Positions 1 through 38,239 of a stretch of 38,239 bases of DNA are shown piece after piece. Numbering within the stretch: position 1 is the first letter of the stretch; each line of letters begins with the position of its first letter. The notes below the pieces were generated by a model. The model was not told the DNA's origin. It saw nothing but the letters and a program-made list of their open reading frames with translations, and ran no database searches. This stretch comes from a virus, in IMG/VR virus record IMGVR_UViG_3300045993_000441, positions 1 to 38,239 of that record. The stretch is one strand, 5' to 3'. The translations under genes and the position numbers were made by a program.

Positions 1-107
1 TAACTTATCCCACCTGCGCCACACACACACACGACCGTAGCCCCAGCTCCAACACCGGCCAACTTCGTGTGGTCCGCTGAACCACCAACTGCAACCGGAG
101 TGCTCGT
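1..107. repeat. Left copy of the 107-bp terminal overlap (contig closure)
   Basis: Bases 31-107 are identical to 38163-38239 at a constant offset of 38,132. Bases 1-30 align without gaps to 38133-38162 with nine differences, all of them purine-to-pyrimidine transversions on the plus strand, which turn this stretch into an AC-rich run. A 77-bp exact overlap is what a k=77 de Bruijn assembler leaves on a circular or circularly permuted molecule. The noisy first 30 bases look like read-end errors. True terminal redundancy is the alternative. Confidence 0.85.
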
Positions 108-230
108 AGCATCACCAATGAACAGAGTGTTCGACAGAGTTGAGTAAGCCATTTCGCCGAAGGCGAGTGTGCTTGGTGTCGTGGTAACTTGCGAAACCTT
201 GACCTTGAGTGTGACGTTCTTTGTTGCCAT
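1..230 (-). CDS. Phage tail fibre protein, N-terminal part (continues at 38239 across the contig junction)
   Basis: The gene starts at ATG 228-230, with AAGGAG six bases upstream, and reads MATKNVTLKVKVSQV onward, open to the window edge. Across the 107-bp terminal overlap it is in frame with the fibre gene ending at 37256, giving a joined product of 368 residues. The N-terminal 40 residues (an LAFGEMAYS segment, then FIGDATSTPVAVGG) resemble the start of many fibre or appendage proteins that carry SDHTKLDGI-type repeats. It follows the small virion gene at 240-509. In bases 1-30 the reading frame stays open but the residues differ from the right-hand copy, as expected from base errors. Exact role in the virion is not proven. 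Confidence 0.75.
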   Translation of the reverse strand, partial: MATKNVTLKVKVSQVTTTPSTLAFGEMAYSTLSNTLFIGDATSTPVAVGGSADHTKLAGVGAGATVVCVCGAGGIS

Positions 231-239
231 GATTGCTCC

Positions 240-509
240 TTAGAAAGTACCGCTTGAGAGGACAGTGCCTTCGAAGTCAGTGATATCGTTGATGACGTGA
301 GTGTGGACAGTGTTCGCTTTTCCAGCAAGAAGAGTGTCCGTCTCTGTCCTGTTGTAGTAGTTCGTGAGGTCAGAAGTACCGCCAACTTGAACCAAACCTT
401 GAGCAAGAATGACAGTGCTCGTACTTTGGTTAGTGACGACCACATTCACATCATCAATCACCGTGACAATGTTTTCCTCGCGAGCTGGAATGACTGTGAT
501 TTCGTTCAT
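240..509 (-). CDS. Small fibre-like virion protein (89 aa)
   Basis: Predicted structural protein. The first half is a short beta-rich segment (ITVIPAREENIVTVID), followed by NYYNRTETDTLLAGKA and then HTHVINDITDF. That YYN-T-x-VDxLLAGKAxxxHTH pattern is common in phage fibre and head-fibre C-termini, where it precedes a trimeric segment. The ATG overlaps the stop of the 506-868 gene (ATGA), so the two are translationally coupled, and the fibre gene starts nine bases after its stop. Its position behind capsid and adaptor genes could make it a head fibre or a collar fibre. I cannot separate these options from sequence alone. Confidence 0.6.
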   Translation of the reverse strand: MNEITVIPAREENIVTVIDDVNVVVTNQSTSTVILAQGLVQVGGTSDLTNYYNRTETDTLLAGKANTVHTHVINDITDFEGTVLSSGTF

Positions 510-868
510 GTGACTGTCTTGTCAAGGACAACGGTGCCCTCAATGTACTTCACCACATCGCCACTTGGGAATGTCACAAGCACATCGTACACACCGACAT
601 CAAAGCCTGACAGAGCAGCAGTTTGAGCTGCGCTGAGTTCAATCTTGAAGGCACCATCAGTGCCATCGGTCATCAGGGCACAAGTGAATGTGGCCACAAC
701 TGAGCTGTCCGTGACCTTCTTGCGAATCTTGGCAGCAACTGTGGCACTAGTCAGGTCAATCGGCACATTGCCAACATTGCCTTCACTGATGTACGTGCTG
801 TACAGAGTAAAAACCTTGCGGAAGGTGACCTTCTTCTCAACGAGGATGTTGTGCTTACCGGCGCTCAT
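506..868 (-). CDS. Small virion protein, BppU N-terminal/Ig-like type (120 aa)
   Basis: The product begins MSAGKHNILVEKKVTFRKVF and continues with a DLTSATVAAKIRKK segment, then ALSGFDVGVYDVLVTFPSGD and a closing VEGTVVL-like strand (YIEGTVVLDKTVT). This layout of an initial beta strand, a polar DLTGxxxxxxIR strand and a final xYDxxxxxxSGxxxxxxxGxxxV strand is that of the small beta-sandwich proteins found in many phages and compared with the N-terminal domain of baseplate upper proteins. The ATG overlaps the stop of the upstream adaptor gene (ATGA). The likely role is a virion accessory or fibre-anchoring protein; the precise location is inferred only from gene order. Confidence 0.55.
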   Translation of the reverse strand: MSAGKHNILVEKKVTFRKVFTLYSTYISEGNVGNVPIDLTSATVAAKIRKKVTDSSVVATFTCALMTDGTDGAFKIELSAAQTAALSGFDVGVYDVLVTFPSGDVVKYIEGTVVLDKTVT

Positions 869-1410
869 AGTACGATGCTCCGAACACCCATCTTCGAACC
901 AGGGGCATTCATCAGAACGCCTGGGCCAATGCTCTTCAGGAGGTCAATCACAAGGGTAGGAATGGTGCCAACACCTTCCTTGAATGTATAGTCAAGTGGC
1001 CCAACCTTGGAAGCCTTGAGCTGCATCAACTCAGCATCGGAAGCAGGACGCTCACCTTCAGTCCACTTCCACCAAGCCATCTCGAACACTGCTTGCTTCA
1101 CCTTGGTGTGCACGACAGTGGAGGGTTGTTGAACTTGCTCTTCGTTGTACACGAGCTTTCGTGGCCACTTCAGGGGTTGTGTGCGAACAGTCCGCAAACC
1201 ATCAAAGTCGAAGGTCTCAATCACATTGGAAGCAGTCACCAGGAGTGCGGTCTTGATGGCATCATCAAGGTCAGCCCATGCTACAGTCGCTCCATCAGCA
1301 TCTGGGCCAAAGGCACCATAGCGGGCTGCGAAGTAGTCATCAGCTTCTGCTACAGTTGCGTAGCAGTTCATAGTAACGGACTGAGGGTCCGCGTCAAGTA
1401 CAAAGGCCAT
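865..1410 (-). CDS. DnaT-like head-tail adaptor (head completion) protein
   Basis: The 181-residue product shows the hallmarks of the phage family annotated DnaT-like ssDNA-binding protein: an early ATVAEADDYFAARYG helix, a KTALLVTASNVIETFDFDG helix and the RTQPLKWPRK motif, followed by an amphipathic helical region. In tailed phages a gene of this kind next to the capsid gene generally acts as a head-completion or adaptor protein docking on the portal, and that is my preferred role. I use ATG 1408-1410 rather than the upstream in-frame ATG at 1440, because a GGAG lies seven bases before it and family members start MAFVLD or MALVLT. The 3' end overlaps the next gene. Confidence 0.65.
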   Translation of the reverse strand: MAFVLDADPQSVTMNCYATVAEADDYFAARYGAFGPDADGATVAWADLDDAIKTALLVTASNVIETFDFDGLRTVRTQPLKWPRKLVYNEEQVQQPSTVVHTKVKQAVFEMAWWKWTEGERPASDAELMQLKASKVGPLDYTFKEGVGTIPTLVIDLLKSIGPGVLMNAPGSKMGVRSIVL

Positions 1411-1541
1411 ATTGTTCTCCAGGATGCAGTCTTTGAACACCAGGTTCCATCTTGATAGCGAAGTGTTTCATTCGCATTAGGTGGTAATGGCCTTCGGTCG
1501 GCTTTTAGGGCCGGAAGATTACTTCTTCTTCATCGTACTTC

Positions 1542-1549
1542 TATTTATC
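1542..1549 (-). promoter_or_regulatory. TAAATA late-promoter-like motif upstream of the adaptor gene
   Basis: On the minus strand the bases read GATAAATA followed by GAAGTAC, nearly the same as at 6489 (GATAAATAGAAGTACA). It lies in the 230-bp gap between the capsid and adaptor genes, 132 bases before the ATG. A hairpin-forming stretch with GTAAT/ATTAC ends (about 1481-1525) falls inside the leader. It resembles the NATAAATA late promoters of T4-type cyanophages. Function is inferred. Confidence 0.45.
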
Positions 1550-1566
1550 GTGAATCAGAAGTAGGT

Positions 1567-1628
1567 GAGGGACTCGACCTTCACAGGCGGAGTCCCTCGG
1601 TTCAAATCAGGCCTAGCACAGAGGCCTG
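1567..1628 (-). terminator. Tandem hairpins after the major capsid gene
   Basis: Two inverted repeats follow the capsid stop. The first met by a minus-strand transcript is CAGGCCT/AGGCCTG (1608-1614 with 1622-1628, 7-base loop). The second is GAGGGACTC/GAGTCCCTC (1567-1575 with 1590-1598, 14-base loop). Neither has a clear T-run, so they may be weak terminators or 3'-end stabilisers that raise capsid mRNA over downstream genes. Confidence 0.5.
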
Positions 1629-1640
1629 AAGCTTCAATGC

Positions 1641-2570
1641 TTAGGCAGCATTGGCGCCAACAGACGAGCTGGTCACACCGACATACACAGCATCGGTGTC
1701 AACAATCCCATAGGTACCAACCCAGTACCAGCCGATGTTGACGAAACGACCCAGAGCATCAAACGGCCCAGTGAGGGTCAGACGGAGAGGAGCGGACTCA
1801 GCCTTGCCCAGGGCATTTGCACCCATGAACAGACCGCGGTAAGCATCAACGGTGCCAGCACCAGCCTGGTCAGCATACACAATGTCGTTGTTCGACACAA
1901 TGCGGAAACCACTGATAGCACCAACTTCGTTCGCCAGAACAGCATCCACAGAGCCGGAGTACTTGTTCAGGTCTTGCCACGAACCAGCACCAACTGCATT
2001 GCGCAGGTCGTGAATCTGGTCATCGTGCAGCACAGCAACGTACTGCATGCCAATCTTCTGCACGTTCTTGCGGGACAGCTTGTTGTAGATGGTGTTCAGG
2101 AACTGTGGCGTCATAACGTCACCAGCAGCCAGAGCAGCTTCCGAAGCAGCATTGAACAGAACGTTCGAAGATGCATTCAGGGCATTCACAGCCAGTTGGT
2201 TCGTGGTCGAGCCAGCATTGATGCCGACCACTTGAGCAGCAGCGAGGTCAACCTTGCCACCGGACTGGAGGTTCATCAGCTTCGTCGTGGTCACAGCCTG
2301 ACCGAATTCAGCCGGTGTGAACAGGATTTGCGTGTCAGACATCGTGGTGCGACCAGCTTCGTCGTACTCAGCCAGTGGCGTGGTAGCCTTGGCAAGACGA
2401 GCAAACTTCGTCATCTCGATGCTCTTGGCACCAACGGATTGGCGGAACTGAGCCAGTTGGTCCATGACGTTGTCTTGACCTGCCGAAACCAGGAAGGCTT
2501 GAGCAAATGCCAGGACGGCGGAGTTGTCCAGCTCAGTTGAGCCAGTCATGTTCGTGTAGATTGCAGCCAT
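1641..2570 (-). CDS. Major capsid protein, N4-gp56 family (HK97 fold)
   Basis: The 309-residue protein forms the icosahedral shell. Recognisable features are the LAEYDEAGRTT segment followed by TPAEFGQAVTTTKLMNL (about residues 67-102), a helix beginning MTPQFLNTIYNKLSRKNVQK, the HDDQIHDLRNAVGAGSWQDL segment (about 183-202) and the LANEVGAISGFRIVSNN strand. This order matches the N4-gp56 family of HK97-fold capsid proteins, and no N-terminal delta domain is visible. A strong AAGGAG stands eight bases before the ATG. The gene follows the scaffold gene by 29 bases and is followed by tandem hairpins, the usual setting for a very highly expressed late gene. Confidence 0.85.
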   Translation of the reverse strand: MAAIYTNMTGSTELDNSAVLAFAQAFLVSAGQDNVMDQLAQFRQSVGAKSIEMTKFARLAKATTPLAEYDEAGRTTMSDTQILFTPAEFGQAVTTTKLMNLQSGGKVDLAAAQVVGINAGSTTNQLAVNALNASSNVLFNAASEAALAAGDVMTPQFLNTIYNKLSRKNVQKIGMQYVAVLHDDQIHDLRNAVGAGSWQDLNKYSGSVDAVLANEVGAISGFRIVSNNDIVYADQAGAGTVDAYRGLFMGANALGKAESAPLRLTLTGPFDALGRFVNIGWYWVGTYGIVDTDAVYVGVTSSSVGANAA

Positions 2571-2599
2571 TTGTTGGGCTCCTTTGATTGGTTAGACCG

Positions 2600-3232
2600 T
2601 TAGGCCTTCGAATACTTCCTCATGACAGCCTCAATTTCCTTCACGGACTTTGCAGACTGAATCTCGGTCTCATAACTGGACTTCCCCGTACTACCTTGGG
2701 CAGCAACCTTTGGAGCGGGAGCTGATTTGGGCGTAGTAGAAGTACCAGAGCTCTGTTCGTTTGGGTCGGCTTGTACCTCCCCGAACAAAACTGGCTCAGC
2801 AGTCTTGAGTGCCTCGATTGCGGCTGTGATGCTGTCAACCTTGACATTGTCAGAGTCATCAAACTCAATCTTCGACATGTCCAGCACCTTCAATGCAAGC
2901 GTCTTGCTCTTCACTCCGGCAGCTTCCAAGGCGGTGGAAACGTGGGTTTCAAGCTTTTGCTTCTTGATGGTACTCTTGTAGCCTTCGAAGTCCTCTGCGA
3001 GCTTGGACTTCTCTGTCATCAGAGCATCCAATTGCTTTTGAAGGTCTCCAGAACTACCTGACGTAGCCTTGAGTTCTCGGTTTGCCACACGAAGCTTGTC
3101 ACGTTCTGCTGCTGTTGACTCAACCAGGGCTTGAAGCCTGATTAGTTCAGCACCGGTGTCAACTTGCTTTGTGTTCTCACCTTCAACTGTTTTGTGCGAG
3201 TCGTTGCCACTCGGTTCACTTGATGTCGTCAT
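2600..3232 (-). CDS. Capsid assembly scaffolding protein
   Basis: The product has 210 residues and is highly charged, with a disordered N-terminus (SSEPSGNDSHKTVEGEN), a coiled-coil segment (about residues 28-95, ELIRLQALVESTAAERDKLR and the QKQLDALMTEKSKLAEDFEG stretch) and a Pro/Ala/Ser-rich linker before a basic C-terminal helix (KSVKEIEAVMRKYSKA). Scaffold proteins usually bind capsid protein through such a basic C-terminal helix. Position between portal and capsid genes is the standard one. The ATG has an AGGA upstream. A GATAAATA motif lies 59 bases before the start, so the gene may head a scaffold-capsid transcript. There is no protease motif, so head maturation is either protease-independent or uses a protein I do not recognise. 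Confidence 0.8.
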   Translation of the reverse strand: MTTSSEPSGNDSHKTVEGENTKQVDTGAELIRLQALVESTAAERDKLRVANRELKATSGSSGDLQKQLDALMTEKSKLAEDFEGYKSTIKKQKLETHVSTALEAAGVKSKTLALKVLDMSKIEFDDSDNVKVDSITAAIEALKTAEPVLFGEVQADPNEQSSGTSTTPKSAPAPKVAAQGSTGKSSYETEIQSAKSVKEIEAVMRKYSKA

Positions 3233-3290
3233 GACTTTGTCCTATCCAGGAAGTATGGTGTATGATTTGTAGGCATTGAAGCCTCGCACT

Positions 3291-3298
3291 TATTTATC
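3291..3298 (-). promoter_or_regulatory. TAAATA late-promoter-like motif upstream of the scaffold gene
   Basis: The minus strand reads CACGATAAATAAGTGCG in the 78-bp gap between the portal stop and the scaffold ATG, 59 bases before the start. A small hairpin (AGGC-TTCAA-TGCCT type) lies just downstream in the leader. Same CGATAAATA core as at 1542 and 29024. Promoter role is inferred from recurrence and strand bias. Confidence 0.45.
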
Positions 3299-3310
3299 GT
3301 GCCCTGGTGA

Positions 3311-4738
3311 TTACATCGGAGCAACAGGAGGCATCTTTTGGGCAACCGGAGGTACTGCAGCTACGACTGGAGCTACGACTGGAGCATTCGTAGCATCAAT
3401 CTCAGCAACCTTCTTCTCGGCTTCTGGCTTTGACAGCCCTTGAACTGCCATGAAGTAGTCAACCCGAGTAGCACGATTGGCAGCAATCCGAAGGTTCCAA
3501 ACTTCTTCAGTGGCCTTCTCATCAACTGGAAGGTCAGGAGCACCGAAGTGGATGTACAACTCAGCATCATCGCTGAAAGTATTTGGCTTCGCGAAGTTCA
3601 CAACAGTCTTCACGGACTTGAACAGCCGCTTGAACCCAGCCTCCATCATCCGCTGACGCTTCTTGCGAAGCTCAAGGTTCGGCATTTCCTTCACGAGGAG
3701 CTTGAACCCACTGTCAGCACCATTCTGGTCCATCTTAGCATTCACGTTCCAGTCACCTGCGAAGTCAATGACCCAAGATTGCACCATTGCATCAAGTGGC
3801 TGAAGGTTCGGCTTTGGTCCCTTGTACTCCACGAATGGAGCTTGCACACCATCGGTGTTAATCTGAATGACCTTGCCCGGCCCGCCAATGGCAGCAGCAC
3901 CCATAGCAGGACGCATACGCGGCAGTGCTTCGCCATCAATCTGAGTTGGAACCATTGCTCCACCTTGCTCACCCTCAACAGTAGCATTCGTGAACAGAGT
4001 TTCGAGCTTGCCCCAAGCAGCACTGTACTCGGAGTCACTGAGTGCGATGTTGTAGATGTCATTCATCCCAATCAAGTCCTCTGGGATTTCATTGAAGAAG
4101 CCCTCACGAGGAGTATTAGTATCGTGGAATGCAGCCGTAATCACGACCCCATAAGGGTTCGGCTCAACACTTGTGATTGTCTCAGCACCAGTTGTCTCAT
4201 CAACTTCGATGTCCTGATAAAGCTCTGGGCTGATGACACGGTATGTCTCACCCTTGTCAGTCTCGCCAGTGCAGTAAATCAGGAGCAGCACCTTCTTGCT
4301 GAGCTCATCGTACAACACACCAGAGTTGTGCGGCCCAAGCAGTGTGAATGCAAGACGGTCCTCTTCGCTGATGTAGTACGGCAGCACCATTGTCGTCTTC
4401 AACATCCGGACTGCTGGGTCAAGGTTCGTGAAGAACTCAATCCACTCAGCGCTCTCGAACAGCTCTTGTGCTCGAGCAGTTTGTGCCTCGTCCACAGTGT
4501 CGCCAACAAAGACTTCCATGACTGGCGGCTTACCGCTGAACAGCATACCGCTCTTGTCAACAACCATCTTCACAATGTTCCGAAAGCGAGCAGCCAGCAT
4601 ACCAGAGCTGAAGGTGTGAAAGCGAATGCGCTTCAACTCCTTCTCAACGTACTCCTTCTGGTCACCGTCGTAATAGTCAAGGAACTTCTCTGCCAGTTCC
4701 TTGTCATCCATGTCAAATAGGTCTGTGAACTTAGCCAT
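3311..4738 (-). CDS. Portal protein
   Basis: The 475-residue protein forms the dodecameric DNA entry ring at one capsid vertex and is the docking site for terminase. Its N-terminal LAEKFLDYYDGDQKEYVEKE region, the RNIVKMVVDKSGMLFSGKPP helix-turn, and the later IDFAGDWNV and FKRLFKSVK segments resemble SPP1 gp6/phage-like portal proteins. The C-terminal tail is a Pro/Val/Ala-rich low-complexity stretch (about 452-475) that is probably disordered. The ATG lies inside the end of the large terminase gene (8-base overlap), the expected TerL-portal coupling. A GATAAATA motif follows in the gap to the scaffold gene. Confidence 0.85.
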   Translation of the reverse strand: MAKFTDLFDMDDKELAEKFLDYYDGDQKEYVEKELKRIRFHTFSSGMLAARFRNIVKMVVDKSGMLFSGKPPVMEVFVGDTVDEAQTARAQELFESAEWIEFFTNLDPAVRMLKTTMVLPYYISEEDRLAFTLLGPHNSGVLYDELSKKVLLLIYCTGETDKGETYRVISPELYQDIEVDETTGAETITSVEPNPYGVVITAAFHDTNTPREGFFNEIPEDLIGMNDIYNIALSDSEYSAAWGKLETLFTNATVEGEQGGAMVPTQIDGEALPRMRPAMGAAAIGGPGKVIQINTDGVQAPFVEYKGPKPNLQPLDAMVQSWVIDFAGDWNVNAKMDQNGADSGFKLLVKEMPNLELRKKRQRMMEAGFKRLFKSVKTVVNFAKPNTFSDDAELYIHFGAPDLPVDEKATEEVWNLRIAANRATRVDYFMAVQGLSKPEAEKKVAEIDATNAPVVAPVVAAVPPVAQKMPPVAPM

Positions 4739-6002
4739 ATTGCCTCAATGTTGGTTTGCCCTGCAAAGGGAAGTTGAAGTGGATGTAGTACCCACCAGCA
4801 TCAAGCGGGTGGTCCACGTTGTTCGATTTGTCCGGCTCTCCATCTTTCCAGCCTTGTCGCTCCAAACAGCGAGTGTACACGGGGCAGAGCTTAGTATTTA
4901 CTCTGTATCGGCGCTGATTCATAGCATTGCAGAACATCGCATTCATGCTATTGATGCGGTCACCTACACCTGGATTGCTTGGGTTCACCTTGAGTTCAAA
5001 GCCGAACTGCTTGATGATGGCATGTGAAGTAGCCATGCCTGCTGGATTGCGGTTCTTGCCTGAGGCATCTGGGTACACAATGACACGACGGTCAGGGTAC
5101 TTTGCCTTGATGGCCTTGCACATCGCAGTAGTGTCGTACAGGTCAATGAACTCGTGAACTGCTCGTGGCTCTTGTCCCTCAAGGACGTGCGCAATGGCTG
5201 CACAGTGCTCGATGTTGAAGTCCATCCCAATGAAGATTGGGGCACCACGGGCCTTCTCAGCCGTGAAATCAGTGTCATTCTGAGTACGGTCAAAGCAGTT
5301 GTACACAGTCGCTGTGAAGATGTTCGCGAACTCGCCATTGATGTAAGCAGAGCGCTTATTCGCTGGAATGTTCACCATTCGGGACTCAATGTACCCCTTC
5401 GGCAACAGGAAGTTGTCCGTCATCTTCACGTGCCAAATTTTCGTCATTGGCGTGGCTTGCTCAACAAAGCGCCGGTGCATGAAAGCATAGCCCTCTGGAG
5501 TACTGACAGCGAACTGAATGGTGTTCTCAGCCTCGGACAAACGGTTGCCAAGCTCAACAAAGGCATCATAAGCCATGTCAGCATTGCGGCACAGGTCTGC
5601 CTCATCAAAGCCACCCCAAGCGAGTGACATACCATTCATCCGTGTGTAGTTCTCAGCTGACACGTTCAGCCAGATGCGAGAGGTCTTGCGGCCAATCTTG
5701 ATGTCAAGGAAGTCCACATAGGTATTGGAGAGACGGTCCACATCGTATTCCAGCCCGGTCTTTGGGAGAATACGGCGAAGGATAGGCACCACATTTCGCT
5801 GGTTCATCCCGCTGATTGGACTGATGATGACGCCGTGTTCACCTGGGTACAGCTCAACTGCACAACGAAGAGCTTTCCAAGTCAGTGCTTCGGTCTTGCC
5901 AGCACGATACCCTCCCACAAACCCCTGAATAGGTGTGACATCGTCCATAACGAAGTCAACCTGGTGCGGCATCAGTGTGGGTTGGAGTTCGAGAACCCTC
6001 AT
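4731..6002 (-). CDS. terL: Terminase large subunit
   Basis: This 423-residue ATPase-nuclease motor translocates DNA into the prohead and cuts it. The ATPase domain has the Walker A motif GGYRAGKT (residues 30-37) and the Walker B segment WGGFDEAD with D133 and E134. The C-terminal RNase H-like nuclease has the expected acidic residues in GMDFN (D261), YPDASG (D312) and DHPLDAGGYY (D401). The length is usual for compact siphovirus terminases. The start overlaps the small terminase stop (ATGA). A TAAATA motif lies in the coding sequence at 4895-4902 and could drive the portal transcript. The packaging strategy (headful or cos) cannot be told from this protein alone; the circularly closing contig favours headful. 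Confidence 0.92.
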   Translation of the reverse strand: MRVLELQPTLMPHQVDFVMDDVTPIQGFVGGYRAGKTEALTWKALRCAVELYPGEHGVIISPISGMNQRNVVPILRRILPKTGLEYDVDRLSNTYVDFLDIKIGRKTSRIWLNVSAENYTRMNGMSLAWGGFDEADLCRNADMAYDAFVELGNRLSEAENTIQFAVSTPEGYAFMHRRFVEQATPMTKIWHVKMTDNFLLPKGYIESRMVNIPANKRSAYINGEFANIFTATVYNCFDRTQNDTDFTAEKARGAPIFIGMDFNIEHCAAIAHVLEGQEPRAVHEFIDLYDTTAMCKAIKAKYPDRRVIVYPDASGKNRNPAGMATSHAIIKQFGFELKVNPSNPGVGDRINSMNAMFCNAMNQRRYRVNTKLCPVYTRCLERQGWKDGEPDKSNNVDHPLDAGGYYIHFNFPLQGKPTLRQYG

Positions 6003-6445
6003 TCGGCTTCTACATCCGGTCGCTCAATGATTTGTGGCTTCGACTCAACAGCATCGTACTGCAGGCCGATGTGCTCAACAATCTGCTTCTGCCCAAGCTG
6101 TTCGTACTTTCGGGCATGAAGGTCAATAGCCTTCAGCAGTACATTGGATGGGACATCTGAGCGAGTAAGCATGCCCTCATCGAGGTCCATGAACTCTTTG
6201 ATGATACGGGTAAGTGCATGCCGTGGAAGGTTCTTGGCTTCAAACTTGCCGGCATTGAATGCATCACCGTGATGCTTCATCAAGGTAGTCCGAGAGATGT
6301 TGAACCTTTCGGCAATCTCATCGGCTGTGTAGTTGTACTGAGCCATGTTGAAAACTGACTCATCTGACAACTCAATTGGACGATATTTGCTGTTAGGAGC
6401 CACTTTTTGAACAAGTGACAACCCATCACGCGAGGTAAAGCTCAT
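5999..6445 (-). CDS. terS: Terminase small subunit
   Basis: The 148-residue protein recognises packaging-start DNA and regulates the large subunit. A helix-turn-helix is visible at about residues 38-58 (YTADEIAERFNISRTTLMKH), followed by a helical central region (LTRIIKEFMDLDEG and LLKAIDLHARKYEQLGQ) that would oligomerise, and an acidic tail. It directly precedes terL with an ATGA overlap. GGAG lies nine bases before the ATG, and a GATAAATA motif lies 44 bases upstream, so it may head the late head operon. Assignment rests on the HTH and the position rather than on strong family similarity. Confidence 0.8.
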   Translation of the reverse strand: MSFTSRDGLSLVQKVAPNSKYRPIELSDESVFNMAQYNYTADEIAERFNISRTTLMKHHGDAFNAGKFEAKNLPRHALTRIIKEFMDLDEGMLTRSDVPSNVLLKAIDLHARKYEQLGQKQIVEHIGLQYDAVESKPQIIERPDVEAE

Positions 6446-6488
6446 AATGATTTCTCCGGCTGGACGTAGGTGTCTGAGTATGTACTTC

Positions 6489-6496
6489 TATTTATC
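6489..6496 (-). promoter_or_regulatory. TAAATA late-promoter-like motif upstream of terS
   Basis: On the minus strand the bases read TTGATAAATAGAAGTACAT, nearly the same as at 1542. The motif lies 44 bases upstream of the small terminase ATG in the only gap before the packaging operon, where a late promoter would be expected. The role is inferred. Confidence 0.5.
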
Positions 6497-6513
6497 AACA
6501 AGGAAGAAACATT

Positions 6514-6582
6514 CTCACACAGGCGGAGGGAGGGCCATTGTAAGATTTACCGTAATGGGTAAATCTAGGGGTCAGCCCTTTT
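6514..6582 (+). repeat. Structured dispersed repeat, copy R1
   Basis: The stretch from CTCACAC to CCCTTTT is the reverse complement of copies at 11430-11499 and 31751-31820. Inside it GATTTACC and GGTAAATC form an 8-bp inverted repeat around GTAATG, and AGGGC/GCCCT forms an outer pair. R1 lies between the 6581-6877 stop and the terS promoter motif, so here the element is intergenic, and it is inverted relative to R2 and R3. With R3 it shares about 43 identical bases. Function unknown. Confidence 0.8.
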
Positions 6583-6877
6583 AGATACGGATATTCTCGC
6601 AGATGATGTCAAGGGCAGCTGCATCGTACGACAGAGCCTTGCACTCGTCCTGAATGCAGGAGATTGCGAGCTGCCCTGACATAATTCGAACCTTGTTTAG
6701 TTCGAGCCCAGAGGCTACGATGACTTTTGTTTGCTGAGGTGCGACTTGGACAATCGCATACCAAATGGCCCTGCGGTGAGTGCCACGTTTTGGTTCTGGG
6801 TAGAAGTTCTCGGTGTAGATGTCCAGTGCGGCATCTAGGAGAGAACCTTCCCGCCAATTGAAGGAAGAAACGGTCAT
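6581..6877 (-). CDS. Hypothetical protein (98 aa)
   Basis: I do not recognise this family. The product is soluble and mixed alpha/beta, beginning MTVSSFNWREGSLLDAALDI, with a conserved-looking HRRAIWYAIVQVAP strand-turn and two cysteines in the C-terminal half (SCIQDEC, IICENI). There is no signal peptide or membrane segment. It is the last accessory gene before the packaging operon. The start codon abuts a perfect 10-bp inverted repeat (6877-6902) whose loop carries GTTACA, the same hexamer seen in the upstream cassettes, so expression may be controlled there. There is no good Shine-Dalgarno sequence outside that hairpin. The stop lies at the edge of repeat R1. Confidence 0.6.
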   Translation of the reverse strand: MTVSSFNWREGSLLDAALDIYTENFYPEPKRGTHRRAIWYAIVQVAPQQTKVIVASGLELNKVRIMSGQLAISCIQDECKALSYDAAALDIICENIRI

Positions 6878-6902
6878 AGGACCGATTGTAACATCGGTCC
6901 TA
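6877..6902 (-). promoter_or_regulatory. Perfect inverted repeat abutting the start codon of the 98-aa gene
   Basis: The arms TAGGACCGAT and ATCGGTCCTA flank the hexamer GTTACA (minus strand), and the last arm base is the A of the ATG at 6877. In RNA this would hide the translation start; in DNA it is a candidate operator. GTTACA also recurs in cassettes A, C, D and E. Confidence 0.5.
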
Positions 6903-6925
6903 GGCGGTGGAGGAAGAAGCGAGGA

Positions 6926-7210
6926 CTAGAAGTCTCGGCTGTTCGTCATCCCGCCATCAAGTTTGCCATTTTCCATCTGGCAAAAGCCGGTGTTCTTGGC
7001 TGTCTTTAGGTCCTTCGTGTCACCGTAAGAAACCATCAAGGTTCCAGTCTTGGAGCGAAAAAGCACAATTGCCTGCGGCTTTGTACCAGCGGGCCAATCA
7101 GCAATCGAGAGCTCTTGACACTTTGGTAGGAGTTTTGCCTCGGCATTTGTGATTGAGACATCGGCAAGGGCTGAAGTACTGATGAGAGCCAGGAGCAAAA
7201 GGGCTTTCAT
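6926..7210 (-). CDS. Small secreted (periplasmic) protein (94 aa)
   Basis: The product starts MKALLLLALISTSALADVS, a clear Sec signal peptide with probable cleavage after ALA (residue 15 or so). The mature part is about 79 residues, with two cysteines (LPKCQEL and TGFCQME) that could form a disulphide in the periplasm. I chose ATG 7210 because it directly follows the upstream gene in an ATGA overlap and gives a canonical signal sequence; the longer in-frame start at 7249 would bury it. Function is unknown. Secreted small proteins among phage early genes often act on the host envelope, for example in superinfection exclusion, but nothing here proves this. Confidence 0.65.
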   Translation of the reverse strand: MKALLLLALISTSALADVSITNAEAKLLPKCQELSIADWPAGTKPQAIVLFRSKTGTLMVSYGDTKDLKTAKNTGFCQMENGKLDGGMTNSRDF

Positions 7211-7335
7211 TTGTACACCTTTTGAGGAGCCGGCTGGCTTTGCAGCCACTGACGTTGAAGAACATGGCGGTGAGCCTGGATGTACTCCATGCCCGTGTCA
7301 GCCATGACTTTTGCGATTTGAGCTTCGAGAGTCAT
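7207..7335 (-). CDS. Very small hypothetical protein (42 aa)
   Basis: A short gene with a textbook ribosome binding site: AGGAG seven bases before ATG 7335. The product (MTLEAQIAKVMADTGMEYIQ onward) looks like a helix pair with a basic, glutamine-rich C-terminus. Its stop overlaps the ATG of the secreted protein (ATGA), so it could serve partly as a translational coupler. No family recognised. It is probably transcribed with the 7347-7595 gene from cassette A. Confidence 0.55.
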   Translation of the reverse strand: MTLEAQIAKVMADTGMEYIQAHRHVLQRQWLQSQPAPQKVYK

Positions 7336-7346
7336 ATTGATGCTCC

Positions 7347-7595
7347 TTACTGGCTGAAACAGATGTAGTCCCAGGCACCAGACAGCCACACCAAGTGCGA
7401 CGGCATATAGACATCCTTGCCTTGACGAACACGGTTCAGGCAGTTCGCCACTTCAGCAGGGTCCTGGTCACGAAAGGCACAGTACTTCACGAACTTCAGT
7501 TCGCAGCCTGAGCGAGTGACTGGATAGCTGTCGTACTCGGCGATGTGTTTATCTACGGAGTCGATGTACAGGGCGATGGCACGAGTGATGGTCAT
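7347..7595 (-). CDS. Hypothetical protein (82 aa) under cassette A
   Basis: The product begins MTITRAIALYIDSVDKHIAE and contains cysteines in RSGCEL, KYCAF, ANCLNR and DYICFSQ. The sequence is soluble with no recognised domain. I place the start at ATG 7595 (AAGG upstream, and about 30 bases downstream of the cassette A -10 element); the longer in-frame start at 7658 would put the coding sequence inside the promoter cassette and is unlikely. It is the first gene of a three-gene unit with the 42-aa and secreted proteins. Confidence 0.6.
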   Translation of the reverse strand: MTITRAIALYIDSVDKHIAEYDSYPVTRSGCELKFVKYCAFRDQDPAEVANCLNRVRQGKDVYMPSHLVWLSGAWDYICFSQ

Positions 7596-7626
7596 GGCTG
7601 AATACCTTGTTGAGTTGACAAGAGCT

Positions 7627-7688
7627 ATAATAACACGACAGGCCAGGATGTACACCACTAAAGTGTAACCGTCCTGGCCAGTTGTAAC
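7627..7688 (-). promoter_or_regulatory. Cassette A: promoter/operator with inverted repeat
   Basis: On the minus strand a -35-like TGTACA (7649-7654) and a -10-like TATTAT (7627-7632) are 16 bp apart. Perfect arms GGCCAGGA (7672-7679) and TCCTGGCC (7641-7648) flank GTTACAC and GTGTAC, which also pair. A further GTTACA lies at 7683-7688. A transcript would start about 25 bases before ATG 7595. The same design recurs in B to E. Confidence 0.6.
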
Positions 7689-7690
7689 GA

Positions 7691-8560
7691 TTAGTTCAGG
7701 TACATCTCCCAGTCGGAGATGTACTCGGCTTTGTTATTCACCATCATGGCGGCGAGCTCCTTGACTGCACGCATCGAGGTGGCAGGCAGGTTGTCCCAGT
7801 TGTCGTACATCCACACGAGGAGTTCAGTCTTCTTGGCGGCACTGAGTTTGTACACATCCACGGACATGGCAATCGAAGCAATCCAACCCCACTGTTCGTT
7901 GCGCTTCAAGTCGAAGGCTTTGTAAGAAACACGGTCACGGATGGCTGCACTGTGCATCTTCTTGGCGGTGTTCAGTTCTTCAGACGGAGCAGTCAGTTGG
8001 CGGTTAGAGGTGATGATGAACCTCATGTTGTCCGTGGGGATTTCGATGCCAACTGAACCAGCCTTTTGAAAGTACTGCAGGGCATCGCCGATGAACTTGT
8101 CATTGCTCGAGGTGGATGACAGGTAGTTCTTAATCATGATGGTGAAGTTCTTGTTGTACGACAGGACATTGCGTTCTTGGTCCAGCGCACCCTTCATGAG
8201 GTTCAGGGCGTCGGCCTCCATGAACAAGGAGTCACAATCATCAATCCAGACGGTAAGGCCGCTGGGGCAGCAAATCAGGCCTTGCATGTGGGCATAGGCG
8301 GCGGTGGCCAACTGAACCACGAAGGCGTTCAGAGAAGCGGCACCTTGAATCTTGACGAGGTTCACATTAGCAGCATCGGCAATGGATTGCACGGTGAACG
8401 TCTTGCCAGCACCAGGAGGGCTGAAGATGTACACGTGGCGCTTGGACTCGATTTCTTGCTTGGTAAGGCCAAGACTGTGCTTCACGAGTTGTTGCAGCTT
8501 CAGGGTGTTGCGAGCACCACCGCTGATGAACTTTTGTTGCTCGGGGCTGAACTTGGTCAT
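7691..8560 (-). CDS. AAA+ ATPase
   Basis: The 289-residue protein has a complete AAA+ core: Walker A SPPGAGKT (residues 47-54), Walker B VWIDDCD (104-110), a sensor-1 asparagine in FIITSNRQ (N186) and an arginine-finger candidate in AIRDRV (R208-R210). A helical C-terminal lid follows (TSMRAVKELAAMM). There is no recognisable HTH, protease or nuclease domain attached. Proteins of this size can remodel DNA-protein complexes, load helicases or clamps, or act with a partner enzyme. No partner is obvious here, and as one of few nucleic-acid genes it could be central to replication. It stands alone behind cassette B. Confidence 0.8.
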   Translation of the reverse strand: MTKFSPEQQKFISGGARNTLKLQQLVKHSLGLTKQEIESKRHVYIFSPPGAGKTFTVQSIADAANVNLVKIQGAASLNAFVVQLATAAYAHMQGLICCPSGLTVWIDDCDSLFMEADALNLMKGALDQERNVLSYNKNFTIMIKNYLSSTSSNDKFIGDALQYFQKAGSVGIEIPTDNMRFIITSNRQLTAPSEELNTAKKMHSAAIRDRVSYKAFDLKRNEQWGWIASIAMSVDVYKLSAAKKTELLVWMYDNWDNLPATSMRAVKELAAMMVNNKAEYISDWEMYLN

Positions 8561-8586
8561 GTCAATCTCCAGTTGGTACAGGAGCT

Positions 8587-8646
8587 ATAATACCACGCCA
8601 GGCCAGGATGTACACTGCTAAAGTGTAACAGCCTCTGGAGTTGTTA
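8587..8646 (-). promoter_or_regulatory. Cassette B: promoter/operator before the AAA+ gene
   Basis: Minus-strand TGTACA (8609-8614) and TATTAT (8587-8592) are again 16 bp apart, with TCCTGGCC at 8601-8608. The upstream arm is degenerate (CTCCAGAGGC at about 8630-8639), so the inverted repeat is weaker than in A and D. The stop codon of the 8644-9180 gene lies inside the upstream edge (GTAACAACT). Confidence 0.55.
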
Positions 8647-9180
8647 CAGAATCCCGGTGCGCTTGGCGTATCGAACAATTTGCCCGCTGAGGATGCCGTA
8701 CTTGGCGGCAGTGGTGTGAAGGGTTGGGACGCCATTCGCCTTCAGAACTGGATGCTGAATTGCCATGAGACACTTGGCATCCAACTCAGGGTCGTTGGCG
8801 GTTACATTGTTCCCGATGAAGTACTTACGAAGCCAATGAACCGGCACTCCGTACTTCTTGGCTGTAGCAAGGTATGAAATTCCATTGCGCTTCACAACAG
8901 GGTTCTGAGCGGCGAGCTTGATTTTCGGGAGGTCCACTTCTTGGTAGATTTTGTCGTACATCTCGGTTCTTGCTTTAGACATGGCTGCCTTCGTCTCAGT
9001 CGTCACAATCTTGCCTTTATGGGCACGACTGATGGCGGCCTTGAACTCTGGTGTGTTTTTTGCTGCGTGGTTCGAGTGGCGGCCATTGTCGCTGCTTGTC
9101 GCGCTTCTGACGGCAGAGTCCAAGTCCTTGCTATTGGCATTCACTGAGGCAAGGATGGCATTCAAGTCAAAGGTGGGCAT
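8644..9180 (-). CDS. NUMOD3/HTH DNA-binding protein without a nuclease domain
   Basis: The 178-residue product resembles the DNA-binding half of homing endonucleases. Residues 35-75 (HSNHAAKNTPEFKAAISRAH, then GKIVTTETKAAMSKAR) fit the NUMOD3 pattern. The rest holds two direct repeats of about 50 residues, each with a predicted helix-turn-helix: NPVVKRNGISYLATAKKYGV (93-112) and HPVLKANGVPTLHTTAAKYG (143-162). No GIY-YIG, HNH or LAGLIDADG catalytic motif is visible. It may be a remnant or, more interestingly, a free-standing regulator. It sits in the middle of the repeated cassettes B to E, which makes it a candidate for the protein that binds them. That link is inference. Confidence 0.6.
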   Translation of the reverse strand: MPTFDLNAILASVNANSKDLDSAVRSATSSDNGRHSNHAAKNTPEFKAAISRAHKGKIVTTETKAAMSKARTEMYDKIYQEVDLPKIKLAAQNPVVKRNGISYLATAKKYGVPVHWLRKYFIGNNVTANDPELDAKCLMAIQHPVLKANGVPTLHTTAAKYGILSGQIVRYAKRTGIL

Positions 9181-9203
9181 AGAACCTCCGTGTCAATAGC
9201 TGC

Positions 9204-9265
9204 ATCTTAACACGACAGGCCAGGATGTACATACCTGAAGATGTAACATCCTGGGCACTTGTTAC
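9204..9265 (-). promoter_or_regulatory. Cassette C: promoter/operator before the NUMOD3/HTH gene
   Basis: Minus-strand TGTACA (9226-9231) and TAAGAT (9204-9209) are 16 bp apart. The arms are GCCCAGGA (9249-9256) and TCCTGGCC (9218-9225), with one mismatch, around GTTACA. The -10 element is the poorest of the five. GGAGG before ATG 9180 is a strong ribosome site. Confidence 0.55.
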
Positions 9266-9657
9266 GAAGCCTTGGGCACGAAGCAGATTTGCTTGTCACT
9301 ACCGAAGTACGAAGTCACATCCAGCAGGCCGCCTTCAGGCATTCTCACAACCACGTGCTCTTCGCGAGTGATGTCCCCGTTTTGAGGGTTCCACCACAGG
9401 ATTTCGCCGTCTTGAGCTGAGCAGCCAGGGTTTTGTGCGATGAACTGAGCCACATTTTGCTTGCAGTGCAGTGGACGTCCAGTGCCGGCCTTGAGGTACA
9501 CGCAGTCAGTCCAGGTAAACAAGGACGGATTTGGGCACCTCAGCGTACTCGTCATCTCAGCCTCAGAGATGATTTGCCACATGAAGTCCGGCACTGAGCT
9601 CGGCACCCAGGCCAGTTTGGACGCCTTGCGGGCAAGGCGTTGACGAATGCGTCCCAT
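9262..9657 (-). CDS. Hypothetical protein (131 aa)
   Basis: The product begins MGRIRQRLARKASKLAWVPS, a basic N-terminus, and contains a Cys/Trp-rich middle (LRCPNPSLFTWTDCVYLKAG) and WWNPQNGDITREEHVVVRMP. It may bind metal or form disulphides but I recognise no family. The start at 9657 has AAGGAG six bases upstream; the ORF extends to 9855 but that part lies in another frame over the neighbouring gene. It follows the 9668-10006 gene by ten bases and is probably co-transcribed from cassette D. The stop codon forms part of cassette C. Confidence 0.6.
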   Translation of the reverse strand: MGRIRQRLARKASKLAWVPSSVPDFMWQIISEAEMTSTLRCPNPSLFTWTDCVYLKAGTGRPLHCKQNVAQFIAQNPGCSAQDGEILWWNPQNGDITREEHVVVRMPEGGLLDVTSYFGSDKQICFVPKAS

Positions 9658-9667
9658 TTGTAGCTCC

Positions 9668-10006
9668 TTAGAAGGCAAACAACTGGGCAGCGTCGGTGAT
9701 GAGCTGCACTGGTAAGTTCGACTCATAGCGCAGACCAAGGCGGGAGAAGTTACCAATTGCGCTGGCCACACTGAGGGAGCCAGCCATGGTGAACGTGCTG
9801 AGGTAGCCATCACCAGCCTGAACAGTGCTGGATGCCTTTGGGCATCCACGTTCAAGGAGCCACGCCTTGAGTTCAGCAGGCGGCAAATCCACAGAGATTG
9901 TGTAGAAGTCCGTGCTGGTAGCTGGCAGGATGGAGTTCAGCAAATTGCTGATAGTGCCGGCCTTGAGAGCGGCGATTTCATTGCGGCGGAGTTTGGCTTG
10001 ACCCAT
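9668..10006 (-). CDS. Hypothetical protein (112 aa)
   Basis: The product starts MGQAKLRRNEIAALKAGTIS, a basic helix seen at the start of several small phage proteins of unknown function, and continues with a mixed alpha/beta domain (STDFYTISVDLPPAELKAWL). One cysteine is present (RGCPKAS). There is no membrane segment or known motif. It is the first gene behind cassette D and forms a two-gene unit with the 131-residue protein downstream. Confidence 0.6.
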   Translation of the reverse strand: MGQAKLRRNEIAALKAGTISNLLNSILPATSTDFYTISVDLPPAELKAWLLERGCPKASSTVQAGDGYLSTFTMAGSLSVASAIGNFSRLGLRYESNLPVQLITDAAQLFAF

Positions 10007-10036
10007 GATTTGCTTTCAGAAGTAGTTGATAGAGCT

Positions 10037-10096
10037 ACTATAACACGACAGGCCAGGATGTACACTGCCGAAGCTGTAACATCCTGGCCAGTTGTA
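10037..10096 (-). promoter_or_regulatory. Cassette D: promoter/operator with perfect inverted repeat
   Basis: Minus-strand TGTACA (10059-10064) and TATAGT (10037-10042) are 16 bp apart. Perfect arms GGCCAGGA (10082-10089) and TCCTGGCC (10051-10058) enclose GTTACAGCTTCGGCAG. The core TGTACATCCTGGCCTGTCGT is the same as in A. Confidence 0.6.
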
Positions 10097-10483
10097 TCAG
10101 TCATGCAGGAGGCTGAAAGAAGAGCCGGCTTCCTCAGGAGTGCGCTTCACCTTGAGCAGCGCCTTGAGTTGGTCCTGCAAATCCTTTGGGATTTGGCGAG
10201 ACATGGCCTTGAGTTGCTTGTCCAGCTTGATGCCACGGGCTTCAACTTCGTCGTACTCCAGGTCTTCGGTGTCCTCCACCCAGTCGTGGAACTCGCGGGA
10301 GATCTTGTCCATCTCGGCGAGAACTGACATCTTCGGGTGCTGAATCTTGAAGAAGCCGCCCATGCATTCACTGTCATTGGACAGCACTTGGATACGTCCA
10401 AGGCGACCAAAGGTGATGAGGCTTCCGTCGTGCTTGAAGCCGAACAGGGAGGAACGTTCAGCGTGGTTCGTGATGAATTTCAT
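10097..10483 (-). CDS. Hypothetical protein (128 aa)
   Basis: The product begins MKFITNHAERSSLFGFKHDG, apparently a small beta domain (SLITFGRLGRIQVLS), and then an acidic helical part (DKISREFHDWVEDTEDLEYD) with a basic C-terminal helix (KLDKQLKAMSRQIPKDLQDQ). No family recognised. It stands alone between cassettes E and D. The stop codon lies at the edge of cassette D. Confidence 0.6.
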   Translation of the reverse strand: MKFITNHAERSSLFGFKHDGSLITFGRLGRIQVLSNDSECMGGFFKIQHPKMSVLAEMDKISREFHDWVEDTEDLEYDEVEARGIKLDKQLKAMSRQIPKDLQDQLKALLKVKRTPEEAGSSFSLLHD

Positions 10484-10508
10484 GATGGTTCCAAGAGTTG
10501 ATAGATGA

Positions 10509-10569
10509 ATAATATCACGCCCTCAGAACTTGTACATCGGAACTTTGTAACCGCCCCTGAACTTGTAAC
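10509..10569 (-). promoter_or_regulatory. Cassette E: promoter with three TACAA-GTTC direct repeats
   Basis: Minus-strand TGTACA (10531-10536) and TATTAT (10509-10514) are 16 bp apart, as in A-D, but the GGCCAGGA arms are missing. Instead three direct repeats run GTTACAAGTTC, GTTACAAAGTTCC and TGTACAAGTTC at 15- to 18-base steps, the last forming the -35. This looks like the most divergent member and may show the underlying operator unit. Confidence 0.55.
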
Positions 10570-10580
10570 ATTTCCCAAAG

Positions 10581-10609
10581 GAAAGCAAAATGCCTCCCGA
10601 AGGAGGCAT
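10581..10609 (-). terminator. Rho-independent terminator with UUCG loop
   Basis: The minus strand reads ATGCCTCC-TTCG-GGAGGCAT followed by TTTGCTTTC: an 8-bp stem (10602-10609 with 10590-10597), a stable TTCG tetraloop and a T-rich tail. It lies 46 bases downstream of the 10655-11299 stop and separates that gene from cassette E. Confidence 0.85.
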
Positions 10610-10654
10610 CAAGGGTTCAAGTGCGGCTTCTCTTGTCCGCTCTCGATTCCTTTG

Positions 10655-11299
10655 TTACACTGAAGTAGTGCTGTTCGTCTGACGACCAGCATTCCCAGTC
10701 ATAGAGCCGAAGTTCACCACGCCCTGACGTGTCTCATTCAGGTTCGAGTTCAGTGCGGCAATCTGCGAACTCACATTCGCATTTTGGGCTGCATAGAACG
10801 AGTTCTCCCAGTGGTACGCCTTGCGGTTGCTGTCATCATTGCGATGACGGAGTTCATCAACTACGAACTGAGCGGCTTGTTCTCGTCCCTTTTGAGCTTC
10901 TTGGACAACAGCCATCTGAGTTGCAGCAGCAGCAAGAGCTGTTGCAGCTGCGTTCTTCTCTGCTGCGAGAACAATTCCTGCTTGGGTTGCAGAAAATTGA
11001 GCATCCGTAGATGCCTTCAGAGCTGCGAGAGCCGTTGCATTCGAGAAATTGATGTTTTGGTTCGCAATGAAGTACGCAGTATCTTGAGCAACAACTCGGT
11101 CAGCTTCAGCCCCAGTGCGGTCTGAGTTCATCCAACCAGCAGTCTTGATTGTGTCTTGGAGGTCAGAGGCCTCCTTGGCATTCTCACGACGGATGTTGGA
11201 ACCAATTGCTTCTTGTTCCCGACGAATGTCGGCATGGTCTCGCACCAGGTCTGAGGTGTCGAGTTGGCCCGTAACGGTGCCTGTGACAATATCTGCCAT
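10655..11299 (-). CDS. Coiled-coil, alanine-rich protein of unknown function, possibly a virion protein (214 aa)
   Basis: The product begins MADIVTGTVTGQLDTSDLVR and is nearly all helical: an IRREQEAIGSNIRRENAKEA helix, an Ala-rich block (about residues 85-135, ALAALKAST to ATQMAVVQEAQ) and a charged VDELRHRNDDSNRKAYHWEN segment. Similar Asn/Ala-rich helical proteins with an MADI-TG-VTG start occur in phages with N4-gp56-type capsids and are usually annotated as hypothetical or structural; that resemblance is from memory only. AGGAG precedes the ATG, a TGTAAATA motif lies 54 bases upstream and a strong terminator follows. It is therefore a single-gene late-type transcription unit within the accessory region. 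Confidence 0.6.
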   Translation of the reverse strand: MADIVTGTVTGQLDTSDLVRDHADIRREQEAIGSNIRRENAKEASDLQDTIKTAGWMNSDRTGAEADRVVAQDTAYFIANQNINFSNATALAALKASTDAQFSATQAGIVLAAEKNAAATALAAAATQMAVVQEAQKGREQAAQFVVDELRHRNDDSNRKAYHWENSFYAAQNANVSSQIAALNSNLNETRQGVVNFGSMTGNAGRQTNSTTSV

Positions 11300-11352
11300 G
11301 ATAGTCTCCTATTCTTCTTGTTGTGGGAGCACCGGTCATTTTGCCGGCAGTG

Positions 11353-11360
11353 TATTTACA
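11353..11360 (-). promoter_or_regulatory. TAAATA late-promoter-like motif upstream of the coiled-coil gene
   Basis: The minus strand reads AGTGTAAATACACT, in which AGTGTA and TACACT are perfect arms around AA. It lies 54 bases before ATG 11299, in the gap that also holds repeat R2. The same palindromic form occurs at 30449 and, slightly altered, at 23585. Confidence 0.4.
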
Positions 11361-11429
11361 CTTCTCTGTCCCATGCTGTACACCAAAAAGCCGCCGAACC
11401 ACTATGTGCTGTAGGAGCCATAGGAAATT

Positions 11430-11499
11430 CGAGAAAGGGCTGCCGCCTGGATTTACCCATTACGGTAAATCTTACAATGGCCCTGCTCCCGTGTGTGAG
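11430..11499 (-). repeat. Structured dispersed repeat, copy R2
   Basis: Bases 11430-11484 are identical to 31751-31805 (55 bp), and the flank is similar up to GTGTGAG. The core carries GATTTACC/GGTAAATC around a 6-base spacer and the outer AGGGC/GCCCT pair. Here it overlaps the last codons and the stop of the polymerase-like gene (ending SHTGAGPL) and extends into the following gap. Confidence 0.85.
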
Positions 11500-12503
11500 A
11501 TTGTCTTTTCTTCAAATTTGACTTTTAGATTTAGCTTGTTCAGTACAGCTGCCTCAAGTTCGGCCTTTGAGGTTCGTGTGTGAGTAAAGAAGCCGTCGTG
11601 AATGAACCAAGCTGGTACTTGTAGCTCCTGTGCCACAACCGTCATAATGGCATCTTCTACTCGCTCGTAGGCAGTGTACAGAGCCCGTGAGATACCCTTT
11701 ACCTTCATCCCTGGGAACAGAACTGAACGGATGGTTCGGTAGTCCTGAACCAGGCCGATGTACAATGGATGCTTCATCAGCCGGTCAGTCCCAATCAAGC
11801 CAAGGAGCCGGCACATTGGATTCTTCGGGCTGGTTGTGGCATACCCGCCATTCGTGATGCTCTGAAGCAAATCCTTGATGACTTCAAGCGGCTCATCCAA
11901 GTCACGTGCTAGCTGAGTGCGGAAGGCCGTCCTGTCAGCCACATAGGCACTCCAAGTCGGCACAGCGTGCTTCTCGCTGAACTTCTTCTGTGTCGGTGTC
12001 AGGGCCTGTTGATACAACTGGAGGATGACAGTGGGCTGCGATGCCTCCATATCGTACCTGAACATCTCCCCGAACTGGGCAATGAACAGCTTTTCGAGCT
12101 TGTCCGTCTTCATCCAGCTCCACCACGGGTAGTACCGATGGCCTGTCTTTTTGAAGGATTCCCGGCTGCAAACCAGGAATGTAAGATTTACCCTTTTTGC
12201 CGTCTCGAGGACAGGGGTGGGAGGAGTACTGAGCTGTGCCCTCAGCTTCTCGCAGAACTCAGTGTTCGGCCGATAGGAGTACGACTTCCCAGTCTCCTGA
12301 GAATAGCTGCCGAACCTTGAAAGTCCCAGACGGAGGTACTGGCCGACTGGTTTTGCTTGATTGCCAAGGAGCTTAGTGAGCTCGACTTGTGAAATCTGCC
12401 GTGGGCCGTAGAGTTCGAGCTCATCAACCAGCTCGAGCAAAGCATTGCACTTCGCTTGTACTCGCGGAAGTGCCAGATTTGGCACCTTTGGTACTTGGAA
12501 CAT
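11472..12503 (-). CDS. Very small A-family/single-subunit polymerase-like protein (343 aa)
   Basis: The C-terminal two thirds carries the three palm/fingers signatures of A-family DNA polymerases and T7-type RNA polymerases. Motif A is FRYDMEASQPTVILQL with D151, motif B is K210-x7-N218-G219 (IKDLLQSITNGGY; T7 RNA polymerase has K-x7-Y-G here) and motif C is WFIHDGFFTH with H302 and D303. The GHRYYPWWSWMKTDKLEKLF segment before motif A resembles the G-R-x-YxP region of polymerase-like proteins on mobile elements. At 343 residues it is less than half the length of T7 RNA polymerase and has no exonuclease domain. It could be a minimal DNA polymerase, a primer-making enzyme or an RNA polymerase. 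AAGGA precedes the ATG, and a 23-bp inverted repeat lies just upstream. Confidence 0.5.
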   Translation of the reverse strand: MFQVPKVPNLALPRVQAKCNALLELVDELELYGPRQISQVELTKLLGNQAKPVGQYLRLGLSRFGSYSQETGKSYSYRPNTEFCEKLRAQLSTPPTPVLETAKRVNLTFLVCSRESFKKTGHRYYPWWSWMKTDKLEKLFIAQFGEMFRYDMEASQPTVILQLYQQALTPTQKKFSEKHAVPTWSAYVADRTAFRTQLARDLDEPLEVIKDLLQSITNGGYATTSPKNPMCRLLGLIGTDRLMKHPLYIGLVQDYRTIRSVLFPGMKVKGISRALYTAYERVEDAIMTVVAQELQVPAWFIHDGFFTHTRTSKAELEAAVLNKLNLKVKFEEKTISHTGAGPL

Positions 12504-12538
12504 TGTTCATCCTTGTGTGGGGCGGGGGAGCCCATTGA

Positions 12539-12625
12539 GTCTGCAGATAGAAGTCCTCTGGCCACAAACATCTTCCGATGCACTGAACAGTCCCCCGACT
12601 CACCAGAGGACTACTATCTGCAGAC
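12539..12625. repeat. 23-bp inverted repeat upstream of the polymerase-like gene
   Basis: The left arm 12539-12561 (GTCTGCAGATAG then AAGTCCTCTGG) and the right arm 12603-12625 are reverse complements with a single mismatch, separated by 41 bases. Each arm contains the palindrome CTGCAG. It lies 36 bases upstream of the polymerase-like start, in the longest non-coding stretch of the accessory region. There is no T-run, so it is not a simple terminator. Candidate uses are a replication origin or initiator site, an operator, or a structured mRNA leader. Confidence 0.8.
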
Positions 12626-12670
12626 AAAGTCATTCTAACTCGTCGAGGTATCTGTGCTATCCTTGAACGA

Positions 12671-12768
12671 GGATGGGTGCCATTCATAGCGGTGTACTGA
12701 ATCCACTGGGAAGATACCCCTCAGGCCGATGGTCAGCCCTGGACAAGCTCTACTTGCCTCACCCATCC
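12671..12768. other. 98-base non-coding segment bracketed by GGATGGGTG/CACCCATCC
   Basis: A 9-bp inverted repeat (12671-12679 with 12760-12768) closes the rest of the 273-bp gap, with a shorter CAGG/CCTG pair inside on the minus strand. I tried to fold a tRNA here and failed: there is no T-loop consensus. It could be a structured RNA or part of an origin region. I see no coding frame I trust. Confidence 0.3.
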
Positions 12769-12776
12769 GTTCTTAC

Positions 12777-13070
12777 TTATCCCTTGTACACAGTGAAGAT
12801 GTCAAGGACTTCTTCGACAGCCAAGTTCGGGTCATTCATCAGGACACACTGAAGCTCAATGTTCAGCTGGTCCTCGAGCATCTCGATGATGAAGTCCTTC
12901 TGCTCCTGTGTCAACTGATGGGCATTCGCTACGCCAAGAATCATCTCGGAGTAGTTGTCCACCATCGGTTGAGTGCTCGGCGAGAGCTCAGTACAGGCCT
13001 GAGCTACAGCGGTGCTCAAAGGCACCGGAGTGCCATTGACCGTCAAAGTTTCAGAGAGACGGATTTCCAT
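12777..13070 (-). CDS. Hypothetical acidic protein (97 aa)
   Basis: The product begins MEIRLSETLTVNGTPVPLST, a short beta hairpin, then becomes helical and acidic (QLTQEQKDFIIEMLEDQLNI, AVEEVLDIFTVYKG). No family recognised. It starts two bases after the stop of the 13073-13708 gene, so the pair is probably an operon. The gap after its stop holds the inverted repeats at 12539-12768. Confidence 0.6.
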   Translation of the reverse strand: MEIRLSETLTVNGTPVPLSTAVAQACTELSPSTQPMVDNYSEMILGVANAHQLTQEQKDFIIEMLEDQLNIELQCVLMNDPNLAVEEVLDIFTVYKG

Positions 13071-13072
13071 TC

Positions 13073-13708
13073 TTAGCCCCGGTACAGTGCATTGAACGTC
13101 TTGCTGAGGACTTCGGCATCCTTGCCAAGTGGCAGCACAGCGGTGATGAGGGCACCGTCATCCAGCACGACTGCCTTGCCCTTCTCGGCATTCACACCCT
13201 TGGCTGCCACCATGAACCCGAGGGCACGGCCATTGGAAGTCTTCGTGGCATGGATGGTGCGGCCATTGACTTGGCTGATGTCCACCATTGTGAACCGCTG
13301 CCAAGCTGCTCGCTCTTCAGGGTTGCTGAAGCGGCCGTTGTACACGATGTTCGTGATGTCACCAGTGCGGATGTAGGCCTTCATGGCATCGAGCATCAAC
13401 TGTGTCATCTCATCGGTGGTCTCGACAGCTGGCTTTGCCTTGGCTGCCTGAACACGTGATGCGATGTGGGCCTCGTGCTCCTTGCGGAGAGCAGAGATGC
13501 GGGCCTTGATGGTGTCCAGCTCAGCCAGTGCTTCTTCGTGATGGTCGAAGCCATTCTCCAGAATGATGTTCTGGAGGCGACGTTCAACTTGAACGAGGAC
13601 TGGGCCTTGTGGAGTTTCGATGTAGTCACCAGGACGAGCCAGACGATTGGCACGGAGGTGGTACGGGATTGCCTGTGATTGGCGGGCATTGTAAGGTGAT
13701 GTGGCCAA
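13073..13708 (-). CDS. Hypothetical protein (211 aa, probable TTG start)
   Basis: Not recognised. From TTG 13708 the product begins MATSPYNARQSQAIPYHLRA, followed by GDYIETPQGPVLVQVERRLQ, a coiled-coil segment (ALAELDTIKARISALRKEHE) and a C-terminal alpha/beta part with WQRFTMVDISQVNGRTIHAT. I prefer TTG 13708 because AAGGAG lies six bases before it; ATG 13756 is in frame (227 aa) but its AGGA is only one base away, and the first 16 residues look like leader sequence. A TAAATA motif and a small hairpin (CGAGCA/TGCTCG) lie upstream. The downstream 97-aa gene follows after two bases. Confidence 0.6.
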   Translation of the reverse strand: MATSPYNARQSQAIPYHLRANRLARPGDYIETPQGPVLVQVERRLQNIILENGFDHHEEALAELDTIKARISALRKEHEAHIASRVQAAKAKPAVETTDEMTQLMLDAMKAYIRTGDITNIVYNGRFSNPEERAAWQRFTMVDISQVNGRTIHATKTSNGRALGFMVAAKGVNAEKGKAVVLDDGALITAVLPLGKDAEVLSKTFNALYRG

Positions 13709-13790
13709 GATTGGCTCCTTCGGTCGGGGGTTACAACTCAGGACCAAAGTGACCATTTCCTGAGCCGGTCGAGCAACCCTGTGCTCGATG

Positions 13791-13798
13791 TATTTATT
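13791..13798 (-). promoter_or_regulatory. TAAATA late-promoter-like motif upstream of the 211-aa gene
   Basis: The minus strand reads ACAATAAATACATCG in the 74-bp gap after the endonuclease VII stop. It is followed at once by the hairpin CGAGCA-CAGGGT-TGCTCG. A hairpin right after the motif is also seen at 3291 and 29024. Confidence 0.4.
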
Positions 13799-13830
13799 GT
13801 AACACCGTCAGGAACGCTAGCAATCTCTGT

Positions 13831-14205
13831 TTAGGTTCGAAGGAGCCTTCGCTTCACAGTAGCTCTCTTCCGCCTCTTTCTGGCGAGCACCTTCTTCTCA
13901 TCGAGGGTTCGATGGGTAGGATGGAGGAGCCCGGTTTGGTTCGTCTTGTGAAGTTCGATGTACTGCTGAAGGCCACCGAGGAAGGCATCAAGGTTCACAC
14001 CGTACCGCTTGTGATTGTTCTCAAGCTTCCCAAGCAAACTGTTGCAACCCCGATGCAGAGCAGCACGAACTGCTCCTGTCTCGTGTGAGTGGTCAAGGAC
14101 CGCTTGCTCTTCAGTGAGTGGGAGGTGACACAAGGCGCAAGTGTACGACTGCTGTGAGCGCAAGTCAAGCCGTACTTGCTTGACTTGCGTGGATTTCAAT
14201 CTCAC
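13831..14205 (-). CDS. Recombination endonuclease VII-like nuclease
   Basis: The 124-residue protein matches the T4 gp49 family, which resolves branched DNA before packaging. Zinc ligands C23 and C26 (YTCALC) are followed by the His-Me finger LDHSHETGAVRAALH (D38, H39, H41) and RGCNSLLGKLEN with C54 and N55. In the family the second zinc pair is usually C-x2-C; here the first position is H51 (LHRGC), so zinc would be held by C-C-H-C. The C-terminus is strongly basic (KKVLARKRRKRATVKRR). It starts with GTG overlapping the fibre stop (GTGA), an odd coupling of a DNA enzyme to a fibre gene. Resolving branches fits headful packaging. Confidence 0.85.
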   Translation of the reverse strand: MRLKSTQVKQVRLDLRSQQSYTCALCHLPLTEEQAVLDHSHETGAVRAALHRGCNSLLGKLENNHKRYGVNLDAFLGGLQQYIELHKTNQTGLLHPTHRTLDEKKVLARKRRKRATVKRRLLRT

Positions 14206-15755
14206 AGGAAGTTCTTGAACAGCTGGCAGTAGAAAGTGCCAGCCACGTTCACAACACGGAGCAAGTCAACTGCATTGGCTGCAGTGCTGAGTGCCGGTGT
14301 TCCACCAACAAACTTGTATGCCGAATTGAAGGTGATGAGGCGTGAACCTGTTGCATCTTGCTTCAGGGTGACGAAGTACACACCACCGTCAACTGGCGAG
14401 CTGATAGCATTCAGCGTGAAGTTTGATGTGATATTCACCAGGAAGTTGTTCGAAGCCTGACCATCGAGCGTCAATGAGCTAGAGAAGGTTGGTGTGACCA
14501 TCGCGACTGATTGAGCTCGTGTGAACTGGTTGAATGTCGTGTACTGTGCAAAGCCAGAGGACACAGAGACAGTACCAGATGTCACAGACAAGCCAGAGCC
14601 AACCTGCATCACACCCTTGACCGTGGTGCTTGCATCTGGAATAGATGAAGCAAGCGAGACCACGCCAGCTGAGACTGTAAGGCCAGAGCCGATGGAGACA
14701 CCGCCCTTGACGCTCGTTGTGGCATCAGCAAGGCTGACAACACCGCCAGAGACTGAAAGACCTGCCCCAATCTGAACTACACCCTTTGTGGTGGTTGTGG
14801 CATTGCTTGGGCTGGCATTCAACACACCAGAAGAGACGGCAAGCCCAGACCCGACTTGAATAACACCCTTGGAAGAAGTCGTAGCATCAGGCGCATTCAG
14901 TGCAAGTACACCTGAGGAGACTGAAAGACCTGAGCCAACTTGAATGATGCCCTTGGAAGAAGTCGTAGCATCAGCAAGAGATGCGCTGACAACACCAGCA
15001 GAGACCGAAAGGCCTGTGCCAATTTGGACAACGCCCTTTGTAGTTGTTGTAGCTGATGCGGCTGTAGAGGCCGAAAGCACACCAGCCGAAACTGACAAAC
15101 CAGAGCCAACTTGAACAACGCCCTTTGTAGTTGTTGTAGCATCTGCGGCCGAGATGACGCCAGAAGACACTTGAAGACCAGCGCCAATCTTTACAACACC
15201 AAGTGTCGAGCTAGTGGCAATAGGGATGCTCAGAACACCGGCGGATACAAGGGTGTTCGTACCAGCTGTGACAACGCCTGGAATTGTAGTTGTCGCTGTT
15301 TGTGCCGAGAGCACGCCTGAAGTGATGACAAGCCCGCTTGTGCTAGAAACAGCGGCTGTCACAATCCCCTTTGAAGAGGTCGTGGCATCCGGAACTGAGA
15401 CAACACCTGCGCTGATTGTCAGACCAGAGCCAATTGAAACAAGTCCCTTTGTAGTGGATGAAGCATCCGAGAAGCTTGCACTCAAAACCCCGCCAGAGAT
15501 GGACAAACCAGAGCCAATCTGGACTACACCCTTTGTTGTAGTCGTAGCATCTGGAATGACTGCCAAAAGTGCCGAGCTGCTAGCAGTAGTGGCTGCTGTG
15601 ATTCGACCCTTAGCATCAACAGTGATTTGGGGTGTAGTGTACACACCTGGGGTCACACCAGTAGCTGTGAGTTGTGGAGCGGTCGCATCATTTGAACCAG
15701 CGAGGTCGCCAGCAAGCTTGATTTCGCCGAGAGCAGTAGATGTAGCAGCAGCCAT
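14202..15755 (-). CDS. Tail fibre with 12 tandem repeats (517 aa)
   Basis: The N-terminus (MAAATSTALGEIKLAGDLAG, then TPGVYTTPQITVDAKGRITA) is followed by about twelve copies of a roughly 25-residue unit of the form DATTTTKGVVQIGSGLSVSA-GVLSAS (residues about 70-390), and then a non-repeated C-terminal domain (ITSNFTLNAISSPVDGGVYF onward) that is probably the trimerised tip. The repeats are visible in the DNA as well. It is a clear paralogue of the 15757-17451 fibre, sharing the LGEI-LAGDL start and the repeat unit. It starts one base after that gene's stop. The C-terminal ~100 residues probably bind the receptor; that is inference from the architecture. Confidence 0.8.
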   Translation of the reverse strand: MAAATSTALGEIKLAGDLAGSNDATAPQLTATGVTPGVYTTPQITVDAKGRITAATTASSSALLAVIPDATTTTKGVVQIGSGLSISGGVLSASFSDASSTTKGLVSIGSGLTISAGVVSVPDATTSSKGIVTAAVSSTSGLVITSGVLSAQTATTTIPGVVTAGTNTLVSAGVLSIPIATSSTLGVVKIGAGLQVSSGVISAADATTTTKGVVQVGSGLSVSAGVLSASTAASATTTTKGVVQIGTGLSVSAGVVSASLADATTSSKGIIQVGSGLSVSSGVLALNAPDATTSSKGVIQVGSGLAVSSGVLNASPSNATTTTKGVVQIGAGLSVSGGVVSLADATTSVKGGVSIGSGLTVSAGVVSLASSIPDASTTVKGVMQVGSGLSVTSGTVSVSSGFAQYTTFNQFTRAQSVAMVTPTFSSSLTLDGQASNNFLVNITSNFTLNAISSPVDGGVYFVTLKQDATGSRLITFNSAYKFVGGTPALSTAANAVDLLRVVNVAGTFYCQLFKNFL

Positions 15756-15756
15756 T

Positions 15757-17451
15757 TTAGTATCCTGTGATAGTTGTTACGAGTGCGATGGCAAGGTCAC
15801 GAATGACATTGATTTCAAAGACATCAACACCTGTACCAGATGTGACTGGGAGAGTGGTCCATGTTCGAGTTGTGGTACCATCTGAAGCTGTGAACTGGGC
15901 AAATGGCTTGACGGCACCAACAGTAGCACCTCGAATGTCGTATTGAGTTCCGCTGAAGTTGCGAAGTGTGATGTTCAAGGCTGAAGTAAAGGCGTGTGTA
16001 ACAACAATCCGGAACACAGTGCCAGAAACAGGATTTCCGCCGCTTGTGTCTGCGAGGACCAAGGTCACATTGCTTGACTGGTTATTCAGCTCAATCAAAT
16101 GCTGTGCGGCATTTGAAACTGTGTTTTCATACCCATTCCAACCGGCTCCGCTGTGGGTGCCAATGAGCGCTTGTGGGATGCCCGGCCGCTCATTGAAGGT
16201 TCGCACATAGCTTGTATTCAAGCGCATGTACGATGGGTCAACACTCACAAGTCCGGCAGAGTCTACAAGCCCTGACCCAACCTTCATAATACCCTTCTTA
16301 GTGGTACTTGCAATCGAAAGCGAAAGTTCGCTCCCAATCACATCAAGGCCTGTTCCAGGGCTCAAAAGGCCCTTTGAAACTGTCGAAGCAACTTGAGAAA
16401 CTGACATCACACCGGCATCAACATCAACACCGGTACCAGAGAAGCCAATGACTTGGCCAGCCGAAGAAGTTGTTGCATCTGGAAGGTCAAGTCCGACAAA
16501 ACCGGCAAAGATAGTAAGCCCAGAGCCAATCTGGACAAATCCTTTGGTGCTTGTTGTAGCATCAGGTGCTGTCAATGAAACGGTACCTGAACTAACAGCA
16601 AGGCCTGAGCCAATCTGGACAAGCCCCTTTGAAGTTGTTCCAGCATCCAAAATGCTTAGGACACCAGAAGCAACACCGAGACCGGCACCAACTTGGACAA
16701 TACCAAGAGAGCCTGTAGTAGCATCAGCACCACCAACATACGAAACAACGCCACCTGTGACTGAGAGCCCAGAGCCAACCTGTACAAGACCCTTTACTGC
16801 CCCAGTAGCATCTGGGAAAGTAGCTGTGAGAGTACCAGCCCCGTCAACAGCCATGTTTGTCCCAGGACGGCAAACGCCTGGCTCATCATTTGGATATACA
16901 GAGCTGACAAGGCGAGCTGAGTCAACAGCTAGCACACCGGCCGATTGGTTTTTCAAGAAACCTGAGCCAATAGAAACTCGGCCTGGCGTAGCACTCGTTG
17001 CAAGGTCCATCGAGGTTGAGCCACCGGATACTGAAAGTGCTGTGCCAATTTGAACAAGACCCTTTGTTGAAACAGACACGGCATCTGGAAGTGCCGATGA
17101 GACATTACCCGCATCAAGTGCGAACTGCGAACCCCAAGCGGCAATCCCCTTTGTCGTGCTAGAGGCTGTGGCTACTGAAATCACACCACTTGAAACTTCA
17201 AGTTGGTTGCCGACTTGAATGATGCCCTTGGCAGAAGGTGTAGCATCTGTGATGATTGACAGAACATCGTTGGCAAGAGCTGTTCCGATAGATGTAATTC
17301 GCCCCTTTGAGTCAACCGACATACGTTGAAGTACGGAGTACGAACCGGGCGTGACCCCTGATGCACGAAGGACAGGAGCAGTCCCATCATTGCCAAAGAG
17401 GTCTCCAGCAAGAACAATCTCGCCAAGAGTGGTGTTTGTTGCTTGTGTCAT
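15757..17451 (-). CDS. Tail fibre with 11 degenerate tandem repeats (564 aa)
   Basis: The product starts MTQATNTTLGEIVLAGDLFG and, after TPGSYSVLQRMSVDSKGRIT, runs through about eleven repeat units (DATPSAKGIIQVGNQLEVSS type) that are more diverged than those of the downstream paralogue. The C-terminal domain differs completely (VSNAAQHLIELNNQSSNVTL, then GTVFRIVVTHAFTSALNITL), so the two fibres may contact different receptors. I use ATG 17451, which overlaps the stop of the upstream 77-aa gene as TAATG, rather than the longer in-frame start at 17469. Confidence 0.8.
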   Translation of the reverse strand: MTQATNTTLGEIVLAGDLFGNDGTAPVLRASGVTPGSYSVLQRMSVDSKGRITSIGTALANDVLSIITDATPSAKGIIQVGNQLEVSSGVISVATASSTTKGIAAWGSQFALDAGNVSSALPDAVSVSTKGLVQIGTALSVSGGSTSMDLATSATPGRVSIGSGFLKNQSAGVLAVDSARLVSSVYPNDEPGVCRPGTNMAVDGAGTLTATFPDATGAVKGLVQVGSGLSVTGGVVSYVGGADATTGSLGIVQVGAGLGVASGVLSILDAGTTSKGLVQIGSGLAVSSGTVSLTAPDATTSTKGFVQIGSGLTIFAGFVGLDLPDATTSSAGQVIGFSGTGVDVDAGVMSVSQVASTVSKGLLSPGTGLDVIGSELSLSIASTTKKGIMKVGSGLVDSAGLVSVDPSYMRLNTSYVRTFNERPGIPQALIGTHSGAGWNGYENTVSNAAQHLIELNNQSSNVTLVLADTSGGNPVSGTVFRIVVTHAFTSALNITLRNFSGTQYDIRGATVGAVKPFAQFTASDGTTTRTWTTLPVTSGTGVDVFEINVIRDLAIALVTTITGY

Positions 17452-17684
17452 TACATCAACGCAATCCAAGTAAGGTTAGGGCGGAGCCAATAGACCTTGC
17501 TGTCGGCCGTGTTGAAGTAAGTACTCCCAGGAGCAAGACCAGTAGTAGCTGGTGCGGCTGCTGCATCAGCAAGTGCACGAGGCACCTTGACATCCAACAC
17601 GGCATTGTTCGTGTTGATTGTAACTTCCTTTTCCTTCTGCCCAATTTCAAGTTGGGTTAGTCCAAGGTTTGTGGTTGTGGTCAT
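17451..17684 (-). CDS. Small DUF2793-like virion protein (77 aa)
   Basis: The product begins MTTTTNLGLTQLEIGQKEKE and continues VTINTNNAVLDVKVPRALAD, a pattern like the start of DUF2793 phage proteins (TTNLxLPxIxxxQxxKxVTxNxxxxxLD). It ends with TYFNTADSKVYWLRPNLTWI, a beta hairpin typical of virion attachment domains. It sits between the hub gene and two fibres that it overlaps translationally, so a fibre connector or adaptor role is plausible. AGGAG precedes the ATG. Confidence 0.6.
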   Translation of the reverse strand: MTTTTNLGLTQLEIGQKEKEVTINTNNAVLDVKVPRALADAAAAPATTGLAPGSTYFNTADSKVYWLRPNLTWIALM

Positions 17685-17702
17685 CTGATTCTCCTATGGG
17701 TA

Positions 17703-19988
17703 TCAGCTATTTACCGAAACAGGATACCCAGCCCCGTACTTTTGGCTGAGTTGTGCGACCTTGACACTGAGGCTAGATTGAACCGAACCAAAGTCCGCAG
17801 TCTGCATCGCGGCTGTGTACACCCACGTTTCACTGGTGGTTGTGTACGACTTCTTAACTGTAACTCCGTCCATGACCTGAATGCCGAACCCAGCCCAGTC
17901 AGCATCATTGTTCGTGGTGCTGAAGTCCTTGAGGTCATTGTCAAATCGAGTGCGAGCACTGTAGGAAACTTGGAAGTCGGAGCCAATCTTCTGGCACTTT
18001 GTGTTTGTTGGTGCCCACATCAGAGTGTTGTTCGAGACCATGAACACATCCTCGCCAGTCACCTTATCAAGAGTGCTGCCGATTGTGATGACTTTGTACT
18101 TCTTGGTTGTCATCCGGTCATTGTCAAGCCAGTCCATCCGAAGGATGGCATCATCGAGAAGCACAAAGAGCTCGTTAGCAACGTGAGTGCCAACGTACTG
18201 TTCAGTGCCTTGGCGGCCACGAAGGAGACCAGACAGGGTGTAAGTCTTCGGTGCTGTCAACACAGCATTCTTGAACCCAATGACTTCTTGTCCAACCATA
18301 CAGCGGTTCTTGCCAGCCATCACATCAGCAGCCGAGACAGAAGTCAAGTCATTTGCCTTGATGACAACCGAGATGGTTGTTGTCTCGTCCCAGACGTGGT
18401 AGTCCTTAGAAGGAGTAGCAACCGCGACCAGGCCAAAGGTTGCTTCCTTGTACGTGTTCCCAACCAGGTCATACGAAGCCCCGCCATTCTCAGACACGTA
18501 CACAGAGGCACCTGGCCATCCGGCCTTGTCGTATCCATGAACAGCTGCGTACATCCGAACACCAACATCCTGTGAGTCAAGGTTCGGTGGGTCAATGAAG
18601 AAGGCTTGCGAGTACCCAATCTCTGTCGGCACATTTGTGGAAGCAGGCGGAGTTTGAGCAGTCTCACCAGAGCCTTGAACAGCCTGCTCAGCACCAGCAT
18701 CTTCTGCGATGAACTCGACAAGGGCTTCTGTCTTCTCATTTAGCTGGCGAATGCGAACAAGCCCAACATCTGCCAGTGAGACCACATCGGATGGCTCAAG
18801 GTCCATGTGCTTGTACGAAGTCACAAAGCGGTACTGTGTCCGTTGCAAGTGAGCATTGATGAGCGAGACCTCGACAACTTCCTTTGCCTGGGCGTGTGTC
18901 AGGGTTACCGGAGTTTCGAGCTTCACATCTTGGCCAGTGCTGTACGTGAACAACTCAGCGGTCTGAGTGAACGTGTTGTAGTCCAAGTCAGTAGCTGGGT
19001 ACGTGAGTGTCATTGTCTTCGGCAAATCAATGCCTTGGAAGCGCTTCACTGAGTACGGCGGCTGCAGGTTGCCCTGATTGTCCACAAAGCCAAGGTCCTC
19101 AAGTGGAATTGTCTTCACAACTGTTGCCACACGGGGAATGAACTTCAGGACGCCGCCTGTGTCCACCATGTCGAACTGGTACGTCAATGCTAGCGTACCA
19201 AGAATGGTCCGAATAGAAGTCTGATTGCCGGCAGTGAATTCACAAGCCGAGTTAGGCAGAAGTGAAGCATCATGAGCTACACCTGCCACATCGCAGTACG
19301 AGGCAATGACAGCCTTGATGTCGGGTGCAGTGTAAGTCGTGAGCAAGTAGCTGTCAGAGCCGTTGTACTTCGAGTCAGCACTGCCGTCACCCGAGCCGTC
19401 ACTTGACATCGAGGAGATGATTTTCGAGCCAGCCCAGATGACGCCAGCAGCAATAGCACCAGCCTGAAGAAGGTCACCAATAGAAGCATTCTTGACCCAG
19501 TCGAAGACATCATCCTTGAGGGAGTCGAAGAAGTCCTTGTCGGGCCCAGCCAAAGCTCCTGTGCCCTTCTCTGCCAAAAGGCTCCACGAGGCTGTGTCAA
19601 CACCTGGCTCGTGCTCAGGTGTCACAGACGAAGCAGAGTTGTTGTCAGTGGTACAAATATATGTGGCGCCATTGTGAGCAACAACTGATGCCAATGGGTT
19701 TGTATCTGACTGAGCCACGTAGTCAGCACCAATTGCCCATTCACCTTCCCACTTGAAGCCCCAGCCGTCCTTACCAATGACACCATCAGCACCTGCGGGT
19801 CCTGGTGGGCCAGCTGGTCCTGGTACTGAAATAGTGGTACTTGTGCTTGTTCCAGCACCACCAATGACAACTGTTGTGCTCGATGCCCCGCAGCTCTCAA
19901 ATCGTTCACCTGGAGGATTGAGTGTCTTTGTAGCCGGGGTACTAGTGTTTGCTGACTTGGTCTTCTTAGTTGGTTTTGGGCAGTACAT
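17703..19988 (-). CDS. Tail tip hub protein, C-terminal part (gene transfer agent gp15/Phage-tail_3 type)
   Basis: The 761-residue protein carries the signature LLRGRQGTE (residues 588-596), typical of GTA gp15-like and lambda J-like hub proteins. An unusual N-terminus precedes it: a low-complexity Thr/Ser/Lys stretch, a collagen-like GPAGPPGPAGADG (58-69), a carbohydrate-module-like segment (WEGEWAIGADYVAQSDTNPL) and a hydrophobic, membrane-like helix (about 174-192, LQAGAIAAGVIWAGSKI). Residues 215-430 look like the beta-rich hub domains. The N-terminal hub domain found in long homologues is missing here but matches the separate gene at 22685-23275. GGAGAG lies before the ATG, which follows the 19991 stop by two bases. 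Confidence 0.75.
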   Translation of the reverse strand: MYCPKPTKKTKSANTSTPATKTLNPPGERFESCGASSTTVVIGGAGTSTSTTISVPGPAGPPGPAGADGVIGKDGWGFKWEGEWAIGADYVAQSDTNPLASVVAHNGATYICTTDNNSASSVTPEHEPGVDTASWSLLAEKGTGALAGPDKDFFDSLKDDVFDWVKNASIGDLLQAGAIAAGVIWAGSKIISSMSSDGSGDGSADSKYNGSDSYLLTTYTAPDIKAVIASYCDVAGVAHDASLLPNSACEFTAGNQTSIRTILGTLALTYQFDMVDTGGVLKFIPRVATVVKTIPLEDLGFVDNQGNLQPPYSVKRFQGIDLPKTMTLTYPATDLDYNTFTQTAELFTYSTGQDVKLETPVTLTHAQAKEVVEVSLINAHLQRTQYRFVTSYKHMDLEPSDVVSLADVGLVRIRQLNEKTEALVEFIAEDAGAEQAVQGSGETAQTPPASTNVPTEIGYSQAFFIDPPNLDSQDVGVRMYAAVHGYDKAGWPGASVYVSENGGASYDLVGNTYKEATFGLVAVATPSKDYHVWDETTTISVVIKANDLTSVSAADVMAGKNRCMVGQEVIGFKNAVLTAPKTYTLSGLLRGRQGTEQYVGTHVANELFVLLDDAILRMDWLDNDRMTTKKYKVITIGSTLDKVTGEDVFMVSNNTLMWAPTNTKCQKIGSDFQVSYSARTRFDNDLKDFSTTNNDADWAGFGIQVMDGVTVKKSYTTTSETWVYTAAMQTADFGSVQSSLSVKVAQLSQKYGAGYPVSVNS

Positions 19989-19990
19989 TG

Positions 19991-22120
19991 TTACTCTCCA
20001 AAGTATTCTTGGGTGCCGTCAACAATAGCAGCTACACCATTGACTTCGCAAGAAGCATCACGGTACAGGTATGTATCATCGAGTTTGAAAGCAATCAATG
20101 GGACACTTGATGCTGACACAAAAGTACGTGCAAACACATACGGCTTGACTGACACCGATGTCCCATCTTCTTTAGAATAGGTTACAGGAGGTGAAACAAA
20201 GAGTTGGCCGGAGTCTTGAAGTGTCGTGAACTCCTTGCAAGTCAAGTTCCAATCATTCGTGATTGCTTCCGTCTCAAGTGTTTGCTTTGTGTTCATGTCC
20301 CAACGGACAATCTTACCTGTTGAATCGAGCCACCACAACTTTGCTGAGTCCGTTGGGTCAGCAAATAGGTACAAAAGTCCGTTCTCTGTGCCATAGTCAT
20401 TGTGCACTTGGTCATCGTCATAGTCAATCAGTGAGAGCATCCCGCCATAGCTTGACACCCAGATGCGCCGATTTGCATCTGTGAAAATGCGAGTTGGGCT
20501 CGAATTCAGACGAATGACTGAAACAGGAGCGCCAGTCTCAGCATCAACCTTTGTCACTGAGAAGTTGTTGTAGTTCGCGATGTAAACAAACCCATTGTAC
20601 CCTGGAGCAACCCACGAGCGAGCAGATGATGGACGAACAGGGAGGTCAAATGAAGTTTTTGTGTTCGTCTTGTAGTCGTATGAAATGACCTTTTGTGGCT
20701 GACTTGAAAGGTTCATCTTTGTGACGCCCCAAACCTTGCCGTGGGCAACAACCATATTGCTGGTGAGATTGTTTGTAGCATCATCGGTTGGCTTGGTTGT
20801 GACCCAAGTGCCCCCAGTGGCATTTGCGCCGCTGAACATTGTTGCTGTGCTTGTTTGGTAGAAGTTCAATCCACTATAGGTTGTGCCACCAAGAACTTGC
20901 ACCTTGGCTGTAAGCATCTCGGCTTGGGTGTTCAATTCTGGAAGCATCTTCCACGAGTTTGTCCATCCAATGGAATTACCGGTCCATGAAACTAGCGGGA
21001 CCTCATACACAGTAGCCTGCGTTGATGTAAAAACAGTCGTGCCATCAGAGCATGAGGTGCTAGTGATTCCTGAACGAAACAAAACACGGTCTCCTGCATA
21101 GACTGGGACCCCATCAAAGACATACGCAAATGGGCGGGCATCGGTGTGCTTTGTGTATGAGATGCGGTTGGCATCGCTTTCGCCATCAGATAGGTAGTAG
21201 TAACCTCGTGAGTTTTGAACAGACACCATTAGCGGCGCGGATGTTCTAGAGAGCGAGAACGGACCTGCACCAGTTGTGGTGTACAACCCATTTTGGCTTC
21301 TAACAGTTTGTCCAGTCAAAAGGAACGTAATGCCTGAAGTATTCGACCCATTGTACGATGGGTCGAATTGAGACAGTGTCGTGTAGCCGCTGAATGACGT
21401 AAGGTTTGTAGTTACCAAACCACTTGCCGAAGTCATTGTAACTGCAGACACATTTGATGCAAGCGAAATAGCGCTTGAAGCCACAACATTCACTTGGATA
21501 AATGTGTTTGTGTCAACACTCGAAACCGACTTGATGCTTTCGAACTCCTGTGTGGCAATGTCGAAAACAAATACTCGCTGGAAGTCAGAGATGCCACCGC
21601 TGACAATCATCTTGCCCTCGTGCATACCCATGAAATATGGATTGAGCGGATAGTTGTTTGCAACCTTCGTGACCGTCACCACTTTCTCAGTGTTTCCAGT
21701 CCCGACATATAGGGTTGCATCAGCTACTACGATTGTGTACACGCCATTGTAGTACGTTCCGTTTGGCATGTCAAAGTACTCTGGGAACCGGCAAAGGCTT
21801 CTGACGGAAGTTGACTTGCTGTACGAAGAAGAGGTAACTGTGAGCTTGGAGATGACCCGGAGCTTGCGATGTGACCCGCTATCATACCTCCCGTACAAGA
21901 GAGCATTCAGCTCATCAGCGGATGGTTCATGGTCGGTGTTTTCTCCAAAGTACTCAATGACAATGACTGACCCAGCCTCTTGATTGCTAATAGGCAAAGA
22001 CATCCAAATGTACCGCCCATCGTGGACTGCCTCTTGGAACCCAGATTCTGACCCACTTTGGACCGCCGTGCGAAGGTCCTTACAATCAGAGCTGTAGACT
22101 TTCTCGATGATGAATGGCAT
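19991..22120 (-). CDS. Large tail protein, beta-propeller-like (709 aa)
   Basis: Not assigned to a family. Starting at ATG 22120, the product begins MPFIIEKVYSSDCKDLRTAV. A repetitive beta architecture follows: VYTIVVADATLYVGTGNTEK, YFMGMHEGKMIVSGGISDFQ, SYDYKTNTKTSFDLPV, IFTDANRRIWVSSYGGML, and WWLDSTGKIVRWDMNTK read like successive blades of a propeller. The N-terminal 90 residues (DGRYIWMSLPISNQEAGSVI) look like a separate beta domain. It sits between the two parts of the tail hub, so it is likely part of the tip complex or a receptor-binding element. I use 22120 because it follows the preceding stop by one base; an in-frame start at 22171 is less likely. Confidence 0.6.
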   Translation of the reverse strand: MPFIIEKVYSSDCKDLRTAVQSGSESGFQEAVHDGRYIWMSLPISNQEAGSVIVIEYFGENTDHEPSADELNALLYGRYDSGSHRKLRVISKLTVTSSSYSKSTSVRSLCRFPEYFDMPNGTYYNGVYTIVVADATLYVGTGNTEKVVTVTKVANNYPLNPYFMGMHEGKMIVSGGISDFQRVFVFDIATQEFESIKSVSSVDTNTFIQVNVVASSAISLASNVSAVTMTSASGLVTTNLTSFSGYTTLSQFDPSYNGSNTSGITFLLTGQTVRSQNGLYTTTGAGPFSLSRTSAPLMVSVQNSRGYYYLSDGESDANRISYTKHTDARPFAYVFDGVPVYAGDRVLFRSGITSTSCSDGTTVFTSTQATVYEVPLVSWTGNSIGWTNSWKMLPELNTQAEMLTAKVQVLGGTTYSGLNFYQTSTATMFSGANATGGTWVTTKPTDDATNNLTSNMVVAHGKVWGVTKMNLSSQPQKVISYDYKTNTKTSFDLPVRPSSARSWVAPGYNGFVYIANYNNFSVTKVDAETGAPVSVIRLNSSPTRIFTDANRRIWVSSYGGMLSLIDYDDDQVHNDYGTENGLLYLFADPTDSAKLWWLDSTGKIVRWDMNTKQTLETEAITNDWNLTCKEFTTLQDSGQLFVSPPVTYSKEDGTSVSVKPYVFARTFVSASSVPLIAFKLDDTYLYRDASCEVNGVAAIVDGTQEYFGE

Positions 22121-22121
22121 A

Positions 22122-22688
22122 TTAGTACTCGCTGCACTCAAGGCGAAGTGTGAACTCAGATGAGTTCCCAACTACGCAATCACTGTTCACACGCATTTGG
22201 AACACGATGAATTGTGTCCAAAGGGTTTCGTTTGGGCCGTAAATCACATTTCGTGAAGTGGCAAGGTCAGGCGAAGCGCCAAGATTTGGCCAGATGTATG
22301 TGTCAAGGATTGTGCTGTTCGTTGAAGCACAGACCATGTCACCATCGAACGCATTGTCCGGCACTTGATAAGTGTTCGTGAACTTGTAGAACAACTGAGC
22401 GGCATCTGTGTTATTTGCCACCGCAGTCAACTTCATCCGAATGTTCTTGATTTTCGAGTACGTGCCATCAATCTTGAAGCTCAAGTACTTCTTGAAGCTC
22501 AAGGTTTGTGCTCCAATAAGACCAACAGGGCGAATCAACGGAGCACTTGATGTCTCATCGGTTGGGTAATACACAAAGGCCGGCTCAGCACTTGCCTTGA
22601 GGTTCCAGTGGTCAACTAGTGTAATGACTGTCCCACGACCACTCAGCACAGCCCCTGTGTCCTCGTACAGGTCAATGTTTACGCTCAC
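22122..22688 (-). CDS. Tail tip-associated protein (188 aa)
   Basis: The product starts MSVNIDLYEDTGAVLSGRGT at a GTG overlapping the previous stop (GTGA). It is beta-rich with no known motif; segments such as IKNIRMKLTAVANNTDAAQL and TLWTQFIVFQMRVNSDC suggest a jelly-roll-like virion domain. Sandwiched between hub part 1 and the propeller-like gene, it is probably a tail tip or fibre-attachment component. Confidence 0.55.
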   Translation of the reverse strand: MSVNIDLYEDTGAVLSGRGTVITLVDHWNLKASAEPAFVYYPTDETSSAPLIRPVGLIGAQTLSFKKYLSFKIDGTYSKIKNIRMKLTAVANNTDAAQLFYKFTNTYQVPDNAFDGDMVCASTNSTILDTYIWPNLGASPDLATSRNVIYGPNETLWTQFIVFQMRVNSDCVVGNSSEFTLRLECSEY

Positions 22689-23275
22689 AGTTCGGCTCCC
22701 TTCACAACTTCAAAGCTGAACTGCGGAGTGCGGCCACTGACGCCCAAGTCAAAGTTCGTAAGCGAGATGTAAGCAAGCCCACGGTAAGCTGGAGCATTGC
22801 CAATGCCAACAACTGATTCGTAAGTTGGGTCAGCCAGTTGAGTTTGTGTCCCAAGGTACAGTTCGCCAATCAACGGCTTCACTGCTGTGCGACCATCAAC
22901 AATCAAGTCACCATCAGCCCAGACACGGGAGATGCCAAGAATTGGGCCAGCACAGATGCCGATGAGCATTGAGCCGGTGTACCCGTTGGTAACTGTCTTT
23001 TGACCACCCTTGCCTTGGCGGGACTTGATTTCGTAGACCTTCTTCTCGGCGGCCCAGATGATGTTCCCAGAAACTCGTTGCTTGCCAATCACTACAGGAA
23101 TTCCGGTGCCATAACTTGCCGTTTGAATCCGGAGGTCACCAACAGTGCCTTGGCGAATCTCTTGACGAGATGCCTGAAGAGCACTACCAGCAGCCCACCC
23201 GATTTGAGCACCGGTTGGACCACCAACCATGTACCCTACGACTGCACCAACTCCTGGAATGATGAGGTTCGACAT
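22685..23275 (-). CDS. Tail tip hub protein, N-terminal part
   Basis: The 196-residue product starts with a glycine-rich hydrophobic segment (MSNLIIPGVGAVVGYMVGGP), followed by LRIQTASYGTGIPVVIGKQR with VSGNIIWA, then NGYTGSMLIGICAGPILGIS and the terminal YRGLAYISLTNFDL with TPQFSFEVV. These are the consecutive marks of the N-terminal region of GTA gp15/phage host-specificity proteins (YGTxIPxxxGxxRxxGxxIWA, YxxSFAVGLCEGPI, YRGLAYVVFxxFxL). In those homologues the same protein continues into the domain encoded here by 17703-19988. This gene ends after the first domain and two other genes intervene, so the hub is split. Confidence 0.7.
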   Translation of the reverse strand: MSNLIIPGVGAVVGYMVGGPTGAQIGWAAGSALQASRQEIRQGTVGDLRIQTASYGTGIPVVIGKQRVSGNIIWAAEKKVYEIKSRQGKGGQKTVTNGYTGSMLIGICAGPILGISRVWADGDLIVDGRTAVKPLIGELYLGTQTQLADPTYESVVGIGNAPAYRGLAYISLTNFDLGVSGRTPQFSFEVVKGAEL

Positions 23276-23278
23276 TCA

Positions 23279-23521
23279 TCAACCCCGAGCTTCGACTTGT
23301 CGCTTGATGCTGTTGTTCAGATTGCGAACCTCTGCGTGATAGGCACACGGCTCCACAAGGATGTTCCCAGCATCGAAGTCATTCAGGAAGTCCTCGGGCA
23401 CATCCTTGAAGTGGAATGTGCCGCGCTTTCCATGAACGGAGATGCGGTCAAGCTTGATGAGGTTCAACTTCAACACTGCCGCAAGGACAATGTCGTTCAC
23501 TGGGTATTCGGCGTAAATCAT
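23279..23521 (-). CDS. Hypothetical tail-region protein (80 aa)
   Basis: The product begins MIYAEYPVNDIVLAAVLKLN and contains ISVHGKRGTFHFKDVPEDFL and a basic end (NNSIKRQVEARG). No family recognised. AGGAG lies nine bases before the ATG. It sits between the NlpC/P60 gene and hub part 1 with short gaps, so it belongs to the tail tip operon. In comparable phages this slot is often occupied by a small uncharacterised tail gene. Confidence 0.55.
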   Translation of the reverse strand: MIYAEYPVNDIVLAAVLKLNLIKLDRISVHGKRGTFHFKDVPEDFLNDFDAGNILVEPCAYHAEVRNLNNSIKRQVEARG

Positions 23522-23525
23522 ATGG

Positions 23526-23954
23526 TTATGCTCCTGGGAATGAGAAGGTCCGAGTGTGGCGCTTCAGCCAGGTCCCGGACAGTGTATTTACAGTGACTCG
23601 CTCGGGCTTTGTCATGTTTTGAGCGTGAACGTACTGTGAGTTCGGAAGAAGGATGCCAACATGACCAATGGCCTTGCCAATCTTGAAGGCCAGAATGTCA
23701 CCTGGCTCAGCAACTTCTTTCTCGGTACAGCCAAATTGAAGCAGGTAGTTCACAAGCTTCTCTTCACTGTTGTGTAGGTTCCACTCAGGGCTGTAGTCGA
23801 ATGGAAGTTGAACATTGGCAGGCAATAGCCCTGCATCAATCGCAACACCGGCAATGAAGTGCGCACAGTCAACTCCAACACCCTTCACACGAGCCTGATG
23901 GTGGTACGGTGTGTCAACCCAGGTCAATGCAGCCTGAACAATCTTTTCTCTCAT
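23526..23954 (-). CDS. NlpC/P60 cysteine peptidase of the tail tip
   Basis: The 142-residue protein has the catalytic cysteine in GVGVDCAHFI (C30) and the histidine in KAIGHVGIL (H98), with H110 (YVHAQ) a possible third residue. Such enzymes in GTA-like and lambda-like tail tips cut the peptide part of peptidoglycan during DNA entry. The start at 23954 has GAGGAAG six bases upstream; the track of this frame extends to 24083 but would overlap the DUF2163 gene deeply and has low-complexity residues there. A TGTAAATA motif falls in its coding sequence (23585-23592). No other cell-wall enzyme was recognised in the genome. Confidence 0.85.
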   Translation of the reverse strand: MREKIVQAALTWVDTPYHHQARVKGVGVDCAHFIAGVAIDAGLLPANVQLPFDYSPEWNLHNSEEKLVNYLLQFGCTEKEVAEPGDILAFKIGKAIGHVGILLPNSQYVHAQNMTKPERVTVNTLSGTWLKRHTRTFSFPGA

Positions 23955-23988
23955 GTGCTTCCTCTTCAATCGAGTCAGTACTGGTGTC

Positions 23989-24831
23989 TTATCGGAAGTT
24001 GACGTCGGTGTTGATGTGTGGGAAACCACCAAAGTTGAGGACGTTGCTGAACTTCGTTTTGCACGTGTCGAGGGTCTTGTCACATCCTGCCTTTACAGTG
24101 AATGTGTCCCCAACAGCAAACGTCTTCATTGTGGGTAGCACGAAGTCGAAGGTATCAGAAGCATCCTTCTTGATTGGGTACGTCAACCCATTCAGGATGC
24201 CAGAGGTAAATGTGATTGAGCCGTTGCTGAAGTACCCATCAGGCTGAGCAGCCGCAGCACCGCTGTACGTGAGCTTCCATTTTGGTGTTACAACTGTGGC
24301 TACAGTACCGACAAATGTGTACGAAGCACTGCTCAGGGTGCAAGCACCAACCTTGCCAGCGGTGACTGAGCCAAAGAGCTCATGGCGGCAAGAGGCAGTG
24401 TAAGTCTGGCCAACATTCAGCTCGAGTTGCTTCATGAAGGACATGATTTCGGCCTTGAAGGCCGTTTCATCCCAGTCAATGCTCGCAATGCGACCAAAGA
24501 AGGTTACCACATGGCCGTACTCAGGATGAACCCAAGAGCCCCACGATGCCTCGACTTCAGCATCATCGAACACACCGCCAAGCAAGTCAGCCTCTGGCAC
24601 ATCCACAATGGCAGCACCTGTTTGCTGCGAGGAGACTTGGACATCGGATGTAGCCACGTACTCAACAGCCGCCAGAGCAGGTGCTGGGCTGTACAGCACA
24701 CCATCAATGGTCAATGCTTGGTCGTGGTCAGTAAAGGCATGAACTGTGCCGTTTGTGCACGAAATCTTGATGAAGCGGGCAATCGTGCCAGCATCAATCT
24801 CGGCCTTCAGGTTCGTTGAAATGGTTCGCAT
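23989..24831 (-). CDS. DUF2163/BR0599-type tail protein
   Basis: The 280-residue product begins MRTISTNLKAEIDAGTIARF and continues with ISCTNGTVHAFTDHDQALTI, the usual start of DUF2163 proteins of gene transfer agents and siphophages. It ends with the C-terminal signature AGCDKTLDTCKTKFSNVLNF-GGFPHI of the BR0599 domain. It is a tail tip component between the distal tail protein and the peptidase, as in the GTA gp12-gp13-gp14 order. ATG 24831 follows the previous stop by one base; an upstream in-frame start at 24882 would overlap DUF2460. Confidence 0.85.
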   Translation of the reverse strand: MRTISTNLKAEIDAGTIARFIKISCTNGTVHAFTDHDQALTIDGVLYSPAPALAAVEYVATSDVQVSSQQTGAAIVDVPEADLLGGVFDDAEVEASWGSWVHPEYGHVVTFFGRIASIDWDETAFKAEIMSFMKQLELNVGQTYTASCRHELFGSVTAGKVGACTLSSASYTFVGTVATVVTPKWKLTYSGAAAAQPDGYFSNGSITFTSGILNGLTYPIKKDASDTFDFVLPTMKTFAVGDTFTVKAGCDKTLDTCKTKFSNVLNFGGFPHINTDVNFR

Positions 24832-24832
24832 C

Positions 24833-25435
24833 TTAGTGCTCGAAGACTTCAACCAGGCTGATGTCACCCAGATTGTCGCCATAGTTGCTGTTGTCAGAGT
24901 TCAGGACTTCGGAGCTCCAGGACATCGAAGCCTGGTCAAAGCGAGCGCAGTGGTAGAAAGTCCCGCTGATTGTGATGCCAGAAGTAGCACCAGCCACAAT
25001 GATGGTTGGCACATTGTTCGTGTAAGCCTGCGTGTACGAGACTGGAGTGCCAGAAGCCTTGACTACGATGTCACCGCCAAGGTGGAACACTGGGTGCGTG
25101 TCAGCACTCCCGCGTGTAGTCAGGTAGAACTTGTTGTCAGCGCCTGAGTACGTGAGTGGAGTGTTCACCCACGTGCACAAGTCCGGGTCCTGGTACTTGA
25201 AGGAGTTCAGGCCGAACTGAGCTACATCCGTGAAGAACAGAGCGATAGCCTTTCGGTCCACTGAGCTCAGAATGCGAGCAGGGTACACCCAAGAGCTGAT
25301 GAAGTTCTTCAGCTTCTTGATGCGGTACTCGGAGTTCCCATTGCCAACAATCGTTGTTGGTGCTGAGATTGTCTTTCGCAGCCCGTGAATCAGACGAAGG
25401 TTAGTCGTTGGGAAGAGTGTATTGACGAATGCCAT
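24833..25435 (-). CDS. DUF2460 distal tail protein
   Basis: The 200-residue product has the DUF2460 layout: an LRLIHGLRKTISAPTTIVGN segment, then SEYRIKKLKNFISSWVYPAR and FFTDVAQFGLNSFKYQDP, which corresponds to the family's R-x-x-W and F-x-x-G-x-x-x-F-R-F-x-D patterns. It is the GTA gp12-like distal tail ring that links tube to tip. It follows the tape measure gene by two bases and precedes DUF2163 by one. Confidence 0.8.
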   Translation of the reverse strand: MAFVNTLFPTTNLRLIHGLRKTISAPTTIVGNGNSEYRIKKLKNFISSWVYPARILSSVDRKAIALFFTDVAQFGLNSFKYQDPDLCTWVNTPLTYSGADNKFYLTTRGSADTHPVFHLGGDIVVKASGTPVSYTQAYTNNVPTIIVAGATSGITISGTFYHCARFDQASMSWSSEVLNSDNSNYGDNLGDISLVEVFEH

Positions 25436-25437
25436 AA

Positions 25438-28380
25438 TCAGGCTCCACGAAGGTTGTATCGAGCAGAAGCACCATGGACAATCTGTGCTACTTGGCGAGC
25501 TGACTTCTCAAGGGTGCGAGCCACATCTTGGCTGTCCATCGCATAAATCTGGTACGAGATGTTCGTGCCTGGGTTCTTCAACCCATCAATATTCGGCACA
25601 ATAGTCCCAGCAGTCCGTGGCACGAACAACTCTGGGCGCTTCTCACCCACAATGTACGGCTGTCCAGCATTCACATCACCGCCTTCAGCCTTGAACAATC
25701 CACTGAGGAACGAAGCACCAGCCCCAACCCAGCCGCCACCTGTAGTGCCAGCACCACCGAACAGGGCTTGTGCAAGCTTTGCAGCAAGGGCTTGAGCAAC
25801 CATGCGGTCAATCAGCTTCTTGAACATGTCGCCAAGATTGTCGAACTGCCCTTGAAGAGCATCAAACAGGTACGTTTGAAGAATGTCTTGTGTGCCAGTA
25901 GCAATGTCAGCCCAAGTGCGCTCGTACTCGTTCTGGAACTTCTTCAAGCGGGCAAACTGCTCTTGCTGGTATGAAAGATACTCATCAGACGAAATCTTGT
26001 TCTGGTCCATGAGCTTCTTGGCGGCTGCCAAGTTGCTTGTGACTGAAGCCTGAATTGCGGCCTTAGAGTTGTCGACAATCTCGTTGATTGTCTTGGCTTC
26101 GTTGGCAGCACCACGAAGGGCTTCACGACGGCGAGCCAGCTCAGCATCAGATGCCTTGATATCAGCGGCATCCAATGGGTTCAGACCACGGAGTTCCTTC
26201 TCAAGGCGAATCTCATCCTTCTTCAAGGCAACAAGCTTCTCACGCTCATCGGCAGTCTTGCCGGCAAGTGTCAGCTCGTACTCAAGCAAAGTAAGACGGT
26301 CAGCTTCAGCCTCTTGCTGCTTCTTGACAGCATTGGCGCGCTCGGTCTCCTTCTTGGCTTCCTCCTCCATAATCTTCTTGATTTTCTCATCAAGAGCGAG
26401 TTGGTTGTTTCGAAGGTCAACTTGACGTGAGATGTCAATCAAAATCTTCTTTTGTGCCGCGCTGAAGTCCTTGAAGCGACCTTGCTGAGTCTCCCAAAGG
26501 GTCTTCTCTTCTTGTGTCGTGTCCTTGGTTGTAGCCAGCTGACGCTCAAGCTGTTCACGAGCCTGCTCAAACGGGTCCTTGGCACCAGCCTTCTCTGGCA
26601 GCTTAGCAGCAGCGGACTTCTTGGCAAGGTCAGCCTTGCGAGCAGCTTCAGCCGTTGCATTCAAGTCAGCAATTTCCGTCTGGCGGAACTTGTTGTTCAT
26701 CTGCGTTTGGTCGCCAATCTTCTTCTCTGTCTCAAGCAACTCAAGGTATCGCTTGTTTACATCGCCGTAAGTGGCATTTGGATTTGAGCCGTTGAAGACT
26801 TCATTCTTGGCCTGATTCAGCAGCTCATTACGACGAGCTTGTGGAATAGCTTCAGTAGCAGCCATGTTGGCCTCAGCACCACGAAGCTCCTTGATGAACT
26901 CGCGAATGCCATTCAGCAGCTTTGCAAGCCCTTCCAAAGCGTCCTTGACAAATGTGCCTGTGCTTGTGGCTACTTCGTTGCCAAAGCCTTGCCAAGCAAG
27001 CTTGATTTCAGTGAGCGCGCGCTCTTGTTCACCACCCGCCTTGACAAGTTCTGGTGTGGCTTCAGCACCGTACTTGCGAACCAGCTCTGTGGCATTTGCC
27101 ATTTCAGTGGCAGCTGCCTTGATGGCTGGGATTTGGTCGCGGAACGAAGGCCCAAGGAGTTGAGCGATGGCCGCAGTAGCCTTTGTGGACTCACCAAGGT
27201 CTTGGAAGTTACGAACGAGGAGGGCAGCACCTTCCTCCTTTGACAGCTTCTGGACTTCTTCAAGCGAAGTGCCGAGTGATTCAAAGGCAAACTTTGACTT
27301 GGCATTGTCTTCGTCAAGCTTGTTGACAGACTTGCTGTACTTGTCATAGATGCGAACAAGCCCTTCGACAGAGCCGCCATTCTCACCAGCAACAACCTTC
27401 AGGGCTTCAAGACGTTCTGTAGTGATGCCAAGCTTTTCAGCAAGCTCAGCATTCTTGTCAGCAGCATCACGGGCAGACAAAGCAATTGCCGTGATTGCAG
27501 CACTTGCGGCAAGGCCGGCCGCAGCAACAAAGCCAAGGCCAGTTGTGGCAGTGGCACGGAAGGCAGCAAATGCAACATCGGCTTCCTTGGCGGCTTGAGC
27601 GGCCTTGGCAACCCCAAGGGCATCTTCAGCAGCGCCAAGTTCAGCACGAGCACCGCTGACAAGGAGCCTACCGGCTGAGCGCTCAGCAGCACGTTCAATT
27701 GCGAGTGGAGAGCCTGCTGGCGCGCGAGAGATGCCAGATGCGGCCTTCTTTGCATCATACGCGGCTTGAGCGGCGGCACTTGCAGCATAAGCAGCTTGAA
27801 CCTTTGCCTGAGCGGCAACAACATCAAGTGCCGCCTCAGTAGATGCCTTTGCAGCTTCTTCTGCAGCCTTTGCGGCAGCTGCCTGAGCAACAGACAATCC
27901 TTTGTACCCAACTGCGGCTGTACCTGCGGCGGCAGCAATCTGTGTAGCCGAAGCAGTAGTCGTAGAGGTTGTTTGAACAACGGCTTGCTCTGCTTGGGCA
28001 GCGGATGTCTTCATGGTGCCAAAAAGGCCCATCAACCCACCACCAATGAGCTTTGCTACAGCAAGACCTGCATTTGAGAGTGCCGAAACAAGGCCTTGCG
28101 CCTTGTCAGCCGCATCACCAGAGCCTGAAGCAATCGCATTCAGGTCACCAACAACACCCTTGAGATTCCCGCCAATCCCGCCGAAGGACTTTCCCAAGTT
28201 CCCGGCAGATTGTGCTGCACCATCAAGATGGGACTTCGTTTGCTTGAATGCATCGAGTTCAGCCTTTGCGCCTTCTCGAACACCCTTTGCGAACTCATCA
28301 AGGTCAGCCTTAAGCCGCTTGAGCTCTGGGCTCAAGTTGTCTTGCAGTTCGGCAATGACCTTTAGGTTTTCTTGAATCAT
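25438..28380 (-). CDS. Tape measure protein
   Basis: At 980 residues this is the longest gene; its length sets tail length (roughly 0.15 nm per residue gives near 150 nm). The N-terminus is helical (LKVIAELQDNLSPELKRLKA), followed by Ala/Gly-rich helical stretches, a hydrophobic segment (about 276-300, GLGFVAAAGLAASAAITAIA), long charged coiled coils (QEEKTLWETQQGRF to RREALRGAANEAK) and the C-terminal signature GQPYIVGEKRPELFVPRTAG seen in many tape measures. The ATG overlaps the previous stop (ATGA) and has GGAGGAAG upstream. There is no peptidase or lysozyme insert. Confidence 0.9.
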   Translation of the reverse strand: MIQENLKVIAELQDNLSPELKRLKADLDEFAKGVREGAKAELDAFKQTKSHLDGAAQSAGNLGKSFGGIGGNLKGVVGDLNAIASGSGDAADKAQGLVSALSNAGLAVAKLIGGGLMGLFGTMKTSAAQAEQAVVQTTSTTTASATQIAAAAGTAAVGYKGLSVAQAAAAKAAEEAAKASTEAALDVVAAQAKVQAAYAASAAAQAAYDAKKAASGISRAPAGSPLAIERAAERSAGRLLVSGARAELGAAEDALGVAKAAQAAKEADVAFAAFRATATTGLGFVAAAGLAASAAITAIALSARDAADKNAELAEKLGITTERLEALKVVAGENGGSVEGLVRIYDKYSKSVNKLDEDNAKSKFAFESLGTSLEEVQKLSKEEGAALLVRNFQDLGESTKATAAIAQLLGPSFRDQIPAIKAAATEMANATELVRKYGAEATPELVKAGGEQERALTEIKLAWQGFGNEVATSTGTFVKDALEGLAKLLNGIREFIKELRGAEANMAATEAIPQARRNELLNQAKNEVFNGSNPNATYGDVNKRYLELLETEKKIGDQTQMNNKFRQTEIADLNATAEAARKADLAKKSAAAKLPEKAGAKDPFEQAREQLERQLATTKDTTQEEKTLWETQQGRFKDFSAAQKKILIDISRQVDLRNNQLALDEKIKKIMEEEAKKETERANAVKKQQEAEADRLTLLEYELTLAGKTADEREKLVALKKDEIRLEKELRGLNPLDAADIKASDAELARRREALRGAANEAKTINEIVDNSKAAIQASVTSNLAAAKKLMDQNKISSDEYLSYQQEQFARLKKFQNEYERTWADIATGTQDILQTYLFDALQGQFDNLGDMFKKLIDRMVAQALAAKLAQALFGGAGTTGGGWVGAGASFLSGLFKAEGGDVNAGQPYIVGEKRPELFVPRTAGTIVPNIDGLKNPGTNISYQIYAMDSQDVARTLEKSARQVAQIVHGASARYNLRGA

Positions 28381-28562
28381 TCTTCCTCCAGCTTGCGATA
28401 CAGGTTCTCAAGTGACTTCTCATCGTACCGAGCACCTGCGGTAGCAGAGATGACATTGCTTCGCATCTCTCGCTTGTCAATGGCATAGACCGCTTTCGTG
28501 TACATCTGAAATTGGTCAAGGGTCATTGAGTTTACTTCAGCAAGGGAGAAACCGTGCCTCAC
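28377..28562 (-). CDS. Small tail assembly chaperone, second frame (61 aa)
   Basis: The product begins MRHGFSLAEVNSMTLDQFQM from a GTG overlapping the previous stop (GTGA) and ends four bases into the tape measure gene. The SLAEVNSMTLDQFQMY pattern and position match the short second tail chaperone (lambda T or GTA gp10.1-like), which helps the tape measure fold. In lambda this part is made by frameshifting; here a separate start is available and I see no convincing slippery heptamer. Confidence 0.6.
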   Translation of the reverse strand: MRHGFSLAEVNSMTLDQFQMYTKAVYAIDKREMRSNVISATAGARYDEKSLENLYRKLEEE

Positions 28563-28966
28563 GAGGATGGCAACAGCTTGTCCATAGCCAATGACTGGAG
28601 CTTGCTCATCGCTGTCTTGACTTCTGGCAAGACTCGTTGGGCGAAAAAACTGAGGTTTACCTCCAGAAAGGCTGTGGCAACACGGATGCCATCATCAATC
28701 TGAAGCGAGTCAAACCATTCACGTGGCTTCTTGATGCCGAGAGCAATGAGCTCAATCAGGTCATCACCACCAACGGACATTGCCTTCATTGTGAGTTCAG
28801 CCTCGTTGCCTTGGCTTTCTTCGAAGAATGGCTGAATGTCGTTGTAGAACGACTTTGTCAGCTTCAGGACCTTTGGAAGCTGACCGAATGTGAATGGGCG
28901 AATAGTCAGAACTTCACCTTGGACAGTGAGCTCGACATCTGGGAAGAGGGTATTGAGGTCAGACAT
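28559..28966 (-). CDS. Tail assembly chaperone (135 aa)
   Basis: The product (MSDLNTLFPDVELTVQGEVL, then TIRPFTFGQLPKVLKLTKSF) has the pattern of the lambda gpG-like chaperone located between tail tube and tape measure genes. It is helical and acidic without further motifs. AAAGGA lies before the ATG. A GATAAATA motif is 58 bases upstream and the gene follows a strong hairpin, so it may open a separate tail transcript. Confidence 0.65.
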   Translation of the reverse strand: MSDLNTLFPDVELTVQGEVLTIRPFTFGQLPKVLKLTKSFYNDIQPFFEESQGNEAELTMKAMSVGGDDLIELIALGIKKPREWFDSLQIDDGIRVATAFLEVNLSFFAQRVLPEVKTAMSKLQSLAMDKLLPSS

Positions 28967-28992
28967 TTATGTCCTTTGGTTGTGAGTATGCA

Positions 28993-29024
28993 AGAGGGCT
29001 GGAGACTTTCATCTCCAGCCCTCT
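28993..29024 (-). terminator. Strong 13-bp hairpin after the tail tube gene
   Basis: Arms AGAGGGCTGGAGA (29012-29024 on the minus strand) and TCTCCAGCCCTCT (28993-29005) pair perfectly around a 6-base loop. No T-run follows (TGCATACTC), so termination may be partial, or it may stabilise mRNA. A TAAATA motif touches the base of the stem. Confidence 0.7.
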
Positions 29025-29031
29025 ATTTATC
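29024..29031 (-). promoter_or_regulatory. TAAATA late-promoter-like motif between tail tube and chaperone genes
   Basis: The minus strand reads GCGATAAATAGAGGGCTGG; the motif leads directly into the first arm of the hairpin 28993-29024. If this is a promoter, the transcript would begin with the hairpin, a design that protects 5' ends. It lies 58 bases before ATG 28966. Confidence 0.45.
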
Positions 29032-29046
29032 GCCTAGCTGTGAAGC

Positions 29047-29808
29047 TTAGACCTGGACGTAAGTCACGTACTGGGATTCACCAGTCGGTTGAGTGGAGTC
29101 CGGAAGCAGAGCACCCGTGAGTGCGAGCTGGGCCACATCAGTGCCGATGAGGGACAGAGCAGCAGCAATGCCTGGCTTTGCGCGGTGCAGCATAGCAATC
29201 TGTGCCTTGCCGTCGAACTGCGACTTGCCTTCAAAGCGGATGACGTACTCAGCAGCAGAGCCCGTAAGAGCCTTGACACGCGAGGACACACCAGCCTGAG
29301 CGTAAGCCACAGTGCACGGAACACCAGCACCAGCCGGGACAGCCGTCGAGGTTGCCAGGAAGGTCAGTGTGCCATTCGTTGCATCGAGAGTGTAGTCAGT
29401 ACCAGCCACGAGGGTGGTGCTGCCAGCAGTCTTCGTCACAACAACAGTGCTGACACCTGGGTACTTCAGGGCAGTCATCTTGCCATTGTAGGCAACAATG
29501 GCTTCGCCAGTCACAGAAGCAGCAACCACAGCAGCCGAAGAGCCATAGAAGGCCTTGGCAAGGTTGTCACCGTCAATGTTCCGCAGGTTCAGGGTGAAGC
29601 CCATGTCCACAGACGAGGTGATGTCCAGAACACGAACACGGTTGCCAGAGTACGACTCTTGGAACGAGACCTTGGTTTCAGCACCGGTGACAGTAAAACC
29701 GTCAGCGTCACCAATCCAGTCAAAACCACCAATTTGGCCAGTGCTGTCACGCAGCGCCATGTACACCTTGCCTTGGCCGACGGCGTAGTACTTTGAGTTA
29801 GTTGCCAT
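29047..29808 (-). CDS. Major tail tube protein
   Basis: The 253-residue product begins MATNSKYYAVGQGKVYMALR and continues GFDWIGDADGFTVTGAETKV, with the VSFQES-SG and VRFEGKSQFDGKAQIAMLHR segments typical of siphophage tube subunits (N-x-x-L/F-x-G-K). An Ig-like stretch is possible at about 115-170 (VVVTKTAGSTTLVAGTDYTL). The C-terminus ends STQPTGESQYVTYVQV. A strong AAGGAG precedes the ATG and a hairpin follows the stop, as expected of an abundant protein. Placement after the tail terminator and before the chaperones is standard. Confidence 0.85.
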   Translation of the reverse strand: MATNSKYYAVGQGKVYMALRDSTGQIGGFDWIGDADGFTVTGAETKVSFQESYSGNRVRVLDITSSVDMGFTLNLRNIDGDNLAKAFYGSSAAVVAASVTGEAIVAYNGKMTALKYPGVSTVVVTKTAGSTTLVAGTDYTLDATNGTLTFLATSTAVPAGAGVPCTVAYAQAGVSSRVKALTGSAAEYVIRFEGKSQFDGKAQIAMLHRAKPGIAAALSLIGTDVAQLALTGALLPDSTQPTGESQYVTYVQV

Positions 29809-29821
29809 TTGTTAGGCTCCT

Positions 29822-30253
29822 TCAAGTTGTTTGATTTGCATAAGACTCATCGGCTGAGAACATCAGTCTGTACGTGATGCGAGTAGGTTCTGCCTGCTCC
29901 AATGTACAGCCTTCAAATCCCCAAAGATGAGACCCTTGATTTGCAGCCAGAGTACCTCTCACCGCCTGAGCTGTATCTTCTACAAGTTTGAGTTGGGTAT
30001 CAATGAAGTCAGTTTCTCCAGCACCATACGGTAGGATTAGTACCACGCTGAAGTTCAGGCGCATCATCTGCCACTTCCGGTTTGCTTGGTCACTGTTCTG
30101 TGAACTTTCGAACAGCACCCATGCACAAGGAGTAGTGACTTCCGCCAGGGTGGGGTCGGCTTCCGTACCACCCAGAGTTGCTGCTACTCTTCCGCCGAAG
30201 GCAGCAACAGTCTTGATTTTGTTAATCAGGTCGTGAGTGTAAGTGTCAATCAC
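29822..30253 (-). CDS. Tail terminator/tail completion protein
   Basis: The 143-residue product, from a GTG overlapping the previous stop, begins MIDTYTHDLINKIKTVAAFG and continues with RVAATLGGTEADPTLAEVTT and PCAWVLFESSQNSD. This resembles the DUF1834/gp37-like or lambda gpU-like proteins that cap the tail tube. It lies immediately before the tail tube gene, the usual place for the terminator. Confidence 0.65.
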   Translation of the reverse strand: MIDTYTHDLINKIKTVAAFGGRVAATLGGTEADPTLAEVTTPCAWVLFESSQNSDQANRKWQMMRLNFSVVLILPYGAGETDFIDTQLKLVEDTAQAVRGTLAANQGSHLWGFEGCTLEQAEPTRITYRLMFSADESYANQTT

Positions 30254-30444
30254 TTCTTACCCCTCGGCTTGATGTTCTTCTCGAGCTCAGCTGCAGCCAG
30301 CTTACGAGCTTCCGCGGCACGAAGCTCAGCATACGAGGCCATCAGCCAATCGTACATCTGCTCTTCGACCTCAATTGTGTCTCCGGCCTGGAAATAACCC
30401 TCAGGCGAGTCCAGCGGGAGCAAAAGTGTGATTTGCATCTTCAT
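30250..30444 (-). CDS. Small neck/tail-joining region protein (64 aa)
   Basis: The product begins MKMQITLLLPLDSPEGYFQA, a beta strand, then EVEEQMYDWLMASYAELRAA and a basic C-terminal helix (LEKNIKPRGKK). Many phages have a small protein of this form between the gpG-like and tail terminator genes; function is unknown. The start is ATG 30444 or 30438: AGGAG lies 12 or 18 bases upstream within the end of the previous gene, and the previous stop lies inside a TGTAAATA motif. The ORF extends to 30594 but that part overlaps the gpG-like gene in another frame. Confidence 0.6.
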   Translation of the reverse strand: MKMQITLLLPLDSPEGYFQAGDTIEVEEQMYDWLMASYAELRAAEARKLAAAELEKNIKPRGKK

Positions 30445-30451
30445 CGTGTAT

Positions 30452-30886
30452 TTACACTCCTGAAAGGAACGTTTGGAGTGCCTTCCGAATGACTTGTTGG
30501 TCGGTGGAGCTAATTCCAACGAAAGGACGAGCAACCATTCGAGTAGTTCCACCTTGAAGGAACACAGCATAAGGTGCCTTGGAGGTGTTCGCACCTACAG
30601 TGACACGATTGCCTGAAACTTGGTACTCAATGCTTTGTGACAGGACGCCAGTGCGGTACAACAGGCCCTTAGAAGCACTGCCGTCCTTAGCACGTGCACG
30701 AGCAGTACTTGGCCGCCAAGGAGCCCAAGGAGCTCCATCAGGGCTCTGCTTCGTCTTTTCAAGGCGCTCGCGGGTGCTGGCCTGAAGGATTTGGCCGACC
30801 CTGTCAAGAAAGACTTGTGGGCGTTCAAGCTTTCCGATGAGCTGCTGAATTGTCAGGCCCTTGGTGTGAGTAACCTGTGCTCTCAT
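30452..30886 (-). CDS. Phage virion morphogenesis protein, Mu gpG-like
   Basis: The 144-residue product contains the GAPWAPWRPSTARARAKDG segment with KGLLYRTGVLSQSIEYQ, then VGANTSKAPYAVFLQGGT and MVARPFVGISSTDQQVI. These match the Mu gpG-like virion morphogenesis family (W-x-L...GLLxxTGxLxxSI...YAxxHQxG...PARxFLG). In siphophages it acts at the neck as a tail completion or head-tail joining factor. ATGA overlap with the preceding gene. Confidence 0.75.
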   Translation of the reverse strand: MRAQVTHTKGLTIQQLIGKLERPQVFLDRVGQILQASTRERLEKTKQSPDGAPWAPWRPSTARARAKDGSASKGLLYRTGVLSQSIEYQVSGNRVTVGANTSKAPYAVFLQGGTTRMVARPFVGISSTDQQVIRKALQTFLSGV

Positions 30887-31515
30887 GTGCCAGCCTTTGT
30901 GGACTCCGCACGAATTTTCATTCCAACCAGAGAGGTATCTACAGACACCACCAGGAAGTTCTTTCCTGTGACAACAATGATGTCATTTAGACGAATCTGG
31001 TCAACAGGAAGCCACGTCCAGAGCTCAATGATTGACTGGCCTGCCCTGGTGGCTGAGTTGTTTCCTGTAATGTCGGTTCGCTTTGCCATCGCGTACTGCA
31101 CAGCACCTGGCATACCCGTGATGACATCAACAAGGGTAACCTTGACATCCGAGGTTGGAGTGTGCACTGGGCGCTTCACATCGAACAGGTCAGATGCTTG
31201 AAACGAGACAGCACCGCGAAGTTCGTTGATTTCGTTGATGATGAAGATGCGGTTCAGCTCTTCACTGCGAAGGATGTCACCGACAATCAACTTCGTGAAG
31301 TCCGTGAAGATGGTGTACTGGTCGAGTGTTGGCTCTGGGTTCGCCTTGAACTGCTCGTCCTTGGACCACGAAGCCTGAACCGTCATAAGCTTGTTCCTGT
31401 CCTCAAGAGGGTCAATGTAGTTGTCTGGGCGGTACAAAGTGAACTTGTACCCCAACTTCTTGCCAACCTTGGCTAGGCCCTTGGCAATCTTGCGGTTGAT
31501 GGTTGAAGCACTCAT
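30883..31515 (-). CDS. Head-tail joining (neck) region protein (210 aa)
   Basis: The product begins MSASTINRKIAKGLAKVGKK and continues GYKFTLYRPDNYIDPLEDRN. It looks like the phage proteins that start with a short basic helix followed by LYRP-N-DPL and a beta-rich domain (TDFTKLIVGDILRSEELNRI, VDQIRLNDIIVVTGKNFLVV). I know them only as unannotated neck genes, often placed beside the gpG-like gene. The start overlaps the o-spanin stop (ATGA). Confidence 0.55.
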   Translation of the reverse strand: MSASTINRKIAKGLAKVGKKLGYKFTLYRPDNYIDPLEDRNKLMTVQASWSKDEQFKANPEPTLDQYTIFTDFTKLIVGDILRSEELNRIFIINEINELRGAVSFQASDLFDVKRPVHTPTSDVKVTLVDVITGMPGAVQYAMAKRTDITGNNSATRAGQSIIELWTWLPVDQIRLNDIIVVTGKNFLVVSVDTSLVGMKIRAESTKAGT

Positions 31516-31832
31516 GGGGCCTTCTTTCTGTAGGCATTCAAAGCTGCCTCAAGTTCGAGACCCCAAGCTTGGAGTCGCTTGATTGTCTCACGATGCAGTT
31601 GAACGATTGTACCTGGGTCCATGTCCTTCGTGATGGCAAGGACAGGTAGCTCAGGTCTATTTACCGTCGGAGGCTCTGGAACATCGGCTACACGGTACTC
31701 AATCTGTGGCTGAGTGGCACAACCTACAACCGAGAGAGCGAAAATAAAAGCGAGAAAGGGCTGCCGCCTGGATTTACCCATTACGGTAAATCTTACAATG
31801 GCCCTCCCTCCGCGTGTGAGGAGATTTTTCAT
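31512..31832 (-). CDS. Outer membrane lipoprotein spanin (Rz1-like), N-terminus extended by a repeat
   Basis: The product has a lipobox, SVVGC (C38), after a hydrophobic segment (PFLAFIFALS), so the mature protein would start at C38 in the outer membrane. It is proline-rich (VADVPEPPTVNRPELP), like o-spanins, and short. The start at 31832 overlaps the i-spanin stop (ATGA), and an internal ATG at residue 18 (MGKSRRQPFLAF) would give a more canonical signal peptide. Residues about 5-28 are encoded by the dispersed repeat R3. It would fuse the outer and inner membranes with the i-spanin at the last step of lysis. A GGTAAATA motif lies in the coding sequence (31658-31665). Confidence 0.7.
   Translation of the reverse strand: MKNLLTRGGRAIVRFTVMGKSRRQPFLAFIFALSVVGCATQPQIEYRVADVPEPPTVNRPELPVLAITKDMDPGTIVQLHRETIKRLQAWGLELEAALNAYRKKAP
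31751..31820 (-). repeat. Structured dispersed repeat, copy R3
   Basis: 55 bp (31751-31805) are identical to R2 and about 43 bp to the inverted R1. This copy lies inside the 5' end of the o-spanin gene, where it encodes residues about 5-28. The inverted repeats GATTTACC/GGTAAATC and AGGGC/GCCCT are retained, although the element is translated here. Confidence 0.85.
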
Positions 31833-32182
31833 TTTGGACTCCAGTTCAAGTCGTCCTTCATGTCCACTGACCAGTCGATTGCTGCTTTACATTCGGTTGG
31901 TGGCTTCTGTGAACGCAGTTTGAGGAGTGCGACTTGAAGGTCAGATTGAACCTTCTTACGAGCTTGTTCAGCCGATGTGAGTTGTGCTTGAAAGTTGTCA
32001 CGTGTGACTGTGACTTCCTTAAGGTTCTCTTCGGATGTTTGAAGCTTGCCCTGAAGAACTGTGACTTGCTCCGTCTTGTCCTTCAAGTCGGCCTTGAGGT
32101 TCGAGATGTGCCAGTACGTGCCACCAATCAGGGCGGCAATGAGTGCTAGTCCAGCAAGACGAAGGTAAAGGGTGTTGAACAT
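31829..32182 (-). CDS. Inner membrane spanin (Rz-like)
   Basis: The 117-residue product has one N-terminal membrane segment (about residues 8-24, RLAGLALIAALIGGTYW) and a long periplasmic coiled coil (LKADLKDKTEQVTVLQGKLQ, EENLKEVTVTRDNFQAQLTS, ARKKVQSDLQVALLKLRSQK). That is the classic i-spanin plan, and the gene is followed by the o-spanin in an ATGA overlap. The start overlaps the previous stop (TGATG). Confidence 0.8.
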   Translation of the reverse strand: MFNTLYLRLAGLALIAALIGGTYWHISNLKADLKDKTEQVTVLQGKLQTSEENLKEVTVTRDNFQAQLTSAEQARKKVQSDLQVALLKLRSQKPPTECKAAIDWSVDMKDDLNWSPK

Positions 32183-32400
32183 CAGTGAATCCTATGCCAA
32201 CCAAGGGCATCATTTAGCCGTTCAAGGACGAGGTGAATGTCGTTCAGAAGCCGCTTGGGTAGCTTCCGTCCTGTGAGCTCAGACAGGATGCCTTGGCAGT
32301 TGCAAAGGAGCTCGTCATAGTCATCTTCTGCAAGCTCTTGGCCATCATGAATTTCGACATCATACAGGTCCTCGAGGTTCACTTGCTTTGTCTCTGACAT
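32182..32400 (-). CDS. Small acidic protein of the lysis region (72 aa)
   Basis: The product begins MSETKQVNLEDLYDVEIHDG and continues with an acidic stretch (QELAEDDYDELLCNCQGILS) and a basic helix (TGRKLPKRLLNDIHLVLERL). No family recognised. I use ATG 32400 because AAGGGG lies five bases upstream; in-frame starts at 32421 and 32463 exist. It overlaps the i-spanin start (TGATG), so it is part of the lysis operon and may be a lysis regulator. Confidence 0.55.
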   Translation of the reverse strand: MSETKQVNLEDLYDVEIHDGQELAEDDYDELLCNCQGILSELTGRKLPKRLLNDIHLVLERLNDALGWHRIH

Positions 32401-32476
32401 ACTTGCCCCTTGGTTCTTCATCGTACAACTCCCGGCGAAGAGTATCGCGGGACCTTTTATCACGCTTGTTCTTCAT
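32360..32476 (-). CDS. Possible small basic protein overlapping the acidic one (38 aa)
   Basis: An ATG at 32476 opens a frame reading MKNKRDKRSRDTLRRELYDE and ending at 32360, inside the 5' end of the acidic gene. It fills the 104-bp gap after the holin candidate at 32505 and is highly charged, with the look of a real nucleic-acid-binding peptide. The ribosome site is weak, so this could be chance. Confidence 0.3.
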   Translation of the reverse strand: MKNKRDKRSRDTLRRELYDEEPRGKYVRDKASEPRGPV

Positions 32477-32504
32477 TCTGCCGGGTTTTGTTCTTAGGAG
32501 CTCC

Positions 32505-32765
32505 TCATTTAGGTGCTGGTTCCGGGGCTTCACTTCCGCCTGCCTTGAGCTTGATGATGTCAAGCCATTTGTTGAACGTGTGAACACCCATGCCGTACAC
32601 TGCGTATGTTGTGAAGCACAAGTAGTAGTACAGACCTGGGTCCTCCTTGGCAATCCAAGTCAGCTTCAGGAGCGCGATGCTCAGGATGAAGGCAACACCA
32701 AGGTTGATGGCTCTCGAGACATTCGGCCCACCGTCCTCAAGAAGTTTGTGCATGTACTTGAACAT
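32505..32765 (-). CDS. Small membrane protein, holin candidate (86 aa)
   Basis: The product begins MFKYMHKLLEDGGPNVSRAI and has two membrane segments: about residues 17-35 (RAINLGVAFILSIALLKLT) and 43-62 (PGLYYYLCFTTYAVYGMGVH), with a charged C-terminus. Two-helix proteins of this size next to spanins are often holins. The start ATG overlaps the previous stop (TGATG). The neighbouring 127-residue protein is a second membrane candidate, so one could be holin and the other antiholin. Confidence 0.55.
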   Translation of the reverse strand: MFKYMHKLLEDGGPNVSRAINLGVAFILSIALLKLTWIAKEDPGLYYYLCFTTYAVYGMGVHTFNKWLDIIKLKAGGSEAPEPAPK

Positions 32766-33148
32766 CACTTACTCAACTGGGCAATGTTGAAGTCGACGAG
32801 CTTGTCAATCTTTTCAGCAAGTCGTTGATTGTTCATGTCAACTCGCTGTGCAAGTCGCTCAACACCTGCATCAAAGCGAGCAATGATGACCAGGTGCTCA
32901 GCCTTCTCCATCTCGATGTACTCGTGAAGATTAGCGTCAATCTGTGTTCGTGAATTGAAAATCTCAAGGCGCATTTCTTCTCTCACTTCGCGAAGTTCAT
33001 CTTCAAGCCGCTTGTCATTTTCGGCCTGCTCTTTGACAACTAGAACCAGCATTTCGTGCTTGTACTTCAGCAAAACAAGCGAGATTACGAAGGCTCCAGC
33101 TACAGCTGTAGGTGCCCAGTACGTACTGAGCAGGGAAACAAGGTCCAT
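32765..33148 (-). CDS. Membrane-anchored coiled-coil protein, lysis region (127 aa)
   Basis: One N-terminal membrane segment (about residues 9-28, YWAPTAVAGAFVISLVLLKY) is followed by a long charged coiled coil (EQAENDKRLEDELREVREEM, then RLEIFNSRTQIDANLHEYIE and RVDMNNQRLAEKIDKLVDF). It could be a holin partner, antiholin or a second spanin-like protein. AGGAAGG precedes the ATG, and a TAAATA motif is 28 bases upstream, so it may open the lysis transcript. Confidence 0.55.
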   Translation of the reverse strand: MDLVSLLSTYWAPTAVAGAFVISLVLLKYKHEMLVLVVKEQAENDKRLEDELREVREEMRLEIFNSRTQIDANLHEYIEMEKAEHLVIIARFDAGVERLAQRVDMNNQRLAEKIDKLVDFNIAQLSK

Positions 33149-33175
33149 TTTGTGCCTTCCTATTGTACAACCATC

Positions 33176-33183
33176 TATTTAGG
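33176..33183 (-). promoter_or_regulatory. TAAATA late-promoter-like motif upstream of the lysis block
   Basis: The minus strand reads GCCTAAATAGATGG, in the 39-bp gap before the lysis genes. It is the weakest match: the bases before TAAATA are CC, and TAA is near the previous gene's end. It is included because it is the only non-coding gap before the lysis block. Confidence 0.3.
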
Positions 33184-33187
33184 CTCT

Positions 33188-33811
33188 TCAGAAGAGCAGG
33201 AAGAATCTTGAAGCATTGAATGGAGGAGGAGCACCTGTGTACTTTACCCAGTACGGAGCTCCTTTACGGTAGAAGTCAAACTCTTCAGCATTGATAGAAG
33301 TCTTTGTGACCACATCAAGGAAAGGAGCACCAAGACTCACAGGTTCTTTAATTGCTGCTGGGAACACGGAAGTCCCAGCAAATTCCACTACAAAAGGAGT
33401 GCCAACACGAGTTCGTCCTTGGCCAAATGAGCCATCCCAAGTTGCTTTGGTTGTAACCTCTTGGTGTGGAGCACCGAATCTGGTTGACCGTTTTGTTGAA
33501 ACATATGTTGAAGTGCCGCTGAACTTTGCCGTGAATGTCATGCCAACATGAGTTCGGCCTTGTCCAAATGAGGCATCCCAAGTGGATTTAGCCGGCACAT
33601 CTTGGTATGGAGCACCAAATCTAGTGTTCCTAACTGTGGAAGTGTAAGTGTTAGTTGTTTCGTCGGAAACACCAAAGAATGTATTCCCAAGTGAGATGTA
33701 CGGACTAATGTCACTTGTATCAATTGAAGACTTAGCTGTGACATTTGCAAAGGGTGCACCCGCCCGTACACATCGCATCTCGACAAGTGTTGTCTTAGAT
33801 GCGATGGTCAT
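33188..33811 (-). CDS. Virion protein made of four 47-residue GAP repeats (207 aa)
   Basis: Four repeats begin with GAP at residues 18, 66, 113 and 161 (spacing 48, 47, 48). The two central ones are close copies: RFGAPYQDVPAKSTWDASFG-QGRTHVG and RFGAPHQEVTTKATWDGSFG-QGRTRVG. The outer two are degenerate. No family recognised. It directly follows the tailspike-like gene (ATG right after its stop) and precedes the lysis block, so a structural or adhesin role is likely. The C-terminus ends SRFFLLF. Confidence 0.6.
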   Translation of the reverse strand: MTIASKTTLVEMRCVRAGAPFANVTAKSSIDTSDISPYISLGNTFFGVSDETTNTYTSTVRNTRFGAPYQDVPAKSTWDASFGQGRTHVGMTFTAKFSGTSTYVSTKRSTRFGAPHQEVTTKATWDGSFGQGRTRVGTPFVVEFAGTSVFPAAIKEPVSLGAPFLDVVTKTSINAEEFDFYRKGAPYWVKYTGAPPPFNASRFFLLF

Positions 33812-36055
33812 TTAGGCGGCCTGCGAGATGGTAAGAGCATCCCAACGAACATCAGGAGTTCCAACTGCAGTTGGCCTTACGAAAGCCATCACGTCAAAAA
33901 CACAGTTTGCTGTTGGGGTAAATGTGAGCGTAAGAAGCTCATAAGCCCCAGTTGTTGTGCATTGCGTGCTGATATCGGCTGTGTATCCAGGTACAAGCTT
34001 TGCAAGGCCTGGAATATAGATACCAGCATCAACAACGGTGTTCCGCTTCACACGAGCAGTGATAGTTACAAGCTTATTGGCTTCAGCCGCTGCGCTTGCA
34101 AGCTTCAAGTCGAACATCCCATACGCATTGTCGAGTGAGATGCTCCCTCCAACAAAACGAACAGCTTTTGAACCAGCCGTATACACGTCAGTACCATCAA
34201 GGTCAAAGTAATGCGTTGTGGACGAATTGTCAAACACATACGCCCGGAAGTAATCTGTAGCCCCATTGTAGTTGTGGAAATAAAACTTTGTGTTGAATCC
34301 GTGTGCACTCCCGCTTGCAAAGACCAAATATGAGATGGATGGGATATTGAAAACAATATTTGCGCCGGAGTTTGATGTAGCAAGAAAGTACCCATTGGAG
34401 GTGAAGCTCTTGAAATTGAAAACAAGGTTCGAGCCCGTGATTGAACCAATACCAGTCGCAACGGAAGGTCCGGAGCCAACAAGGTCACCAGCTGAGATAA
34501 CACAATCAACAGCCGAAATCGACCCAAATGTATTGCCACCACCAGCTGCTACATTTGTAGGTGTACCCTTGATATCGCCGAACTTGAAGTTTGTCCCGAG
34601 GCAACTTACAATGCCCACTGCCCCAGTCGCATTATACGACGTGTAAATGTTGCCAATCGTCAAGTTTGCTCCACGAGCATTTTGGAAAATGTGGGTGTTC
34701 TGATTACCCCAGAAGTTACCGAAGGTACTTACTACTCCGGCCGGAGTAGTAAAGTCCAATGTGATATTGCTGGAGTTCGCAATAATACTGTCAATTGTGT
34801 ACCCGGTCTCCCCAAGAGTTGCCAAAAGCTGCCGAGAAGGGTTTGCTGTTGCCGGAAGTGCAACACCGCCGGTACCAATGAATGAGACATTCTTGTAAAC
34901 ACTGGCAGCTGTACCCGACTGCCCCGTTGCAAAACGGACAACGGCAATTTTGCTAAAGAGGATATTGGCAAACGACCCCTGATTGAAGCCAATACTTCCT
35001 GAAAAATGTGTCAAGTTGTCAATGAAAGTATATCCGTCTTGTGCACCACTCGAAGTGTTCCACCCGCCAATATACTTGTCAGGTGCAAGGTTTGTCCCAA
35101 CTTCGGTACACTGAACTCCAGAATAGGCCCCTGGCCCAGTTGTAACACCAGCCGGAGTCCAAGCCTTGATTGTCTCTCGCTTATACGTTGTGGCTGTCAC
35201 AGTTGTACCCATCCAAGCCAAGTCAAGCGTGTTTGCATTGCCAGATGCGCCGGTGGCTGTTCCAGGTGCGTAAGCCGCAAGAAGCTGGACATCAGCATCA
35301 CGGCACGTGCGAATTGGATACCAGTCATTATCATTCAAACCAATGAGCGACCAAAGTGTCAAACCAGCAGCCGGCGAAGCAAAGATTTCATCAACATAGA
35401 AAGTTTGTGAAGTGGCATTTGTAGTGCGGAAGCGAATGCTCCGAACAGTAGAACTCAGCGCAGAGCCAAGGTCAATGACAATTGGGTACCAAATGTTTGC
35501 TTGATAGTTCCACTTTGGTGCAGTGAGCGCAGAGACAACTGCTGTAGCACCAGCATCTGAGCAAAGGTCAACCAAAAGATTCTGTGCCCCAGTGCAGTCA
35601 AGAGCAACCGTAGAACGGAACCAGAAGCTGACTTGTTGATGTGCCGAGAAGTCAATCGTTGACCCAAGGTCCTTCAATGCCCCGTTTGCTGTTGCCGTAG
35701 TAACCCACTGGAGCGCACCGTTAATGACACCGCCAAATGAGATTGGTGTCATATAGGCATTGGTGTTGCCATTTGTGACTACTGAGCCTGCACCCATTGT
35801 GACCCAGCCAGCCTTTGCTGGGTCAATCAGCTTTGTTGGGGCTGACGAAAATGTGATGCTGTTGCCTACCTTACCAGAAGTCCAGGTGGCAGTTCCAATT
35901 GAAGTTGGGTCAGGTGACTTGGCAATGCGGATTTCATCACCAGGGGCAATGCGTGCAGCTGTCGCACCGGTAAGACAAGTCTTCCAAGCAGTTGCCCAAG
36001 AAGTGCCAGCTGCAGCATCGGAGCCATTCACATAATCAATGAAGTAGATAGCCAT
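33812..36055 (-). CDS. Tailspike-like protein (747 aa)
   Basis: The product begins MAIYFIDYVNGSDAAAGTSW and continues ATAWKTCLTGATAARIAPGD, the common head of phage right-handed beta-helix tailspikes (YFVD-VNGSDxxDGTSWATAWKT). A carbohydrate-binding-like jelly roll may follow (about 100-215), then helix-type repeats (FGDIKGTPTNVAAGGGNTFG, GSISAVDCVISAGDLVGSGP). A C-terminal beta domain (AAAEANKLVTITARVKRNTV) ends it. Catalytic residues of a depolymerase cannot be assigned by eye. It is in the same operon as the collagen-containing fibre, with AAGGGA before the ATG. Confidence 0.65.
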   Translation of the reverse strand: MAIYFIDYVNGSDAAAGTSWATAWKTCLTGATAARIAPGDEIRIAKSPDPTSIGTATWTSGKVGNSITFSSAPTKLIDPAKAGWVTMGAGSVVTNGNTNAYMTPISFGGVINGALQWVTTATANGALKDLGSTIDFSAHQQVSFWFRSTVALDCTGAQNLLVDLCSDAGATAVVSALTAPKWNYQANIWYPIVIDLGSALSSTVRSIRFRTTNATSQTFYVDEIFASPAAGLTLWSLIGLNDNDWYPIRTCRDADVQLLAAYAPGTATGASGNANTLDLAWMGTTVTATTYKRETIKAWTPAGVTTGPGAYSGVQCTEVGTNLAPDKYIGGWNTSSGAQDGYTFIDNLTHFSGSIGFNQGSFANILFSKIAVVRFATGQSGTAASVYKNVSFIGTGGVALPATANPSRQLLATLGETGYTIDSIIANSSNITLDFTTPAGVVSTFGNFWGNQNTHIFQNARGANLTIGNIYTSYNATGAVGIVSCLGTNFKFGDIKGTPTNVAAGGGNTFGSISAVDCVISAGDLVGSGPSVATGIGSITGSNLVFNFKSFTSNGYFLATSNSGANIVFNIPSISYLVFASGSAHGFNTKFYFHNYNGATDYFRAYVFDNSSTTHYFDLDGTDVYTAGSKAVRFVGGSISLDNAYGMFDLKLASAAAEANKLVTITARVKRNTVVDAGIYIPGLAKLVPGYTADISTQCTTTGAYELLTLTFTPTANCVFDVMAFVRPTAVGTPDVRWDALTISQAA

Positions 36056-36056
36056 T

Positions 36057-37214
36057 TCAGAATCCCTTTACGAAAGCAACCACGTCGTACTTCGACGCCG
36101 CAGAGTTGTAGATTACACCAATCTTGTCGGTCTTGCCTGCTGTCGTGCTGAGCACAACTGTAGCAATGTCTGTACCAAGTCGGAATGAAGAACCAAGTGT
36201 CAACAGGCGAGAGCCTGTGCCGTCTTGAAGAAACTCAATCACTACTCGCTGACCATCAACAGCTCCGGTCAAGGTCAAAGTAGTGTTCGAAGACATTGTA
36301 ACACGTACATTGTCATAGCTCGACACATCAATGCTGGTCGTGCTTGTTGAAGCTGTAGCAGTTCCAGCGCGAGTACCAAGGACTGGACCCGTGGCACCTG
36401 TTGCTCCTGTGGCACCCGTAGCGCCTGTAGCGCCAGTGGCTCCTGTCGGTGGAGTTGCCCACTTTAGGCCAGTGGCTTGAGTGCTGTCGGCAGTGAGAAC
36501 ATACGTGTCCGTTCCAACAGGAAGGCGAGCATTCGCTGAGCCAAATGCAAACAAGTCGCCTTTGGTTGTCAGCGGAACTTCAGACTTGCGGACCAAGTCT
36601 GTGCTGGCTGAAGAGGTTGTTCCTGGGTTCAGTGTCGCATAGATGCCAGAGGCGAAGCCACCGAAGGTCAGCGAAGTACTTGGGTTCGTGGCAGTACCAG
36701 CAACGTTCTTGCCCCAGAAGATGAAGTTCGGTGTTGCCGAGTCATCTCGAGAGACAATTGAAATCACATTCGAGTTCAGTCGGTCACTTGTGTTGTAGTA
36801 CTGCAGACCAGCACGAGCAGAAGTCGTGGTGTTCCCACCGTGAATCTCAAGGTTCGTTGAGGCACCAACGTTTGTCTGAAAGTACGGACGATTTCCAGCA
36901 GTGCTGAAGTCACCGAGGAATGCCAGTGCATTCGCAAGTGTGATGCTCGTGGTGAACGAAGGTGCTGCACTAGGTGCCTTCAACCCAAGGGCCGTGCTCA
37001 GGTCAGTCTGCGAGGACAAAGTTCCAGTGATGGAACCCCAGGTTCCACCAGCACCAACTTCCACAACGGAAGCAGTCCCGTTGTCCTTCTTGATGAACAT
37101 CTTGCCATCGAAGGTGTTGATGGCAATTTCACCAAGGTCAATTTGCCCCGTAGTTGGCACAGCCCCGGTTGAGGCTGAGCGCTTCAGCTTGATTGTTTCG
37201 TTCTTAACGGCCAT
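36057..37214 (-). CDS. Tail fibre with collagen-like segment (385 aa)
   Basis: The product begins MAVKNETIKLKRSASTGAVP, then TTGQIDLGEIAINTFDGKMF with IKKDNGTASVVEVG, the usual start of appendage proteins with an LGEIAIN-DGK-F motif. A collagen-like GAT repeat (about 259-277) links it to the C-terminal domain, in which VDGQRVVIEFLQDGTGSRLL resembles the C-terminus of the 14202-15755 fibre (VTLKQDATGSRLITF). It is followed by the tailspike gene after one base. GGAGGG precedes the ATG. Confidence 0.75.
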   Translation of the reverse strand: MAVKNETIKLKRSASTGAVPTTGQIDLGEIAINTFDGKMFIKKDNGTASVVEVGAGGTWGSITGTLSSQTDLSTALGLKAPSAAPSFTTSITLANALAFLGDFSTAGNRPYFQTNVGASTNLEIHGGNTTTSARAGLQYYNTSDRLNSNVISIVSRDDSATPNFIFWGKNVAGTATNPSTSLTFGGFASGIYATLNPGTTSSASTDLVRKSEVPLTTKGDLFAFGSANARLPVGTDTYVLTADSTQATGLKWATPPTGATGATGATGATGATGATGPVLGTRAGTATASTSTTSIDVSSYDNVRVTMSSNTTLTLTGAVDGQRVVIEFLQDGTGSRLLTLGSSFRLGTDIATVVLSTTAGKTDKIGVIYNSAASKYDVVAFVKGF

Positions 37215-37255
37215 CTGGCCCTCCTCACGAGGCTATGTAGCAGGAGTGAAAGTGC

Positions 37256-38239
37256 TTAGAAAGAGCCGCCGTCCAGCGTATCTCCATCAAAGACAATGTT
37301 TGCATAGTTCGTGACACTGAAGGCGGTGCCTGTGAGCGTCATGCCAGTGCTTGCTGAGTATGTAGCACCACCGCCGAACTGTGTGAACACAACTGGGTCA
37401 GTGCCAAGAATGCCAGCAGCAGAGGCAACCCAAGCGGTGCCAAGGTTTGTGCCGCCTTCAACGTACACAAATGCGCCCTTGTTCAGCAATGCCGTGGTAT
37501 TCGCATCAGAAGCACGAACCAGGTTCCCAGCCGAGGAGACATAGATGCCGTTTTCAGAGGTCGTGGTCTGATTCTTGAGCAGAACACGGTCACCAGCGGT
37601 GAGAGTAAGTCCATCAACAGCGGAAACACCAGTAAGGCTTGCCAAGTTCGCAGTCGAAGCAACCTTGACGGACTCCTTGAAGTCCAAGCCGAGTGCCACT
37701 GAGTCAACATAACCCTTGGTAGCAGCATCAGTGGAGTTCGATGGAGTTGGAACAGTGACCGTGCCAGTAAAAGTTGGCGAAGCCAGTGGTGCAGCACCAG
37801 AGACATCAGCTACGACGAGTGACACAGCACCAGTCTTACCAGCCACTGAGAGCACAACGTTCACCTGAGCACCAGCAGCAATGCCATCCAGCTTGGACTT
37901 GTCAGCTGCAGACATCGCGCCAGCAGCACCAGTCGTGGCATCGCTGATGCTGATTTGCGGAGTAGTGCCACCTGTCGAAGAGATTGCACCCGTGCCAGAC
38001 ACAGCAGTCACAGTACCTGGCTGAGCACCTGCGGCAATGCCATCAAGCTTCGTCTTGTCCGAGGCAGACATTGTGCCTGGGGCAGAGGTCGTGGCATCAG
38101 CAACTGAGATGACTGGGTTCGCTCCACCAGTGGAACTGATAGCACCTGAGCCAGAGACAGAAACGACCGTAGCCCCAGCTCCAACACCGGCCAACTTCGT
38201 GTGGTCCGCTGAACCACCAACTGCAACCGGAGTGCTCGT
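37256..38239 (-). CDS. Phage tail fibre protein, C-terminal part (start lies at 230 across the junction)
   Basis: The frame is open to the window end and continues into the N-terminal part at 1-230; the first internal ATG (38194) is not the real start. Two repeats (ISVADATTSAPGTMSASDKT-KLDGIAAGAQPG and ISDATTGAAGAMSAADKSKL-DGIAAGAQVN) are a common fibre or head-fibre unit. A PTPSNSTDAATKGYVDSVAL segment follows, with LGLDFKESVKVASTANLA and the LKNQTTTSENGIYV beta unit, all typical of phage appendages. The C-terminus ends DTLDGGSF. The joined product is 368 residues. Confidence 0.8.
   Translation of the reverse strand, partial: TSTPVAVGGSADHTKLAGVGAGATVVSVSGSGAISSTGGANPVISVADATTSAPGTMSASDKTKLDGIAAGAQPGTVTAVSGTGAISSTGGTTPQISISDATTGAAGAMSAADKSKLDGIAAGAQVNVVLSVAGKTGAVSLVVADVSGAAPLASPTFTGTVTVPTPSNSTDAATKGYVDSVALGLDFKESVKVASTANLASLTGVSAVDGLTLTAGDRVLLKNQTTTSENGIYVSSAGNLVRASDANTTALLNKGAFVYVEGGTNLGTAWVASAAGILGTDPVVFTQFGGGATYSASTGMTLTGTAFSVTNYANIVFDGDTLDGGSF
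38133..38239. repeat. Right copy of the 107-bp terminal overlap
   Basis: Identical to 31-107 over its last 77 bases; its first 30 bases differ from 1-30 at nine positions. This copy gives a fibre reading (VVSVSGSGAIS) that fits its own internal repeat (AVSGTGAISSTGG), so it is the reliable version. The circle closes at about 38,132 bp. Confidence 0.85.

Follow-up and report, generated by a model that had tools for sequence, protein, structure and literature searches.

The 38,239-nucleotide stretch of viral DNA analysed here (IMG/VR record IMGVR_UViG_3300045993_000441; hereafter the window) comes from a small tailed phage and encodes a 343-residue protein, P0001. Sequence comparison places this protein in the PolA/T7-RNAP superfamily as a minimal and divergent TV-Pol relative. 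I lean, with a little more belief than doubt, towards reading P0001 as an exonuclease-less minimal A-family-type polymerase and TV-Pol relative that starts replication as a primase or primase-polymerase, acting at words repeated inside its own gene. Its nearness to TV-Pol would make it a known kind of enzyme in an unusual minimal setting, while the idea of an origin within the gene would be new. Such a very short A-family-type enzyme, in a small phage without another replication polymerase, offers a compact case in which to test the superfamily's minimal core. The coordinates of all features are collected in Table 1.

Table 1. Features of the polymerase gene and of its repeated element, in window positions.
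Feature	Position	Strand	Basis
TV-Pol-like polymerase gene, P0001, 343 aa	11472..12503	-	ORF, alignment and profile evidence
N-terminal region, residues 1 to ~100, putative winged-helix-like pattern	12204..12503	-	low-confidence models
Internal copy of word TGTAAGATTTACC, codons 104-108, between N-terminal region and palm	12180..12192	+	repeat listing
R123 codon, presumed template-strand Arg of beta-hairpin	12135..12137	-	alignment, divPolA2 spacing
D151 codon, motif A	12051..12053	-	ORF and alignment
K210 codon, motif B (K-x7-N218-G219)	11874..11876	-	alignment
H302-D303 codons, motif C (FIHDGFF)	11595..11600	-	ORF and alignment
70-bp repeat GATTTACC-GTAATG-GGTAAATC, contains TGTAAGATTTACC, overlaps gene 3' end	11430..11499	-	repeat search
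Inverted copy of repeat element, upstream of terminase small subunit gene	6503..6581	+	repeat search
Direct copy of repeat element, at start of spanin-like gene	31751..31820	-	repeat search

The reading frame is open on the minus strand only, the plus strand being full of stops, and its extent as well as the residue numbers of D151, K210, N218-G219 and H302-D303 agree with a preliminary description of this DNA. Two homologues were found, which when aligned are 22-26% identical to P0001: P0002 (386 aa) in phage G001 was the single homologue from a viral-contig search, where it matched at 28%, and P0003 (358 aa) in the terminase relative G002 was the second (HMM E 1.7e-9). Both keep Y150-D151 of motif A (D151 lies within YDMEASQPTVILQL), K210-x7-N218-G219 and H302-D303. 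Invariant positions in the three-protein alignment include R123, Y150, D151, P157, F194, R195 and K210, as well as N218, Y279, E283, H302, D303, G304 and F305. Since Y150, D151, K210, N218, H302 and D303 are invariant despite such low identity, the landmarks are not attributable to chance. The preliminary description had seen A, B and C motifs and nothing else; the motifs are present, but residues 1 to ~100 make up a region of their own and a fourth landmark is added by R123.

TV-Pols are primase-like enzymes found on plasmids, transposons and other mobile elements. Iyer, Abhiman and Aravind described the family in 2008 as superfamily A polymerases reduced to their minimal core, with thumb helices, a beta-hairpin Arg, a two-Asp palm and RxxxK fingers; its genes occur beside transposases (PMC2579912). 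Microcystis phage Ma-LMM01 was retrieved, where one ORF, gp030, has the landmark order and is presumably the Ma-LMM01 TV-Pol meant in that paper (PMC2579912), and it led to two Polaromonas plasmid proteins, the pH8NP1 and pW9NP1 ORFs. When 855 ORFs were ranked with a TV-Pol-only profile made from these three outside proteins, the first three places went to P0003, P0001 and P0002 (E 6.2e-13, 2.3e-4 and 0.012), and it is because exactly these three come first that the polymerase reading holds. An HMM of the Polaromonas pair returned the same proteins at E 5.8e-12, 1.2e-5 and 0.0015. In pairwise BLAST, P0003 matched the pH8NP1 protein across the whole palm region (26% of 213 aa, E 2.4e-8) and P0001 matched it at E 1.6e-5, both being two-sequence E-values, and with neither Polaromonas protein did any of 1000 shuffles each score as high as P0001 or P0003; P0001 against gp030 gave no real match. 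At the level of sequence, these comparisons establish homology of P0001-P0003 to TV-Pol-type proteins. The profile ranking and the conserved catalytic residues likewise support the earlier assignment to a minimal, exonuclease-less polymerase of the PolA/T7-RNAP superfamily, with the link to PolA and T7 RNAP themselves running through TV-Pol only.

The main landmarks are in register with the Ma-LMM01 and Polaromonas proteins, and D151 and D303 align by sequence with their palm Asp pair. P0001 shares with these TV-Pols the order Arg, motif A Asp (YD), K-x7-(N/Y)-G and HDG, the lack of a nuclease, and the position of only recognisable polymerase gene of a small element. R195, 15 residues before K210, is common to P0001 and the Polaromonas proteins, and R123 sits at the Polaromonas SGR-x-Y segment, with the exact pairing uncertain owing to aligner gaps. 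The Arg of the fingers RxxxK is absent (the residue at -4 to K210 is L), as it is, in the alignment, from gp030 and both Polaromonas proteins. Unlike TV-Pols, P0001 has a shorter N-terminus, in-gene repeated words, and no fused or adjacent D5 helicase. The gp030 gene adjoins transposase genes and the pW9NP1 polymerase gene lies directly upstream of repA; no D5 helicase, resolvase or transposase was recognised among the window proteins scanned, which included part of the small ORFs. Because of the missing RxxxK Arg and the lack of a linked helicase or transposase, P0001 was not filed as a canonical TV-Pol.

Searches of Pfam, PHROGs, NCBIfam and PDB with P0001-P0003 gave no match, antibody and cap-repeat matches being judged chance. 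The PF00476 profile (Family A DNA polymerase) found no match at E 10, with its control positive in 10 genomes, while PF00940 (T7-type RNA polymerase) found none in a search that had no positive control. Direct comparison with T7 DNA and RNA polymerases yielded nothing in register, and AlphaFold runs on two and three sequences reached pLDDT 46 and 43, too low to judge a palm or thumb fold. I also considered divPolA2, found in barbaviruses, ICP1 and others (PMC11348598), as the closest family. These phage proteins of about 430 aa have a palm and, like P0001, a unique N-terminal domain and no exonuclease, but, unlike the window phage, their phages own a regular polymerase too (PMC11348598). The landmarks fit, with 28 residues from R123 to the motif A Asp in P0001 and the same R-to-D spacing in divPolA2, several members of which also have K-x7-N; the profile comparison fell short of significance (E 0.037-0.085) and was outscored, over 29 columns, by that with an unrelated TerL profile. 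A composite pattern set on divPolA2 proteins, R-x(22-32)-hD-x5-P-[STR]-...-K-x7-N-...-HD, matched P0001-P0003 and no other of the 855 ORFs (113 of them of at least 250 aa). Shuffled copies of the three gave 0, 2 and 1 matches per 20,000 each, counts that are indicative only because the spacing ranges were picked with the target in view.

As the preliminary description had noted, the P0001 gene is the sole polymerase-like gene seen in the window genome, whose other recognisable replication-type genes are an AAA+ ATPase and endonuclease VII; no phage helicase and no processivity factor were recognised. The terminase is 67-73% identical in four phages, G002 among these. In both the window and G002 the polymerase gene sits in the slot that separates the tail-fibre genes from the terminase; in G002 it adjoins homologues of window gene 13073-13756 and of the window endonuclease VII. 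An HMM search found no homologue in the three other terminase-sharing contigs, G003-G005. G003 ends at the terminase, while the entire tail fibre-to-terminase stretch is present in G004 and G005 and the polymerase gene is not there; since these two are close by terminase, the gene appears dispensable in the wider lineage. Scans with P0001, A1, P0002, P0003, the FIHDGFF pattern and the terminase placed the gene in two phages and in no further ones, and scans of bacterial genomes found no homologue.

Pol I selects dNTPs via E710 (motif A Asp+5) and F762 (motif B Lys+4). Assuming no gap, the E710 equivalent is Q156 in P0001, K in P0002 and A in P0003, so that none of the three has Glu at Asp+5, and the F762 equivalent is Q214, Q and N, respectively. 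The absence of these dNTP-selecting residues makes ribonucleotide use possible and suggests that P0001 may accept ribonucleotides. Among relatives, CCPol acts together with MP, its partner, in priming de novo; it retains both E710 and F762 and favours dNTPs (PMC7581432). Likened here by description, the CCPol-MP primase of SCC elements (PMC7581432) and the PolA-SSB primases (PMC10061031) are mobile-element A-family polymerases able to prime, as P0001 may be, and proposed TV-Pol relatives; P0001 differs in that its E710 and F762 equivalents are absent as aligned. By analogy, the primer-synthase role raised in the preliminary description would fit these nearest relatives, TV-Pol and CCPol-MP (PMC7581432). 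An SSB-like partner as in the CCPol-MP and PolA-SSB systems was not identified, and G001 24434-24928, considered for such a part, was a guess with no family match.

The N-terminal region shows the order helix-helix-strand-strand-helix in both of two low-confidence models, and HMM comparison links the N-termini of P0001-P0003 to each other only. A 162-aa ORF beside the terminase of G005 (19182-19670; L040:4185-4673), tried as a stand-alone version of this region, was not significant (E ~0.5).

All 12-mers occurring at least three times were listed per phage, and each of the three phages turned out to have a word of its own that occurs inside the polymerase gene. The rest of the listing consisted of words from tail-fibre genes or intergenic stretches, words containing TAAATA, and chance words scattered over the genome. 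The window word TGTAAGATTTACC recurs at the gene 3' end, inverted upstream of the terminase, and at the spanin gene. In G001, GGCGGAAGTTAC lies at codons 86, 98 and 110, ~36 bp apart and in a single orientation, with CGGAAGTTACCA inverted at the gene 3' end, and all sites with at most 3 mismatches from the 16-base GGAAGTTACCACCATT are confined to the gene and its 3' end. The G002 word ATGTTGATACTA occupies codons 5, 112 and 198, with two further copies upstream of the terminase and another two in the spanin gene. All three phages have a copy in the codons for residues ~86-112, which separate the N-terminal region from the palm; the words differ by phage. When synonymous codons of the G001 gene were shuffled 2000 times, no shuffle contained any 12-mer three times, and the known TV-Pol loci had no such in-gene repeats, only pairs of 10-mers. 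The lambda ori lies inside gene O, and by analogy the present genes, candidate initiator genes, likewise have repeats in the part coding for the linker that follows a putative DNA-binding domain at the N-terminus. The likeness goes no further than analogy; O has no polymerase domain.

Phage DNA copying may start with P0001, given the lack of another recognisable polymerase, the TV-Pol kinship and the origin-like words in the gene. The winged-helix-like N-terminus would bind the phage-specific repeated words, which lie partly inside its own gene and would form the origin; the palm would then lay down a short primer at this in-gene origin, and host helicase and Pol III would copy the genome. I infer the DNA binding by the N-terminus, the origin function, the primer synthesis and the reliance on the host replisome, while the TV-Pol homology, the conserved catalytic residues, the in-gene words in three phages and the conserved slot in the window and G002 were observed. 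The narrower proposal, that a single 343-residue protein recognises an origin in its own gene and also makes the primer, possibly of RNA, by an A-family palm, is tentative and to my mind rather doubtful. Most known primases fall into two families that are unrelated to each other, with A-family priming enzymes a recent and thinly studied third kind; if true, the proposal would amount to a phage protein that is initiator and primase in one, shares no ancestry with DnaG or AEP primases, and has recognition words varying by phage. Since the recognition word has changed and the N-terminal region has diverged together across the three phages, origin recognition is open to direct testing.

Other roles for the enzyme would account for part of these observations. 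P0001 could be the phage's own replicative DNA polymerase and copy much or all of the genome, as the only polymerase-like gene seen there and by comparison with Sputnik, where TV-Pol is the sole replicase candidate (PMC2579912). This is improbable for a protein of 343 aa with no exonuclease, processivity factor or phage helicase recognised, and terminase-related phages manage without the gene. I give similarly little credence to a repair, translesion or other accessory polymerase that is not used for initiation. Such a function was one option suggested for divPolA2 (PMC11348598) and would suit a gene that is dispensable in the lineage, but the divPolA2 phages carry a second, regular polymerase, none of which was found in the window, G001 or G002, and the in-gene repeats and the DNA-binding-like N-terminus would be left unexplained. 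The repeats themselves may, with a TV-Pol relative beside them, be regulatory or mobile palindromes (operators or terminators, for instance) that have spread to three or more sites. The window element is palindromic and ends in GCCCTTT, and the words of the window and G002 also occur far from the gene, at matching positions upstream of the terminase and in the spanin gene, so that an origin alone does not explain the distant copies. Against this explanation, which I regard as unlikely, all word copies of G001 are at the gene, where three share one orientation and a spacing of ~36 bp, and the linker-codon position recurs with unrelated words.

The preliminary description had also raised an RNA polymerase reading TAAATA motifs. 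Within the window, TAAATA occurs at 12 sites between 1542 and 33181, all on the minus (coding) strand and often just upstream of genes, compared with 3.0 expected (4-fold), and it precedes the same late genes in G002-G005. The motif resembles T4 late promoters, and late promoters of the TATAAATA type are usually read by a gp55-type sigma. The 4-fold enrichment, the absence of a recognised gp55-type sigma from the window, the inclusion of T7 RNAP in the superfamily and the missing Glu steric gate of Pol I would all suit a transcribing enzyme. The idea was nevertheless not borne out and is very improbable: G004 and G005, which are without the protein, retain the motif ahead of the same late genes, P0001 has no T7-type promoter-recognition domain, and G002 encodes a T4 gp55-type late sigma (phrog_234, E 1.7e-29) just downstream of its polymerase homologue (L033:11178-11597). 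A sigma-directed host polymerase would be the simpler reader of TAAATA, even though the window yielded no sigma of this type.

Several further repeats and genes were seen. The word TGTATGGACAATG occurs in G004, which is without the polymerase gene, as two direct and two inverted copies flanking an intergenic stretch (L037/L038; 20141, 20407, 20729 and 20754). A 66-bp repeat whose arms are inverted GGCCAGGA/TCCTGGCC occurs four times between early genes of the window (7621-7686, 8581-8646, 9198-9263 and 10031-10096), and a comparable element, TGTACA...CTAAAGTGTAAC, is repeated between the early genes of G005. The window AAA+ ATPase (7691-8560, minus strand) lies 2.9 kb from the polymerase gene, is absent from five related contigs, and is 43% identical to a protein of the Burkholderia jumbo phages FLC6 and FLC8. 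Lastly, the contig ends (2-107 and 38134-38239) share a 106-base stretch at 92% identity, indicating either a circular genome or a tail-gene repeat.
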